From Mycobacterium sp. UM_WGJ (GTDB taxonomy: Bacteria > Actinomycetota > Actinomycetes > Mycobacteriales > Mycobacteriaceae): a DNA stretch of 64,000 bases. The stretch is from the NCBI RefSeq assembly GCF_000455125.1, contig NZ_AUWR01000001.1, positions 33,512 through 97,511 of the forward strand, written 5' to 3'. The stretch's first letter is position 1. Each line of letters opens with the position of its first letter. Below, one piece after another: positions 1 through 64,000 of the stretch. The position numbers and the translations under genes are program-made. The notes under the pieces are model-generated. The model was not told where the DNA came from, made no database searches, and worked only from the letters and a program-made list of their open reading frames with translations.

Positions 1-2
1 GG

Positions 3-110
3 GTGGAGCCGGTGGACATCAGCAACGCCGTGCTGTTTCTGGCCTCCGACGAGGCCCGGTATGTCACCGGACTCACGCTCACCGTCGACGCCGGCAGCTG
101 CCTGAAGTAG
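3..110 (+). CDS. SDR-family oxidoreductase, C-terminal end only
   Basis: Open frame from the window edge to TAG at 108-110, giving the last 35 residues of a protein. The segment [17 protein letters not shown] followed by a VDAG motif is the typical C-terminus of short-chain dehydrogenases. The wording is especially close to the mycofactocin-associated SDR subgroup, though that finer assignment is inference. Start, Rossmann motif and catalytic Tyr/Lys lie outside the window, so substrate cannot be judged. Confidence 0.75.
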
Positions 111-128
111 GCCCGCAAAATATCCGTC

Positions 129-183
129 GACCCTGCGTCCCGGGCGCAGCGCACTCGCACTTTCACGCCCTGGACGCAGGGTC
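129..183. terminator. 12-bp perfect inverted repeat between convergent genes
   Basis: GACCCTGCGTCC at 129-140 and its exact complement at 172-183 flank a 31-nt loop. The pair lies between the SDR stop and the stop codon of the leftward gene ending at 182, so a bidirectional terminator is likely. There is no T-tract, as is usual in mycobacteria. The long loop makes it less typical than the other hairpins in the window. Confidence 0.4.
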
Positions 184-820
184 AACGAGGGATGTCGAAT
201 TCGACTCGCGCGGAAACGGTTTCGATCGCCTCGTACAGCGCCGACAAGCGGTCCGACAGCGACGGCGCCGCCAGCACCGCGTAGCGGTCGGCCTCCCCCA
301 TCGGGACGCGGCAAGCCAGCGAGTACAGTCGCTGCACCGGGTCCAGCGAGCGCAGCCGGCGACCGCCCAGCAAACTGTTGCGACCCGGCATCACCCACCG
401 TCGCTGGGCTTGGGCCATCCGCTTGTGCAGCGTGACGATGCGATCTTCGAGCGCACCGAACTGCTTGTCCGTCAACGGTTCTGACGGCTCGTCAGGCCAT
501 ACCTCGGTGATCGCCCGCGGGTACGGATCGTCGGCGAGCCATTCACGCACCCGGATCCGCTCCCCGGTCAGGCAACGCAACGCGTACCGGCCCGCCCCGA
601 GTTCCGTGCACTGGGTGATGTTGGCCATCGCGCCGACATCGTTGCGCTGCTCACCGCCGCCCACCTCTCGGCCCCGAGCGATCAGCACCACCCCGAACCG
701 GGGATCACCGCTGCGCATCAAGTCGCCGACCAACACGGTGTAACGCAACTCGAAGATCCGCAGCGACAGTTCCTCGCCGGGCAGCAACACCCATTCCAGC
801 GGGAACATCGGCAGTTCCAT
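182..820 (-). CDS. Lon substrate-binding (LON-N) domain protein, Rv0434-like
   Basis: About 212 residues. The N-terminus ELPMFPLEWVLLPGEELSL and then RIFELRY is the signature of the LON N-terminal substrate-binding domain. There is no AAA+ ATPase or Ser-Lys protease part, so this is a stand-alone LON-N protein, as in M. tuberculosis Rv0434. Its role is unknown; binding of unfolded or damaged protein is the family expectation. An ATG at 820 overlaps the upstream gene's stop (TGATG), so translational coupling with the GCS2-type ligase gene is likely. A GTG one codon earlier is possible. Confidence 0.8.
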   Translation of the reverse strand: MELPMFPLEWVLLPGEELSLRIFELRYTVLVGDLMRSGDPRFGVVLIARGREVGGGEQRNDVGAMANITQCTELGAGRYALRCLTGERIRVREWLADDPYPRAITEVWPDEPSEPLTDKQFGALEDRIVTLHKRMAQAQRRWVMPGRNSLLGGRRLRSLDPVQRLYSLACRVPMGEADRYAVLAAPSLSDRLSALYEAIETVSARVEFDIPR

Positions 821-2007
821 CACGAGATATCGAGCTCGCCCACCAGTGCATCGACCACGGCACGCAGATCACCGTCGTGTTCCTCGGCGACCCGGCGCTG
901 ACGCTGGTACGAAGCGCCAGTTCGGTAGATGTCCGCGACAGCCGCCAACTCGTCGGAGCAGTGCAGGCGCGCGGCGACCGGTGCCAGCCGGTTCAGCAGC
1001 TCGTCGAGGTCCTCGGTGACCAGCCGCTCGTTGCTGTCGGCATCAAGGATGATCTCGGCGTCCAGCCCGTAGCGGGCCGCGCGCCATTTGTTCTCCTGCA
1101 CGTGCCAGGGCGGCATGGTGGGCAGGGACTCATCGGCCTCCAGCCGCCGGTCCAGATCGACGATCAGGCAGTGCGTCAACGCCACCAAGGCGCCCAGCTC
1201 GCGCAGGTTGGACACTCCGTCGCAGACCCGCACCTCAATGGTGCCCAGATGTGGTGACGGCCGGATGTCCCAACGGATCTCGTTGGTGTGGTCGATGATT
1301 CCGGTCTTCTTCTGGTCGTAGACGAAACCCTCGAACTCTGCCCAAGTCTGGAACTGGAACGGCAGACCCGCCGTGGGCAACTGCTGGAACATCATCGCGC
1401 GGTTGCTGGCGTAACCCGTGTCGTGACCGTCCCACCACGGCGATGACGCGGACAACGCCAGCAGGTGCGGATAATGCTGCAGCAGCGACGAGATGATCGG
1501 CATCACCTTGTAGGACGAGGAAATGCCGACGTGGACGTGCACGCCCCAGATCAACATCTGCCGGCCCCACCACTGGGTGCGTTTGATCAACTCGGCGTAG
1601 CGGGGCGCGTCGGTCAGCTTCTGCGCCGACCACTGTGCGAACGGGTGCGCGCCGGCGCCGAAGAGCTCCATCCCCCGGGCGTGCACGATCGGCCGGGTCG
1701 TCTTCAGCGTCTGGCGCAGATCCTCGATGGCCTCGCCCGTGTTGTCGCAGATACCCGTGACGAGCTCGACGGTGTTGCGCAGCAACTCCTTGTGCACGCG
1801 CGGGTTTTCGCCAAGCTCGGACAGGACCGCGCTGGCTTCGTTGCTCAGATCACGCGTCTGGGCATCGACGAGAGCCAGCTCCCATTCCACGCCGAGGGTG
1901 GGACGGGCGCTGCGAGCGAACTCGATTCGGGCTTCAGATCTCGGCGAAGCCCCGACCGGCGGGCTATCCGGCGCCGATGACACCACACGCAATCCGCTTT
2001 CCGGCAT
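820..2007 (-). CDS. GCS2/YbdK-type carboxylate-amine ligase, Rv0433-like
   Basis: 395 residues. The family is glutamate-cysteine ligase type 2 (YbdK), which ligates a carboxylate to an amine with ATP; the true substrate is not known. The region [15 protein letters not shown] holds the conserved acidic ATP/Mg site, and GVHVHVGI and RPSPHLGT are family motifs. Homologs are about 376 residues, so the first ~20 residues may be over-extended: the drawn start overlaps the sodC end by 44 bp, and GTG codons at positions 8-9 are alternatives. It sits in a leftward block sodC, this gene, LON-N protein with overlapping ends, which suggests one transcript. Confidence 0.8.
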
Positions 2008-2674
2008 CTCCGGTGGTCAGCGTGGTCTGGTCCGGGCCGGGCGTGCCATTGACCTGGGTGTAGCGGTCCGCCGGGATGTTGGCGAAGTTGTCATCGTCGG
2101 CGTGGATGATGATCGAGGTTCCCTCGCCAGCCAGCAGTTCAGCTTTGGTGAACGAGTCGGTGGTGGTGACCAGCAGCCCACTGCCGTCGGAGCGCACCTG
2201 CAGCGACGTCAGGTCACCGCTCTGCGGGTGCTCGCTGTGGCCGGGCGCCTGGAAGTGGCCGCCGGCCGACAGGAAGCTGCCGGGCGCGCCGCCGGTGGGG
2301 GCCACCGACTCTGCTTCACACTTCCCGACTGCGTGGACGTGCAGGCCGTGGAAACCAGGCGACAGCACACCGCTGCTGGTGGTCCGCACGGTCACGGTGG
2401 CGAACTCCTTACCGCCGGACTTGCTGAATTCGAACGTCGCGGTGGCGACCTGGCCGCCATCGGCGGTCGTCAGATGCGCGACGAGATTGTCCGCGCCGGC
2501 CGAACCACCCGACTCGGACTCCGTGGCCGACGGCGCCGCCGACCCGGTCCAGATGGCCGGCGTGGTGCCGGGCACGTCTGAGGGCACCTCGTTGGGGGGA
2601 CTGCACGCCGCCAACAGCACGGCCGGGGTGGCGAAGACGACGGCGGCAAGAGCTCTGCGGTGACCTGTGACCAT
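1964..2674 (-). CDS. sodC: Cu-type superoxide dismutase lipoprotein
   Basis: 236 residues. A signal peptide ends in the lipobox LLAAC, so the mature protein is anchored at Cys after lipidation, outside the membrane. The Cu ligand motif [11 protein letters not shown], the segment [14 protein letters not shown] and a C-terminal [10 protein letters not shown] make up the Cu,Zn-SOD fold with its disulfide. It dismutates superoxide at the cell surface. M. tuberculosis SodC is reported to be active with copper and without zinc; whether that holds here was not tested. The ATG at 2674 is preceded by TAAGCT six nt upstream, supporting a leaderless start inside the end of virR. Confidence 0.95.
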
Positions 2675-2680
2675 GCGAGG

Positions 2681-2686
2681 AGCTTA
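2681..2686 (-). promoter_or_regulatory. -10 box for leaderless sodC
   Basis: TAAGCT on the minus strand, six nt before the sodC ATG. The position fits the TANNNT rule for leaderless mycobacterial promoters. It overlaps the stop codon of virR, so sodC may have its own start within the operon. Confidence 0.5.
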
Positions 2687-3154
2687 ACCCGCGACCACCA
2701 CGATGACGCCCGGTGGTTGCTCGGCCACGTCGGGGATGCGCGGCTCGACGACCGCTCCCAGCACCTGGGCGATCGAATGGGCCGCGTCCTGCTCACCCTC
2801 GGCGTCGCTGAAATAGACGGTGGTCTGGGTGACCTCGGGCAGTTCGAGGTTGCCGATCTCGGTCACGTTCCAGCCGGCTTCGCGCAGCCGGTCGGCGGTG
2901 TTCCCCGCCAGGCCCGCCTGTTCGGAGATGTTGAAGACCCGCACGTCGGACTTACGCGCGGGGCGTTCGGGTTTGGCCGGCGCCGAGGACGTGGTGACGG
3001 GTTGCGCCGTCGTCGAACGGTCGGCGTCGTCGTCGGTGCTCGAGGAGCCGAGGGCTTGAAACCCGACCAGCAGGAAGACGGTGCCCAAGAACAGCAGCAC
3101 CATCACCATTGCCCGGAGTGGGAGTCGAGAGGAGTCAGGAACGTGGTCGTTCAT
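2684..3154 (-). CDS. virR: VirR-like LytR_C-domain membrane protein, Rv0431 ortholog
   Basis: 156 residues from ATG at 3154. One N-terminal membrane helix (about residues 15-35), then a Ser/Thr/Asp-rich linker, then a LytR_C domain starting near SDVRVFNISEQAGLA. M. tuberculosis Rv0431 is VirR, which affects cell-envelope integrity and vesicle release, probably through peptidoglycan-arabinogalactan ligation enzymes. The start is backed by a -10 box TACAGT seven nt upstream; an in-frame GTG three codons earlier lies within that spacer and is disfavoured. The gene is followed directly by sodC, with its stop overlapping the sodC -10 box. Confidence 0.85.
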   Translation of the reverse strand: MNDHVPDSSRLPLRAMVMVLLFLGTVFLLVGFQALGSSSTDDDADRSTTAQPVTTSSAPAKPERPARKSDVRVFNISEQAGLAGNTADRLREAGWNVTEIGNLELPEVTQTTVYFSDAEGEQDAAHSIAQVLGAVVEPRIPDVAEQPPGVIVVVAG

Positions 3155-3161
3155 TGCGCCC

Positions 3162-3167
3162 ACTGTA
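3162..3167 (-). promoter_or_regulatory. -10 box for leaderless virR
   Basis: TACAGT on the minus strand, with exactly seven nt to the virR ATG. It fixes the ATG at 3154 as the probable first transcribed base. Confidence 0.55.
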
Positions 3168-3219
3168 TCGAGGAGCGGGCCATGACCTATAAACGCCCGG
3201 CGATCAACGTGTCAGGCAA

Positions 3220-3528
3220 TCAGGTGATGTCGAACCCGAGCCGGCGCGCGGCACGCGCCTTCTGGCGGCTGGAGCGCAGCCGACGCAGCCGTTTGACCAG
3301 CATCGGGTCGGCGGCCAGCGCTTCGGGCCGGTCGACTAGCGCGTTGAGGACCTGGTAGTACCGAGTCGCCGACAGCGCAAAGCGTTCCTTGATGGCCTCT
3401 TCCTTGGCGCCGGCGTACTTCCACCAATCCCGTTCGAAAGACAGGATGTCGTGTTCGCGACGGCTCAGACCGTCGGTGGGTTCCGAATCGTCCCCTGAGC
3501 GATTCGCCTGCGCCATGGCGCCGTCCAT
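3220..3528 (-). CDS. DUF3263 small basic protein, Rv0430-like
   Basis: 102 residues from ATG at 3528, matching the length of M. tuberculosis Rv0430. The core HDILSFERDWWKYAGAKEEA, followed by a helix-turn-helix-like stretch (SATRYYQVLNALVDRP), and an Arg/Lys-rich tail are typical of DUF3263. A DNA-binding role is plausible from the HTH-like part and basic tail but is not shown. An AGGA ribosome site lies six nt before the ATG; the longer open frame upstream lacks such a site. The gene is divergent from def. Confidence 0.8.
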   Translation of the reverse strand: MDGAMAQANRSGDDSEPTDGLSRREHDILSFERDWWKYAGAKEEAIKERFALSATRYYQVLNALVDRPEALAADPMLVKRLRRLRSSRQKARAARRLGFDIT

Positions 3529-3685
3529 ATCGATTCCTGGACCCTTCCGGAAAGTTCTCTCGCTGCAAACGTTCGGTTGTTTTCGGCGGAGTGTTCTGAG
3601 CGAATATTCAATCACGGCATGCTGTGTTGAACCGGGAGCCCGCCCCGCGCGTCGCCGTGGCCGCTGCACTCGGCCGGAGGCGGTC

Positions 3686-3725
3686 CCAGCTTCGCCTCTC
3701 CTCCGTCGAGCCTCGCTGAACCGCC
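3686..3725 (+). repeat. Dispersed 40-bp repeat, copy 1
   Basis: Sequence begins CCAGCTTCGCCTCTCCTCCG and ends GAGCCTCGCTGAACCGCC. It lies between the divergent DUF3263 gene and def, ending five bp before the def -10 box. Other copies are at 7179-7215, 20438-20476 (inverted, with a partial copy after it) and 63961-64000 (inverted). Confidence 0.75.
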
Positions 3726-3729
3726 CACC

Positions 3730-3735
3730 TAAGAT
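3730..3735 (+). promoter_or_regulatory. -10 box for def
   Basis: TAAGAT, eight nt before the def ATG. No ribosome site is visible, so a leaderless or near-leaderless transcript is likely. Confidence 0.5.
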
Positions 3736-3743
3736 TTGCGGTC

Positions 3744-4337
3744 ATGGCCGTCCTACCCATCCGCATTGTGGGCGATCCCGTCCTGCACACTCCGACCAGC
3801 CCGGTGCCCGTCGCCGATGACGGCTCGTTGCCGGCCGACCTCGGCGAGCTCATCACGACGATGTACGAGACCATGGACGCCGCCAACGGCGTCGGCTTGG
3901 CCGCCAATCAGATCGGCGTGGGACTGCGGGTCTTCGTCTACGACTGCGCCGACGACCGTCGCTCCACGACACGGCGCCGCGGCGTGGTGGTCAACCCGGT
4001 GCTGGAGACCTCCGAACGGCCCGAAACCATGCCCGACCCCGATGAGGACGACGAAGGCTGCCTGTCGGTGCCCGGCGAATCGTTTCCGACCGGCCGGGCG
4101 GAGTGGGCGCGGGTCACCGGCCTGGACGCCGACGGCAACCCGGTCACGCTGGAGGGCACGGGGCTGTTCGCCCGGATGCTGCAGCACGAGACCGGCCACC
4201 TCGACGGGTTGCTCTACCTGGACATGCTGGTGGGCCGGAACGCCCGCGCCGCGAAGCGGACGGTGAAGTCCAACGGCTGGGGCGTGCCCGGCCTGTCGTG
4301 GATGCCGGGCGACGAGCCCGATCCGTTCGGTCACTGA
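3744..4337 (+). CDS. def: Peptide deformylase
   Basis: 197 residues, the same length as M. tuberculosis Def. It removes the N-formyl group from nascent proteins in the cytosol. All three family motifs are present: [11 protein letters not shown] (residues 49-59), EGCLS with metal ligand Cys106, and QHETGHLDG with His148 and His152 and the catalytic Glu between them. The GNAT gene begins nine bp after its stop and probably shares the transcript. Confidence 0.97.
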
Positions 4338-4346
4338 CGAGCACTC

Positions 4347-5270
4347 GTGTCCCAACCGCCCGCACTCCCTGAGATCGGCGTCCGGGTGAGTCTGCGCTAC
4401 CTGCGTGCCCCTGGTTCGGAGCCTCCGATGGGCGATGTGATCGGGCACCTGGTGGCAACCAGCCCGCTGGTGCAGGTCCGTTCGGCCGATGGCGTGACCC
4501 ACGAATGCCGGCATGCCGATGTGCTCTACGTGCGCCGGCTGACCGACCGGCCGGTGAAGAACTCCACGATCCGTTCCGTCGAGCATGCCGCCGCGCTGGC
4601 CTGGCCGGGCAGTGACCATCGGTGGCTGGACGGCTGGTTCCTGCGGGCGGGCCGCGGCGCCGACCTCACCACCAATTCCGCTGTGCCCCTCGACATGTTT
4701 GCCCACGCGAACACCATCCCGGCGATCATCGACTGGTACACGCGGCGTGGTCTACCACCGACGCTGGCGGTCCCCGAGCGGCTGTTGCGGCTGCCCGAGG
4801 ACATCCCGACGCGGCACGAGACCCGCACCCTGGTGTGCGAGCTGAGCGCCGAGACGGCCGGGGACCAGGTGGCGCTGATCAGCGAACCCGACGCAGACTG
4901 GCTGGCGGTATTCGGCCATGACGTACCGGTGGAGGTGTTGACCGCGGTGGTCGAGGGTGAGGTGATCTTCGCGTCGATTCCCGGGATGGCGGTGGGGCGT
5001 GGTGCGGTCACCGAGGGCCCGGACGGGACGCGGTGGCTGGGGCTGACGGCGGTTCGGGTGGCCACCGACCGGATCCGGCAGGGCTACGGACGGGCGATCT
5101 GGGGCGCATTGCAGGCCTGGGGGGTGGGTCGCGGCGCCACCCGCGGTTACGCGCAGGTGCCGAGCAACGACCCGCAGGTGTTCGGGTTCTTCGAAGCGAT
5201 CGGATTCACAGGCCAGCACCGCAGCCGCTATATCGATGCCCGGCTGCAGGGCAGCGGGTCGGCGCTCTAG
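4347..5270 (+). CDS. GNAT-family N-acetyltransferase, Rv0428c-like
   Basis: 307 residues from GTG. The N-terminal third (about residues 10-60) is a small beta-rich domain. The C-terminal half carries a GNAT fold: the acetyl-CoA loop region is VATDRIRQGYGRAIWGAL, and the terminal part VFGFFEAIGFTGQHRSRYI is the usual last strand-helix. The substrate is unknown; given the neighbour def, an N-terminal protein or amino-acid substrate is possible but unproven. It follows def by nine bp and precedes xthA, the same order as in M. tuberculosis. Confidence 0.8.
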   Translation: MSQPPALPEIGVRVSLRYLRAPGSEPPMGDVIGHLVATSPLVQVRSADGVTHECRHADVLYVRRLTDRPVKNSTIRSVEHAAALAWPGSDHRWLDGWFLRAGRGADLTTNSAVPLDMFAHANTIPAIIDWYTRRGLPPTLAVPERLLRLPEDIPTRHETRTLVCELSAETAGDQVALISEPDADWLAVFGHDVPVEVLTAVVEGEVIFASIPGMAVGRGAVTEGPDGTRWLGLTAVRVATDRIRQGYGRAIWGALQAWGVGRGATRGYAQVPSNDPQVFGFFEAIGFTGQHRSRYIDARLQGSGSAL

Positions 5271-5274
5271 TTCT

Positions 5275-5321
5275 AGCGGCGATCGCAAGCGCGACGAAGT
5301 CACGCGCAGCGGGTCACCGCC
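5275..5321 (+). repeat. Second dispersed repeat family, copy 1
   Basis: Begins GGCGATCGCAAGCGCGACGA and ends GCAGCGGGTCACCGCC. It lies directly after the GNAT gene stop and before the xthA promoter. A second copy follows the thiC stop at 16039-16080. The ends (GGYGATC and GGGTCRCC) can pair, so the unit may fold as a stem-loop. Confidence 0.6.
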
Positions 5322-5328
5322 ATCGAAC

Positions 5329-5334
5329 TAGGGT
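5329..5334 (+). promoter_or_regulatory. -10 box for leaderless xthA
   Basis: TAGGGT, six nt before the GTG start of xthA; fits a leaderless transcript beginning at the start codon. Confidence 0.5.
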
Positions 5335-5340
5335 GGCTTC

Positions 5341-6153
5341 GTGACTGCTCTGCGACTGGCCACCTGGAACGTCAACTCCATCCGCTCTCGGGTGGACCGA
5401 GTGACTGACTGGCTGGCCCGTGCCGAGGTCGACGTACTGGCCATGCAGGAGACCAAGTGCACCGACGCGCAGTTTCCGGCGCTGCCGTTTCACGAGTTGG
5501 GCTACGAGGTTGCCCATGTCGGACTGAACCAGTGGAACGGGGTGGCGATCGCGTCGCGCGTCGGCCTGGACAACATCGAGGTCGGGTTTCCCGGCCAACC
5601 GGCATGGGCCAAGGCCGACGCCGATCCCGCCGTGGAGGCGCGCGCGCTGGGCGCCACCTGCGGTGGGGTGCGGGTCTGGAGTCTCTACGTGCCCAACGGA
5701 CGCGCACTCAACGACCCGCACTACACCTACAAGCTGGATTGGCTTGCGGCGCTGCGCGATACTGCCGAAGGGTGGTTGCGTGACGATCCGTCGGCGCCCA
5801 TCGCGCTGGTGGGCGACTGGAACATCGCTCCCCAGGACGACGACGTATGGAGCATGGAGTTCTTCGAGGGCGCGACACACGTCTCACCACCGGAGCGTCT
5901 GGCCTTCCAGGCGATGGCCGACGCGCAGTTCCTCGATCTGGTGCGGCCCTTCACGCCCGGCCCGGGCGTCTACACCTATTGGGACTACACCCAGCTGCGG
6001 TTCCCCAAGAAGCAGGGCATGCGCATCGACTTCATCCTGGGCTCCCCCGCACTGGCGACTCGCGTCGCGCACGCTGAGATCGTCCGCGAAGAACGCAAGG
6101 GCAAGTCACCGAGTGACCACGCGCCGGTGTTGGTCGAGATCCGGCGGGACTGA
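5341..6153 (+). CDS. xthA: Exonuclease III-type AP endonuclease
   Basis: 270 residues from GTG. The enzyme belongs to the exonuclease-endonuclease-phosphatase fold and cuts DNA at abasic sites in base-excision repair. Motifs in order: TWNVNSIRSR (residues 8-17), QETKC with the metal-binding Glu, VGDWNIAPQDDDV with catalytic Asp and Asn, and a C-terminal SDHAPV with the catalytic His. The start is supported by the -10 box at 5329. Confidence 0.95.
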   Translation: MTALRLATWNVNSIRSRVDRVTDWLARAEVDVLAMQETKCTDAQFPALPFHELGYEVAHVGLNQWNGVAIASRVGLDNIEVGFPGQPAWAKADADPAVEARALGATCGGVRVWSLYVPNGRALNDPHYTYKLDWLAALRDTAEGWLRDDPSAPIALVGDWNIAPQDDDVWSMEFFEGATHVSPPERLAFQAMADAQFLDLVRPFTPGPGVYTYWDYTQLRFPKKQGMRIDFILGSPALATRVAHAEIVREERKGKSPSDHAPVLVEIRRD

Positions 6154-6259
6154 TAAGCCGCAGTTCTATGAATTCGGTGTGGATTTCGGACCGATCGCGA
6201 AATCGCGCATAGGATAGGCGGATTATCCAATTTGCTCATTTGAAGGGCAGGGAATTCCC

Positions 6260-6766
6260 ATGAACGCCGTCGCAGGGACGGTAAGAAAGGTGGCCGGAGC
6301 GGCGAGCCGCGCGGTCACCATGACCACTGAGGCAGCCGGGGCGATCGGCGGGGCCGCAGTCAACGGGGTAATCGGCGGTGTCACGGGGGCGGCCGGCGGC
6401 GTGCAGCGCGGGCTGCGCACCGGCAGCCACTCGACTCCCGCGGCCGCGCTGACCTTGGGCGCCCTCGGCGTGACCGGGCTGGTCGAGTGGCCGGTGTTGG
6501 TCGCGGTGGGCGGCACCGCACTGGTGCTCAAACAACTGACCAACCGGTCGGATCACAACAAGGCGTCGGCCCAGGCCTCGACTGCGTCGGTACGGCCGCT
6601 CAGGGCGGCGCCGCCGGCGAAGGCGACAAAGCCGACGAAGGCGACGAAGCCGGTGAAATCGGCGAACTCGTCGACGTCAGCGCGTCGCGCCCCACAGCCG
6701 AAGAAGACAGCGGCACGGCAGCCACGCAGCGGCGCCAGCAGCAACCGCACTCGCACCCGCCACTAG
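6260..6766 (+). CDS. Small Lys/Ala-rich membrane-linked protein, Rv0426c-like
   Basis: 168 residues. The first 50 are Gly/Ala-rich and amphipathic, residues ~62-90 form one or two hydrophobic segments (TLGALGVTGLVEWPVLVAVG), and the last 70 are Lys/Pro/Arg-rich and likely disordered. No catalytic motif is visible. It lies 11 bp before ctpH, and the small hydrophobic protein after ctpH repeats the phrase EW/DWPV(L/A)VAV. This points to two related small partners flanking the ATPase. Function is unknown. Confidence 0.75.
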   Translation: MNAVAGTVRKVAGAASRAVTMTTEAAGAIGGAAVNGVIGGVTGAAGGVQRGLRTGSHSTPAAALTLGALGVTGLVEWPVLVAVGGTALVLKQLTNRSDHNKASAQASTASVRPLRAAPPAKATKPTKATKPVKSANSSTSARRAPQPKKTAARQPRSGASSNRTRTRH

Positions 6767-6777
6767 TCGGGTACCGA

Positions 6778-9700
6778 GTGAATTCAGACTCTTCCCTGCG
6801 TGCCGTCCGCCGCTTCTGGCCGCTGCGCGCAGCGAATTTCGGTGTCCAACTGACCTCAGCGCTGATCGAAGCCTCGGTCCAGACCGCTGCCGGAGTTGCC
6901 GCGGCTGTCCTGCCGAACGGTGACGGGGGCCCGGTGCTGTCCCGGCGCTGTTTCCGCGGCGAAGGGCGGGCCTGGGTCGAGATCCGTGGCCTCGACGGCC
7001 CCGCCGGTGACGAGCTGGCGACCGCCGTCGTGGAAGCCGCGCGCGCACTGCCCGGCGTGATCTCGGTCCGCTTGAACCACCCGTTGTCGCGTCTGGTGGT
7101 CGGGCTCGACTCAACCGCCGATGACGTCGTCTCGGTGCGTGAACTGTGCCACGTGGTGGCCGACGTCGAAAGCCGGCACAGCTTCGACTCTCCTGCGTCG
7201 AGCCTCGCTAACCGCACGGCGGAATCCCGCGGTCAAGCCCCGGTGAGTCTGCCCGGCGATGGAATGACCGAGACGCTGCGCGCCTTGACCGTCGGCGCCA
7301 ACATCGCCGGCTTGGGCGCCGCGACGGTGGGCCGGTTGCTGCGCCTGCCGGGCCTGCCGCTCGGTTTGGAGGCCGGCGTCGTCCTCGTCGACTACCAGCC
7401 TCGGGTGCGCCGACTGCTGGAGGACCGCCTCGGCAAGCAGGCAACCGATGCGCTGTTGGCACTGGCCAGCGCCGGCGTGCACACCCTCAACACCGCGCCG
7501 ACCACGCTGGCGGTGGACTTGTCGGTGGAGGCGATGCGCGCCGGGGAGGAACGCGCCGCGGCCCGCGCCTGGCGCCGCCACGAGCCGGAGCTCGCCCACC
7601 ACGCCGATCATCCGCCGGTGACCGTTCCGCAGCGGCCGGCGCCGCGGCCGCCGGGTCCGGTCGAGCGCCACCTGACCCGCAGCGCCTGGGCACAACTCCT
7701 GGGCGCTGGGGTGATCGGCGCCGCGACCCGCAATCCCGACCTGGCCGGCACGGCCGCCGCGGTGACCGCGCCGAAGGCCACCCGCACCGCACGCGAGTCC
7801 TTCGCCGCCACCCTGGGCCGGGGCCTGGCCGATCACCACGGCACGGTGGTGCTGCGGCCGGGCAGCCTGCGTGAACTCGACCGCGTCGACACCGTGGTCA
7901 TCGATCCTCGGGTGCTATGCGGCGAGACGTTGCGGGTGATGCAGGTGCGCGGCGCCGACGACGACGACTTGCGCGCCGCATGGGCGCAGGCCCAGGCACG
8001 CCTGACCGACGCCGACCTCAAACCGGGTTGGCACCGCATCGGACCACGCCCCGGGGTGCAGGCGTCATTCCAGCCCGCGCTATTGCCGCTGGCCGCCGCG
8101 GTGGTGACCGAGGCGCGCCGCGCCGACGTCGAGGTGTTCTCGGTGGAGGCCGACGCGCTCGGGGAGCTGCGGCCGGTCTTCGACGAGATCCGGCCCCTGG
8201 ACGGCGCCTCGGTAGACCAGGCGCTGGCCGCCGCGGTAACCGCCTACCAGGCCGACGGCCATGACGTCGCGGTGCTGTCCGCGGTAGCCGTGGAGGCGCT
8301 GGCTGCGGCCGACGTGGCGCTGGGCGTGCTGCCGGGACAAGGTGTCCCGCCGTGGTGCGCCGATGTGTTGCTGACCGACCTGGCTGCGGCCTGGCGGGTG
8401 TTGCACGCGCTGCCCGCGGCCCGCTCCGCCAGTCACCGTGGCGTGGAGATCTCCACCGGTGCCACGGCGTTGGGCTCGCTGCTACTGCTGCCCGGGGTGC
8501 GCGGTAGCGGGCCCGGGCCGGTGACCACGGGTGCGGCGGCCGGCGCGCTCTCGGGGTACTGGCTGGCGCGCCGTGCCGTGGATGCCGCGGTGCCGCGGCC
8601 GGCGGCGGTGCACGAGTGGCACGCGATGTCGGTCGACCAGGTCCGGGCGGTGTTGCCGCCGCCGGAGCTGGATGAGCCCGGCACCACCCACCATGCGCCG
8701 GCCGCCGCCGCTGCGCTGGCGGCGGTGGATCTGGCCCGCCGCGGGGCGCAGGCAACCGCGCCGCCGCGGCTGCTGCGGCAGTTTGCCCAGGCCGTGCGCA
8801 GTGAACTGTCCGACCCGATCACGCCCGTGCTGGCGCTGGGGGCCGCGGCCAGCGCGGTGCTGGGTTCACCCGTCGACGCGGTCCTGGTCGGTTCGGTGTT
8901 GGGCGGCAACGCGATGCTCGCGGCCGCGCAGCGCCTGGTCGCGGAGCGCCGGCTCAACGTGCTGCTGAACGAGCAGGTTCCGCCGGCGCGCAGGGTCCTG
9001 CCCGACGGAAGCCACGTTGAGATTCCGGCCGAGGAACTGCGGCCCGGCGATGTGATCGAGGTGCACTCCCATGAGGTGGTGCCCGCCGACGGCCGGTTGA
9101 TCGACGCGACCGACCTGGAGGTCGACGAGTCGTCGCTGACCGGTGAGTCGCTCACGGTGGTTAAGCAGGTCGAGGCCACGCCGGGTGCCGATCTGGCCGA
9201 GCGGGAATGCATGGTCTACGCCGGTACCACCGTCGTCACCGGAACCGCGGTGGCTTTGGTGACCGCGGTGGGCGGCGACACCCACGGGAGGCGGGCCGCC
9301 GAACTGGTCGCCGGCGATCAGTCCGCGATCGGGCTGCAGCATCAGCTGAGCCTGCTGACCAGCAAGGCCTGGCGGATCAGCCTGGCCGGCGGCGCGCTGG
9401 TGACCGGGCTGGGGATGGCCCGCCGGATCGGGTTGCGGCAGGCGGTGGCCAGCGGCATCGCGGTCAGCGTCGCAGCTATTCCCGAAGGGCTTCCGCTGGT
9501 GGCCACCTTGTCACAGCAGGCGTCGGCCCGACGACTGACCAAGGCCGGTGTGCTGGTGCGGGTGCCGCGTTCGGTGGAGGCGCTCGGCCGTGTCGACGTG
9601 GTCTGCTTCGACAAGACCGGCACGCTGAGCCGCAACCGGCTGCGGGTGTCGCAGGTGCACCCTGCCACGGGTTTCACCGAGCACGACGTGCTGCGCTTTG

Positions 9701-11304
9701 CTGCCGCCGCGGCGCCGGTCCCCAACGGCACCCGGCAGGTGCACGCCACCGACACCGCCATCGTGGAGGGCGCGGCGCTGGCCGGAGTCGCCGGCGCACC
9801 GACAGGGCCGGTCGCGCACCTGCCGTTCCGCTCCGGGCGTCAGTTCTCGGCCTCGATACGGGGAACCGAGTTGACCCTCAAGGGTGCCCCAGAAGTGGTG
9901 CTGGCGTGCGCCGGGGCGGGCCCGGCGATCAAGAAGTCGGTGGCCACCTTGGCCGCCGAGGGGCTGCGCGTGATTGCGGTTGCCCGCCGCCAATTGACCC
10001 CGGCAGAACGCGCCGCCCTGAGCATCGATCCCGAACCCGAGGAGATCGCAGAGTACTGCCGCGACGGTCTGACCTTCGTGGGCCTGCTCGGTCTGTCGGA
10101 CACGCCGCGCGACGAGGCCACCGAACTGCTCGCCGACCTCAAGCGCCGGCGAATCCCGGTGCGGCTCATCACCGGCGACCACCCGCTGACCGCCACCGCG
10201 ATCGCCCGGGAGCTGGGACTGGACGTCGACGACGATCAGGTGATCACAGGCGCGCAGTGGGATGCGTTGTCCCGCAAGGGCCAAGAGGTTGCGGTCGCCG
10301 AGCGCGTGGTGTTCGCCCGGATGTCTCCGGAGAACAAGGTGCAGATCGTCCAGACGCTGGAGCGCACCGGCAAGGTGTCGGCGATGGTCGGCGACGGAGC
10401 CAACGACGCCGCGGCGATCCGGGCCGCCACCGTGGGGATCGCGGTGGTCGCGCACGGCAGCGAAGCGGCCAGCACCGCCGCAGACGTAGTGCTGCTCGAC
10501 GAGCGGATCGACACCCTTCTGGATGCGTTGGACGAAGGCCGCGAGCTGTGGCAGCGGGTACAGGCCGCGGTGGCGGTGCTGCTGGGCGGCAATGCCGGTG
10601 AGGTGGCCTTCGCGATCATCGGGAGCGCGCTGACCGGTCGCTCGCCGCTGAACGCACGCCAGCTGTTGCTGGTCAACATGCTGACCGACGCGCTGCCGGC
10701 CACCGCGCTGGCGGTCAGTTCGCTCAATGAGCAGGCCGCCGCCGGCGGGCACGGTCCCGACGAACGCGCGCTGTGGCGCACGGTGGGCGTGCGCGGCGTG
10801 ACGACGGCGTCGGCCGCGGTGACCGCCTGGGGTCTGGCTTCGGTCACCGGGCGCCCGCAGCGGGCCTCCACGGTGGCGTTGGTGTCGCTGGTCGCCACGC
10901 AACTGGGGCAGACTCTGCTGGATTCGCGTGATCCGCTGGTGGTGGCGACCGCTGTCGGCTCGCTGGGCATGATGGGGACGCTGATCACCATCCCCGGTAT
11001 CAGCCAGCTGCTGGGCTGCACTCCGATCGGGCCTCTGGGCTGGGCCCAGGCTCTGGGTACGGCGACGGTGGCCACCGTCGGCGCAGCCGTGGTGCCCAAA
11101 CTGCTGTCGGGGGCGCGGGACGACATGGCCAAGCCGAAGGAGTTCATCGTGCCCGGGCCGCGTCAACCGGACCGCCCGCAGGAATCATCCGACGGTCACC
11201 CGGCGCCGCGGCTGCGGCTTGTGCACAATGGGGACACTGGCTCCCGCCGCGGAACGGTCGCGGCTCGATCATCCGGCGACCCGTCGCCACCAGGAGGTTC
11301 ATGA
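6778..11304 (+). CDS. ctpH: Large P-type cation ATPase (CtpH-like)
   Basis: 1508 residues from GTG at 6778. The C-terminal ~700 residues are a P2-type (Ca2+/Mg2+-like) P-type ATPase: actuator SLTGESLTV, membrane motif PEGLP (902-906), phosphorylation site CFDKTGTLS with Asp945, and hinge VGDGANDAAAI. The first ~650 residues are an actinobacterial extension with no known role. The longer open frame upstream overlaps the previous gene and is not used. A copy of the 40-bp repeat lies in frame at residues ~134-146. The substrate is uncertain: Ca2+ or another divalent ion is the family guess. The next gene overlaps by four bp. Confidence 0.85.
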   Translation: MNSDSSLRAVRRFWPLRAANFGVQLTSALIEASVQTAAGVAAAVLPNGDGGPVLSRRCFRGEGRAWVEIRGLDGPAGDELATAVVEAARALPGVISVRLNHPLSRLVVGLDSTADDVVSVRELCHVVADVESRHSFDSPASSLANRTAESRGQAPVSLPGDGMTETLRALTVGANIAGLGAATVGRLLRLPGLPLGLEAGVVLVDYQPRVRRLLEDRLGKQATDALLALASAGVHTLNTAPTTLAVDLSVEAMRAGEERAAARAWRRHEPELAHHADHPPVTVPQRPAPRPPGPVERHLTRSAWAQLLGAGVIGAATRNPDLAGTAAAVTAPKATRTARESFAATLGRGLADHHGTVVLRPGSLRELDRVDTVVIDPRVLCGETLRVMQVRGADDDDLRAAWAQAQARLTDADLKPGWHRIGPRPGVQASFQPALLPLAAAVVTEARRADVEVFSVEADALGELRPVFDEIRPLDGASVDQALAAAVTAYQADGHDVAVLSAVAVEALAAADVALGVLPGQGVPPWCADVLLTDLAAAWRVLHALPAARSASHRGVEISTGATALGSLLLLPGVRGSGPGPVTTGAAAGALSGYWLARRAVDAAVPRPAAVHEWHAMSVDQVRAVLPPPELDEPGTTHHAPAAAAALAAVDLARRGAQATAPPRLLRQFAQAVRSELSDPITPVLALGAAASAVLGSPVDAVLVGSVLGGNAMLAAAQRLVAERRLNVLLNEQVPPARRVLPDGSHVEIPAEELRPGDVIEVHSHEVVPADGRLIDATDLEVDESSLTGESLTVVKQVEATPGADLAERECMVYAGTTVVTGTAVALVTAVGGDTHGRRAAELVAGDQSAIGLQHQLSLLTSKAWRISLAGGALVTGLGMARRIGLRQAVASGIAVSVAAIPEGLPLVATLSQQASARRLTKAGVLVRVPRSVEALGRVDVVCFDKTGTLSRNRLRVSQVHPATGFTEHDVLRFAAAAAPVPNGTRQVHATDTAIVEGAALAGVAGAPTGPVAHLPFRSGRQFSASIRGTELTLKGAPEVVLACAGAGPAIKKSVATLAAEGLRVIAVARRQLTPAERAALSIDPEPEEIAEYCRDGLTFVGLLGLSDTPRDEATELLADLKRRRIPVRLITGDHPLTATAIARELGLDVDDDQVITGAQWDALSRKGQEVAVAERVVFARMSPENKVQIVQTLERTGKVSAMVGDGANDAAAIRAATVGIAVVAHGSEAASTAADVVLLDERIDTLLDALDEGRELWQRVQAAVAVLLGGNAGEVAFAIIGSALTGRSPLNARQLLLVNMLTDALPATALAVSSLNEQAAAGGHGPDERALWRTVGVRGVTTASAAVTAWGLASVTGRPQRASTVALVSLVATQLGQTLLDSRDPLVVATAVGSLGMMGTLITIPGISQLLGCTPIGPLGWAQALGTATVATVGAAVVPKLLSGARDDMAKPKEFIVPGPRQPDRPQESSDGHPAPRLRLVHNGDTGSRRGTVAARSSGDPSPPGGS
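7179..7215 (+). repeat. Dispersed repeat copy 2, inside ctpH
   Basis: CAGCTTCGACTCTCCTGCGT followed by CGAGCCTCGCTAACCGC; same orientation as copy 1 with about four differences and one base missing. It is in frame and encodes part of the segment SFDSPASSLANR in the poorly conserved N-terminal extension. Confidence 0.6.
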
Positions 11305-11576
11305 TGGCGGACAAGCCGCGGCGCAGCGCTTCCCAGCGCGAGGCAGTGGCCCACATTCGCGAGGCAGAGGGGTTCGCCGTTGAATTGCCGCTGTTCGGCA
11401 AGGTGACGGTGCCGCGGCCTGAGCAATTGGCCTACTACGGCGGGCTGGCGTTGCTGGCGGCTTTCGAGATCATCGACTGGCCGGTGGCCGTGGCGGTGGC
11501 TGCCGGCCACATTCTGGCCAGCAACCACCGCAGTGAGGTGCTCGAACAGCTCGGCGAGGCCCTAGAAGACGTCTAG
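11301..11576 (+). CDS. Small membrane protein partner of CtpH, Rv0424c-like
   Basis: 91 residues. The start ATG overlaps the ctpH stop (ATGATG), so it is translated with ctpH. Residues ~42-72 are hydrophobic (YYGGLALLAAFEIIDWPVAV) and form one or two membrane segments; the ends are charged. A second ATG one codon later is equally possible. No enzymatic motif. The tight coupling suggests a subunit or regulator of the pump, which is inference. Confidence 0.75.
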   Translation: MMADKPRRSASQREAVAHIREAEGFAVELPLFGKVTVPRPEQLAYYGGLALLAAFEIIDWPVAVAVAAGHILASNHRSEVLEQLGEALEDV

Positions 11577-11593
11577 CCGAGGTTCAGCCTCGG
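11577..11593. terminator. Hairpin between convergent genes
   Basis: CCGAGG-TTCAG-CCTCGG, a perfect 6-bp stem directly after the stop of the CtpH partner and seven bp before the stop of the leftward 64-residue gene. Probably a shared terminator. Confidence 0.45.
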
Positions 11594-11599
11594 TTGACC

Positions 11600-11794
11600 T
11601 CAGTTGTTGACGGTCAGCACTCCGACGCGCCACAGGAGTGCGTACATCTGGTGCAGCGGGCCACTGAGCAGCCGAGTGGTCATGTCGACCACCGGGTCTG
11701 AGGTAGGCGCGGCAGGACGGCGGTCCAGCTTCTTCGGCGCGCTGGTGGCGCGCGGGGCCGGAGCCGTGATGTCGGTGTAGGCGATTGCAACCAT
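11600..11794 (-). CDS. 64-residue protein under an M-box riboswitch
   Basis: Starts at ATG 11794 with a strong AGGAGG ribosome site five nt upstream. The first ~35 residues are Ala/Pro/Thr-rich; the conserved-looking part is the C-terminus TTRLLSGPLHQMYALLWRVG. No membrane helix is certain. A leftward M-box lies about 300 nt upstream, so expression should rise at low Mg2+. In M. tuberculosis an M-box precedes the small unknown gene Rv1535; this may be its counterpart, but I cannot confirm the alignment. Function is not known. Confidence 0.65.
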   Translation of the reverse strand: MVAIAYTDITAPAPRATSAPKKLDRRPAAPTSDPVVDMTTRLLSGPLHQMYALLWRVGVLTVNN

Positions 11795-11852
11795 GATGGC
11801 CTCCTAGTCGCGTAACGGTGCTACGCGCTCAGCTGAAGGCCGGAGTCGTGGC

Positions 11853-11933
11853 TCAGCGGGAGGCGGTATGCGACCGTTCGGATGGGGACGGAACTGATGT
11901 CAGATATCGGCTCGGACTATCACCGGAACTCAT
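11853..11933 (-). CDS. 26-codon leader ORF in the M-box transcript
   Basis: ATG at 11931-11933 (minus strand) follows a strong GAGGAGGTGA ribosome site. The peptide is Ser/Pro-rich (starts MSSGDSPSRYLTSV) and ends with TGA 59 bp before the 64-residue gene. It lies between the riboswitch core and the structural gene, the right place for a regulatory uORF or for protection of the RNA from Rho. Short length makes it uncertain; the ribosome site is the main evidence. Confidence 0.4.
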   Translation of the reverse strand: MSSGDSPSRYLTSVPSPSERSHTASR

Positions 11934-12099
11934 TCGTCCCTCACCTCCTCTCGGTCGCGGGCGCGCCGTGGTGCGCCGGTTTCACCGCATGCTCAGGAGG
12001 GCAGCTCCGACGACTGTCGGAAGACCGCACCCCTCTCGTCAGAGTTTTGACACTGCACGGCGTGTCCCAATCCGGGAAGCCACTTGGGCTCAACCCTTA

Positions 12100-12198
12100 A
12101 GCCGGGAGGAGCTGTCCTGACCCGGGGCGTCTTTCGACGTTCGGGGTCAGTGGCCTATGTCCGTGCAGACGCCTCACCTAACGAGGTGCTTGCACGGT
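12100..12198 (-). ncRNA. M-box (ykoK) Mg2+ riboswitch
   Basis: Read on the minus strand, the region contains the hallmark CGTTAGGTGAGGC (12170-12185 area), then GGCCACTGACCCC, then the stem-loop ACGTCGAAAGACGCC, then CGGGTCA, in the order and spacing of M-box RNAs. The stem at 12119-12148 pairs 12 of 13 positions around a 4-nt loop. M-boxes fold with bound Mg2+ and switch off downstream expression. A GC hairpin at 12006-12021 (TCCGAC-AGTC-GTCGGA) could be part of the expression platform; no T-tract follows it, so Rho-dependent control is also possible. Confidence 0.88.
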
Positions 12199-12200
12199 CC

Positions 12201-12229
12201 ATAGTGCACCACCGACGGGGTGCGGTCAA
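12201..12229 (-). promoter_or_regulatory. Promoter of the M-box transcript
   Basis: On the minus strand TTGACC (12224-12229) is separated by 17 nt from CACTAT (12201-12206). This is a good SigA-type pair, and it puts the transcription start at about 12194, just before the riboswitch core. The rest of 12230-12380 shows no gene or structure that I can support. Confidence 0.55.
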
Positions 12230-12380
12230 CTCCACCCCATTCGGGCGTGTCGATGGCCTCTGACGTGCAGCGATGGCGTCCAACCCCGTGCGCCCAAGGT
12301 GTCACACCCGTCACTTTGGTACCAGAACGAGACCCTAACGGCCCAGTTCCGCGACCGACGTTTCGCGACGGTTTGGGGGC

Positions 12381-14147
12381 TTAGTCCTTCAGATTCAGCG
12401 GCTCGACGGCATAGCGCCCCGGCGTCCGCCACGACGCGAGCGCACCGAGCAGCATCATGACCGCCGCGGCGGCAAAGACCACTGCGAGACCCGTATGGAA
12501 CGGCCCGGAGATCAGCTGCGGGAAGAAGCTGTGGCCGGTCAACGTCTCGGCATCAACGCCGGGTGCGGCCAGCGCGCCCGACGGCGCCAAGAGTTCGGCA
12601 ATCGGGTTGTAGCCCAGAAACGCCGCGAAGAGGCTGCCCACCGGCGGGGTGTTGGCTATCTGATCGGCGACACCGGCCGAGACGCCCTCCTGCCGCAACC
12701 CAGCAGCCAGCGCCGCCGGCAACGTCTCGGCCAGCCCGATCACCATCAGCGAGAAGAAGATTCCGATCGACAACGAGGTGCCGGCGTTGAAGAACGTGGC
12801 CCGCACACCGGAGGCCGCCCCTCGCTGGTCGGCCGGGACACTGGACATGACCACGGCACTGTTGGGCGCGGTGAAGATTCCGCCACCCAGTCCGTTGAGG
12901 AAGACCAGCGCCGCGAACACCCGGTAGTCGAAGTTCACCGGCAGCAACACCAGACCCACGAACGTCGCCGCCATCAGCACCATGCCGCCGACCGTGAACG
13001 GACGGGCACCGCGGCGGTCCGACAACGATCCGGCCACCGGACCGGCCAACAGGAACCCGGCCGTCATGGGCAGCAGATAGATACCGGCCCACAACGGCGT
13101 CGATTCGTAGCTATAGCCGTGCAGCGGTAGCCAGATGCCCTGCAGCCAGATGATCAGCATGAACTGCATGCCGCCGCGCCCGATCGCCGACAGCAAGCCT
13201 GCCGCGTTGGCCATACCGAACGCCGGAATCGCGAAGAGCCGAACGTCCAGCAGCGGAGCGGCAACCCGTAGCTCGATGAAACAGAACAGCACCAACAGCG
13301 CCACTCCGAGCCCGAGCGCACCCAGCACAACCGGGTTGGCCCAGCTGGTGGGCGAAGACCCATGCGGCTGAATGCTGTAGGTGATGGCGGTCAGCACCAC
13401 GGTCAGGCCCAACCCAAGCGTCGCGGTGCCCGCCCAGTCCAGCTTCGCCGGCGCCCGCTCCCCGAGTTCGTGCAGTGAACGTACCGACCAGATGGTGCCC
13501 AGCACTCCGATCGGGACCCCGACCCAGAACACCGCCCGCCAGTCCCATTCCGACAGCACGCCGCCGATCAACAGGCCAACAAAGGACCCGGCGACTGCGG
13601 CCACCTGGTTGACACCCAGCGCCATGCCACGCTGATTGGCCGGGAACGCGTCGGTGAGGATCGCTGAGGACGACGCCATCAGCATCGCCCCGCCGACGCC
13701 CTGCACCACCCGCCACGCGATCAGCCACTGGGCACCGCGGCCCATGTCGAACGGGTCGATCGACAGCGCGATCGCCGCGACGGTGAACACCACGAAGCCC
13801 AAGTTGTAGATGCGCACCCGGCCGAACATGTCGCCGAGCCGGCCGAAGAACACCACCAGCACAGCCGACACCAGCAGATAGCCCATCAACATCCACAGCA
13901 GGTAACTGACGTTCGCCGGCTCCAGCGGATTGAGGCCGATACCCCGAAAGATCGCCGGCATCGAGATCAACACGATCGAGCCGTTGATGGTGGCGAGCAG
14001 AACACCCAGTGTGGTGTTGGACAGCGCGACCCATTTGTAGCGCGGGTGGCCACGGTCGTAGCGCAGCTGGCGGCGGGCGGTGGCAGGTCCCTCCGCGGCG
14101 CCCGGGTCCGGGACACCGGTGTTCACCTGCTCAATCTGCGCCGTCAT
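12381..14147 (-). CDS. MFS drug exporter, DHA2 (14-helix) family
   Basis: 588 residues. About 14 membrane helices. Motif [13 protein letters not shown] lies after helix 2 and a motif C-like stretch [12 protein letters not shown] in helix 5, as in EmrB/QacA-type proton antiporters that export drugs or lipids. The start is taken at ATG 14147, with GGGAG upstream; an upstream in-frame ATG adds 11 residues without a ribosome site. Divergent from thiC. The upstream region has an 8-bp palindrome TTAGCTAA (14184-14191) that may be an operator or just part of the promoter. Confidence 0.88.
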
Positions 14148-14211
14148 AACTCTCCCAGCTACTTCCACCCCAAAGCGCATATGTTAGCTAAGCAAATGAT
14201 CGGTTGCCTAA

Positions 14212-16038
<1,827 letters not shown>

Positions 16039-16080
16039 TGGTGATCGCAAGCGCGGCGGAGCCGGGCGAAGCGGGTCGCC
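16039..16080 (+). repeat. Second dispersed repeat family, copy 2
   Basis: Begins TGGTGATCGCAAGCGCGGCG and ends GGCGAAGCGGGTCGCC. It lies directly after the thiC TAG and before the thiD start, just as copy 1 at 5275-5321 lies after the GNAT gene stop. Confidence 0.6.
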
Positions 16081-16094
16081 AGTCATCCAGCACA

Positions 16095-16934
16095 GTGGGT
16101 TTCCTGCCACTGGCCCCGCCGGGGGCGACGCCGGTACGGGTACTCACCGTTGCCGGTTCGGACTCCGGGGGCGGCGCGGGCATTCAGGCCGACATGCGCA
16201 CGTGCGCGCTGCTGGGGGTGCACGCCTGCGTCGCGGTTACTGCTGTGACGGTGCAGAACACCGTGGGAGTCAAGAGCTTTCACGAGGTTCCCGCCGACAC
16301 CGTCGCTGCCCAGATTACGGCGGTGGTGCCCGACATCGGGATTCAGGCCGCCAAGACGGGGATGCTGGCGTCGGCGCAGATCATCACCGCGGTGGCTGCG
16401 ACATGGCAAGAACTCGGCCTCACGGTCCCCTTGGTGGTCGATCCGGTGTCGGCGTCCATGCACGGTGATGCACTGCTGGCGTCGTCGGCACTGGATGCCC
16501 TGCGCGACAGCTTGTTTCCGCTCGCAACGCTGGTGACCCCGAACCTGCACGAGGTGCGACTGCTGGTCGGTATCGACGTTGTCGACGCCGCGTCCCAGCG
16601 TGCGGCCGCGCGTGCGCTGCATGCGCTGGGTCCGCGGTGGGCACTGGTCAAGGGCGGACACCTGCCCTCGGCGGAGCACAGTCCGGACCTGCTCTATGAC
16701 GGCAAGGATTTTCTGGAGTTCCCCGGTCCGCGGGTGGCCACCGGCGACGACCACGGCGCCGGCGACACCCTCGCCGCGGCCTCGGCGGCCGCGCTCGCGC
16801 ACGGGTTCAGCGTTCCGGACGCGGTGGCCTTCGCCAAGCGTTGGGTGACCGAGTGCCTGCGTGCCGCTTACCCGCTGGGCCAGGGGCACGGACCGGTCTC
16901 GCCGTTGTTCCGGTTGGGCCTGGGTACCTCGTGA
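16095..16934 (+). CDS. thiD: Hydroxymethylpyrimidine (phosphate) kinase
   Basis: About 279 residues from GTG at 16095. Phosphorylates HMP and HMP-P to HMP-PP for thiamine. Motifs: VAGSDSGGGAGIQADMR near the N-terminus (substrate site), LVVDPVSASMHGD, and the anion-hole/catalytic GDDHGAGDTLAAASAAAL near residue ~220. The N-terminus is ~14 residues longer than in M. tuberculosis; no better start is visible. The next gene starts at its stop (GTGA). Confidence 0.95.
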   Translation: MGFLPLAPPGATPVRVLTVAGSDSGGGAGIQADMRTCALLGVHACVAVTAVTVQNTVGVKSFHEVPADTVAAQITAVVPDIGIQAAKTGMLASAQIITAVAATWQELGLTVPLVVDPVSASMHGDALLASSALDALRDSLFPLATLVTPNLHEVRLLVGIDVVDAASQRAAARALHALGPRWALVKGGHLPSAEHSPDLLYDGKDFLEFPGPRVATGDDHGAGDTLAAASAAALAHGFSVPDAVAFAKRWVTECLRAAYPLGQGHGPVSPLFRLGLGTS

Positions 16935-17557
16935 GCCCGCACGAAATAGCGGATTTGGACGGGCTAGCGCACCGACCAGATGACACCCCCGCCGGCGTGG
17001 TGTTGCTCACGCACGGCGCCGGCGGCGACCGCGATTCCCCGATGCTGCAACGACTTTGCGACGAATGGGCACGTCGCGGTTTCCTCGCGATCCGCTACAA
17101 CCTCCCGTTCCGGCGGCGTCGCCCCAAGGGCCCTCCATCAGGGTCGGGCACCGGCGACCGGGAAGGCATCACCGAGGCGATCGAGTACGCCCGCGGCCTG
17201 GCCGACGGTCCGCTGATCGTCGGCGGGCACTCCTACGGCGGCCGGCAGACCTCGATGGTGGTGGCAGCCGGCGACGTTGCGGTCGACCTGCTGACCTTGT
17301 TTTCCTATCCGCTGCACCCGCCGGGGAAACCCGAGCGCACCCGCACCGAGCACCTGCCCCAGATCGGCGTGCCGACGGTGTTCACGCACGGCAGTTCGGA
17401 CAGCTTCGGCACCGGTGCCGAGATTCGCGCCGCGGCCGCGCTGATTCCTGCGCCGCATGAGGTCGTCGAGATCACCGGGGCCCGCCACGATCTGGCGTCC
17501 AAGACGTTGGATGTACCGGTGCTGGCAGTCGATGCCGCGCTGCGCCTGCTGGACTGA
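16931..17557 (+). CDS. Alpha/beta hydrolase, dienelactone-hydrolase-like (Rv0421c-like)
   Basis: 208 residues from GTG overlapping the thiD stop. The N-terminal LLTHGAGGDRDSP provides the oxyanion loop, IVGGHSYGGRQ is the nucleophile elbow (G-H-S-Y-G), HGSSDSFGT follows the acid strand, and GARHDL carries the catalytic His. The length of ~208 residues fits KANL3/Tex30-type hydrolases. The substrate is unknown. It is likely co-transcribed with thiC-thiD, but a role in thiamine is not implied by the fold. Confidence 0.82.
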   Translation: MSPHEIADLDGLAHRPDDTPAGVVLLTHGAGGDRDSPMLQRLCDEWARRGFLAIRYNLPFRRRRPKGPPSGSGTGDREGITEAIEYARGLADGPLIVGGHSYGGRQTSMVVAAGDVAVDLLTLFSYPLHPPGKPERTRTEHLPQIGVPTVFTHGSSDSFGTGAEIRAAAALIPAPHEVVEITGARHDLASKTLDVPVLAVDAALRLLD

Positions 17558-17566
17558 AACCGTGGA

Positions 17567-18568
17567 TCAGGGCAGGGCGACGACGCTGGCCGCGTAACTC
17601 AGACCTGACCCGTAGCCCAGCAGCAGGGCCAGCTGACCGGACTTGGCCGCCCCCGCCGACAACAACTGCTCCATCGCCAGCGGGATAGACGCCGCGGAGG
17701 TGTTTCCGCTGTTCTCGATGTCATTGGCGATGACGACGTCGGAGCGCAGCTCAAGGCTCTTGGCGATCAGCGCGTTGATCCGGCTGTTGGCCTGGTGCGG
17801 AATGAACACGTCGATGTCATGGGCGTCCAACCCGGCCGCCGCGATGGCGCGTTTCCCTATGCCGCTCATTTCGTAAGCCGCCCAACGGAATACCGCACTA
17901 CCGTCCATGCGCAGGAAGGGACGCTGGCCGTCCGGATGTTCGGTGTAGCTGATCCAGTCGATGTCTTGGCGGATCGCGTCACTGTTCGAACCGTCACTGC
18001 CCCAGACCGTCGAGCCTATGCCGTGCGTGGGCGTCTCACCGACCACCACGGCACCGGCCCCGTCTCCGAAGATGAAGCAGTTCGAGCGGTCGGTCATGTC
18101 GATCGTCGGGGAGAGCACCTCTGAACCGATCACCAACGCGGTGTTGACTGTTCTGCCACGGAGCAGATCGGCCGCCACCGATAGGGCATAACCGAATCCC
18201 GCGCACCCGGTGGCCACATCGAACGCCGGCACCCCCGCCGCCCCGAGCCCCACCGCGACGGTGGGCGCACACGACGGCGTCTGACGGAAGTTGGTACTGG
18301 TCGCCACGATGACCGCATCGACGTCGGCCCCGTCGATCCCGGCCTGCTCCAACGCGTTGCGACCAGCCTCGACGGCCAGACCCGCCACGGTGTCGGTAGC
18401 GTCGGCGAATCGGCGGGTCTTGATCCCGGTGCGCGAATAGATCCATTCGTCCGAGGAGTCGATACGCCGGCAGATCTCGTCGTTGGTGACCACGCGCGCC
18501 GGGCGCGCGGCGCCGACGCCGAGCAGCCCCACGGGACGAGTTGTGCCGGAATGGCGGATCTCGCTCAA
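17567..18568 (-). CDS. fabH: Beta-ketoacyl-ACP synthase III (FabH-type)
   Basis: 333 residues. Catalytic triad residues fall at the same numbers as in M. tuberculosis FabH: Cys122 ([10 protein letters not shown]), His258 (PHQANSRIN) and Asn289 ([10 protein letters not shown]). The N-terminal [16 protein letters not shown] motif is also intact. The enzyme condenses acyl-CoA with malonyl-ACP and links FAS-I to FAS-II for mycolate synthesis. In M. tuberculosis fabH is at Rv0533c, away from thiC; here it sits after the thiCD block, so it may be a moved ortholog or a second copy. Stops converge with the hydrolase gene nine bp away. Confidence 0.9.
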
Positions 18569-18658
18569 GTAGACGTCTCTCCCTGGTTGGTCAACGGCTG
18601 GCCGAAGCGTCTAACCCTAGCGGTGTCCCGGCGCCCCCACGCCGCCTCGGGCCGCCAC

Positions 18659-18838
18659 TCAGCGGTCGTAGCCATCCTCGTCTGCGGGCACTCCCTGGTG
18701 CTGCTCGAGGACATCAGCGATGTTGGCGTTGTCGATAGTGGAGATTTCGGGGCCCGGGGTCTCGTTGTCGGTTTCCCCGACCGGGACCGCCTGCTCGGCC
18801 AGGTCCGCGTCGTTGGCTTCGACATCACGGCTGGTCAT
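18659..18838 (-). CDS. Small acidic protein, 59 residues
   Basis: ATG at 18836-18838 (minus strand), eight nt after a GGGAGGA ribosome site; TGA at 18659. The peptide is strongly acidic (Asp/Glu about a quarter of residues), with no Cys or Lys, and ends NANIADVLEQHQGVPADEDG. It is predicted to be mostly disordered. It lies upstream of fabH on the same strand (90-bp gap) and divergent from the monooxygenase. I do not recognise a family; the ribosome site and composition make it likely to be real. Confidence 0.6.
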   Translation of the reverse strand: MTSRDVEANDADLAEQAVPVGETDNETPGPEISTIDNANIADVLEQHQGVPADEDGYDR

Positions 18839-18932
18839 GACGGTCCTCCCGAGGTCGTGAACGGTCTTGACCTCTCATTGTCTCCCATCCTCAGGGCCGT
18901 GCGGGAGCTTCGCTGGTTACCGGTGGGTCAGG

Positions 18933-18938
18933 TACCTT
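18933..18938 (+). promoter_or_regulatory. -10 box for leaderless monooxygenase
   Basis: TACCTT, seven nt before the ATG at 18946, with no ribosome site between. Confidence 0.5.
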
Positions 18939-18945
18939 AATTTTC

Positions 18946-20430
18946 ATGAGTATGGAGCAGTTCGACGTCGTCATCGTGGGTGCGGGCTTCGGTGGCATGG
19001 GCGCAGCCATCGAGCTGAAGAAGCTCGGCTACGACGACATCGTGCTGCTCGAGCGGGAGGACGATCTAGGCGGAACGTGGCACGTCAATCACTACCCCGG
19101 TCTGGCCGTCGACATCCCGTCGACCACTTACGCGTACTGGTTCGAGCCGAATCCGTACTGGTCGCGGATGTTCGCACCCGGCGAGGAGATCAAACGCTAC
19201 GCCGAGCACGTCGCCGACAAGTACGACGTGCGCCGCCACATGCGGTTCAACACCACGGTCGCCGGTGCCCACTGGGATGAGGACGCCGAGCGCTGGCTGG
19301 TGGCCCTGGCAGATGGGACGACGCTGAGCGCCCGATTCCTGATTACCGCGACCGGTTTCCTGTCCCAGCCGCGCAACCCGGACATCGCCGGGATCGACAG
19401 CTTCGCCGGCAAGGTGGTGCACACCGCCGCCTGGGACCACGACTACGACTTCACCGGTCGTCGGGTCGGGCAGATCGGCACCGGCGCAACCGCGGTGCAG
19501 CTGATTCCGGAGTTGGCCAAGACCGTCGCCGACCTGACCGTGTTTCAGCGCACCGCGATCTGGGTGGCGCCCAAGATCGACTTCCGGATCCCGGCCTTGC
19601 TGCGGAAACTGTTCGCCCGGGTTCCGTTCACCCAGCGGGTGATGCGCTTCATCAGCGACTACCTGCTGGAGTTCATGACGGTGACCGCGATATTGAATTA
19701 CCCCGCATTCCGGCGGCTGTCGATCGCCGGGATGGACGCATGCAAAATGCTCCGGTTCGCCCAGATCCGCGACAAGGAACTGCGGGCCAAGCTGACCCCG
19801 ACCTACGACATCGGATGTAAGCGGCCCAGCTGGTCGAATGACTACTACCGCAGCTTCACCAAGCCGCATGTGCACCTGGAGACCACCGGCATCGAGCGGA
19901 TCGAACCGGATGGCATCGTCACCGTCGACGGCCGTAAGACCGTCATCGACACCCTGGTGCTGGCTACCGGGTATGACCTGTGGGAGGCCAACTTCCCGGC
20001 GATCGAGATCGTCGGGCGGGACGGGCGCAACCTGGGTAAGTGGTGGCGGGAGACCCGGTTCCAGGCCTACCAGGGCCTGTCGATCCCGCATTTCCCGAAT
20101 TTCCTGAGCCTGGCCAGCCCGTACGGGTTCTCCGGCCTGTCGTTCTTCAACACCATGGAATACCAGATGCGGCACATGGGCCGGCTGTTCGGCGAGATGC
20201 GGCGGCGCAACGCGACGACGTTCGAGGTCACCGAGGCCGCTAACACCCGGTTCCTGGGCGCCATGACCAAACGGCTGGACCACACGGTGTTCTACGCCGG
20301 GGACTGCGCTACGTCGCGGTCTTACTACTACGACCCCAGCGGCGAAGCGACGCTGCTGCGGCCCACCACGGTGCGCAATGCGGTTCGCGACGGCTCGCAT
20401 TTCCCGCTGGACGACTACGAAATCGCCTGA
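18946..20430 (+). CDS. Flavin-containing Baeyer-Villiger-type monooxygenase
   Basis: 494 residues. FAD site GAGFGGMG (residues ~12-19), NADPH site IGTGATAVQLIPEL (near 180), and between them the BVMO fingerprint FAGKVVHTAAWD (F-x-G-x3-H-x3-W). Such enzymes insert oxygen into ketones or oxidise heteroatoms; the mycobacterial group includes EthA and MymA, and this one looks closest to the Rv0892 type by memory. Length is typical. It has its own leaderless promoter, and a 430-residue TetR regulator follows convergently; regulation by it is possible but unproven. The stop codon lies inside a short direct repeat. Confidence 0.88.
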   Translation: MSMEQFDVVIVGAGFGGMGAAIELKKLGYDDIVLLEREDDLGGTWHVNHYPGLAVDIPSTTYAYWFEPNPYWSRMFAPGEEIKRYAEHVADKYDVRRHMRFNTTVAGAHWDEDAERWLVALADGTTLSARFLITATGFLSQPRNPDIAGIDSFAGKVVHTAAWDHDYDFTGRRVGQIGTGATAVQLIPELAKTVADLTVFQRTAIWVAPKIDFRIPALLRKLFARVPFTQRVMRFISDYLLEFMTVTAILNYPAFRRLSIAGMDACKMLRFAQIRDKELRAKLTPTYDIGCKRPSWSNDYYRSFTKPHVHLETTGIERIEPDGIVTVDGRKTVIDTLVLATGYDLWEANFPAIEIVGRDGRNLGKWWRETRFQAYQGLSIPHFPNFLSLASPYGFSGLSFFNTMEYQMRHMGRLFGEMRRRNATTFEVTEAANTRFLGAMTKRLDHTVFYAGDCATSRSYYYDPSGEATLLRPTTVRNAVRDGSHFPLDDYEIA

Positions 20431-20510
20431 TAACCCAGCGGTTCAGCGAGCCTCGACGCAGGAGAGGCGAAGCTGGAACCGCCTGACAACCCAGCGGTTC
20501 AGCAAGCCTC
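20424..20510. repeat. Dispersed repeat copy 3 (inverted) plus direct partial duplicate
   Basis: The 40-bp repeat is present inverted at 20438-20476 (GCGGTTCAGCGAGCCTCGAC then GCAGGAGAGGCGAAGCTGG). A 31-bp direct repeat, CGCCTGAYAACCCAGCGG and onward, occurs at 20424-20454 and again at 20480-20510 with two differences. The first unit includes the monooxygenase stop codon. The second ends at the TetR gene's stop side. Confidence 0.7.
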
Positions 20511-20511
20511 C

Positions 20512-21804
20512 TCAGTTCTCGTCCACGCCGGCGAAGACGATGGACTCCATCAGCCGGCGTATGCAGGCCTGGGCGTAGCCCGGGCCTCCGGCCAGGAACC
20601 CCTGGCCGGGAATCTCGCCGCCTCGGGCAACCCGCCCCAGGTCGTCGACCAGCGCCGCCAAGGCGTGCACCAAGAACTTCGCGTGCATCACGTCCAGATC
20701 CGGCCTGATCGCCATCAGCGGACGGGCCCAGGTTTCGATGAACGCGCGTTCGGAATCGCGCAGCAGCTCACGCTCCGCCGGCGCCAGGTTCACCCGCTCG
20801 GTGTCATAGACCGACGCCAACTCGGGATTGGCGAACACCGTAGCCACGTACGCCTCGATCAACCGGCGCAGCGCCTCTTCCGGCTCGGCGAAGACACCGG
20901 CGATAGCCGCCATCTCCCCGGCTATCCGGTCCACGGCACGCTGCAGCCCGGTCGTCAGGATGTCGCTCTTGCTGGAGAAGTAGCGGTAGACGCCGGAGGC
21001 TGGGACGCCGACGGCATCCGCGATCTCGGTGACGCCGGTCTCGGCATACCCCTGCTTGCCGAACAACAGGACCGCCGCGTTCAACAGTGCCTCGTAAGGC
21101 CCGGCGTCCGGGGTGAAGATCCGCCACACCGAGGGTCGATTGACGCCGATGTCGTCGGCTCCGGGCAGCTGCGCAGCGACCACTGATCGTGACGCCGCGA
21201 TGAGCAACGGCTTGATCTCGTCATCCGGCAGCTGCAGCCGGTGTCCGTTAATGCTGCCGGCGACACTGACCAATGCCACCGTCAGAGTCCACTGCTCCAG
21301 CGAGTTCAGTTCCGGGCGCATGACACTGATCGGCCGTTTCAGGCGTGCACCCACGGTGTGCATCTGCATCATGAGCTTGGCCTGGTCCTCAGACTGCAGA
21401 TAGCGAGCCTGCCACCGGAACAGCCCGCTGCCTTCGCGGTTGAGGATCGAGGACGTGATGAGCCCGTCGACAGCCTGGTCCAGCACAGCCGGCGCGTTGT
21501 CCTGCATGTCGGCGTCGGAGAACTCGTCGACGAACGCTGTGCAGTCCACCAACTGCTGGCCGAGCGAGCCGACGACAACCGAGAACATCTCGTACTTGCT
21601 GGGATAGTGCCGGTACAGCGCCGGCGCGGAAATCCCGACCTTGGAAGCGATCGCCTCCATGCTGGTCGCGTGGTAGCCCTGTGCACTGAAGGTTTCCGCG
21701 GCAGCGCGTGTTATCTGCGCCTTGCGGTCCTTGGGGCGCCGCTTTATGCGGGCACCAACAGTGCGTCCAACAGGGTCGTTCGTGGCACCAAGCGAGGTCA
21801 CCAC
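20512..21804 (-). CDS. Double-domain TetR-family regulator
   Basis: 430 residues from GTG, about twice a normal TetR. A first TetR N-terminal domain lies at residues ~28-75, with SMEAIASKVGISAPALYRHY as its helix-turn-helix. A second lies at ~237-283, with VTEIADAVGVPASGVYRYF. Each is followed by its own helical ligand domain. The fused form could bind an operator as an intramolecular dimer. A palindrome CCGTACTTGTACGG lies 92 bp upstream of its start. Convergent with the monooxygenase; a link to that gene or to fabH is inference. Confidence 0.88.
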   Translation of the reverse strand: MVTSLGATNDPVGRTVGARIKRRPKDRKAQITRAAAETFSAQGYHATSMEAIASKVGISAPALYRHYPSKYEMFSVVVGSLGQQLVDCTAFVDEFSDADMQDNAPAVLDQAVDGLITSSILNREGSGLFRWQARYLQSEDQAKLMMQMHTVGARLKRPISVMRPELNSLEQWTLTVALVSVAGSINGHRLQLPDDEIKPLLIAASRSVVAAQLPGADDIGVNRPSVWRIFTPDAGPYEALLNAAVLLFGKQGYAETGVTEIADAVGVPASGVYRYFSSKSDILTTGLQRAVDRIAGEMAAIAGVFAEPEEALRRLIEAYVATVFANPELASVYDTERVNLAPAERELLRDSERAFIETWARPLMAIRPDLDVMHAKFLVHALAALVDDLGRVARGGEIPGQGFLAGGPGYAQACIRRLMESIVFAGVDEN

Positions 21805-21895
21805 CCCCGATCAACTCAGGCCAGCTCTGTCACGTGCACAGCATTACTAACACAGCTGGGTAAACGGGCCGTTGCGGATTCAATATAGAGCCCGC

Positions 21896-21909
21896 CCGTA
21901 CTTGTACGG
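21896..21909. promoter_or_regulatory. Palindrome upstream of the TetR gene, candidate operator
   Basis: CCGTAC-TT-GTACGG, perfect 6-bp arms, in the 124-bp gap between the TetR gene start and the end of the M28 paralog gene. It could be an autoregulatory TetR operator or a small terminator of the M28 gene. The short loop of two makes the operator reading more likely. Confidence 0.4.
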
Positions 21910-21928
21910 ATGTCCGCCTAATGCGGAA

Positions 21929-23386
21929 CTATGGCCCCAGCGGAGCCCGGTGTCGCTTGTCGCGCGCTGGGACTCCATTGGGACCGCCGATGGACTGCGC
22001 ATAGTTTGCCACTGCGAACGCCACCGCCGCACCGGTTAGCGCCAAAGCGCGCTGATTGATTTTCTCGACCGTGTCACCGGGGCCGCGGTAGTTGGGGTCG
22101 AACGCCGCGCCGGGCTTGCCGCCCCACAGTCGGGCCTGAGCGGTGGTCTTGAGCTGGGAAGCACCGCTAGTGATGCCCCCGATAGGCACCCCTGCCACCA
22201 CGAACGGGCTGTAGTCGGTGTCGCTGCTGAGCGGCATATCGGCGGGCCGCACGCCCACCAGGTTGAGGTAACCGGCCAGGGTGCGCTCGATACCGCCTGA
22301 TCCGACCGGCACGTCAGCGGGGGTGATGTCGCGGCTCGGCAGCGCGGACTGATCTCCGTCATAGGTGAAGAAGCCGGGGTTGGGAGAGGCGAGCATGTCG
22401 AAGTTCAGGTACAGGGCGATGTCGTTGAGCTGCTCGCGGTCTAGCCCGAAGACGTAGTCGCTGGAACCGCCGAGTTGTTGCTCCTCGGCACCCCAGAAAG
22501 CGAACCGGACCGCGTTGGTCACCGCCGGCTCCGGACCGAGCTGCAGTGCGGTCTCCAACACCGCCGCCACCCCCGAGCCGTTGTCGTTGATCCCCGGGCT
22601 GCCGAGTGCACTGTCGAGGTGCGCGCCCACCATCACGACGTCATGCGGCGAACCGCTTTTCGTCTGCGCCAAAACATTCCGAGACGTGACCTTCTCGGTG
22701 TGGCCGTCCAGGACCAGCCGCACCGTTCCGGTCGCGCGACGCAACGCGTGGTCGCCGTCGCGTCCGGCCACCGCTACCGGCATGGTGAGTTGGTCGTAGT
22801 ACTCCGGAGGGAACAGTCCGGCCGGCGCTCCGGTGCGGCTCGGCAGGCTCACCACGACCAGCGCGGCGGCGCCACGCTGGGCGGCCACGTTCTGCTTGAC
22901 CACCACCGAGCACCCGGCGTCGCTGACCACCGCGATCCCCCCACGGGGCACCTTCGGCGGGTAGTCGGCCGCCGCGCAACCCGACGACCGCGTCGGGCGG
23001 ACCACCGGACCACTGATCCCGCCGGCCGGTGTGCGCACCAGCAGCGAGGCCTGATCGACCGGGTAACCAACCCCGGCGACGGTCAGCGTGGGTTTACCGG
23101 CCGAGATGGTGTCCAACCGGATGAGTTCGGGCGTCACCACCTCGAAACCCTTGTCGCGCAGGGCATTGGCCACATAATCGGCACTGGCGTCGTACCCCGG
23201 CGTGCCGTCAGCCCGATTCCGTTGGTGTGTGTCGGCGATCTCCTGCAGTCGTTGCAGATGCGTCAGCATCCCCGCGACGGTGACCTGGCCCGCCAGCCGA
23301 TTCGACAGCGGCGGCTGCACGGGCTCCGGCGAGCAGCCCGCCAGTACGCCGACAGCGACCAGCAGGGCTCCCGCCGGACGGATCAT
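21929..23386 (-). CDS. LpqL-like M28 peptidase lipoprotein, divergent paralog
   Basis: 485 residues. Signal peptide with lipobox GVLAGC, then a PA-domain insertion (residues ~120-215) and an M28 peptidase fold. Metal motifs GAHLDS, NDNGSG, WGAEEQ and LNFDML are present, but the last metal His of the family (PNYH in the neighbour) is Arg434 here (PNYRGPGDT). It therefore may bind only one metal or be inactive. The start overlaps the lpqL stop (ATGA). About half the residues match lpqL, so it arose by tandem duplication. M. tuberculosis has lpqM, an unrelated peptidase, near this position. Confidence 0.85.
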   Translation of the reverse strand: MIRPAGALLVAVGVLAGCSPEPVQPPLSNRLAGQVTVAGMLTHLQRLQEIADTHQRNRADGTPGYDASADYVANALRDKGFEVVTPELIRLDTISAGKPTLTVAGVGYPVDQASLLVRTPAGGISGPVVRPTRSSGCAAADYPPKVPRGGIAVVSDAGCSVVVKQNVAAQRGAAALVVVSLPSRTGAPAGLFPPEYYDQLTMPVAVAGRDGDHALRRATGTVRLVLDGHTEKVTSRNVLAQTKSGSPHDVVMVGAHLDSALGSPGINDNGSGVAAVLETALQLGPEPAVTNAVRFAFWGAEEQQLGGSSDYVFGLDREQLNDIALYLNFDMLASPNPGFFTYDGDQSALPSRDITPADVPVGSGGIERTLAGYLNLVGVRPADMPLSSDTDYSPFVVAGVPIGGITSGASQLKTTAQARLWGGKPGAAFDPNYRGPGDTVEKINQRALALTGAAVAFAVANYAQSIGGPNGVPARDKRHRAPLGP

Positions 23387-24882
23387 GGCTGGGTGAGGAT
23401 GTGGCGGGTGCGATCGTCGCGCACCGGGACCCCGTTGCGGCCGCTGAGATCCTGGGCGTACAGCCCGACGGAATAGGGCACTCCGCCGCCGTTGATGGCC
23501 AGTTCGTCGCGGTCGATGTTCTCGATGGTGTCGCCCTTTTGGTGATAGTTCGGGTCGAAGGGCTCATCGGCGGCGCCGCCCCACAGCTTGGCCTCCTCGG
23601 GCGACTTCTTCACCTCCGCACCGGAGAACAACCCGCCGGAGGGGATACCGGCCTGGGTGAATCCGTCGTAGTCGGAGCGGCCGTCGAACGAGGTGTCGCG
23701 CGGCTCCTTGCCGGCCGACTTGAGGTAGGCGACCATGGTCCGCTCGATGCCGGCCGAACCTTCCGGCACCACCGGCTGGCCGCGCTTGTCCGCCGGCAGC
23801 GACTGGTCGCCGTCGTAGGTGAAATAGCCGGGATTCGGCGAACCCAGCATGTCGAAGTTCAGATACAGCGCGATGTTCTTGAGTTGCTCCTCGTCCAGCG
23901 ACTCGACGTACTTCCGCGAGCCGATCAGGCCGAGCTCTTCGGCGCCCCAGAAACCGAACCGCACTGCATTGCGCACCTCGGGCGAATCTCCCAACTGCAA
24001 AGCGGTTTCCAGCACCGCGGCGACGCCGGAGCCGTTGTCGTTGATGCCGGGGCCCTCCGGAACGCTGTCCAGGTGGGCTCCGAGCATGACCACGTTCTCC
24101 GTTGACCCGCTCTTGGTCTGCGCAATCACATTGCGGGACGGGATGTCGTCGGTGTGCGCTTCGAGCTTGACCGTCATCGCCCCGCGTCCGTCGCGCAGCA
24201 TCGCGCCGTCAGCCTTGGTCACGCTCACCACCGGAACCTTGACCTCGGTCTGCTCACCGAGGGTGCCGCCCATCTTCGGTTCGTCGACGCTGTCGGCCAC
24301 CACCATCGCCACCGCGCCCAGCTCGACGGCGACGGCCATCTTCTCCTTGAACGGGCAGGTGCCGCGGTCTACCAGTACGACGGCGCCTTTGACCGTCAGC
24401 CCCTCGTAGTCTTCGGCGCTGCAGCCGGGGCTGTCGTCAGCCGGTGCCGCGACCAGCGGACCGGTGACCCCCTCGGGCGGTGTCCCGAGGCTGTACATCA
24501 GCGCGCGGGCTTCGACTGTTTTGTCGCCGAGGTGCACCGAGCCGGGCTCGGATTTGAACACTCGCGCGGTGAACTCCGGGGTCTGGACGTCGAAGCCGTG
24601 ATCACGCAAGGTGCTGGCCACGTACTCGACGCTGGCGTCGTAGCCCGGGGTGCCGATGGCACGGGTGCCGTTGTTGGCGTCGGCGATGTCCTGCAGCTTC
24701 TGCAGGTGCGCCATCATGGCGTCGACCGTGACCTTGTCGCGCAGGCTACTGGCGAACTCAGCGGCCGCGGCGGGATCTGCTCCCTGCTCGGTGTTTTCCG
24801 GCGTGCGGCTGCAGCCGGCGCTGAACAGCGCACCGACCAACACGGCGCCGAGGGCAGGGATCAACTTCGACTTGTAGTCCAC
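23383..24882 (-). CDS. lpqL: M28 zinc aminopeptidase lipoprotein
   Basis: 499 residues from GTG at 24882; a GTG three codons earlier is possible, but a -10 box TAACGT lies seven nt before the chosen start. Lipobox FSAGC puts the protein on the outer face of the membrane. A PA domain (~130-220) is followed by the M28 core with all five ligand motifs: GAHLDSV, NDNGSGV, WGAEELG, NFDMLGS and PNYHQKGDT. It should release N-terminal amino acids from peptides, feeding uptake systems. It is close to M. tuberculosis LpqL over its whole length. Confidence 0.92.
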   Translation of the reverse strand: MDYKSKLIPALGAVLVGALFSAGCSRTPENTEQGADPAAAAEFASSLRDKVTVDAMMAHLQKLQDIADANNGTRAIGTPGYDASVEYVASTLRDHGFDVQTPEFTARVFKSEPGSVHLGDKTVEARALMYSLGTPPEGVTGPLVAAPADDSPGCSAEDYEGLTVKGAVVLVDRGTCPFKEKMAVAVELGAVAMVVADSVDEPKMGGTLGEQTEVKVPVVSVTKADGAMLRDGRGAMTVKLEAHTDDIPSRNVIAQTKSGSTENVVMLGAHLDSVPEGPGINDNGSGVAAVLETALQLGDSPEVRNAVRFGFWGAEELGLIGSRKYVESLDEEQLKNIALYLNFDMLGSPNPGYFTYDGDQSLPADKRGQPVVPEGSAGIERTMVAYLKSAGKEPRDTSFDGRSDYDGFTQAGIPSGGLFSGAEVKKSPEEAKLWGGAADEPFDPNYHQKGDTIENIDRDELAINGGGVPYSVGLYAQDLSGRNGVPVRDDRTRHILTQP

Positions 24883-24889
24883 CGACCCC

Positions 24890-24895
24890 ACGTTA
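24890..24895 (-). promoter_or_regulatory. -10 box for leaderless lpqL
   Basis: TAACGT on the minus strand, seven nt before GTG 24882. It supports the shorter N-terminus and one transcript for both peptidase genes. Confidence 0.5.
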
Positions 24896-24918
24896 GTGGG
24901 TAGGAAGCTGATGCGAAG

Positions 24919-25677
24919 TCAGGCCCGGCCGCCGCAACGCACGACGAGCAGCTCGGCGACCGCGGCCATACCGGCGGCGTTGGGGTGAAAGGGCCATGGC
25001 CGCCACGGCAGCGGCAGGCCCGCTCCCACCGTCCAGGCTCGCGCCGACCAGGGATGGTGCTCCCGGCTGGCATCGCCGGCGCGGATGAGCTCACAGCCGG
25101 TGGCGGCGGCCGCCGCGGCGGTGTGGCGCTCCAAACCGTGGGCGACGTGGCGGGCCAGCGTCACGACGTCCTCGGGCAACCGCCCGGCGCTGACCCCGGC
25201 CGGTGGCAGCAGAGTCAGGTAGTCGACGAAGAACACCCGAGCCTGCGGTGCGCGGCTCCGCACGGCCGCGCCGACGGCCCGCAGCGCCGCTTCGACCTCG
25301 CCCAGCGCCTGCTTGCGCTGCCCAGGGTCCAACAGCGCGGCCACGGCGGGCAGCCGCTGGAAGATCCCGGGCAGCGTCGCGGCCATCAACAGCGGCACGT
25401 AGCCGACATCGTTGCCGCCGATGGTGACGGTCACCAGGGACTCCGAACCGTCCAGCGCGTCGATCTGGGGTGGCGCACCGTGTTGGCGCTCCTTGAGCAG
25501 ATGGGCAGTCGTGGCGCCGGAGAACGTGACGTCAACCAGATCGAGGTTCAGCCTGCGGGCGACCAGGTGCGGGTAGTTGCGTGCTGAGCGGCCCGACGCC
25601 CGCGGCGCGCCGGCGGCACGAGGCCGGATTCCGGGTCCGGCCGCCATCGAACTCCCTAAGGCGACATAGCGATTCAT
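24919..25677 (-). CDS. SGNH-hydrolase-type esterase with GSS nucleophile motif
   Basis: 252 residues from ATG at 25677, with GGAGAG upstream; an earlier in-frame start adds 14 Arg-rich residues without a ribosome site. Block I is ALGSSMAAGPG, where the usual GDS Asp is Ser. Block III is TIGGNDVGY (oxyanion Asn), and the C-terminal WPFHPNAAG carries the catalytic His. It resembles actinobacterial lipase/esterase SGNH proteins, but no signal peptide is evident, so it is probably cytosolic. It lies between lpqL and thiG on the same strand and is separated from both; substrate unknown. Confidence 0.82.
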   Translation of the reverse strand: MNRYVALGSSMAAGPGIRPRAAGAPRASGRSARNYPHLVARRLNLDLVDVTFSGATTAHLLKERQHGAPPQIDALDGSESLVTVTIGGNDVGYVPLLMAATLPGIFQRLPAVAALLDPGQRKQALGEVEAALRAVGAAVRSRAPQARVFFVDYLTLLPPAGVSAGRLPEDVVTLARHVAHGLERHTAAAAAATGCELIRAGDASREHHPWSARAWTVGAGLPLPWRPWPFHPNAAGMAAVAELLVVRCGGRA

Positions 25678-25756
25678 CGACGTTGCTCTCCGCCGAGCGG
25701 GAATCCGGCGAAGCGACATGGCGCCGACGCATCGCGGCGTTCACCCTCGGCGGGCA

Positions 25757-26704
<948 letters not shown>

Positions 26705-26708
<4 letters not shown>

Positions 26709-27721
26709 TGCTGTACTCCAACCGGAAGTAGTTCGGACACAACCTGTTCGGCGGTCCATGGTGCCAGCAGGAACCCGTTGCGGCCATGCCCGGCAGCGAC
26801 ATAGGTCCGGTCGTCGAGACGATGCACCAGCGGCAGGTTGTCCGGCGTCATCGGCCGCAGGCCCGCGGCGCATTCGGCCAGCTCATACTCCCCCAGCGCC
26901 GGAACCAGCGCGCAGGCGTCGTCGAGCAGGTCACGCACCCCGGAGACCGCCGGCGCGGTGTCTCGGCCGTGCTCGTACTGGGTAGCCCCCACCACCACAC
27001 CATCGGGACGCGGCACCAGATAGACCGCGCGACCGTGCACCCGCGCTCGGATCACCCGCTGCGGTGGCGGCAGGCAGCCTTTGCGCCAGCGCAGCCGCAA
27101 CACCTCGCCCTTGACCGGGCGGATCGCCAGGCCGGGCCACAGCGCGGGGGCGTCGATGCCGTTGGCGATCACCACCGCATCGTCGGTGGCCACTTCGGCG
27201 AGGTCTCCCACCGGTGGGGCCCAACTGACGCCCAGGTCCTCGCACGAGTCGACCAGGGCGGTGACCACCGCGCGGTTGTCCACCGCCAACTCGGTGGGGG
27301 CCCGGAAACCGTGCCGAATGGTGCCGGCCAGCAGCGGTTCGATGTCACGGGCGGCGGATTCCCAGATCACCGGGTGGCCCTGCGCGGACAGCCAGTCGGC
27401 GACAGTGCGCAAGTCTGCGACGTCGGCGCGGTCGGCGGCCACCACCAGCGATTCGCGCGCGGTGACAACCTGGGCCGGCAGCCCGTCGAGGAAGTCGTGC
27501 CACAGCTCCAGCGAGCGCAATCCCAGCCGCAGCTGCCGGTCCTCGCCCGGCCACCCCTCACTGTGCGGGGCCAGCATGCCACCTGCCACCCAGGAGGCGC
27601 CGTATTCGGTGGTGCGGTGCACCCGCACCGACCAGCCGGCCCGGGCGGCCTGCCGAGCCACCGACAGCCCGATGACACCGCCGCCGATCACGGCCAGCGA
27701 ACCGAGCGAGGGTCCGGGCAT
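26705..27721 (-). CDS. thiO: Glycine oxidase ThiO
   Basis: 338 residues. FAD-dependent amine oxidase of the DAO fold; it oxidises glycine to the imine for ThiG. N-terminal dinucleotide site VIGGGVIGLSVARQAARAG (residues ~12-30), and the C-terminal FAD site RPMTPDNLPL and AAGHGRNGFLLAPW. First gene of thiOSG, with a GGAAGGGAG ribosome site and a -10 box at 27760-27765. No THI box was found in the 61-bp gap to thiE, so this operon seems not to be under its own TPP riboswitch. Confidence 0.95.
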
Positions 27722-27759
27722 GTGCTGCTCCCTTCCACCTGCTCGCGTGTCAACACACC

Positions 27760-27765
27760 AAGCTA
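27760..27765 (-). promoter_or_regulatory. -10 box for thiO
   Basis: TAGCTT on the minus strand, 38 bp before the thiO ATG. It forms one arm of the palindrome GCTAG-CCG-CTAGC at 27762-27774, with the thiE -10 box on the other arm. Confidence 0.4.
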
Positions 27766-27770
27766 GCCGC

Positions 27771-27776
27771 TAGCGT
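27771..27776 (+). promoter_or_regulatory. -10 box for leaderless thiE
   Basis: TAGCGT, six nt before GTG 27783. It overlaps the palindrome shared with the thiO promoter, so the two divergent promoters cannot easily fire at the same time. Confidence 0.5.
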
Positions 27777-27782
27777 CGCGGT

Positions 27783-28484
27783 GTGCACAAACCCTCCGGC
27801 CGACCCCCCAGCCCGCCCTCCGACCGTCGCGCCCGACTCGCGGATGCCCGGCTCTACCTGTGCACCGATGCCCGCCGGGAACGCGGTGACCTGGCCGAGT
27901 TCGCCGATGCCGCGCTGGCCGGTGGCGTCGACATCATCCAACTGCGCGACAAGGGTTCGGCGGGCGAGCAGCGGTTCGGCCCGCTGGAGGCCCGCGGCGA
28001 ACTGGCGGCGCTGGAGATCCTGGCTGACGCCGCGCGACAGCACGGGGCCCTGCTGGCGGTCAATGACCGCGCCGACATCGCCCGTGCCGCCGGTGCCGAC
28101 ATGCTGCATCTGGGCCAAGACGACCTGCCGCTGCCGGCGGCGCGCGAGGTCATCGGGCCGCAGATGCTGATCGGCCGGTCGTGCCATGACCGCGATCAGG
28201 TCAGCACGGCCCTGTCCGAGCCGGTCGACTACTTCTGCACTGGGCCGTGCTGGCCCACGCCGACCAAGCCGGGCCGATCGGCCCCGGGGCTGGAGCTGGT
28301 GCGGTTCGCCGCCGACGCGGGCCAGGCCAAGCCGTGGTTCGCCATCGGCGGTATCGACCTCGAGCGGCTGCCGCAGGTGGTGGCGGCCGGCGCCAGCCGG
28401 GTGGTGGTGGTGCGCGCGATCACCGCTGCCGAGGACCCCCGGGCCGCGGCGGCGGCACTGCGGGCCGGGCTGACCGGGGCGTAG
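27783..28484 (+). CDS. thiE: Thiamine-phosphate synthase
   Basis: 233 residues from GTG. Joins HMP-PP and thiazole phosphate to thiamine phosphate. Motifs: [32 protein letters not shown], and the pyrophosphate loop [11 protein letters not shown], then AIGGI near the C-terminus. The first ~15 residues are Pro/Arg-rich and not conserved. Divergent from thiO by 61 bp; together with thiC and thiD this window holds all genes for thiamine phosphate except the iscS/thiF-type sulfur donor. Confidence 0.96.
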
Positions 28485-28497
28485 CGGGCGGCCGGTC

Positions 28498-28971
28498 TCA
28501 GCCGGGCAGTTCCAGCCCGCGCAACAAATCCCAGCTGGCGGCGAAACCCGGATGCAACGGCAGCCCGGCGACGTCATGTTCGTCGACCCACCGCAGTTCG
28601 GTGCTCTCTCCATTGGGCACCACCGGCAGCAACTCGTCGGCGTCGGCGACGACGGTGGTGTAGGTCCAGCTGGTGCCACTGGCCGACGCGGTCACCACCG
28701 CCGCCCGCACGATGATCCGCTCGGCGGGCAGGCCGGCCTCCTCCTGCGCCTCCCGGATCGCGGCCTCTTCAGCGGTCTCGTGGCTGTCGCGAGCGCCGCC
28801 GGGCAGCGCCCAGGTGCCGCCCTGATGGCTCCACCAGGCGCGGTGTTGCAGCAGCACGGTGCGGGCACCATTGGGCCGGGGAGCCCGCAGAAGCAGCCCC
28901 GCCGCACCGTGCCGGCCCCAGAAGCGGACGCCGGTATCGGAGATCGCCCACCCATCGCCGTCACCACGCAC
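28498..28971 (-). CDS. mutT3: Nudix hydrolase MutT3
   Basis: 157 residues from GTG 28971, preceded by -10 box TACGCT seven nt upstream. The Nudix box is complete: GGARDSHETAEEAAIREA followed by QEEAGL (G-x5-E-x7-REUxEExGU). The N-terminal FWGRHGAAGLLLRAP is as in M. tuberculosis MutT3, which hydrolyses oxidised dGTP forms. The M. tuberculosis protein is longer (~217 residues) at both ends; here the C-terminal ~45 residues are missing. Converges with thiE. Confidence 0.85.
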   Translation of the reverse strand: MRGDGDGWAISDTGVRFWGRHGAAGLLLRAPRPNGARTVLLQHRAWWSHQGGTWALPGGARDSHETAEEAAIREAQEEAGLPAERIIVRAAVVTASASGTSWTYTTVVADADELLPVVPNGESTELRWVDEHDVAGLPLHPGFAASWDLLRGLELPG

Positions 28972-28978
28972 GCTTGGA

Positions 28979-28984
28979 AGCGTA
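28979..28984 (-). promoter_or_regulatory. -10 box for leaderless mutT3
   Basis: TACGCT on the minus strand, seven nt before the GTG start; supports the short N-terminus. Confidence 0.45.
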
Positions 28985-29136
28985 TCGGGGCGGGCAAGGT
29001 CTCGGTTCTGGCGAGATCACGCGACGTTTTCGACAACAACCGGCCCGAGAGTCCGCGCAGACACCGCCCACGCTCTTAGAATCCCTTTATTATCGTTGGT
29101 GCCGCGATCAGCCGCAGGGATGGAGCCTGAACAGAC

Positions 29137-30452
29137 GTGACCGTTGAGTTGGCGCACCCGTCAACCGAGCCAGCGGGGTTACGGTCGCCGACCGAACCGG
29201 CCAGACCCCGATGGTGGTTCTTCACCACCACCCCCGGCCGCATTCTGGCCATCGGACTCATCCTCGCCGCCCTCGGCGGCCTCAGCGCCTTCGCCACCGC
29301 CACCACGATCAACAACCGGCAGAACACCCTGACCACGGTGCTCGACCACACCGAGCCGTTGGCGTATGCCGCCGGGCAGCTCTACACCACCCTGTCGGTC
29401 GCCGACGCCGCGGCAGCCACCGCATTCATCGCCCAGGGCGAACCGCGGGCGGTGCGGGAACGCTACGAACAGGCCATCACCGCCGCCGCGGTGGCAGTGA
29501 CCAGGGCCTCCGGCGGTCTGGACGACGAGCCACTGCTGCAACTGCTGGGCCGAATCAATGCGCAGCTGGCCGTCTACACCGGTCTGATCGAGACGGCCCG
29601 GACCAATAACCGCTCGGGTGATCCAGTCGGCTCGTCGTACCTGTCGGAAGCCTCCGAGCTGATGCAGCACACCATCCTTCCCGACGCCCAGCGCCTCTAC
29701 CAGGCGACTTCGGCGACCGTGGACGTGCAGACCACGGCGTCGACGCGGGTTCCGGCACCGGTGATTTTGGTGGTCGCGACCACCGTGCTGTTCGGCGCGT
29801 TCGCGCACCGCTGGCTGGCCCGACACACCCGGCGCCGGATCAACCCCGGTCTGGTCGCCGGTGGCCTCGCGATTCTGTTGATGGTCATCTGGGTCGGAAC
29901 GGTGCTGGTGATCTCCACCGCGGGCAGCCGCACCGCCAAGGACACCGGCGCCGAGTCGCTCAAAGAGATCACCAATCTGGCGATCACCGCGCAGCAGGCC
30001 CGTGCCGACGAGACCCTGTCGCTGATCCGGCGCGGCGACGAGGAGACCCGCAAGCAGACCTTCTACCAGCGCATCGACACCATGCAGGAGCAGCTGCAGG
30101 AGTATCTGGAGCGCGGCGACGCGGTGGACAAGGCCGACCTGGCCAACGCCGGGCAGCTGCTGGCCCGCTGGCGGCAGGCCAATGATCGGATGAACGCGTA
30201 CATCAGCGTCGGCAACTACCGGGCCGCCACCCAGGTCGCGCTGGGAGGCAGCGGCGACGACTCGACGCCGGCGTTCGACCAGCTCGATGCGGCCCTGGAC
30301 AAGGCGCTGCAGCACAGTCGCAATCAGCTGCGCGGCGATGTCCTCAACGCCCGCCGGGTACTGTCGGTGGCCCCGGTGGGCGGCGCGGTACTGAGCATGG
30401 GTGCCGCGATCGCGGTCGCGCTGGGCTTGTGGCCTCGACTGAACGAGTACAG

Positions 30453-30456
<4 letters not shown>
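29137..30456 (+). CDS. glnX: Membrane sensor GlnX (Rv0412c-like)
   Basis: 439 residues from GTG, the same length as Rv0412c. Four membrane helices: ~28-50, ~208-226, ~240-262 and ~415-435. Two extracytoplasmic helical regions lie between helices 1-2 and 3-4, with periodic hydrophobics like four-helix-bundle sensors. In M. tuberculosis GlnX passes the signal of external Asp/Glu, bound by GlnH, to the kinase PknG. The stop overlaps the glnH start (ATGATG), and the three genes form one operon. A ribosome site is GGGATGGAG. Confidence 0.88.
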
Positions 30457-33688
<3,232 letters not shown>

Positions 33689-33693
33689 ATCCG

Positions 33694-34128
33694 ATGACCG
33701 TCCCCAGCCGGCTTCGGCGAGCTTGCGCGATTTCCGTGACCTTAGTGGTCGCGCTGGCGCCACCGGCCACCGCGACGCCGAGCGACCAGACCAGCGGGGT
33801 GACCCTGTCCCAGACCTCGGTCGACGGCCGAGACTACTTCCTGCGGGAGATCACCATCGAACCCGGCGGCAGCACCGGCTGGCACTGGCATCCCGGCACC
33901 GTCTTCGGCGTCGTGCGACAGGGCACCTTGACCCATCATCGCGCCGACTGCAGTCTCGACGGCAGCTACGGACCCGGCGATCCGATCACCGAACCCGGCG
34001 GGCCCGAGCATGCCCACATCGGCCGCAACCTGGGGTCGACTCCGGTGGTGCTGCAGGCGGTGTACCTGTTGCCGATAGGCGCCCCGCTCTTCGAGGATGC
34101 GCCCGACCCCGGTTGCGGTTACGCCTGA
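33694..34128 (+). CDS. Exported cupin-domain protein
   Basis: 144 residues. N-terminal signal peptide of about 29 residues ending near PPATATPS. A single cupin barrel has a first motif GGSTGWHWHPG and a second near GGPEHAHIGRNLG, giving potential metal ligands His, His, Glu and His. Its reaction is unknown. It begins five bp after the pknG stop, so it is probably transcribed with it. This is the place where M. tuberculosis has ackA, and it converges with fgd1. Confidence 0.75.
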   Translation: MTVPSRLRRACAISVTLVVALAPPATATPSDQTSGVTLSQTSVDGRDYFLREITIEPGGSTGWHWHPGTVFGVVRQGTLTHHRADCSLDGSYGPGDPITEPGGPEHAHIGRNLGSTPVVLQAVYLLPIGAPLFEDAPDPGCGYA

Positions 34129-34145
34129 CCGGTCCCTGAAGCTGC

Positions 34146-35156
34146 TCAGCCCAGCCGGCGCAGCCGCGGCTCCAGGTCGGTCTTGAACAGCTCCAGGAAA
34201 CGGCGCTGGTCGTGGCCGGGTGCGTGGAACACCAGATGGTTCAGGCCCCACTGCACGTACTCGCCGACTTTCTCCACGGCCTCATCGGGGTCCGAGGCGA
34301 CGATCCAGCGTTTGGCGATCTGCTCGATCGGCAGCGCGTCGGCGGCCTTCTCCATCTCGATCGGGTCGTCGATGGAGTGCTTCTGCTCGGCGGTCAGCGA
34401 CAGCGGCGCCCAGAATCGAGTGTTGTTCAGCGCCAGGTCGGGATCCGGGTCATAGGAGATCTTGATCTCGATCATCTTGTCGACGCCGTCGACGTCGCGT
34501 TCGGCGATGGCCGCGCCCTCGCGCACGGCCGGCATCAGCTTCTCGGTGTAGAGCTCCTCGCCCTTGCCGGAGGTGCAGATGAAACCGTCGCCGACGCGCC
34601 CCGCGTACTTCGCCACCGCCGGCCCCCCGGCCGCGATGTAGACCGGCACTCCGGACTCCGGGACGTCGTAGATCGAGGCGCCCTTGAGCTTGTAGTAGTC
34701 GCCGTCGAAGTCCACCCGGTCACCGCGCCACAGTTCGCGCATCAGCCGCACCGACTCACGCAGCCGCCCGAACCGCTCCTTGAACTCGGGCCACTCGCCG
34801 GTGAAACCGGTGGCAATCTCGTTCAAAGCCTCGCCGGTGCCAACCCCCAGAAAGATCCGCTGCGGATACAGGCAGCTCATCGTCGCGAAAGCCTGCGCGA
34901 TGACGGCGGGGTTGTACCGGAAGGTCGGGGTCAGCACCGAGGTGCCGAGCTGGATCTTGCTGGTCCGCTCGCCGACCGCGGTCATCCAGGCCAACGAGAA
35001 CGGGGCATGCCCGCCTTCATGCCGCCAGGGCTGGAAGTGGTCGCTGACGGTGGCGCTGTCCATCCCATGCGCTTCGGCGGCTACGCCGAGCTCCACCAGC
35101 TCCCGCGGCCCGAACTGCTCTGCCGATGCCTTGTACCCGAGTTTTAGTTCCGCCAT
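34146..35156 (-). CDS. fgd1: F420-dependent glucose-6-phosphate dehydrogenase
   Basis: 336 residues from ATG 35156, the M. tuberculosis length. A luciferase-like TIM barrel that oxidises glucose-6-phosphate and reduces F420. N-terminal [20 protein letters not shown] and [16 protein letters not shown] (with F420-binding Asp and catalytic His/Trp), then [12 protein letters not shown] and YIAAGGP. It provides F420H2 for Ddn-type reductases. The ATG is the second reading start; the longer open frame lacks a ribosome site and overlaps the divergent MBL gene's promoter. Confidence 0.96.
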
Positions 35157-35186
35157 TCCACCTTTTCTACTCTCCCGCCGCCTTTC

Positions 35187-35192
35187 TAAACT
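35187..35192 (+). promoter_or_regulatory. -10 box for leaderless MBL-fold gene
   Basis: TAAACT, seven nt before ATG 35200. It fixes the start of the metallo-beta-lactamase-fold gene. Confidence 0.5.
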
Positions 35193-35199
35193 CACGGGC

Positions 35200-35955
35200 A
35201 TGGGTGAGAAGCTCGTCGAGCTCGTTCCGGTGACCGAACGGGTGTACTTGGCCCGCGGTGAAGCCGTCAACTGGCTGCTGGTCACCGACGACAGCGGAGT
35301 CATGTTGATCGACGCCGGTTACCCCGGCGATCGCGCCGACGTGTCGGCGTCGCTGGGCGCCTTGGGCTATCGCCCGGCCGATGTGCGGGCGGTGTTGCTC
35401 ACCCATGCCCACGTCGACCATTTCGGTGCGGCGATCTGGCTCGCAAAGACCCACGGCACCCCGGTCTACTGCCACGCCGACGAGGTCGGCCACGCCAAAC
35501 GCGAGTATCTGGAGCAGGTTTCACCGCTGGCGTTGGCTCCGCGACTGTGGCGGCCGAGCTGGGCACTGTGGAGCGCGCACGTGGTGCGCAGCGGCGGCCT
35601 GAACCGGGAGGGCATCCCGTCCGCACAAGCGCTGACCGGCGAGATCGCCGCCGGACTGCCCGGTCAGCCGGTCGCCATCCCCACCCCCGGCCACACCCGC
35701 GGGCACTGCTCGTACCTGGTCGATGGCGTGCTGGCCAGCGGGGATGCGCTGATCACCGGTCATCCGGTGTTGTCGCACAGCGGGCCGCAGCTGCTGCCGG
35801 AGCTCTTCAGCTACAGCCAGCAGGACTGTCTGCGCAGCCTCAGCGCGCTGGCGCTGCTGGAGACCGAGGTCTTGGCACCCGGTCACGGCGATGTCTGGCA
35901 TGGGCCGATCAAAGAGGCCGCCGAGGCCGCAATCGAGCGTGCCAGCAAATATTAA
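35200..35955 (+). CDS. Metallo-beta-lactamase-fold hydrolase, Rv0406c-like
   Basis: 251 residues. Zinc motif THAHVDHFG, then [12 protein letters not shown] with the next His, a metal-bridging Asp in SGDALITG, and final His in LAPGHGDVW. The family is broad (thiolesterases, lactonases); the substrate is not known. A leaderless start is backed by the -10 box at 35187. Divergent from fgd1, the same neighbour as in M. tuberculosis. Confidence 0.85.
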
Positions 35956-36171
35956 GGTCACGATCGGATAAGTGCTGATCCCGCAGATTAAGGACGGCCC
36001 TTACCGAATCGCTCCGTACATGTGGAGTGATTGCCGCCAAAAGCTGCGGCCAGTGCAGGAACGATGGCTGCAAGCGTCAATCGTGTGCCCCAGGACACAT
36101 GGCGTGCACTCCAGCCGCGCGTACCTTGGGCTCCGGACGGGAACTGCATTCCACACCCGGAAGGAAAATCA

Positions 36172-36567
36172 ATGTCGAAAGCCCACGGCTTCACCATGTT
36201 TCACCGGCTCGGCCTCGGTGCCGGACTGCTTGGCGCCACCGCCGCCGCCCTGGTCGTCGCGCCGTCGGCGTCTGCGGCACCGGACTGCAGTCCAGCTGGG
36301 GTATCCCACACCGTGAACTCGGTGACGGGTTCAGCGCGGCAGTACCTGGCCGCTCACCCCGGCGCCAACGCGGTGGTGAATCAGGCCATCGGCGCACCGC
36401 GGCCACAAGCCGCCGCGGATGTGCGCAGCTACTTCACCGCTCACCCCCAGGAGTACTTCGAACTGCGGAACATCCTGGCGCCCATCGGCGAGACGCAACG
36501 GCAATGCCAGACCACGGGCCTGCCGCCCGAGTTGGCTTCGGCCTACGCCGAATTCATGGCCGGATAG
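36172..36567 (+). CDS. Exported haemophore-like protein
   Basis: 131 residues. ATG 36172 with AAGGAAA ribosome site. Sec signal ending in PSASAAPDC; the mature protein has two Cys, spaced as in the mycobacterial haem-binding/haemophore family (Rv0203 type): DCSPAG near the start and RQCQTTGLPPELA near the end, plus HPGANAVVN and HPQEYFELRNIL. Haem binding is the family expectation; no haem ligand is proven here. The 216 bp before it hold a possible -10 box TACCTT at 36122-36127 and no gene. Converges with the methyltransferase. Confidence 0.75.
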   Translation: MSKAHGFTMFHRLGLGAGLLGATAAALVVAPSASAAPDCSPAGVSHTVNSVTGSARQYLAAHPGANAVVNQAIGAPRPQAAADVRSYFTAHPQEYFELRNILAPIGETQRQCQTTGLPPELASAYAEFMAG

Positions 36568-36577
36568 CGTCGGGCGG

Positions 36578-37513
36578 TCAGCGCCGGGCGGCCGCAACGT
36601 AGCGGATGGCCGCCGGAGCGCCGTCGAGTTCACGGTCGGACAGCCGGGGCAGCCGGGCCGCCGCGAACAGGTCAGCGATACCGGATTGGCTGGTGGCCCA
36701 GCCGCTTTCGGTGAGATGCCGCACGACGTCGGTGTGCTCTCCGGAATAGAACGGGCCGGGCCCGGTGAGGCTCAGGCCACGCCGGCGCCACCGCTCGACG
36801 AGTGATTCGTGATGGACGGCCTGCGGCCGGCTCGGTGGCACCGCGTGATCAGCGGCGAGCCGGCTGCCAGGCGCGCTGAGCGCAGTGACGCCGTCGAGCA
36901 GACGATTCTGCGCATCGGAGGGGACGTACCAGACCAGCAACCCCTCGATCACCCACACGGTGGGCGCGGCGGCGTCAAAACCCACCCGGCGCAAAGCCGC
37001 CGGCCAGTCGCCGCGTAGGTCGACGCCGACCGCGCGACGGTTGACGCTCGGCGTGGCGTCCCAGGCCCGCATGGTGCTGGTCTTGAAGTCCACGACATGC
37101 GGATGGTCGACCTCGAAGACGATGGTCTCCGGCGGCCACCACAGCCGATAGGCCCGGGTGTCGAGCCCCGAGCCCAGGATCACCGCCTGCCGGATGCCCG
37201 CGCGGGCGGCATCGGTGAAGAACGCGTCGAAGAACAGGGTCCGCGCCGCGGAGAACTCGGCAAACCGGGGAAATCCCCCGTCTCTGCCGAGCCGGCTGAT
37301 GTCGAGGTCCCCGTCGGCCACCCGGATGCAGAACTCCAGGCCGACCTTGTGCACCAACGGCGCTGCGAACGGGTCGTTGATCAGCTCGCGCGACACCGCC
37401 GCGGCCCGTGCCGCCGCCAGCACAGTGGCCATGACGCCCGCGCCGCTGGCCAGGCTCCCGGCGTCATCCTGCTCGTTCGGCGCCGTACTCACGGGTCCCC
37501 ACCGCGACGGCAC
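36578..37513 (-). CDS. SAM-dependent methyltransferase, TIGR00027 (PPM/LCMT-like)
   Basis: 311 residues; GTG eight codons in is an alternative start. The pattern is the large mycobacterial family of putative methyltransferases: ARAAAVSRELINDPFAAPLV, R-x-FFDAFF, QAVILGSGLDTRAYRL (SAM site), FEVDHPHV, and VIEGLLVWYVP. Targets of this family are unknown except for leucine-carboxyl-like analogues. No signal peptide. The TrkA gene ends five bp away on the same strand, so the two may be co-transcribed. Confidence 0.85.
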   Translation of the reverse strand: MPSRWGPVSTAPNEQDDAGSLASGAGVMATVLAAARAAAVSRELINDPFAAPLVHKVGLEFCIRVADGDLDISRLGRDGGFPRFAEFSAARTLFFDAFFTDAARAGIRQAVILGSGLDTRAYRLWWPPETIVFEVDHPHVVDFKTSTMRAWDATPSVNRRAVGVDLRGDWPAALRRVGFDAAAPTVWVIEGLLVWYVPSDAQNRLLDGVTALSAPGSRLAADHAVPPSRPQAVHHESLVERWRRRGLSLTGPGPFYSGEHTDVVRHLTESGWATSQSGIADLFAAARLPRLSDRELDGAPAAIRYVAAARR

Positions 37514-37517
37514 GACG

Positions 37518-38198
37518 TCAGTGTGTCCTTCTGCCGGCGGGAGCGCCGTGCACCACCGCGCGGACCGCGTCGTCTATCCCGCTGGCCGCGGCGAAGAGCA
37601 TCTCGTCGCCGGCCTGCAGCGCCTCGGTCGCCCGCGGCAGGATCACCCGGTCACCGCGCTGCACCGCGACCAGCGCCGCGCCGTCGGGCAGCACGATGTC
37701 ACAGACCTGCCGACCGATCAGCGGGTTGTCCTCGGGCAGAGTCAGTTTCGTCAGGCTGGCCTGACCGCGCCGCAGGCCCATCAACGGGACCAGGTGCCCG
37801 ACGTCGATGGCGCCCTCCACCGCGGCGACCATCGCCCGTGGGGTGGAGACCGCCACGTCGATGCCCCACTCTTCGGTGAACAGCGGCTCGTTGCGGGCGT
37901 TGTTGACCCGAGCCACCACCCGGGCCACCCCGAACTCCGCCTTGGCCAGCAACGCGGTGGCCAGGTTGGCCTTGTCGTCACCGGTGGCAGCGATCACCAC
38001 ATCACAGATCTCGATGCCGCATTCCCGCAGCGCACTCAGCTCGCAGGCATCCGCGAGGAGCCACTCGGCTTCCGGGACGGTATGGGGCTGGTAGTGCGCC
38101 GGGTTGCGTTCAATCAGCAGCACCCGGTGACCGTCGCCGATCAGTTCTCGCGCGACCGACCGCCCCACCGCGCCGGCGCCGGCGATCCCGATGCGCAT
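37518..38198 (-). CDS. TrkA-type K+ transport regulator
   Basis: 226 residues from ATG 38198. RCK/TrkA_N domain with the NAD-binding motif GIAGAGAVGRSVARELI at residues ~4-20 and ERNP at the end of strand 2 (Glu binds ribose). A TrkA_C domain follows from ~140. Similar to CeoB/CeoC (Rv2691/Rv2692). It would gate a K+ channel or transporter in response to NAD(H) or c-di-AMP. No Trk membrane subunit is adjacent; a CPA1 antiporter with its own TrkA_C domain is divergent from it. Confidence 0.88.
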   Translation of the reverse strand: MRIGIAGAGAVGRSVARELIGDGHRVLLIERNPAHYQPHTVPEAEWLLADACELSALRECGIEICDVVIAATGDDKANLATALLAKAEFGVARVVARVNNARNEPLFTEEWGIDVAVSTPRAMVAAVEGAIDVGHLVPLMGLRRGQASLTKLTLPEDNPLIGRQVCDIVLPDGAALVAVQRGDRVILPRATEALQAGDEMLFAAASGIDDAVRAVVHGAPAGRRTH

Positions 38199-38344
38199 GC
38201 TGGCTCCCCTCATCCCCCGCCGCTCCGGGCGTAACACAGTCGTGACAGCGCTACTGATTTACTGACAGATAACACGAACCCGCCGACTTTGAGCGAATCA
38301 CATAGGCGGGTCCGACCGCCACCAACAGCCCGAACGGGGATCAG

Positions 38345-39841
38345 ATGAGCCTGGAACAGCTCTACCTGGCTCTGTTGATCGGGGGCTTGGTCCTGCTGGC
38401 CAGCATTATCGCCACCCGCGCGGCGGATCGGGTCGGGCTGCCCAGTCTGTTGCTGTTCCTGCTGGTCGGTGTGGCGATCGGCAACGACGGGCTGGGCCTG
38501 GATTTCTCCGACGTACAACTGGCCAGTGACCTGGGCACCACCGCGCTGGCCGTGATCCTGGTCGAAGGTGGTTTGACCACCCGGTTCGCCAACATCCGTC
38601 GGCTGCTGGCGCCGGCGGCGGTGCTGGCCACCGTCGGCGTCGTGGTCAGCATGGCGGTGATCGCGGTGGCCGCGCACCTGCTGCTGGGTATCAGTTGGCA
38701 ACTGGCGTTCCTGCTGGGTGCGATCGTCTCCCCGACCGACGCCGCGGCGGTGTTCTCCATCCTGCGGGTGCTGCCGCTGCCCAGACGGGTGGCCGGCCTG
38801 CTGGAGGCGGAGTCCGGTTTCAACGATGCCCCGGCGGCCATCGTGGTGCTGATGCTGAGCACGACGCCGCTGGTGATCGACCCCGTCCACGCCATCGGCG
38901 GGGTGTTCTATGAGCTGGTGGCGGGCTCGGCGATCGGCCTGGCCGTCGGGCTACTCGGCGCGATAATGCTGCGCCGGGCGGCCTTGCCGGCGTCCGGTCT
39001 GTATCCCTTGGCGACGTTCGGACTCGCCATGGTGGCGTTCGCGGCGGCGGCGTCGTTGCACTCCAGCGGATTCATCGCCGCCTACCTGTCGGGTGTGGTG
39101 CTGGCCAACTCCGGCCTGCCGCACCGCGCGGCCATCCGCTCGTTCGCCGAGGGGCTGGGCTGGCTGGCGCAGATCGGGCTCTTCGTGTTGCTGGGCCTCT
39201 TGGTGAGTCCGAGCCAGTTGTCCGGCGAACTGATCCCGGCGCTGATCATCGGTGCGGTGCTGCTGCTGTTGAGCCGGCCGGTGTCGGTGGTGGCGTCGCT
39301 GATCTGGTTCAAGGTGCCCTGGCGTGAACAGATCTTCCTGTCCTGGGCGGGACTGCGTGGCGCGGTCCCGATCGTGCTGGCGACCTTCCCGATCGTCGAG
39401 GGCGTACCGGACAGCTACCGCCTGCTCAACATCGTGTTCATCCTGGTGGTGGTCTACACGGTGGTGCAGGGCCCCAGCCTGGGGTTGTTCGCCCACTGGC
39501 TACGACTGATCCCGCGCGACGCCACCCGCGAGATCCAGGTCGAGGCGGCGCCGCTGGACGTCTTGGAGGCCGAGCTACTGACCATGACGGTGCAGCCGGG
39601 TTCGAAACTGCACAACGTCTCGGTGCTGGAGCTGCGGCTGCCCGACCCGAGCGTCATCACGCTGATCATTCGCAAGGGCGACACCTTCGTGCCGCAGCCC
39701 GACACTCGGATCACCATCGGCGACGAGCTGCTCATCGTGACCACCAGCAAGACCCGCTTGTCCGCCGAACGCCGGCTGCGAGCGGTCAGCCGGCGCGGCA
39801 AGCTGGCCCACTGGTTCGACGAGTACGGCGATAACGAGTAA
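38345..39841 (+). CDS. CPA1-family K+(Na+)/H+ antiporter with TrkA_C domain
   Basis: 498 residues. About 12-13 membrane helices over residues 1-395; ion-site helices carry GAIVSPTDAAAVFSIL and AESGFNDAPAAIVVL, typical of NhaP2/CvrA-type K+/H+ antiporters. A cytosolic TrkA_C-like part follows from ~410 to ~485. It should exchange K+ or Na+ against H+. ATG 38345 has no clear ribosome site; an inverted repeat ACCCGCC...GGCGGGT (38278-38311) lies just upstream. Divergent from the TrkA gene, suggesting one ion-homeostasis unit. Confidence 0.88.
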   Translation: MSLEQLYLALLIGGLVLLASIIATRAADRVGLPSLLLFLLVGVAIGNDGLGLDFSDVQLASDLGTTALAVILVEGGLTTRFANIRRLLAPAAVLATVGVVVSMAVIAVAAHLLLGISWQLAFLLGAIVSPTDAAAVFSILRVLPLPRRVAGLLEAESGFNDAPAAIVVLMLSTTPLVIDPVHAIGGVFYELVAGSAIGLAVGLLGAIMLRRAALPASGLYPLATFGLAMVAFAAAASLHSSGFIAAYLSGVVLANSGLPHRAAIRSFAEGLGWLAQIGLFVLLGLLVSPSQLSGELIPALIIGAVLLLLSRPVSVVASLIWFKVPWREQIFLSWAGLRGAVPIVLATFPIVEGVPDSYRLLNIVFILVVVYTVVQGPSLGLFAHWLRLIPRDATREIQVEAAPLDVLEAELLTMTVQPGSKLHNVSVLELRLPDPSVITLIIRKGDTFVPQPDTRITIGDELLIVTTSKTRLSAERRLRAVSRRGKLAHWFDEYGDNE

Positions 39842-39906
39842 CCCCGTCGCGGTGACCCTGCGCTGGGAGCGGGGGCCACTCGTACTCTTGCGCCCTCAGC
39901 GCGGCG

Positions 39907-41022
39907 TCAACGAGAGAAGGTGAGCAGCGGGATCGCCGTCTCAGCCGGGGTGAGCCCGCCGTGGAAGCCGATGAGTTGTGCCGTCTGCGGCGGCTCGTGT
40001 TCGGTCGCCAGTATCGCGGTGTCGCCGGTACAGGTCACCACGAGGTCGCCGATACGTGCCAGATGCCCGTCCCGCACCGGCCCGAATACCCCTGAGGCGA
40101 CGGCCTGTTCGCGGGTTTGCACCAGGGCGCGCCCGGCCAGGCGTTCGGTCCAGGCCGCCAGCACGTCGGCTGTCGCGCCCGGCTCGGTGTGCAGGTAGCG
40201 CACCCGCGGCTCACCGGCGACCACCCGGATTCCGGCCCGCAACGCCGGGTCGGCGTCGAGGTCGATGCGGGCCTCATCGGGCACGTTGAGCCCGCCGTGG
40301 TCCGCGGTCACCAGCAGCGCCGTGTCGCGCGGCAGCTCCTCGAGGAGATGCCGCAGCAGCGCATCGACTTTGGCGGCCGCGGCGTGCCAGTGCGGTGAGC
40401 CGATTCCCGACACATGCGCGGCGTGGTCGAGTGCTGCGGTGTAGCCGTAGACCAAGCCCGGCGCGGCCAGCTCCGCGGCGACCCGCCGCGCGTAGGGTTC
40501 GCCCTTGGCCACCGGGCGAAACTCCGCGCCCCGGTAGGCGGACTCGGTCAGCCCACTGCCGACGAACATCTCCGGCAGCACGGCGCGGGCCGCCACGCCG
40601 GCGTCGCGCAGCCGCTCGAACCAGGTGGGCACCGGCTGCCAGAGCGCCGGCGGCGGCTCGTCACCCCAGAAGATGTGCGTGAGCACCTGATCCGTTCCGG
40701 GGACATTGACGGTGAAGCCCAGCACGCCATGCTCGCCCGGGGGTACGCCGGTGCCCAGCGAGACCAGGCTGGTCGGTGTGGTGGAGGGGAACGTGCAAGA
40801 CAGTTCGGTCAGTTGACCGGTGCTACCGGCCAGCACCGAGGCCAGCAGCGGGGCGTCCCGCGTCAGCTGCGGCAACAGCTGGTAGCCCAGCCCGTCGACC
40901 AGCACCACCGCCACCCGTTGCACGCCACCGACGCGCTCGCGCAGACCGAGCGTGTCGGTCGCGCCCGAAACTCCAAGCAGCGCGGCCAAGGACGGCAGGA
41001 TGTCGCAGATCGAACCGGGCAC
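39907..41022 (-). CDS. Type I phosphodiesterase/nucleotide pyrophosphatase-like protein
   Basis: 371 residues. Alkaline-phosphatase superfamily: metal Asp in VVLVDGLGYQ, nucleophile Thr in TFPSTTPTSLVSLGTG, metal sites ALDHAAHVSG and TADHGGLNVP, and the last His in GFHGGLTP. No signal peptide is seen, so it is likely cytosolic. The substrate may be a nucleotide sugar, phosphonate or phosphodiester. It converges with the antiporter; the exported repeat-poor protein lies upstream on the same strand. Confidence 0.85.
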   Translation of the reverse strand: MPGSICDILPSLAALLGVSGATDTLGLRERVGGVQRVAVVLVDGLGYQLLPQLTRDAPLLASVLAGSTGQLTELSCTFPSTTPTSLVSLGTGVPPGEHGVLGFTVNVPGTDQVLTHIFWGDEPPPALWQPVPTWFERLRDAGVAARAVLPEMFVGSGLTESAYRGAEFRPVAKGEPYARRVAAELAAPGLVYGYTAALDHAAHVSGIGSPHWHAAAAKVDALLRHLLEELPRDTALLVTADHGGLNVPDEARIDLDADPALRAGIRVVAGEPRVRYLHTEPGATADVLAAWTERLAGRALVQTREQAVASGVFGPVRDGHLARIGDLVVTCTGDTAILATEHEPPQTAQLIGFHGGLTPAETAIPLLTFSR

Positions 41023-41066
41023 CGGTTCAGCCTGCCATCGATCGGCGCCGCGCTGCAGCCCAGGAG

Positions 41067-41645
41067 CTAGCTGACGCCGTCGCCCTCGGCTTTCGGCAGA
41101 TCGGCGCCGGGCTTGGCAGCGCTGGTGTTCGACTTGGTCTTGGTGTTATTGCCGCCCTGGGCACCTGAGCCGTTACCGCCACCGCCGGAACCACCGCCGC
41201 CGTTGCCTCCGCTGGGCATGCTGAGCTTGGGGAAGCTGGTGGAGTTGTTCGAGTTTTCCGAGTCGCCGGTGTGATGCTCGCCATTGGCAGGTGTCGGGGT
41301 GGTGTCGCCGGAGTTGGTGTCGGTGGGCGTGCCCGGGCTGGACTCGGTGGCCGGTTCTGGACTGAGTTGCCCTGGCTCGCCGTGCAACAGCTGATCGAGT
41401 TCTGCCAGCGGGTCCTGCAGGACTCCGGAGGCGGCCAGGTCCACCGAGCCCGCCGGAAGGTCGGCCACGTCGACAGGGTCGGGGCCGGCACTCGCCGCGC
41501 CGATCACGATGTCGAGTAAGTCCTCGAGGTCGGCGTGCGCCGCCGGTGCGACCAGCAAGCAGAATCCGGCGGACACAATCGTGGCCGTCACACGGGCCGC
41601 CGCCCGCTGCCCTCGGCTCAAGCCGCCACCCCGGGGACCGCTCAT
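41067..41645 (-). CDS. Exported low-complexity protein with ADLEDLLD mature start
   Basis: 192 residues. Sec signal peptide ending LLVAPAAHA, then the mature start DLEDLLDIVIG. Residues ~85-192 are Ser/Thr/Gly/Asn-rich and disordered (GGNGGGGSGGGGNGSG). The PGRS protein at 43733 has the same mature start ([10 protein letters not shown]), suggesting a shared origin. No enzymatic motif, function unknown. It may be a cell-surface protein. ATG 41645 has no strong ribosome site. Confidence 0.7.
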   Translation of the reverse strand: MSGPRGGGLSRGQRAAARVTATIVSAGFCLLVAPAAHADLEDLLDIVIGAASAGPDPVDVADLPAGSVDLAASGVLQDPLAELDQLLHGEPGQLSPEPATESSPGTPTDTNSGDTTPTPANGEHHTGDSENSNNSTSFPKLSMPSGGNGGGGSGGGGNGSGAQGGNNTKTKSNTSAAKPGADLPKAEGDGVS

Positions 41646-42049
41646 CCGTCCAGACCTTCCTCGATGAACCTGGCCCGGCGACGCTCCGCCAGGCCGAGGA
41701 CGAACGTAGTCGTTTATCGCTCATTTACGCGACCCGGAAAGCCCGTTGAATAACAATGTTCAAAAAGCGTTCACTTTCCGTCACCGCTCCAGCCACCACC
41801 CCCTCGAGACGCGGCATTTCCCCTGGTAAAGCCCGGAATTGAGATCGGCGTCACAAAGGCCGTGGCCAAACACACGGCGAATAATTCGGCTACCCACATA
41901 AAAGGGCCCACGGCTCCTATCTTTTATTGAAGATCGGCCATCTGCGGGATATAAAAATCAGCACGAGCGATAAGCGTCACCAACGGGCTCACCGCGTCCG
42001 TGCGGCGAACCACCCGTGCGCCGACAGTCAGCGGGTTAGCGTTCGTGGC
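41646..42049. other. 404-bp divergent intergenic region
   Basis: AT-richer than the surroundings. It holds the promoters of the leftward exported protein and the rightward FadD gene. A 5-bp inverted repeat TTGAA-TAACAATG-TTCAA lies at 41746-41763, possibly an operator. Two A/T-rich stretches (41895-41935 and 41949-41963) are visible. No gene or structured RNA that I can support. Confidence 0.5.
42037..42042 (+). promoter_or_regulatory. -10 box for leaderless FadD gene
   Basis: TAGCGT, seven nt before GTG 42050; decides the start against the 41-codon longer open frame. Confidence 0.5.
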
Positions 42050-43591
42050 GTGGACACACCCCCAATCGATCTCGGCTCCTGGATCGCCCGGCGGGCCGCC
42101 GCGACGCCGAACCTCCCCGCCATCACCTACGGCGAAATCACCTGGACCTACCTGGATTTCGCAAATCGGATCGACAGGCTGGCGGCCGAGCTGGCCGCCG
42201 GAGGGATGCAGCGCGGGGACCGGGTCGGCTACGCGGGCCTCAACCACCCGGACTTTCTAGTCACGTTGTTCGCCGCGGCACGGATCGGCGCCTCGTTCGT
42301 GCCACTGAACTGGCGACTGACCGCCGATGAGTTCGGCTACATCCTGGGCAACGCGCAGGTACACACCCTGGTCGCCGATGCCGAGCGCGCCGCAGTGATC
42401 GATGCGGTGCGCCGACAGGCCGGCCTGCGCCGGGTGATCGCGCTGACGCCGGTCCCGGGCTGGGAGGTGCTCGACGAGCTGCTGGCCGAACGGGCGCCCC
42501 TGGCCGACCCGGTCTTCGCCGAGCCCGACGACATCGCGGTGATCATGTACACCTCTGGCACCACCGGGCACCCCAAGGGGGCCATGCTCACTCACGCAAA
42601 CCTGTTCTGGAACAACATCAATGCCCTGCTGACGTTCGACACCAGCCAGCACGACGTGTCGCTGGTCTGCGCGCCGCTGTTTCACATCGGTGGGCTCAAC
42701 GTCACCACGCTGCTGACCCTGCAGAAGGGCGGCCGGATCGTGCTGATGCCCACCTTCGATCCAGCCGAAGCGCTGCGACTCCTCGCCGAAGAACGGGTCA
42801 CCACCATGTTCGGGGTGCCGGCGATGTTCTTGTTCATGAGCCACCGGCCGGAGTTCGCCGACACCGACCTGTCCAGCGTGCGCAGCTTCGTCTGCGGTGG
42901 CGCGCCGGTGCCCGAGCCACTGATCCGCCGCTACGCCGAGCGCGGCATTCCGTTCGCACAGGGCTACGGGCTCACCGAGACCGCCCCGCTGGCCTTGGTG
43001 CTGCGCACCGATGAGGTCGGCGTGAAAATCGGCGCCGCGGGCAACCAGGTACTGCCGCTGTCGGATGTGCGGCTTGTCGATCTCGAGAACCAGCCGGTGC
43101 CGGCCGGCACGCGCGGGGAGATCTGCGTGCGAGGGCCGCAGGTGATGGCCGGCTACTGGCGCAATCCCGAGGCAACCGCGGCAGTGATCGACGGTGAGGG
43201 ATGGTTTCACACCGGCGATATCGGCCAGGCCGACGACGAGGGCTATGTCTGGGTGCTCGACCGGGTGAAGGACATGGTGATCTCCGGCGGCGAGAACGTC
43301 TACCCGGCCGAGGTCGAAGACGTGCTGTACGGACATCCGGCCGTCGCCGAAGTGGCGGTGCTGGGCACCCCGCACGAGAAGTGGGGCGAGGCGGTGACGG
43401 CCGTGGTGGTGCTGCGGCCGGGCGCCACGTTAGAGCTCGATGAGCTGCGAGACCACGCCCGGCAGAAGCTCGCGGCGTTCAAACTGCCGATCCGGCTGGA
43501 GTTCGTCGACGCCTTGCCCCGCACACAGTCCGGGAAAGTGGTGAAGTACCAGCTCCGAGAGGTGCTCTCCGGCCGACCAGACAGACAGTGA
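42050..43591 (+). CDS. Acyl-CoA synthetase (FadD family)
   Basis: 513 residues from GTG. ANL superfamily: P-loop YTSGTTGHPKGAMLTH, adenylation motif GYGLTETAP, GEICVRGPQVM, the hinge FHTGDIGQADDEGY and DRVKDMVISGGENVYP, and catalytic Lys in QSGKVVKYQL. It activates a fatty or aryl acid to the CoA ester by an acyl-AMP. The specific substrate cannot be read. Upstream of the PGRS gene; fadE7 is beyond it. In M. tuberculosis this interval holds pks6-fadD30-mmpSL1, which are absent here. Confidence 0.92.
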   Translation: MDTPPIDLGSWIARRAAATPNLPAITYGEITWTYLDFANRIDRLAAELAAGGMQRGDRVGYAGLNHPDFLVTLFAAARIGASFVPLNWRLTADEFGYILGNAQVHTLVADAERAAVIDAVRRQAGLRRVIALTPVPGWEVLDELLAERAPLADPVFAEPDDIAVIMYTSGTTGHPKGAMLTHANLFWNNINALLTFDTSQHDVSLVCAPLFHIGGLNVTTLLTLQKGGRIVLMPTFDPAEALRLLAEERVTTMFGVPAMFLFMSHRPEFADTDLSSVRSFVCGGAPVPEPLIRRYAERGIPFAQGYGLTETAPLALVLRTDEVGVKIGAAGNQVLPLSDVRLVDLENQPVPAGTRGEICVRGPQVMAGYWRNPEATAAVIDGEGWFHTGDIGQADDEGYVWVLDRVKDMVISGGENVYPAEVEDVLYGHPAVAEVAVLGTPHEKWGEAVTAVVVLRPGATLELDELRDHARQKLAAFKLPIRLEFVDALPRTQSGKVVKYQLREVLSGRPDRQ

Positions 43592-43732
43592 TGTCACAGG
43601 TGACGCGCAGGTAGTAAGCAGCGCCCTTCCAGAGTCCTGCAGCTTTTGTTAAGTTCCGGTAAATTCCGGATCTGAACCCCCTGAATCTGGTTCGGCGTTA
43701 TGGCCGCGACCGCTGCACCGAAGAGGTACCCA

Positions 43733-46711
43733 ATGGCGCCCCAGCGCAAATCCGTTGCGTCCCAGCGCCGCCACCGCACTCTGGCAGCGAGCGCCGTGCT
43801 GACGCTGGGACTGAGCCCGGTGGGATTCGCGCCCACCGCCAGTGCCGATCTGGAAGATCTGCTCGACCCGAGCTACTGGATGGACCCGGCCAGCTGGTTC
43901 GACCCGGGCGATGTCGGCAGCGCGGTGTTCGACCCCAGCGCCCTGGGCCTTGGGGATCTGTCGAGTTGGTTCGACGGTCTGGGAGCGGCCGACTTCAGCT
44001 TCTCCACGTTCAGTTTCGATGACTTCGCGCAGAGCATCTACCTGGATCTGCACACCGGCATGCAGGACTGGATGTCCAGTTCCTTCGGGCAGCAGATCGG
44101 CGATCTGATCAATCCGATGTTCGCCTCCGACTCCGTGTGCGGACTGATCTGCAACGGCCTGGCCGGCACCGAGGACGACCCGACCGGCGGCGGCGGTGGC
44201 TGGCTGTTCGGCGACGGCGGCGCGGGCTATGACTCCGATGTGGCCGGAGTGGCCGGCGGCAACGGCGGCGCGGCCGGGTGGTTCGGCAACGGTGGTGCCG
44301 GCGGTATCGGTGGCGCCGGCGCCGACGGCGGTGACGGCGGCACCAGCGGAACCCTGATCGGGATCGGCGGCGCGGGCGGCCAGGGCGGCGATGCCGTGGC
44401 CGGAGGGGACGGCGGTAACGGCGGCGACGGTGGCGGTGCGGCCGGAAAGTGGTTCTCCTTCGGCGGCGTCGGCGGCAACGGCGGGGCCGGGGGCGATGCA
44501 ACGGACGGCGCCGGCGGGGCCGGTGGTCACGGCGGCAACGGGGGTACAGCGGTCGCGAACGGCCCGACCGCCGGCGGCTCGAAACCGTCGGTCGGCGCCA
44601 ACCTGTTCAAGATCGGCGGCGCCGGGGGCACCGGCGGTGCCGGCGGTAGCGGCGACACCGGCGGCGCGGGCGGCAACGGCGGCGGCGGCGGTCTGTCGTG
44701 GACGCGGTACGGCGGGGTCGTCGGCGGGGCGGCCGGTGACGGTGGCATCGGCGGCGCCGGCAACGATCTGGGCGGCGCGGGCGGCACTGGTGGCCTCGGC
44801 GGCGGCACCTTCTCGCTGTTCGGTGGCACCGGCGGGCAGGGCGGCACCGGCGGCGCCGGGGGTGCCGTGGACGGCGACGGCAGCACCGCGGGGGCCGGCG
44901 GCACCGGTGGGCAGGGCGGCACCACGTTCGCGATCTTCGGCGGTAACGGTGGAGCTGCCGGCGACGGTGGTGCCGGTGGCGCCGCCGACGGCGACGGCAG
45001 CACCGCGGGAGCGGGCGGTAACGGCGGTGCCGGCGGGCTCGGCGGATTCCTGTTCGGCGGCACCGGCGGCAACGCCGGCGACGGTGGTGTCGGCGGTGCT
45101 GTCACCGGCGCCGACAGTGCCGCCGGCGCGGGCGGCAACGGCGGCACCGGTGGACTTGGCGGCTTCTTCAGCGGCGGGCAGGCGGGTTCCGGCGGTAACG
45201 GCGGCACGGGTGGCGCCAGCAGCGGCACCGGTGGCATCGCCGGTGCCGGCGGTGACGGCGGCGGCGCCGGCTCGCTGGCCAACTTCTTCAGTTCACCGGA
45301 TCAGATCATTACGGCGTTGACCCAGATCTCGACAGTCAACGGCAAGGACCCCGCGGACCTTCAGGAACTCCTCGACAAGGTCGCCGAGCTGTCCGGCAAC
45401 CCACTGTTGTCGCTCACCTCGGGCAGCGGACTTTTCGGCGGTTCGGGAGCCGATGGCGGTGCCGGCGGGGCCGGAGGATTCGCCAGCGGTGACGGCGGCC
45501 ACGCCGGGGACGGCGGCGACGGTGGCGTCGGCAGCGCCGGCGGCGGCCTCCTAGGAGGCTCAGGTACGCCCGGCAGTGGTGGCGCCGGCGGTAATGCCGG
45601 CGACGCCAGCGGTGCCGGTGCGGTCGCCGGCAACGGCGGCAGGGGCGGCGACGGCGCCTCGGCGGGCCCGCTCTCGGGCAGTGGCGGTAACGGCGGCAAT
45701 GGCGGTACCGGCGGAAACGGCAGCGACGGCGCCTCCGCTGGCTACGGCGGCAGCGGCGGCAGCGGCGGAAACGGTTCGTTCCTAGGCGGCAGTGGAGGCG
45801 CCGGCGGTGCCGGCGGGTCCGGGGGCACCAGCGGCGGCGGCGTCGCCGGCCAGGGCGGTGCCGGTGGCACCGGCGCCACCGGCTTCGGTGACTTCTTCAG
45901 TGCGCTAGGCAATATCGTCAACGGCGGCGCTCGACCGGATATCGGTTCGGGCGGCGGCGGCGGTGGCGGCGGTGGCGGTGCTGGAATCGCCGGCACCGGC
46001 GGCAACGGCGGCGACGGCGGCGACGGGCTGCAATCCGCCGGTGGTGCGGGCGGCGTCGGTGGTGCCGGTGTCGACGGCGGGACCGGAGGCACTGGCGGGA
46101 TCGGCGCCCAGGGCGGTTCTCTGCCTTCCCTGACCGACGGCACCGCCGGCGGCAATGGCGGCGCCGGTGGCGCGGGTATCGGAGCCGGGAGTGTCGGCGG
46201 CAACGGTGGAGACGGCGGCGTCAGCACCACCGCGCAGGGCGGTACCGGCGGCAACGGCGGCACCGGACTGGACGGCGGTACCGGCGGAAACGGCGGGCGC
46301 GGCGGTAACGCGGGTACCGGCGGCGCCAGCCGCACCTCGCCTGGCGATGACTCGACCGACACCATCACCGTGCCCGGCGGTGTCGGCGGAGCCGGCGGCA
46401 ACGGCGGCAATGGAGGTACCGGCACCGCTGCGGCCACCGGCGGTGACGGCGGCGCCGGGGGCAACGGCGGCAACGGCGCCGACGCCACCGAGACCGGCCC
46501 CGGCGGCGCCGGCGGCGCGGGCGGCACCGGCGGCACCGGCGGCCAGATCGGCCCGAACGGCGACGGTAGCGGCGGCGTCGGAGGCAACGGAGCCGACGGC
46601 GGTACGGACGGTGTGGCCGGTGCGGCGGGCGGAGCCGGCGGCAGCGGTAGTGCCGATGGCACGCCGGGTGCGCCTGGGACGCCCAGCGCGCCTTCCGACA
46701 GCGCAAGCTGA
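43733..46711 (+). CDS. Sec-exported PGRS-type Gly/Ala repeat protein without PE domain
   Basis: 992 residues from ATG 43733 (AAGAGG upstream; an in-frame ATG at 43700 lacks a ribosome site). The signal peptide ends PTASA, followed by [10 protein letters not shown] and an acidic aromatic region ([13 protein letters not shown]) up to ~150. From ~160 the protein is built of GGxGG repeats typical of PGRS domains. Two non-repeat inserts interrupt it: one near 45275-45425 ([16 protein letters not shown]...) and one near 45885-45930 ([13 protein letters not shown]). The usual ~110-residue PE domain is absent, so export would be by Sec and not ESX-5. Surface location is likely; function unknown. Confidence 0.85.
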
Positions 46712-46749
46712 CCTGATCCAAGCCACGCTCTGGGTGGCAGGATGAACGA

Positions 46750-47943
46750 ATGGCAACCGGCGCCGCCTCTGATACCCCGGCCTTCAACCCGATCGATCCG
46801 CTGAGCCTGGACACCCTGCTCTCCGACGACGAGATCGCGCTGCGCGACACCGTCGCCAAGTTCTGCGCCGAACACGTCATGCCGCACATCGCCGAATGGT
46901 TCGAGATCGGCGACCTCCCGGCCCGTGAACTGGCCCGGGAGTTCGGCAAGCTCGGGCTGCTGGGCATGCACCTGGACGGCTATGGCTGTGGCGGAGCGTC
47001 GGCGGTGCATTACGGACTGGCCTGCGTGGAGCTGGAGGCCGCCGACTCCGGCCTGCGTTCCCTGGTGTCGGTGCAGGGCTCGCTGGCGATGTATTCGATC
47101 TACAACAACGGCTCCGAAGAGCAGAAGCAGCAATGGTTGCCAGGCATGGCCGCCGGGGAGCTGATCGGCTGCTTCGGGCTGACCGAGCCCGACGTCGGCT
47201 CCGACCCGGCCGCCATGACGACCCGGGCCAGGCGCGATGGAACCGATTGGGTTCTCAATGGCCGCAAGATGTGGATCACCAACGGCTCCATCGCTGACGT
47301 CGCGGTGGTGTGGGCGGCCACCGACGACGGTGTCCGCGGTTTCATCGTGCCCACCGACACCCCGGGGTTCAGCGCCAACACCATCCACCACAAGCTGTCA
47401 CTGCGCGCCTCGATCACCAGTGAACTGGTGCTCGACGACGTGCGCCTGCCGGCCGAGGCCCTGCTGCCCCAGGCCCGCGGCGTCAAGGGCGCGTTGGCCA
47501 GCCTGTCCGAGGCGCGCTACGGAATCATCTGGGGCGCAATGGGTGCGGCCCGCTCGGCCTGGCAGGCCGCCCGCGACTACGCCACGCAACGCACCCAGTT
47601 CGGCAAGCCGATCGCCGGCTTCCAGCTCACCCAGGCCAAGCTCGTCGACATGGCCCTCGAGCTTCACAAGGGACAGTTGTTGTCCCTGCACCTGGGCCGG
47701 CTCAAAGACAATGCCGGTCTGCGCCCCGAGCAGGTCAGCTTCGGCAAGCTCAACAACACCCGAGCCGCGCTGGAGATCTGCCGAACCGCGCGAACCATCT
47801 TGGGCGGCAACGGGATATCGCTGGAATACCCGGTGATCCGGCACATGGTCAACCTGGAGTCGGTGCTGACTTATGAGGGCACCCCCGAAATGCATCAATT
47901 GGTGCTCGGCCAGGCGTTCACCGGTCTCAGCGCTTTCCGCTGA
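46750..47943 (+). CDS. fadE7: Acyl-CoA dehydrogenase (FadE7-like, glutaryl-CoA type)
   Basis: 397 residues, close to FadE7 (Rv0400c). FAD motifs: CFGLTEPDVGSDPAAM, KMWITNGSIADVAVV, and RTQFGKPIAGFQL; the catalytic base region is YEGTPEMHQLVLGQA with Glu. The sequence resembles glutaryl-CoA dehydrogenases more than straight-chain ones. Needs an ETF partner. It follows the PGRS gene after 38 bp with no terminator obvious; the PEP-mutase gene follows. Confidence 0.88.
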   Translation: MATGAASDTPAFNPIDPLSLDTLLSDDEIALRDTVAKFCAEHVMPHIAEWFEIGDLPARELAREFGKLGLLGMHLDGYGCGGASAVHYGLACVELEAADSGLRSLVSVQGSLAMYSIYNNGSEEQKQQWLPGMAAGELIGCFGLTEPDVGSDPAAMTTRARRDGTDWVLNGRKMWITNGSIADVAVVWAATDDGVRGFIVPTDTPGFSANTIHHKLSLRASITSELVLDDVRLPAEALLPQARGVKGALASLSEARYGIIWGAMGAARSAWQAARDYATQRTQFGKPIAGFQLTQAKLVDMALELHKGQLLSLHLGRLKDNAGLRPEQVSFGKLNNTRAALEICRTARTILGGNGISLEYPVIRHMVNLESVLTYEGTPEMHQLVLGQAFTGLSAFR

Positions 47944-48013
47944 TGCGGCGCAACGGCCCCGGAAGGCAAACCTGGGCTTCCCTGATGAATTCTCACATGG
48001 CAGGCTTGTGGAA

Positions 48014-48775
48014 ATGACGAGTCGCGAGGTTCTTGGGCAACGGGCGGCGGCATTCCTGGCGCTGCACCAACCGGGCAATCCGGTGATCCTGCCAACCGTG
48101 TGGGACGTGTGGTCGGCGAAGCTGGCCGTCGGCGCCGGATTCGCAGCGCTGACCATCGGCAGCAAGCCGGTCGCCGAATCGCTGGGCAAGGCCGACGGCG
48201 AGGGCATGTCGTTCGCCGAGGTGCTGGACCGAGCCCGCAAGATCACCGCCGCCGTCGATGTGCCGGTGTCCCTCGACGTCGAATCCGGTTACGCCGAGTC
48301 GCCGGACCGCCTGGTCGAGAGCCTGCTGGATGCCGGCGTGGCCGGATGCAATATCGAAGACTCGGTGCACAGCGAAGACAAGCGGCTGCGGTCGTCGTCC
48401 GAGCACGCCGAGTACGTGGCCGCGCTGCGGACAGCCGCCGACGCCGCAGGCCCACATCTGGTGATCAACGCCCGCACCGATCTGTTCCTGCGTAAAGACG
48501 GCGACGACACCGACCGGGTCGACCGGGCTATCGCGCGGTTGACCGAATGCGCGCAGGCGGGCGCGGACGTGCTCTACCCGGTCGGTTTCCATGACGCAGA
48601 AACCCTGCGCATCCTGGCCGAAGCCCTGCCGAAGCCGGTCAATGCACTCGCCGCACCCGATACCGCCGACCCGGCCTCGTTCGGCGCGCTCGGCGTCGCA
48701 CGGATCAGCTTCGGACCGCTGCTGCAGGCCGCCCTGGGCAAGCACGCCGGGGAGGTCCTGGCCCGCTGGGCCTGA
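48014..48775 (+). CDS. Isocitrate lyase/PEP mutase-family protein
   Basis: 253 residues from ATG 48014. A TIM barrel of the ICL/PEPM superfamily: VPVSLDVESGYAESP (metal Asp region), GCNIEDSVHSEDKRL and VINARTDLFL. The lyase loop Cys motif KKCGH is missing, so it is not isocitrate lyase. A carboxy-phosphonate or oxaloacetate-like reaction is possible; M. tuberculosis has a similar unassigned protein, Rv1998c. A GTG two codons upstream is an alternative start. Confidence 0.82.
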   Translation: MTSREVLGQRAAAFLALHQPGNPVILPTVWDVWSAKLAVGAGFAALTIGSKPVAESLGKADGEGMSFAEVLDRARKITAAVDVPVSLDVESGYAESPDRLVESLLDAGVAGCNIEDSVHSEDKRLRSSSEHAEYVAALRTAADAAGPHLVINARTDLFLRKDGDDTDRVDRAIARLTECAQAGADVLYPVGFHDAETLRILAEALPKPVNALAAPDTADPASFGALGVARISFGPLLQAALGKHAGEVLARWA

Positions 48776-48816
48776 GCACATCCTTCCGCGCCGTCGACAC
48801 CGAATTTGACACCTGT

Positions 48817-48822
48817 TAAGTT
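48817..48822 (+). promoter_or_regulatory. -10 box for leaderless SDR gene
   Basis: TAAGTT, seven nt before GTG 48830; favours this start over an upstream TTG. Confidence 0.5.
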
Positions 48823-48829
48823 CGTCGTC

Positions 48830-49684
48830 GTGGACAACATTCGCGGTAAGACCATTGCCATCACCGGCGCCGCCCGTGGTATCGGGCTGGCCACCGCCAC
48901 TGCCCTGCTGGCGCGTGGCGCTCGAGTCGTCATCGGCGACCGTGACGTCGCGGTTCTCGACAAGGCGGTCAAGCAGCTGAGTTCGGGCGGTCAGGTCAGC
49001 GGCCACCCACTGGACGTCACCGACCGCGAATCGTTCTCGACGTTCCTGGACAAGGCCCGTGCCGACGGTGACGGCCACATCGACGTGCTGATCAACAATG
49101 CCGGCGTCATGCCGGTCGGGCCGTTCCTCGACCAGTCACCCGAATCGATCCGCTCGGCGACCGAGGTCAACTTCTACGGCGTGCTCAACGGCTGCCAGTT
49201 GGTCCTCCCGGAGATGATCAAGCGCCGCCGCGGCCACATCATCAACATCGCCTCATTGGCCGGCATCGTCGCCGTGCCGGGACAGGTGCTCTACGCCGGA
49301 ACGAAATTCGCCGTCGTCGGTCTGAGCACCGCGATGTCCGACGAGTTCGCGCCGCAGGGCGTCAACGTCTCTGCCGTGCTGCCCACCTTCACCAACACCG
49401 AACTGATCTCGGGCACGACACCGTCGGCAGCCCAGAAGCCGGTGGAGCCCGAAGACATCGCCGCCGGCGTCGTCAAGGTGCTCGACAAGCCCAAGACGCT
49501 GGTCTCGGTGCCCAGCTTCGGGCGTCGCGTCTCGATCCTGGCGAGCCTGCTGCCGGACCGGGGCCGTCGCTGGCTCAACAAGAAGACCCACAACGATACG
49601 GTGTTCTTGCAGTTCGACACCGCGGCACGCAAGGCCTACGAGGACCGCGCGCAGCACGCCACCGGCGTCGTCGAAGACGACTGA
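48830..49684 (+). CDS. Short-chain dehydrogenase/reductase
   Basis: 284 residues from GTG. Cofactor loop ITGAARGIGLATATALL (TGxxxGIG), NNAG at ~85 and catalytic YAGTK with the upstream Ser in NIASLAG. A ~70-residue C-terminal tail with RRVSILASLLPDRGRRW is longer than in typical SDRs and may give membrane contact. Substrate unknown, though Asp after strand 2 (GDRDVAVL) favours NAD. Converges with metZ across a strong hairpin. Confidence 0.88.
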   Translation: MDNIRGKTIAITGAARGIGLATATALLARGARVVIGDRDVAVLDKAVKQLSSGGQVSGHPLDVTDRESFSTFLDKARADGDGHIDVLINNAGVMPVGPFLDQSPESIRSATEVNFYGVLNGCQLVLPEMIKRRRGHIINIASLAGIVAVPGQVLYAGTKFAVVGLSTAMSDEFAPQGVNVSAVLPTFTNTELISGTTPSAAQKPVEPEDIAAGVVKVLDKPKTLVSVPSFGRRVSILASLLPDRGRRWLNKKTHNDTVFLQFDTAARKAYEDRAQHATGVVEDD

Positions 49685-49688
49685 GCAC

Positions 49689-49717
49689 CCCGGGGTCACT
49701 CCCCGAGTGATCCCGGG
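49689..49717. terminator. Strong hairpin between convergent SDR gene and metZ
   Basis: CCCGGGGTCACTC at 49689-49701 pairs with GAGTGATCCCGGG at 49705-49717; 12 Watson-Crick pairs and one G-T pair around a 3-nt loop. Probably a bidirectional terminator. Confidence 0.6.
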
Positions 49718-49724
49718 CAACTGC

Positions 49725-50954
49725 CTATCCCAGCGCCTGATCCAGGTCGGCGATCAGGTCGTCGGTGCCTTCCAGCCCGACGGAGATCCGCACCACCCCG
49801 TCGCCGAGTCCGATCGCGGCGCGCCCGTCGGGCCCCATCGCCCGGTGGGTGGTGGTGGCCGGGTGGGTGATCAACGACTTCACATCGCCCAGGTTGTTGG
49901 AGATGTCGATCAGTTTCAGTTTGTCCAGCAGCTCGAATGCCCGCTGCTTGGCACCACTGTGCGGCCCGTCGAGTTCGAAGGTGATGACGGTGCCGCCGCC
50001 AGACATCTGTTTGCGCGCCAACTCGTATTGCGGGTGCGACGCCAAGAAGGGGTAGCGAACCCAACTCACCGCGGGATGCTGCTCTAGGAACTCCGCGATC
50101 CTAAGCGCCGCGGAATTTGCGTAGTCGACCCGAATCGCCAGCGTTTCAAGGCCTTTCAACAAGATCCACGCGTTGAACGCACTCAGCGCCGGTCCAGTGT
50201 GTCGCATCAGGGTTTGCACCGGACCGTCGATGTAGTCCTGGTCGCCCAGAATCGCCCCGCCCAGGACGCGTCCCTGCCCGTCGAGGTGCTTGGTGCCGGA
50301 GTACACCACCACATCCACCCCCAGCGGTAGACCCTGCTGCAGCAGCGGGGTGGCGAAAACGTTGTCCAGCACCACTTTCGCGCCGGCGGCGTGGGCCAGC
50401 TCAGTGACCGCGGCGATGTCCACCAGCGACTGCATCGGGTTGGACGGCGTCTCGAAGAACACTGCCTTGGTGGGTACCGAAAGTGCCTGCTCCCACTGCG
50501 CCAGGTCCTCACCATCGACGAACACGGTTTCCACGCCCCAACGCGGGAGGATCTCGTTGCAGATCACGAAGCAGGACCCGAACAGGCTGCGCGCGGCGAC
50601 CAGACGATCGCCGGCCTTCAACAGCGCACCGAGTGCCACGAACACCGCCGCCATGCCGCTGGCGGTGGCGAACGCCGCGGGGGCCCCTTCGATCAGGCGT
50701 AGTCGTTCCTCGAACATCGAGACCGTGGGGTTGCCGTAGCGCGAGTAGACGAATCGGTCCACCTCGCCGGTGAACGCCTGCTCCGCGGCGGCCGCGGAGT
50801 CGTAGACGTATCCCGAGGTCAGAAACAGCGCCTCGGCCGTCTCCTCGAACTGGGTGCGTAGCAGCCCGCCGCGCACCCCGATAGTGGCCGCGCTGACCCC
50901 GTCCGGCAGCGGTTTGGGGATGCGGACGGAGCGGGTCGGTCCCGCGTCGCTCAT
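49725..50954 (-). CDS. metZ: O-succinylhomoserine sulfhydrylase
   Basis: 409 residues; M. tuberculosis MetZ has ~406. PLP enzyme of the Cys/Met metabolism family, making homocysteine from O-succinylhomoserine and sulfide. PLP Lys222 lies in VVYSGTKHLDGQGR; other family motifs are YSRYGNPTVSMFE, FGSCFVICNEILPRWG and ETPSNPMQ. The start overlaps the rhodanese stop (ATGA), so the two genes are coupled. The rhodanese may help supply sulfur, which is inference. Confidence 0.95.
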   Translation of the reverse strand: MSDAGPTRSVRIPKPLPDGVSAATIGVRGGLLRTQFEETAEALFLTSGYVYDSAAAAEQAFTGEVDRFVYSRYGNPTVSMFEERLRLIEGAPAAFATASGMAAVFVALGALLKAGDRLVAARSLFGSCFVICNEILPRWGVETVFVDGEDLAQWEQALSVPTKAVFFETPSNPMQSLVDIAAVTELAHAAGAKVVLDNVFATPLLQQGLPLGVDVVVYSGTKHLDGQGRVLGGAILGDQDYIDGPVQTLMRHTGPALSAFNAWILLKGLETLAIRVDYANSAALRIAEFLEQHPAVSWVRYPFLASHPQYELARKQMSGGGTVITFELDGPHSGAKQRAFELLDKLKLIDISNNLGDVKSLITHPATTTHRAMGPDGRAAIGLGDGVVRISVGLEGTDDLIADLDQALG

Positions 50955-51355
50955 GACTGCGTCCAGGGCAGGCCGACTGCGCGCCAGCCGGTGCCTCCCC
51001 GGTGGCCGTGCTCATCGAGATTGCCCTCGAAGCCGTCCAGCACGTTGTAGGACGGCGTCAAGCCCAGTGCGGTACCGGTTTCGGCGGCCCCGATGGAACG
51101 GTTGCCCGAGCGGCACAAGAAGATCGCCGGCCCGCCGGCAACGCGCGCCGCCAGTTCACGGGAGAAGTCGCGGTTGGGCGTTCCATCGGAGTGAACCCAC
51201 TCGATGCAGACCAGTTCGCGGCCCAGATCGGAGACGTCGGGCAGTCCGACGAAGCGCCATTCGGCGTCGGTGCGAACGTCGATGAGCGTTGCCGCCGAGT
51301 CGTCGCGCAGTATCGCCCAGGCCTGCTCAGGTGTGATATCTCCTGCGTAGCTCAC
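50951..51355 (-). CDS. Rhodanese-domain protein, Rv0390-like
   Basis: 134 residues from GTG 51355. A single rhodanese domain: LIDVRTDAEWRFVGLPD, active-site loop CRSGNRSIGAA with catalytic Cys, and NVLDGFEGNLDEHGHRG. Homologs start at the equivalent residue (SYAGDITP), which decides the start against a longer frame. It transfers sulfane sulfur; placed 5' of metZ with overlapping ends, a role in sulfur assimilation is likely. Confidence 0.9.
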   Translation of the reverse strand: MSYAGDITPEQAWAILRDDSAATLIDVRTDAEWRFVGLPDVSDLGRELVCIEWVHSDGTPNRDFSRELAARVAGGPAIFLCRSGNRSIGAAETGTALGLTPSYNVLDGFEGNLDEHGHRGGTGWRAVGLPWTQS

Positions 51356-51398
51356 CTGCGGAAGTCTCGCACCTGAACCAGGTCGACGCCACGGGGGG

Positions 51399-52664
51399 TC
51401 ACGGCCACAGCTTGCCCAAAATGGTCGCCACCTGCGCCGCACGGTCCCGGGCGACCGCGGCGTCTGGCCCGGTGGCCAGCGCCAATCCCAGCCGCCGGCG
51501 GGGGTGCCCCTCGTGGTGGGAGAACACCACGACATCACTTTCAGTCACGCTGAGTGCATCGGCGACCACCGCTAGCCGGTCCGGCCCGGACTGGCCGTCC
51601 ACCTCGGCAGCGGTACCGACGCGGCGGCGCGAATAGATCAGCCGAGCGGCGCCGGGCGAGACCATGATGGTGTCGGTCGCCAGCCCGAGGATCCCGCGCG
51701 CCTGCAACTCGAACCCCGAGAGCCGCTGGGTGCGCAACGTCAGCAGGTTGGCGTCATAGGGGCGCACATTGACCCCGGCGAAATACACCTCGTCGCCGTA
51801 TACCAGGAGCTCCACCCCGAACAAGCCGCGTCCACCGAGCGCGCGAGCCACCCGCGCGGCGATCGACTTGGCCGCACCCAGCGCCACGGCGTTCATCGGG
51901 TGCGGTTGCCAGAACTCCACCGTCAGTTGCCCATTGGGCTCCTCGACACTGCGGTGGCCGATGGGTGCGCAGAAGTCCAGCGCCGGCCCGTCCGGACCGT
52001 CCCGATGCACAGCCAGCAGAGTGACCTCGCTGTCAAACTCCACCATGGTCTCGGCCAGCACCCGCGGCGGTGTCTCCGACGCGCTGGCCGCCACCGCGCG
52101 CTGCCAGGCGGGTTCGATGTCGCTGTCGCGGACCATCACCGAACGGCCCTCGCCGAGCGAGCCGCCCACCGGTTTGACCGACATCGGGTAACCGGCCCGC
52201 TGGGCCACCTCCCGGAGTTCCTCCACCGACCCGGCGAACCAGAACGGTGCCGTAGGCAGCCCCAACTCCTCGGAGACCAGCCGCCGCAAGCCCTCGGGGT
52301 CTGCGGCCAACCGGGCTCCGCGGATACCGGGCACCAGTTGGGTGACGCCGGTGTCGGTGGCCGCGGTCAACGCGTCGGTTGCCACCACCTCGGAGGCGAC
52401 CACCACGAATTTCGGCTGCAGCCACCGGATAGCCGCCGCCAGTTCGTCGTTGTCGCCGAGATCGACCACCACGGAGCGATCCACAATGCCGTGCAACGCG
52501 GCATCGGCGTAGCGGTCGACGGCGATCACCTCGGCGCCGAGGCGCTGCAGCGCCGTCACCAGCTCGCGGCTGAGATCACCCGACCCGAGCAATGCAACGC
52601 GGGTACGGCTGGGACCGTCGACGGGCAACCGCTCGGTCGCCAACTCCCCCGGCTCGCCGTTCAC
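51399..52664 (-). CDS. purT: Formate-dependent GAR transformylase
   Basis: 421 residues from GTG 52664; M. tuberculosis PurT has ~419. ATP-grasp enzyme: N-terminal VALLGSGDLSRELVTALQRL, ATP loop VKPVGGSLGEGRSVMV, and acidic metal site FGVELLVYGDEVYFAGVNVRP. Uses formate and ATP to formylate GAR in purine synthesis. A GGGAGGG ribosome site is present upstream. A 43-bp gap separates it from the rhodanese gene; probably the first gene of purT-rhodanese-metZ. Confidence 0.94.
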   Translation of the reverse strand: MNGEPGELATERLPVDGPSRTRVALLGSGDLSRELVTALQRLGAEVIAVDRYADAALHGIVDRSVVVDLGDNDELAAAIRWLQPKFVVVASEVVATDALTAATDTGVTQLVPGIRGARLAADPEGLRRLVSEELGLPTAPFWFAGSVEELREVAQRAGYPMSVKPVGGSLGEGRSVMVRDSDIEPAWQRAVAASASETPPRVLAETMVEFDSEVTLLAVHRDGPDGPALDFCAPIGHRSVEEPNGQLTVEFWQPHPMNAVALGAAKSIAARVARALGGRGLFGVELLVYGDEVYFAGVNVRPYDANLLTLRTQRLSGFELQARGILGLATDTIMVSPGAARLIYSRRRVGTAAEVDGQSGPDRLAVVADALSVTESDVVVFSHHEGHPRRRLGLALATGPDAAVARDRAAQVATILGKLWP

Positions 52665-52842
52665 CGCCCCACCCTCCCCGCGCCACGGCAATGTTGCATG
52701 CTGCTCCAGGATAGGGGGAAAGCCGACCGGGATGCAGCGACCGCGCACGCCGCGCTGTCAGGGCCTGCATCGGCGGGATCGCGACGATGGCGACGCTGAA
52801 TCTGGACTAGCGGTCCTGGCGCATCCGAATAGAGTCAATCCC

Positions 52843-53202
52843 ATGAGTGCACTGACCTCACCGAAGACCTACACGGGCCTGGCCGCCTTCCAGGCCGCCG
52901 ACGCGGTGTTGTGCGCCATCCCAGCGCCGTTCATCACCACCGCGCTCGACACCGTCGGATGCCCGCAAGAGATCAGGCCGGTGCTGCCGATCGTCAAAGC
53001 CGCCTCAGCGGTCGGCCTGCTATCGGCACACCGGTTTCCGGGACTGGCACGGCTGACAACCGCGGCGTTGACGTTGTATTTCGTCCTGGCGGTCGGCGCG
53101 CACATCCGGGTCCGCGACAGCATCGCCAACACCGTGCCCGCCGCGTCGTTTCTGGCCCTGTTCGCGTCGATGACGCTGCGCGGACCACAGCGCAGCGGTT
53201 AG
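52843..53202 (+). CDS. DoxX-like small membrane protein
   Basis: 119 residues from ATG 52843. Four hydrophobic segments: ~12-30, ~45-60, ~62-82 and ~92-112, in the DoxX/DoxX-like pattern. Many of these proteins act with SOD or thiol systems, but this one has no partner in view. Converges with the thioesterase, six bp apart. Confidence 0.75.
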   Translation: MSALTSPKTYTGLAAFQAADAVLCAIPAPFITTALDTVGCPQEIRPVLPIVKAASAVGLLSAHRFPGLARLTTAALTLYFVLAVGAHIRVRDSIANTVPAASFLALFASMTLRGPQRSG

Positions 53203-53208
53203 GGCTAG

Positions 53209-55184
<1,976 letters not shown>

Positions 55185-55236
55185 TTACTGTGGTCCAGCC
55201 GGTGACTGAGCCTATCTGAAGAGATTCACAAGGAGC

Positions 55237-55938
55237 GTGTTGAACGCCACTAACGGCACGGAGAGCCTGCAGCTGCCGTCCGAAACCGTCGTCCTGCTGT
55301 TTGCCGGACGTCGTCTGCCGCGCCCCTTGCGAGGGCTACCCACAGTGCAATTCGGCGACGATACGAGCACCGATGACCCGAACGCCTTGGACGCCGCGAT
55401 CGACCGCTACCGCCGGTTGGCCGTCGTCGGCGCGGACGCGGACCTGGCGCGAATACTGACCCGTCTGCTGCGCACCGACCGGCTCGACGTCGAGGTCGGG
55501 TACGTGCCGCAACGACGCACACCGGCGACCGCGGCCTACCGGTTGCCGGTCGGCTGGCGGGCCGCACGGCGGGCCCGGCGGGGTGTTGCTCAGCCGGTGC
55601 CGCTGGTCCGCGACGACGCCGGCACCGCGCTGGTGGGTGTCGGCCGGTGGCTGCCGGTGGACGGCGCCGCGGTGCTGCACGGTGAGGGAATCGTCGATGA
55701 CGCCGCCCTCTTCGACGGAGATGTGGCCGAGGTGCTGATCGAGCCGACGGGCACCGCGCCGGGAGTGCGCGCCGGTGTCCCAGGCCGGCGCGGCCGGGTA
55801 CGACGCTGGGTGGCGGGCCGCGCGGCCCAGCTGGGCACCACCGGCGCGCTGGTGGTGCGCGACGGCGTCTACAGCAGCCGAACGGTGAAGCGGTCCACCT
55901 TTTATCGCCACATCGAGGACTGGCTGCTCGTGCGATGA
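55237..55938 (+). CDS. Conserved actinobacterial protein, Rv0358-like
   Basis: 233 residues from GTG with AAGGAG directly upstream. The N-terminal part has an alternating beta/alpha pattern (VVLLFAGRRLP, LAVVGADADLARILTRLL). The C-terminal half is a beta-rich domain ending RSTFYRHIEDWLLVR. It recalls the NAD-kinase/diacylglycerol-kinase fold, but key motifs are missing. Function unknown. It is 42 bp before the M50 protease gene, the same pair as in M. tuberculosis. Confidence 0.75.
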   Translation: MLNATNGTESLQLPSETVVLLFAGRRLPRPLRGLPTVQFGDDTSTDDPNALDAAIDRYRRLAVVGADADLARILTRLLRTDRLDVEVGYVPQRRTPATAAYRLPVGWRAARRARRGVAQPVPLVRDDAGTALVGVGRWLPVDGAAVLHGEGIVDDAALFDGDVAEVLIEPTGTAPGVRAGVPGRRGRVRRWVAGRAAQLGTTGALVVRDGVYSSRTVKRSTFYRHIEDWLLVR

Positions 55939-55980
55939 CGAGGCCGGCCGGAGGACCGCCGAGAGCGTCCCGGCCGCACG

Positions 55981-56784
55981 GTGGCTAGCTTCTACTGGGT
56001 GAACGTGCATCCGCTGCGCGGGCAGGCGGTACGGCCCAGCCCGGTCTTCCTGGCACTGGTGGCCGTGACTGTCCTGGGCGGTGCGCTGGCGTGGCGGGCC
56101 GGTGAAGAGATCCGGCCGCACGCCTACGCCGGGGTGTTCGTGTTCGTCATCGCCGGCTGGCTGGTCTCGCTGTGCCTACACGAGTTCGGCCACGCCTACA
56201 CCGCCTGGCGGTTCGGTGACCACGGTGCAGAGATGCGCGGCTATCTGACCCTCAACCCGCTGCGCTACACCCATCCGGGCCTGTCCCTGGTGCTGCCGAT
56301 GCTGTTCATCGTGCTCGGCGGCATCGGGCTGCCCGGCGGGGCGGTCTATGTGCAGACGTCGTTCATGACGCCGCGGCGGCGCACCCTGGTCAGTCTGGCG
56401 GGTCCGGCCGCCAACCTGGTGCTGGCCGTGCTGTTGCTGGGTGCCACCCGCGCCCTGTATGACCCTGCGCATCCGGTGTTCTGGTCCGGGGTGGCGTTCT
56501 TGGGCTTCCTGGAGCTGACCGCGGTGGTACTGAACCTGCTGCCGGTCCCGGGACTCGACGGCTACGGCGCGCTGGAGCCGCACCTGAGCCCGGCGACCCG
56601 ACGCGCCGTGGCGCCGTTCCAGCAGTGGGGCCTGCTGGTGCTGCTGATGTTGCTGCTGGCGTCGCCGATGCTGAACCAGAAGTTCTTCTCGCTGGTGTTG
56701 TGGTTCTTCGACCTGTTCGATGTGCCGCGCCTGCTGGTGTCGTGGGGTTTGAGCCTGACCCAGTTCTGGAATTCCTGGTTCTGA
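55981..56784 (+). CDS. Site-2-protease-like M50 membrane metalloprotease, Rv0359-like
   Basis: 267 residues from GTG. Six to seven membrane segments. Zinc motif HEFGH (residues 67-71) in LCLHEFGHAYTA, and the third ligand Asp in LNLLPVPGLDGYG. No PDZ domain, unlike Rip1. It would cleave substrates in the membrane; the target is unknown. Probably co-transcribed with the Rv0358-like gene. Confidence 0.88.
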   Translation: MASFYWVNVHPLRGQAVRPSPVFLALVAVTVLGGALAWRAGEEIRPHAYAGVFVFVIAGWLVSLCLHEFGHAYTAWRFGDHGAEMRGYLTLNPLRYTHPGLSLVLPMLFIVLGGIGLPGGAVYVQTSFMTPRRRTLVSLAGPAANLVLAVLLLGATRALYDPAHPVFWSGVAFLGFLELTAVVLNLLPVPGLDGYGALEPHLSPATRRAVAPFQQWGLLVLLMLLLASPMLNQKFFSLVLWFFDLFDVPRLLVSWGLSLTQFWNSWF

Positions 56785-56837
56785 GTTCCCCGCCCGGTGT
56801 GAACCCGACTTCACGCCCAACAGCGGGCCAGTCCGCC

Positions 56838-56843
56838 TATATT
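56838..56843 (+). promoter_or_regulatory. -10 box for CDF exporter gene
   Basis: TATATT, eight nt before ATG 56852; leaderless or near-leaderless. Confidence 0.5.
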
Positions 56844-56851
56844 CACCTCCC

Positions 56852-57736
56852 ATGGGCGCCGGTCACGATCACCGTCACACCGACTCCCGGCTGTCTCGAA
56901 TGGTCCTCGGCGCCGCCATCCTGAGCGCGTTCTTCGTCATCGAACTGACCACGGCGATCACCATCAACTCGATGGCCCTGCTGGCCGACGCAGGCCATCT
57001 TCTGACCGATCTGGCCGCCCTGTTCATGGGGGCGGCCGCGGTGATGTTGACCCGGCGCGGCAGCACGTCACCGTCGCGCACCTACGGCTGGCACCGCGCC
57101 GAGGTGTTCACCGCGGTCGCCAATGCGGTGCTGCTGATCGGGGTGGCGACGTTCATCCTCACCGAGGCGATCCGCCGCATCGGCACCGCGCCGGACGTAC
57201 CCGGGGTGCCGATGATCGTGGTCGCCCTGGCCGGAATCACCGTCAACGTCGGCGTCGCGTGGGTGCTGCGATCGCACTCGACCGAGAGTCTGGCGGTGCG
57301 CGGCGCCTACATGGAGGTGGTCGCCGACACCGTCGGCAGCGTGGGCGTGCTGATCGCCGGTGTGGTCACCATCACCACCGGCTGGCCCTACGCCGACGTA
57401 GTGGTCGCGGTCTTCGTCGCACTATGGGTGCTGCCCCGAGCGTTCGCACTGGCCGGCGCGGCCCTGCGGATCCTGTCCGAGGCCTCCCCCAGCCACATCG
57501 ATGTCGCCGAGCTGCGCGCGGCGCTCGCCGCCGTCGACGGAGTCACCGACGTGCATGACCTGCACGTCTGGACGTTGGTGCCCGGCCAGGACATGGCCAC
57601 CGCCCACCTGGGCACCAGCGCCGACGCCGGCCGCGTATTGGCCGACGCTCGGGCCGTGCTGGCCGCCCGCGGGCTTACCCACGCCACCGTGCAGGTGGAG
57701 CCTGCCGGGCAGGGTGGTCGTTGCCCACTCGGGTGA
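56852..57736 (+). CDS. Cation diffusion facilitator (ZitB-like) metal exporter
   Basis: 294 residues. Six membrane helices over ~15-205, then a cytosolic ferredoxin-like domain (~210-290, ending QVEPAGQ). Metal site in helix 2 is DAGHLLTD (Asp, His, Asp), and helix 5 has MEVVADTVGS. His-rich N-terminus GAGHDHRHTD. Should export Zn2+ or a similar ion in exchange for H+. No orthologous gene lies here in M. tuberculosis, so it is an insertion between the M50 and DUF3151 genes. Confidence 0.88.
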   Translation: MGAGHDHRHTDSRLSRMVLGAAILSAFFVIELTTAITINSMALLADAGHLLTDLAALFMGAAAVMLTRRGSTSPSRTYGWHRAEVFTAVANAVLLIGVATFILTEAIRRIGTAPDVPGVPMIVVALAGITVNVGVAWVLRSHSTESLAVRGAYMEVVADTVGSVGVLIAGVVTITTGWPYADVVVAVFVALWVLPRAFALAGAALRILSEASPSHIDVAELRAALAAVDGVTDVHDLHVWTLVPGQDMATAHLGTSADAGRVLADARAVLAARGLTHATVQVEPAGQGGRCPLG

Positions 57737-57769
57737 TGCCCTAGGTGTTCTCGACGGGCACGCCGTGGG

Positions 57770-58195
57770 TCAGCTCAGCCCCAGCGCAGTGCGAGCGCCG
57801 GGATCGCAGTCGTCGAGCAGAGCCAGGCAGCGCGTCTGTTCGTCGGTCTCCCCGATGGTGGTGGCGGCACGCGCCAGCGCGGCCACACACCGCAAGAAGC
57901 CACGGTTGGGTTCATGCGCGTACGGCACCGGGCCGTAGCCCTTCCAGCCGTTGCGGCGCAGCTGGTCCAGGCCCCGGTGGTAGCCGGTGCGCGCGTAGGC
58001 GTAGGCGGTGACCGCCTTGTCCTCGGCGAACGCCGCTTCGGCCAGCGCCGCCCATGCCACCGAGGCCGCCGGATGCGCGGCCGCGACGAGCTCGGGGTTC
58101 TGGTTGGCCCGCAGGGCGGCCTCGGCATCGGGGTCGCCGGGCAGCAAGATCGGATCGGGGCGCAGGAGATCACCGGTGAGAGTCACATCGTTCAT
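57770..58195 (-). CDS. DUF3151 protein, Rv0360c-like
   Basis: 141 residues from ATG 58195. DUF3151 pattern: HPAASVAWAALAEAAF, YAYARTGYHRGLDQLRRNGWKGYGPVPYAHEPNRGFLRC. All-helical, TPR-like, cytosolic. Function unknown but very conserved in actinobacteria. The earlier in-frame start adds nine residues with no support. Confidence 0.85.
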   Translation of the reverse strand: MNDVTLTGDLLRPDPILLPGDPDAEAALRANQNPELVAAAHPAASVAWAALAEAAFAEDKAVTAYAYARTGYHRGLDQLRRNGWKGYGPVPYAHEPNRGFLRCVAALARAATTIGETDEQTRCLALLDDCDPGARTALGLS

Positions 58196-58303
58196 TGTGC
58201 CGTGCCGTCCATGGCCAGCCACTCCGGCGATCGGCAGGCTCGCTCAGTAAACTAGCGCCAGCCGATCCGAATCAGCCGGCGGACATTGGAGGATCAGCCA
58301 CTC

Positions 58304-59101
58304 ATGCCGAACCCACCGGAACCGGACAACAGTGAGCCGAGCGACGACGAAGCCAGCGCTCCCACTGAGCAGCCCGACGGCGACGAGACGGCGACGGCCA
58401 TCCTGGCGGAGACACCGGCCGAAGCCGACGCCGTCACCGAGGTGATCACCACCGAGGCCACGCCCACCGAACCCGGTCCCGACGGGTCACCGGAACGCCG
58501 CTTCACCGCACCCGGATTCGACGCCGGGCACACCGAGGTCATCCCGTCGATGGGCGATGCCGAAACCGAAGTGATCGCCCAGCAAGGCGATGAGACGGGA
58601 AAGGCGATACCGCAACAGATCCCGGCGCGGGTCGGCGGCAAACTGCCGTCGACCGTCTCGCGCAGCTGGGGCTGGGTGATGGCGGTGATCCTGATCATCA
58701 TGGCGCTCGCGGTCATCGCGGTGCTGGGCACGCTGTGGCTGACCCGCGACACTCGCCAGGCCGCCTCGCAAGAAGAGCATGTGCGCACCACGATCCAGAA
58801 CTTCGACATCGCCATGCAGAACGGTGACCTGGCCGCACTGCGCAGCCTCACCTGCGGCGACATCCGCGACCGCTACGTCAACTACGACCAAAAGGCTTGG
58901 GACGACACCCACCGCCGAATCGCGGCGGCCAAGCAGTACCCGGTGGTCGCCAGCATCGACGAGGTTGTCGTCAACGACGGCCAGGCCGAGGCCAATGTCA
59001 CCGCTTTCATGGCCTACGAACCGCGGGTCCGCTCAACTCGTAGCTTCGACCTGCAGTTCCGCGACGACCAGTGGAAGATCTGCCAGTCACACGGGAGCTA
59101 G
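58304..59101 (+). CDS. Membrane-anchored protein with NTF2-like domain, Rv0361-like
   Basis: 265 residues from ATG 58304, GGAGG ten nt upstream. Residues 1-~110 are acidic, Thr/Glu-rich and disordered. One membrane helix (~128-150: WVMAVILIIMALAVIAVLGTL) follows, then an extracellular NTF2/DUF4878-like domain (VRTTIQNFDIAMQNGDLAAL to the end). A -10 box TAAACT near 58247 would give a ~50-nt leader. Cell-envelope role likely, exact role unknown. In M. tuberculosis mgtE follows; here fba follows directly. Confidence 0.8.
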   Translation: MPNPPEPDNSEPSDDEASAPTEQPDGDETATAILAETPAEADAVTEVITTEATPTEPGPDGSPERRFTAPGFDAGHTEVIPSMGDAETEVIAQQGDETGKAIPQQIPARVGGKLPSTVSRSWGWVMAVILIIMALAVIAVLGTLWLTRDTRQAASQEEHVRTTIQNFDIAMQNGDLAALRSLTCGDIRDRYVNYDQKAWDDTHRRIAAAKQYPVVASIDEVVVNDGQAEANVTAFMAYEPRVRSTRSFDLQFRDDQWKICQSHGS

Positions 59102-59123
59102 CAAAGCCCATCGACTCTGCGCC

Positions 59124-59156
59124 CACGGCGGGGCCGGCTCGAACTGCCCCGCCGTG
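59124..59156. terminator. Hairpin between convergent Rv0361-like gene and fba
   Basis: CACGGCGGGGC at 59124-59134 pairs perfectly with GCCCCGCCGTG at 59146-59156, loop 11 nt. GC-rich, no T-tract. Bidirectional terminator. Confidence 0.6.
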
Positions 59157-59175
59157 AACGCGCCGAGTCAGCGAC

Positions 59176-60207
59176 TCAGGCCAGGCTCTTGCCGGCGCTG
59201 TGCAGGTCGTTGCAGGCCTCGATGACCCGCTCGGTCATGGCGGCCTCGGCCTTTTTGAGGTAGCTGCGCGGGTCGTAGGTCTTCTTGTTGCCGACCTCGC
59301 CGTCGATCTTGAGCACACCGTCGTAGTTGGTGAACATGTGCGCGGCGATCGGGCGGGTGAACGCGTACTGGGTGTCGGTGTCGACGTTCATCTTCACCAC
59401 ACCGTGCTGCAACGCCTCTTCGATCTCGGACTTCAGCGAACCCGAGCCGCCGTGGAAGACGAAGTTGAACGGCTTGGAGCCGGCCGCCAGACCCAGCTTC
59501 GCCGCCGCCACCTTCTGGCCCTCGCCCAGGATGTCGGGGCGCAGTTTGACGTTGCCGGGCTTGTAGACGCCGTGCACGTTGCCGAAGGTGGCGGCCAGCA
59601 GGTACTCGCCGTGGTCGCCGACCCCGAGGGCGTCGATGGTCTTCTCGAAGTCCTCGGGGGTGGTGTAGAGCTTCTCGTTGATCTCGGCTTCCACCCCGTC
59701 CTCTTCGCCGCCGACCACGCCGATCTCGATCTCCAGGATGATCTTGGCGGCCGCCGCCTTGGCCAGCAGCTCCTTGGCGATTTCCAGGTTCTCGTCGATC
59801 GGCACCGCCGAGCCGTCCCACATGTGCGACTGGAACAGCGGGTTCTCGCCGGCCTTGACCCGCTCAGCCGAGATCGCCAGCAGCGGCCGCACGAAGCCGT
59901 CCAGCTTGTCCTTCGGGCAGTGGTCGGTGTGCAGGGCCACGTTGATCGGGTACTTGGCGGCGATCACGTGGGTGAACTCGGCCAGTGCCACCGCGCCGGT
60001 CACCATGTCCTTGACGCCCAGGCCGGAGCCGAACTCGGCGCCGCCGGTGGAGAACTGGATGATGCCATCGCTGCCGGCGTCGGCGAAGCCCTTGATCGCG
60101 GCGTTGATGGTCTCCGATGACGTGCAGTTGATCGCCGGGAACGCGTACGCATTCTGCTTAGCGCGGCCCAGCATCTCGGCGTAGACCTCGGGGGTGGCGA
60201 TGGGCAT
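59176..60207 (-). CDS. fba: Fructose-bisphosphate aldolase, class II
   Basis: 343 residues from ATG 60207 (AGGAGAGA nine nt upstream; M. tuberculosis has 344). Zinc enzyme of glycolysis and gluconeogenesis. Motifs: YAFPAINCTSSETINA, VALHTDHCPK (catalytic Asp and zinc His), LEIEIGVVGGEED, FVFHGGSGS (zinc His) and VKMNVDTDTQYAFTRP. The longer open frame upstream overlaps the divergent DedA promoter and is not used. Confidence 0.97.
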   Translation of the reverse strand: MPIATPEVYAEMLGRAKQNAYAFPAINCTSSETINAAIKGFADAGSDGIIQFSTGGAEFGSGLGVKDMVTGAVALAEFTHVIAAKYPINVALHTDHCPKDKLDGFVRPLLAISAERVKAGENPLFQSHMWDGSAVPIDENLEIAKELLAKAAAAKIILEIEIGVVGGEEDGVEAEINEKLYTTPEDFEKTIDALGVGDHGEYLLAATFGNVHGVYKPGNVKLRPDILGEGQKVAAAKLGLAAGSKPFNFVFHGGSGSLKSEIEEALQHGVVKMNVDTDTQYAFTRPIAAHMFTNYDGVLKIDGEVGNKKTYDPRSYLKKAEAAMTERVIEACNDLHSAGKSLA

Positions 60208-60280
60208 GGGAACTCTCTCCTCTTGGCTGACCGAACCTGCCCCCGAGTATCTCAGGGGCGGTTTCACCGGTACCCCCCGG

Positions 60281-60286
60281 TATGTT
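60281..60286 (+). promoter_or_regulatory. -10 box for DedA gene
   Basis: TATGTT, eight nt before ATG 60295; supports the short start. Confidence 0.45.
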
Positions 60287-60294
60287 GGTGCGTC

Positions 60295-60993
60295 ATGAGC
60301 ACCACCGTGGTCGCGATGCCCGGCCTGCTGGACCCGATGTACTGGCTCGGTTCCGGGGGCATCTTCCACGGCGCCGTACTGCCGGCCATCCTGGTGGTGG
60401 TCTTCATCGAGACCGGTCTGCTGTTCCCCCTGCTGCCGGGTGAATCACTGCTGTTCACCGGTGGTCTGCTGGCCGCCAAGGGGCTGGCTCCCGACATCTG
60501 GATTTTGGCGCCCGCAGTCGCTGTGGTGGCGGTGCTGGGCGATCAGTGCGGCTACTTCATCGGCCGGCGGATCGGGCCGGCGCTGTTCAAGAAGGAAGAT
60601 TCCCGCTTCTTCAAGAAGCACTACGTGACCGAGTCGCACGCGTTCTTCGAGAAGTACGGGCCGTGGGCGATCATCCTGGCCCGGTTCGCGCCGTTCGTCC
60701 GGACGTTCGTGCCGGTGGTCGCGGGTGTCTCCTACATGCGCTACCCGGTGTATCTGGCGTTCGACATCGTCGGCGGCATCCTGTGGGGCGCCGGCGTGAC
60801 GACGCTGGGTTACTTTCTGGGCAACGTGCCGTTCGTCCACGAGAACCTGGAAAAGATCATCCTGGTGATCCTGTTCGTCTCGATGATCCCGGCGTTCATC
60901 GCCACGGCGAAGGCCTACCGCAGCCGCCGCGGCGGCGGAGCACCCGCGGACGCCACCGCTGACTCGGCGCTCACGGCGCAACAGCCCGAGTAG
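60295..60993 (+). CDS. DedA-family (SNARE-associated/VTT) membrane protein, Rv0364-like
   Basis: 232 residues from ATG 60295. Five to six hydrophobic segments. The DedA core is complete: FIETGLLFPLLPGESLLFTGG (re-entrant Pro/Glu loop), GDQCGYFIGRRIG, and a second loop GPWAIILARFAPFVRTFVPVVAG with the conserved Arg residues. DedA proteins act as lipid carriers/flippases (undecaprenyl phosphate or phospholipids). Substrate here not known. Divergent from fba. Confidence 0.9.
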   Translation: MSTTVVAMPGLLDPMYWLGSGGIFHGAVLPAILVVVFIETGLLFPLLPGESLLFTGGLLAAKGLAPDIWILAPAVAVVAVLGDQCGYFIGRRIGPALFKKEDSRFFKKHYVTESHAFFEKYGPWAIILARFAPFVRTFVPVVAGVSYMRYPVYLAFDIVGGILWGAGVTTLGYFLGNVPFVHENLEKIILVILFVSMIPAFIATAKAYRSRRGGGAPADATADSALTAQQPE

Positions 60994-61013
60994 ACCGGGC
61001 GCTCAGGGCAGAG

Positions 61014-62141
61014 TCACCGGGCCGGTGCGGCGGCCGCGACACAGTGCGCGGCCTCCATCAGCATCCAGCCGCCCAACTGCACCGACAGGTCACGTTCGGG
61101 GATCTCGGATTCGCGCACCGCACCGGCAATGGAGGTGGCCACGACGCCATCGGCCCGGGGCAGCTCCGCGGGCTGGTCCCAGAACGCCCCGAACAACGGC
61201 AGCCCGTCGACCGATTGCCGGTAATCCCACGCCGATTTCGCCGATGACAGCACCAACCCGCCGGCGGTGTCGCGTGCCTCGGCGTCGGCGGCGGACTCCT
61301 CCGGCAGCGCGGTGGCGACCAGTGCCAGGTAGCGGGCGGTGATCCCGGCGAACAGCCCGCCGTCGCCGCCGCCGGCGCCCTTGATCACCCCGCCCGGGGC
61401 CATCCGCTTGCTCACCGCGGCCACCAGCCGGCGCACCCGGGCGGCGTGGCGCGGGTCCCCGGTGCGCACCGCCAACTCGGTCTCGAGCCCGAGCACCACG
61501 CCCTGGCAGTAGGTGTACTCGGCACGCACCAGCGAACCCTCCCTGATGCCGTCGAACACCAGGTCGGTGTCCGGGTCGATCAGGGTCGCTTCGATCCAGT
61601 CGCCCATTTGCTGGGCACGCTCCAGCCACCCGGGTTCGCGGGCCAGAAATATCCCGGCCGGGCCGTTGGCGGGGGCGTTGAAGAAGGGGGCGGTGAACTG
61701 TTCGTCCTTGCGCCATGGAATGCCACCGCCGGCTTCGGGCATCCATGATTCGGTCAGCTCGCGAGTCAGGGTGCCCAAAGCGCGGTGTCGGTCGACACCG
61801 GTGACGGTGGCTGCGCGTTGGATCGCCAGTGCCAGCCAGGCCATGTCGTCGTAGTAGGCGTTGGTCCAGCGGCCCACGTTGCGCAGCCGGTGGGTGCGGA
61901 TCTGCCGTTTGATCCGTGTCACCCGTTCGGGTTGTGGATCCCGCAGCTGGGCATCGACCAGGCAGTCGATCAGGTGGGCCTGCCACCAGTAGTGCCAGTG
62001 TGGGGCGCGCCGGATCGGCGGCCAGGCGACCACGCCGAGCTGGGTGCCCGGCAGATGCCAGAGCGACTTGAGGTGTCTCGCGCTGACGGCAGCCTCGGCG
62101 CTCTCGGCCCGATTTGCCCAGAGGAGATCCATGGGGTCCAT
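61014..62141 (-). CDS. GH76-family glycoside hydrolase-like protein, Rv0365c-like
   Basis: 375 residues. (alpha/alpha)6 barrel; the catalytic pair is Asp98-Asp99 in NAYYDDMAWLALA. Further helices with TYCQGVVLGLETELA and GDGGLFAGITARYLAL match the family (alpha-1,6-mannanases). No signal peptide, so the substrate would be cytosolic, or the protein has a non-Sec route; mannoside or lipomannan turnover is a guess. A second ATG three codons in is possible. Confidence 0.85.
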   Translation of the reverse strand: MDPMDLLWANRAESAEAAVSARHLKSLWHLPGTQLGVVAWPPIRRAPHWHYWWQAHLIDCLVDAQLRDPQPERVTRIKRQIRTHRLRNVGRWTNAYYDDMAWLALAIQRAATVTGVDRHRALGTLTRELTESWMPEAGGGIPWRKDEQFTAPFFNAPANGPAGIFLAREPGWLERAQQMGDWIEATLIDPDTDLVFDGIREGSLVRAEYTYCQGVVLGLETELAVRTGDPRHAARVRRLVAAVSKRMAPGGVIKGAGGGDGGLFAGITARYLALVATALPEESAADAEARDTAGGLVLSSAKSAWDYRQSVDGLPLFGAFWDQPAELPRADGVVATSIAGAVRESEIPERDLSVQLGGWMLMEAAHCVAAAAPAR

Positions 62142-62170
62142 GGCCCTAGATCTTGCCGCATAAGCCGAAC

Positions 62171-62209
62171 GCGCAACTTTCCCGCGGATCGGCCGCGGGA
62201 AAGTTGCGC
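62171..62209. terminator. 17-bp perfect hairpin
   Basis: GCGCAACTTTCCCGCGG (62171-62187) and its exact complement (62193-62209), loop ATCGG. It lies 3' of the leftward exported-protein gene (ends 62229) and 5' of the GH76 gene on the same strand. A strong intrinsic-like terminator, though without a clean T-run. Confidence 0.6.
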
Positions 62210-62228
62210 ATCGCTCGGCGGTCGGCGG

Positions 62229-63074
62229 TCAGAACGGCAGCTCGACACCGGCCCCATCACTGAGCTGGCTGACGATGTCGAGAATCCACTGAACGCCCGG
62301 CGAATTCTCCAGGATGTCTATCACCTCATCCATCGAATTGGTCAGCGTCTCCTCCGTCGACGTCAACCAGTTCATCATCGATTCCCCGGCGAGGTTAGCC
62401 AGCAGATCCAGCTGGCTGCCCGCCTCGGGGAAGAGATCGTCGAGGCTGATGGTGCCGTCGACAACCGCATTGATCGCCCCCGGTACGACCGCGTAGATCC
62501 CCATCAGCTCCCACGTGAGCATGCCGCCGGCATAGCCCGATGCGAGCTCCAGCAGAGAGTTGAGCTGGTCGCCGTCCTCGGCCGAGATCCCCAGCAAGCC
62601 GTACACCCAGCCGAGGTCGATGTCCGCCATCGGGCCGAAAAGAATGTTGGGGTCGTTGCCGATGGACTCAAAGAATCCCGCGAACCAGGGCAGGGGGTCC
62701 CAGCCGGGGGCGAGGATATCGGTGAACAGGTCATAGCGGTCGGAAACCCAGTCCGCCAGTCCCGAGATCCCGGCAAAGGACAGGAAGGGCTCGAGCCAGC
62801 CGGCCCACTCGACCGCGGTTTGGCCGTACGACAGGGTCGTCGCGGTCAGATCGTCGGCGTAGGCCTGCGCCAACACGGCGGAGTCGAACATCTCCCAACC
62901 GTCGGGGGTAAGGAACTCGACGTCCGTCCAGCCCAGGCTGGTCAGCGCGACTCCGGCGCCGACGGTGTGCGCCGCCGCGCCGGGCACCGCCCCGGGAGCG
63001 GTGATGACCGCGCTGGCAGCTACCAAAGCGACACCCATGGTGGCGCAGGGACGCAAACTCTCACGTATTTTCAT
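62229..63074 (-). CDS. Orphan exported protein
   Basis: 281 residues from ATG 63074 (GAGG six nt upstream; an earlier ATG has no usable site). Signal peptide ending near GAVPGAAAHT. The mature part is acidic, aromatic and helical, with many Trp/Asp (LTPDGWEMFDSAVL, GWDPLPWFAGFFESIGND), no Cys and no known motif. The composition is like the N-terminal, non-repeat part of the PGRS-type exported protein in this window, but alignment is not clear. The 252 bp upstream are AT-rich in part and hold no gene. Confidence 0.65.
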   Translation of the reverse strand: MKIRESLRPCATMGVALVAASAVITAPGAVPGAAAHTVGAGVALTSLGWTDVEFLTPDGWEMFDSAVLAQAYADDLTATTLSYGQTAVEWAGWLEPFLSFAGISGLADWVSDRYDLFTDILAPGWDPLPWFAGFFESIGNDPNILFGPMADIDLGWVYGLLGISAEDGDQLNSLLELASGYAGGMLTWELMGIYAVVPGAINAVVDGTISLDDLFPEAGSQLDLLANLAGESMMNWLTSTEETLTNSMDEVIDILENSPGVQWILDIVSQLSDGAGVELPF

Positions 63075-63326
63075 AGCAAACCTCATTCCTGGCCGAATCT
63101 GGCAACCGGTACGCTAACTCGTTCCTTAACGGCGCCGATACAGGGAAATCCCTGGAATTCGTCCCGAATTACCCTGTTGGGACTGGGTTTTTACCGGTGA
63201 TCGCTCGCGCAAAGCGTGAACAGAGAGCGGTCCGGCATGACGAAACCCCGTCAATCCACTCAGCAGAACCGGAATGAAACATATAGTTATCCAACATATT
63301 TACTGAGGTTGGCTTGAAGGTAGCTG

Positions 63327-64000
63327 TCACCACGCTTGGTCGAGGTGACCATGCCGGCTGATCCAGGCATGCATCACAATCCCGGCGGCCACCCCGACGT
63401 TTATGCTGCGGGTGGAGCCGAATTGAGCGATCGACACCGTCAGCTCCGCGCCGGCCCGGGCTTCGTCGCTGATACCGAGACCTTCGCTGCCGAACACCAG
63501 CAGGCAGTCGACGGGCAGCGTGGCCTGCTCCAGACGCACCGCCCCTGCCACGTTGTCCACCGCGACGACGGTGAGTCCCTGCCGGGCGGCGAAATCCAGG
63601 AGATCAGTGGCGGTTTCGTGATGCAGCAGTCGCTGATAGCGGTCGGTGACCATGGCGCCGCGCCGATTCCACCGGCGCCGACCAACGATGTGCACGGTGT
63701 GCACGGCGAACGCGTTGGCGGTGCGCACCACCGAGCCGATGTTGGCATCGTGGCCGAAGTTCTCGATCGCGATGTGCAACCGGTGCCGCCGGCGATCGAT
63801 ATCGGCGACGATCGCCTCTCGGGTCCAGTAGCGGTAGGCGTCGACGACGTTGCGACGGTCTCCCTCGCGCAGCAGCTCCGGGTCGTAGCGGGAGTCGCTC
63901 GGCGGGGGTCCCGGCCAGGGGCCGACGCCGTTGGCCGGTGCGAACCACTCGGTGGGGCCCGGCGGTTCAGCGAGGCTCGACGGAGGAGAGGCGAAGCTGG
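63327..64000 (-). CDS. SpoU-type RNA 2'-O-methyltransferase, 5' end beyond window (Rv0380c-like)
   Basis: The frame is open to the window edge, giving at least 224 residues. SPOUT motifs: IENFGHDANIGSVVRTANAF, LLVFGSEGLGIS and SIAQFGSTRSINVGVAAGI, which form the knot and bind SAM. Upstream residues EGDRRNVVDAYRYWTREAI and PTEWFA match the Rv0380c-type N-terminus. There is no ATG or GTG in frame between 63779 and the edge, only an internal TTG. The first 40 bp are a copy of the dispersed repeat, read in frame (SSLAEPPG). Targets are tRNA or rRNA by family. Confidence 0.88.
   Translation of the reverse strand, partial: SFASPPSSLAEPPGPTEWFAPANGVGPWPGPPPSDSRYDPELLREGDRRNVVDAYRYWTREAIVADIDRRRHRLHIAIENFGHDANIGSVVRTANAFAVHTVHIVGRRRWNRRGAMVTDRYQRLLHHETATDLLDFAARQGLTVVAVDNVAGAVRLEQATLPVDCLLVFGSEGLGISDEARAGAELTVSIAQFGSTRSINVGVAAGIVMHAWISRHGHLDQAW
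63961..64000 (-). repeat. Dispersed repeat copy at right edge, inverted
   Basis: GGCGGTTCAGCGAGGCTCGA then CGGAGGAGAGGCGAAGCTGG, the exact complement of copy 1 at 3686-3725. It overlaps the N-terminal coding part of the SpoU gene and may continue past the window. Confidence 0.8.

Follow-up and report, generated by a model that had tools for sequence, protein, structure and literature searches.

A Mg2+ riboswitch unit with an Rv1535-family small protein beside a putative CtpH-type ATPase system in mycobacteria

The M-box (ykoK) riboswitch of Bacillus subtilis is a transcriptional OFF switch. For Mycobacterium tuberculosis two M-box leaders are described in PMC12810186, that of pe20 (rv1806), whose target is a PE/PPE-mgtC operon, and that of rv1535. 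The Mg2+ response was shown in this species, and for the pe20 leader also a translational platform with Rho termination (PMC12810186, PMC7755994); for rv1535 the platform was proposed by homology only, and Rho depletion changed its termination only marginally (PMC12810186). Rv1535 was induced 13.2-fold by Mg2+ starvation (cited in PMC7755994) and a reporter of its leader gave a 2-fold Mg2+ response (PMC7755994). The uORFs of Rv1535 have been published, and its function was called unknown in 2026 (PMC12810186).

A second line of work concerns the P-type ATPases CtpH and CtpI, for which transport of alkali or alkaline-earth ions was predicted and which had been filed as FUPA24 (PMC3573892). A 2023 review calls them uncharacterised and perhaps a family of their own (PMC10654040). 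Rv0424c has one predicted transmembrane segment and is reported as overexpressed in the membrane fraction (PMC2396618). A search of the open-licence literature found no paper linking Rv1535 to CtpH or Rv0424c, and the terms 'ctp', 'P-type' and 'glmS' are absent from the available text of PMC12810186.

Here we analyzed an M-box unit on the minus strand (12229-11600) of the window, the whole 64-kb stretch of DNA under study. The layout of the unit equals that of the two M. tuberculosis leaders as given in PMC12810186. With the Rv1535 leader it shares the RF00380 M-box, a uORF1 at the aptamer end, a Pro7 uORF2 and an Rv1535-domain protein (PMC12810186, PMC3207917, PMC7755994), and with the pe20 leader the uORFs and the order of SD1, anti-SD and SD2 (PMC12810186). 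The Mg2+ response of the Rv1535 gene and leader is in print, for the M. tuberculosis homologue only, and this kind of unit is therefore already known. The original prediction had called the 64-residue protein unrecognised and the system poorly described; the family, its Mg2+ response and its uORFs were in the literature, and what stands of that claim is that the function of the protein is undescribed.

The differences lie in the target and its surroundings. In the clade of the window the unit is situated between an MFS gene with thiC and a 91-aa gene with ctpH, and not beside ileS as in M. tuberculosis. Compared with the aligned slow-grower M-box copies, the window protein has a shorter and different N-terminus (MVAIAYTDI...). 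In place of the PE/PPE-mgtC operon of pe20, the target is a 64-aa protein. The B. subtilis ykoK M-box belongs to the same aptamer family; in the window no intrinsic terminator was found, and the target is not a transporter.

The nearest named relatives belong to Mycolicibacter (M. terrae complex), the 15 best matches being proteins of this genus at 79-92% identity. Judged by these named relatives, a list from which the window's own record is possibly absent, the window is placed in Mycolicibacter, in the M. terrae complex.

The M-box leader

The features of the unit and its neighbours are collected in Table 1. Along the minus strand, the promoter is followed by the aptamer, SD1 with the uORF1 start, the anti-SD, SD2, uORF2, SD3 and the 64-codon gene. 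Every part named in the original prediction was present, including the promoter, the M-box with its core, the short ORF with a strong ribosome site, which is uORF2, and the 64-residue frame with its AGGAGG; uORF1 and the anti-SD at 12001-11995 had been overlooked.

Table 1. Coordinates of the M-box unit and the adjoining genes in the window.
Feature	Coordinates	Strand	Description	Basis
Promoter	12201..12229	-	-35 TTGACC 12229-12224, 17-nt spacer, -10 CACTAT 12206-12201	sequence and conservation
M-box (ykoK) Mg2+ riboswitch aptamer	12192-12024	-	model 1-169 of 169	RF00380, 154.9 bits
Switch hairpin	11995..12037	-	SD1/P1-3' strand pairs with anti-SD CCCTCCT (12001-11995) around covarying inner stem	folding and alignment
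uORF1	11941..12030	-	29 codons; GTG start at 12030 beside SD1, within the P1 3' strand of the aptamer	sequence
uORF2	11853..11933	-	MSSGDSPSRY..., 26 codons, Pro7; SD2 AGGAGG 11949-11944	sequence
64-aa Rv1535-family protein	11600..11794	-	SD AGGAGG 11805-11800; conserved C-terminal domain residues 33-63, predicted helix 34-57	profiles
91-aa small protein	11301..11576	+	convergent neighbour, one hydrophobic stretch	hydropathy
Large P-type ATPase	6487..11304	+		Pfam E1-E2_ATPase, Hydrolase, Cation_ATPase_C

The identity of the M-box is beyond doubt. The covariance-model search that had been proposed as a check returned the full-length aptamer with 154.9 bits against a gathering score of 44 (E 1.9e-35), with the core CGTTAGGTGAGGC at 12183-12171 (-), and this was the sole Rfam match at gathering score within the window. 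A TPP riboswitch before thiC (14296-14400, plus strand) was missed by the default scan because its 53.4 bits fall just below the gathering score of 54.3. The host genome (G000; 4.47 Mb, 116 contigs) contains two further M-boxes, L152 (G000:C20) and L003 (G000:C44). They are followed by a PE and a PPE gene, and both leaders carry uORF2 with a TTG instead of an ATG start.

The promoter was predicted as TTGACC-N17-CACTAT and is found as such. A generic sigma-70 consensus scan gave no promoter at the site, so the case for it is built on conservation: TTGAC was unvarying across 22 aligned leaders, the window and 21 related ones.

All 27 distinct leader segments, taken from Mycolicibacter and slow growers, formed a single hairpin spanning SD1 to the anti-SD, in which SD1 and CUCC shared three to five pairs; this fold is favoured because the segments were chosen to contain CTCC and cut just behind it. 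Equal stability was reached by a mean of 2.6% of shuffles. The inner stem was 93.2% paired and had 11 cells with two-sided change, a value reached by 0/500 shuffles; the pairs with two-sided change were two, which is not above shuffles (443/500). When the partner strand was slid by 1-3 columns, inner-stem pairing was at most 55.6%. CTCC was present in 28/28 leaders scored, with 0.44 expected; 29 leaders had been given, and L140 was dropped for a mismatch to the SD2 pattern. These hairpin tests came after a duplex-energy test, in which plain duplex energies were no better than shuffles (mean ranks of 0.58 for SD1 and 0.73 for SD2).

The Rfam alignment assigns SD1 to the 3' strand of P1 as well, and the hairpin and the ligand-bound aptamer are therefore mutually exclusive; in all 27 segments P1 would have to give way for the conserved pairing of SD1 with the anti-SD. 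The anti-SD is complementary to SD2 as well. Here both CTCC and the SD are kept and the pairing energy is not above shuffles; since the partners hardly vary, this pair cannot show covariation. The conserved, covarying hairpin supports the translational platform of PMC12810186. Between the convergent genes an intrinsic terminator was not found, and there was no common hairpin in 17 relatives.

The two upstream frames differ in how they are kept. uORF1 starts inside the 3' end of the aptamer, its stop overlaps SD2, and its position matches uORF1 of PMC12810186; in 16 Mycolicibacter leaders its length was variable and its dN/dS 1.33. uORF2 is the counterpart of Rv1805A/Rv1535A of the same paper and was present in 21/21 M-box/Rv1535 loci examined and in 0/17 glmS-type loci. 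Across the window and 15 Mycolicibacter loci it had pS 0.09, pN 0.03 and dN/dS 0.28, with constraint at synonymous sites too. For the 64-codon frame the same loci gave pS 0.29, pN 0.08 and dN/dS 0.24. The 64-codon gene, for which a lack of conservation among relatives had been named as grounds for rejection, is thus under purifying selection. These ratios indicate that uORF2 and the 64-aa protein are kept as peptides and that uORF1 is not.

The 64-residue protein and the Rv1535 family

The proposal that the protein is a counterpart of Rv1535 agreed with both curated profiles: NF040652 ('Mbox_reg_Rv1535', an equivalog) matched residues 1-63 with 80.2 bits (cut-off 62), and NF040653 (Rv1535 domain) matched the C-terminal 31 residues with 66.3 bits (cut-off 33). 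No match was obtained in Pfam at E up to 1, or with PADLOC. Alignments also bore out that the C-terminus is the conserved part, with P34, L43, P46, Y51, A52, W55, R56 and G58 invariant among 51 sequences. The AlphaFold model built with these 51 sequences had one helix (residues 34-57) at a mean pLDDT of 61.5 and a pTM of 0.29; block means were 71-80 for residues 31-60, and 22/64 residues fell below 50. With a moment of 0.43 the helix is amphipathic, and by hydropathy no transmembrane helix was found, the best 19-residue Kyte-Doolittle mean of 0.96 being too polar. The protein is thus modelled, at low overall confidence, as a disordered N-terminus followed by one amphipathic helix. A PDB profile search for a structural relative returned a designed filament only (E 0.94), which was rejected, and the AlphaFold model was dismissed as too weak and simple a basis for a fold search.

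Four arrangements of the family were observed: an M-box copy at ileS, an M-box copy at the 91-aa gene and ctpH, a copy at glmS without an M-box, and a copy at ctpH and the 91-aa gene without a listed M-box. In 148 genomes of the genus, an M-box was located upstream of at least 55 of the 150 NF040653 matches listed. Among the 80 named loci, which are the best 80 of 126 relatives, 28 were ileS sites (M-box core pattern present in 27), 17 were ctpH/91-aa sites (present in 17) and 35 were glmS sites (present in 0). The named slow growers have their M-box copy at ileS and not at ctpH; L040 is an ileS-type locus, as shown by its M-box and T-box matches. The M-box copy at the 91-aa gene and ctpH was found in Mycolicibacter, G096, Mycolicibacillus koreensis and a record named M. 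talmoniae, on whose contig no ctpH was found. An aptamer tree addressing the relative age of the ctpH and ileS sites of the M-box unit was mostly unresolved, with 28/43 inner branches open.

The family is wider than its M-box name. The one glmS-type protein scored reached 111.7 bits on 'Mbox_reg_Rv1535' against the cut-off of 62, although its locus (L036) is without an M-box, and no degenerate M-box was detected at E up to 1 before the glmS-type paralogues of five loci (L036, L037, L057, L058, L012). The profile name is corrected by this, as 35/80 named loci form a glmS-side branch without the M-box core and yet a scored member passes the cut-off. In 17/17 glmS-type loci (L113-L132 except L115, L116 and L125), the Rv1535 paralogue without M-box core is transcribed divergently from glmS and closely followed by a 279-aa gene, for which only a sub-threshold hydrolase match was obtained.

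Association with the 91-aa gene and CtpH-type ATPases

The convergent neighbour of the unit encodes a 91-aa protein that is presumably Rv0424c-like and matched nothing in Pfam or NCBIfam at E up to 1. Its gene overlaps by ATGA with that of the large P-type ATPase, which we take to be CtpH-type, and this overlap leaves no domain gene between the two in the window. The M-box copy is instead located beyond the 91-aa gene in convergent orientation, with 23 nt between the stop codons. The ATPase is one of four CtpH-type ATPases in the host genome. Its GTG start at 6487 may be too far upstream, as its alignments with the three paralogues of the genome and with the proteins of L191 and L218 begin only at residues 56-240; the protein of L181 aligns from residue 1. 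On the other side of the unit, a gene for a 599-aa MFS efflux-type transporter (12381-14180, minus strand) separates it from thiC in Mycolicibacter loci, and this gene was not found in G096 (L140).

Within the genus, the domain and the 91-aa protein occur in nearly the same genomes. The domain was detected in 94/148 genomes and the 91-aa protein in 94/146, with 92 shared (hypergeometric P 4e-34, uncorrected for kinship). Two genomes had only the domain and two (G027, G123) only the 91-aa protein; G112 and G116, where the domain matched at E about 1e-3 without the 91-aa protein, look marginal and were kept in the counts. Among the 150 listed domain matches, and with 85 Rv0424c-like places listed, such a place was divergent at 79-109 nt for 57 and convergent at 12-40 nt for 10, the spacings being measured between matches. 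No domain neighbour was present among the matches listed for 18/85 of the places; G011, G089, G103 and G146 do have one.

The ctpH-type domain genes of the fourth arrangement point into the ATPase gene, and the 91-aa gene is on their other side, divergent. Neighbours were searched at an E cut-off of 1e-8 in one set and 1e-5 in the other. Both partners were found at 27 of the 37 ctpH-type domain loci, the 91-aa gene only at 5, the ATPase only at 4, and neither at 1, which is on an 8.5-kb contig; the 37 loci include G224 from outside the genus and leave out G270 and L171, the latter being ileS-type. At L100, L103, L109, L110 and L169 the 91-aa and domain genes occur with no CtpH-type ATPase in the fetched stretch. 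Neither an ATPase nor a 91-aa gene was found in the fetched stretch of any of 29 loci at ileS or glmS sites. The host genome itself has two Rv1535-domain genes (E up to 0.001), situated at two different loci of its four CtpH-type ATPases.

Further afield, all 23 genomes with the domain in an order-wide sample also had the 91-aa protein, which was present in 37 more genomes without a detected domain. G224 showed a weak domain match (31.1 bits, cut-off 33) with the same neighbours, and G270, from another family, a weak domain match together with a gene resembling the 91-aa one and a partial CtpH match in a different layout. In one other family the 91-aa gene adjoins, in 8/8 loci, a protein that is 29-32% identical to part of the CtpH-type N-terminal half; the Rv1535-domain motif was not seen in the fetched 3.2 kb of these loci (L287-L294).

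A possible role at low Mg2+

The reading that we favour, with a probability of about 0.5, is that of a translational M-box unit switched off by Mg2+, whose 64-aa protein modulates the CtpH-type ATPase system when Mg2+ is low. With Mg2+ bound, SD1 would be sequestered in P1 of the aptamer; the anti-SD, free as a result, would mask the SD2 in front of uORF2, and Rho could act on the untranslated RNA. When Mg2+ is low, P1 would open, SD1 would pair with the anti-SD in the conserved hairpin and SD2 would be free; uORF2 would be translated and the transcript would extend to the 64-codon frame, for which a separate strong SD is present. Its product may then bind and modulate the CtpH-type ATPase, the Rv0424c-like partner or both at the membrane surface while Mg2+ is scarce. 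For the species of the window we infer both this OFF/ON logic and the ATPase system as target, the latter being a best guess from gene location. Co-expression with the ATPase is not implied, as the adjoining genes are convergent or divergent and not co-directional, and CtpH, being uncharacterised, has no known connection with Mg2+. As a working analogy, the protein would resemble phospholamban, sarcolipin and KdpF (PMC10654040), tiny single-helix proteins tied to a P-type ATPase, with the tie here given by gene location only. In contrast to phospholamban and KdpF, the predicted helix is not transmembrane by hydropathy and the gene is not in an operon with the pump.

It is also possible, at clearly lower odds, that the Mg2+-starvation protein has another target, such as the ribosome, a cell-envelope enzyme or the membrane surface, and that the Rv1535 domain simply arose beside ctpH and the 91-aa gene, a position that is then inherited and not functional. 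The M-box copies of named slow growers at ileS and the branch at glmS, with the ATPase system found at 0/29 of these loci in the fetched stretch, are consistent with such a target. The presence of the domain at two different ATPase paralogues in Mycolicibacter, its nearly complete sharing of genomes with the 91-aa protein and its persistence with the 91-aa gene in the 5/37 loci without an ATPase in the fetched stretch speak against this reading. That the uORF2 peptide is the main product and the 64-aa protein a poorly expressed follower appears unlikely. uORF2 is common to all three M-box leaders of the genome and to the 21 Rv1535-type loci, and in fusions of the pe20 leader in M. tuberculosis uORF2-lacZ was >10-fold above pe20-lacZ (PMC12810186); the 64-codon frame, however, has a dN/dS of 0.24 and its own AGGAGG, and the family occurs at glmS without uORF2 (0/17). 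An antisense RNA that at low Mg2+ extends through the convergent 91-aa and ctpH genes and reduces their output would fit the 23 nt between the stop codons, the failure to find an intrinsic terminator or a hairpin common to 17 relatives, and the ctpH-type domain genes that also point into the ctpH 3' end, but it is highly improbable given the protein-level constraint on the 64-codon frame and the slow-grower M-box copy at ileS, which cannot act in cis on ctpH.

The arrangement in the window would fit a Mg2+-controlled copy having taken the place of an unregulated one. More tentatively, Rv1535-domain microproteins might in general be dedicated partners of the orphan CtpH/CtpI-type (FUPA24) ATPases and the Rv0424c-like protein, with M-box control added later so that one copy became responsive to Mg2+ starvation; a Mg2+ riboswitch would then act on P-type ATPases whose substrate is unknown. 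The novelty lies in finding the Rv1535 domain and a P-type ATPase system inherited together and placed together, which offers a testable proposal for the function of the family. The finding of the Rv1535 family, the 91-aa protein and the CtpH-type ATPases together provides a first testable context for each of them.
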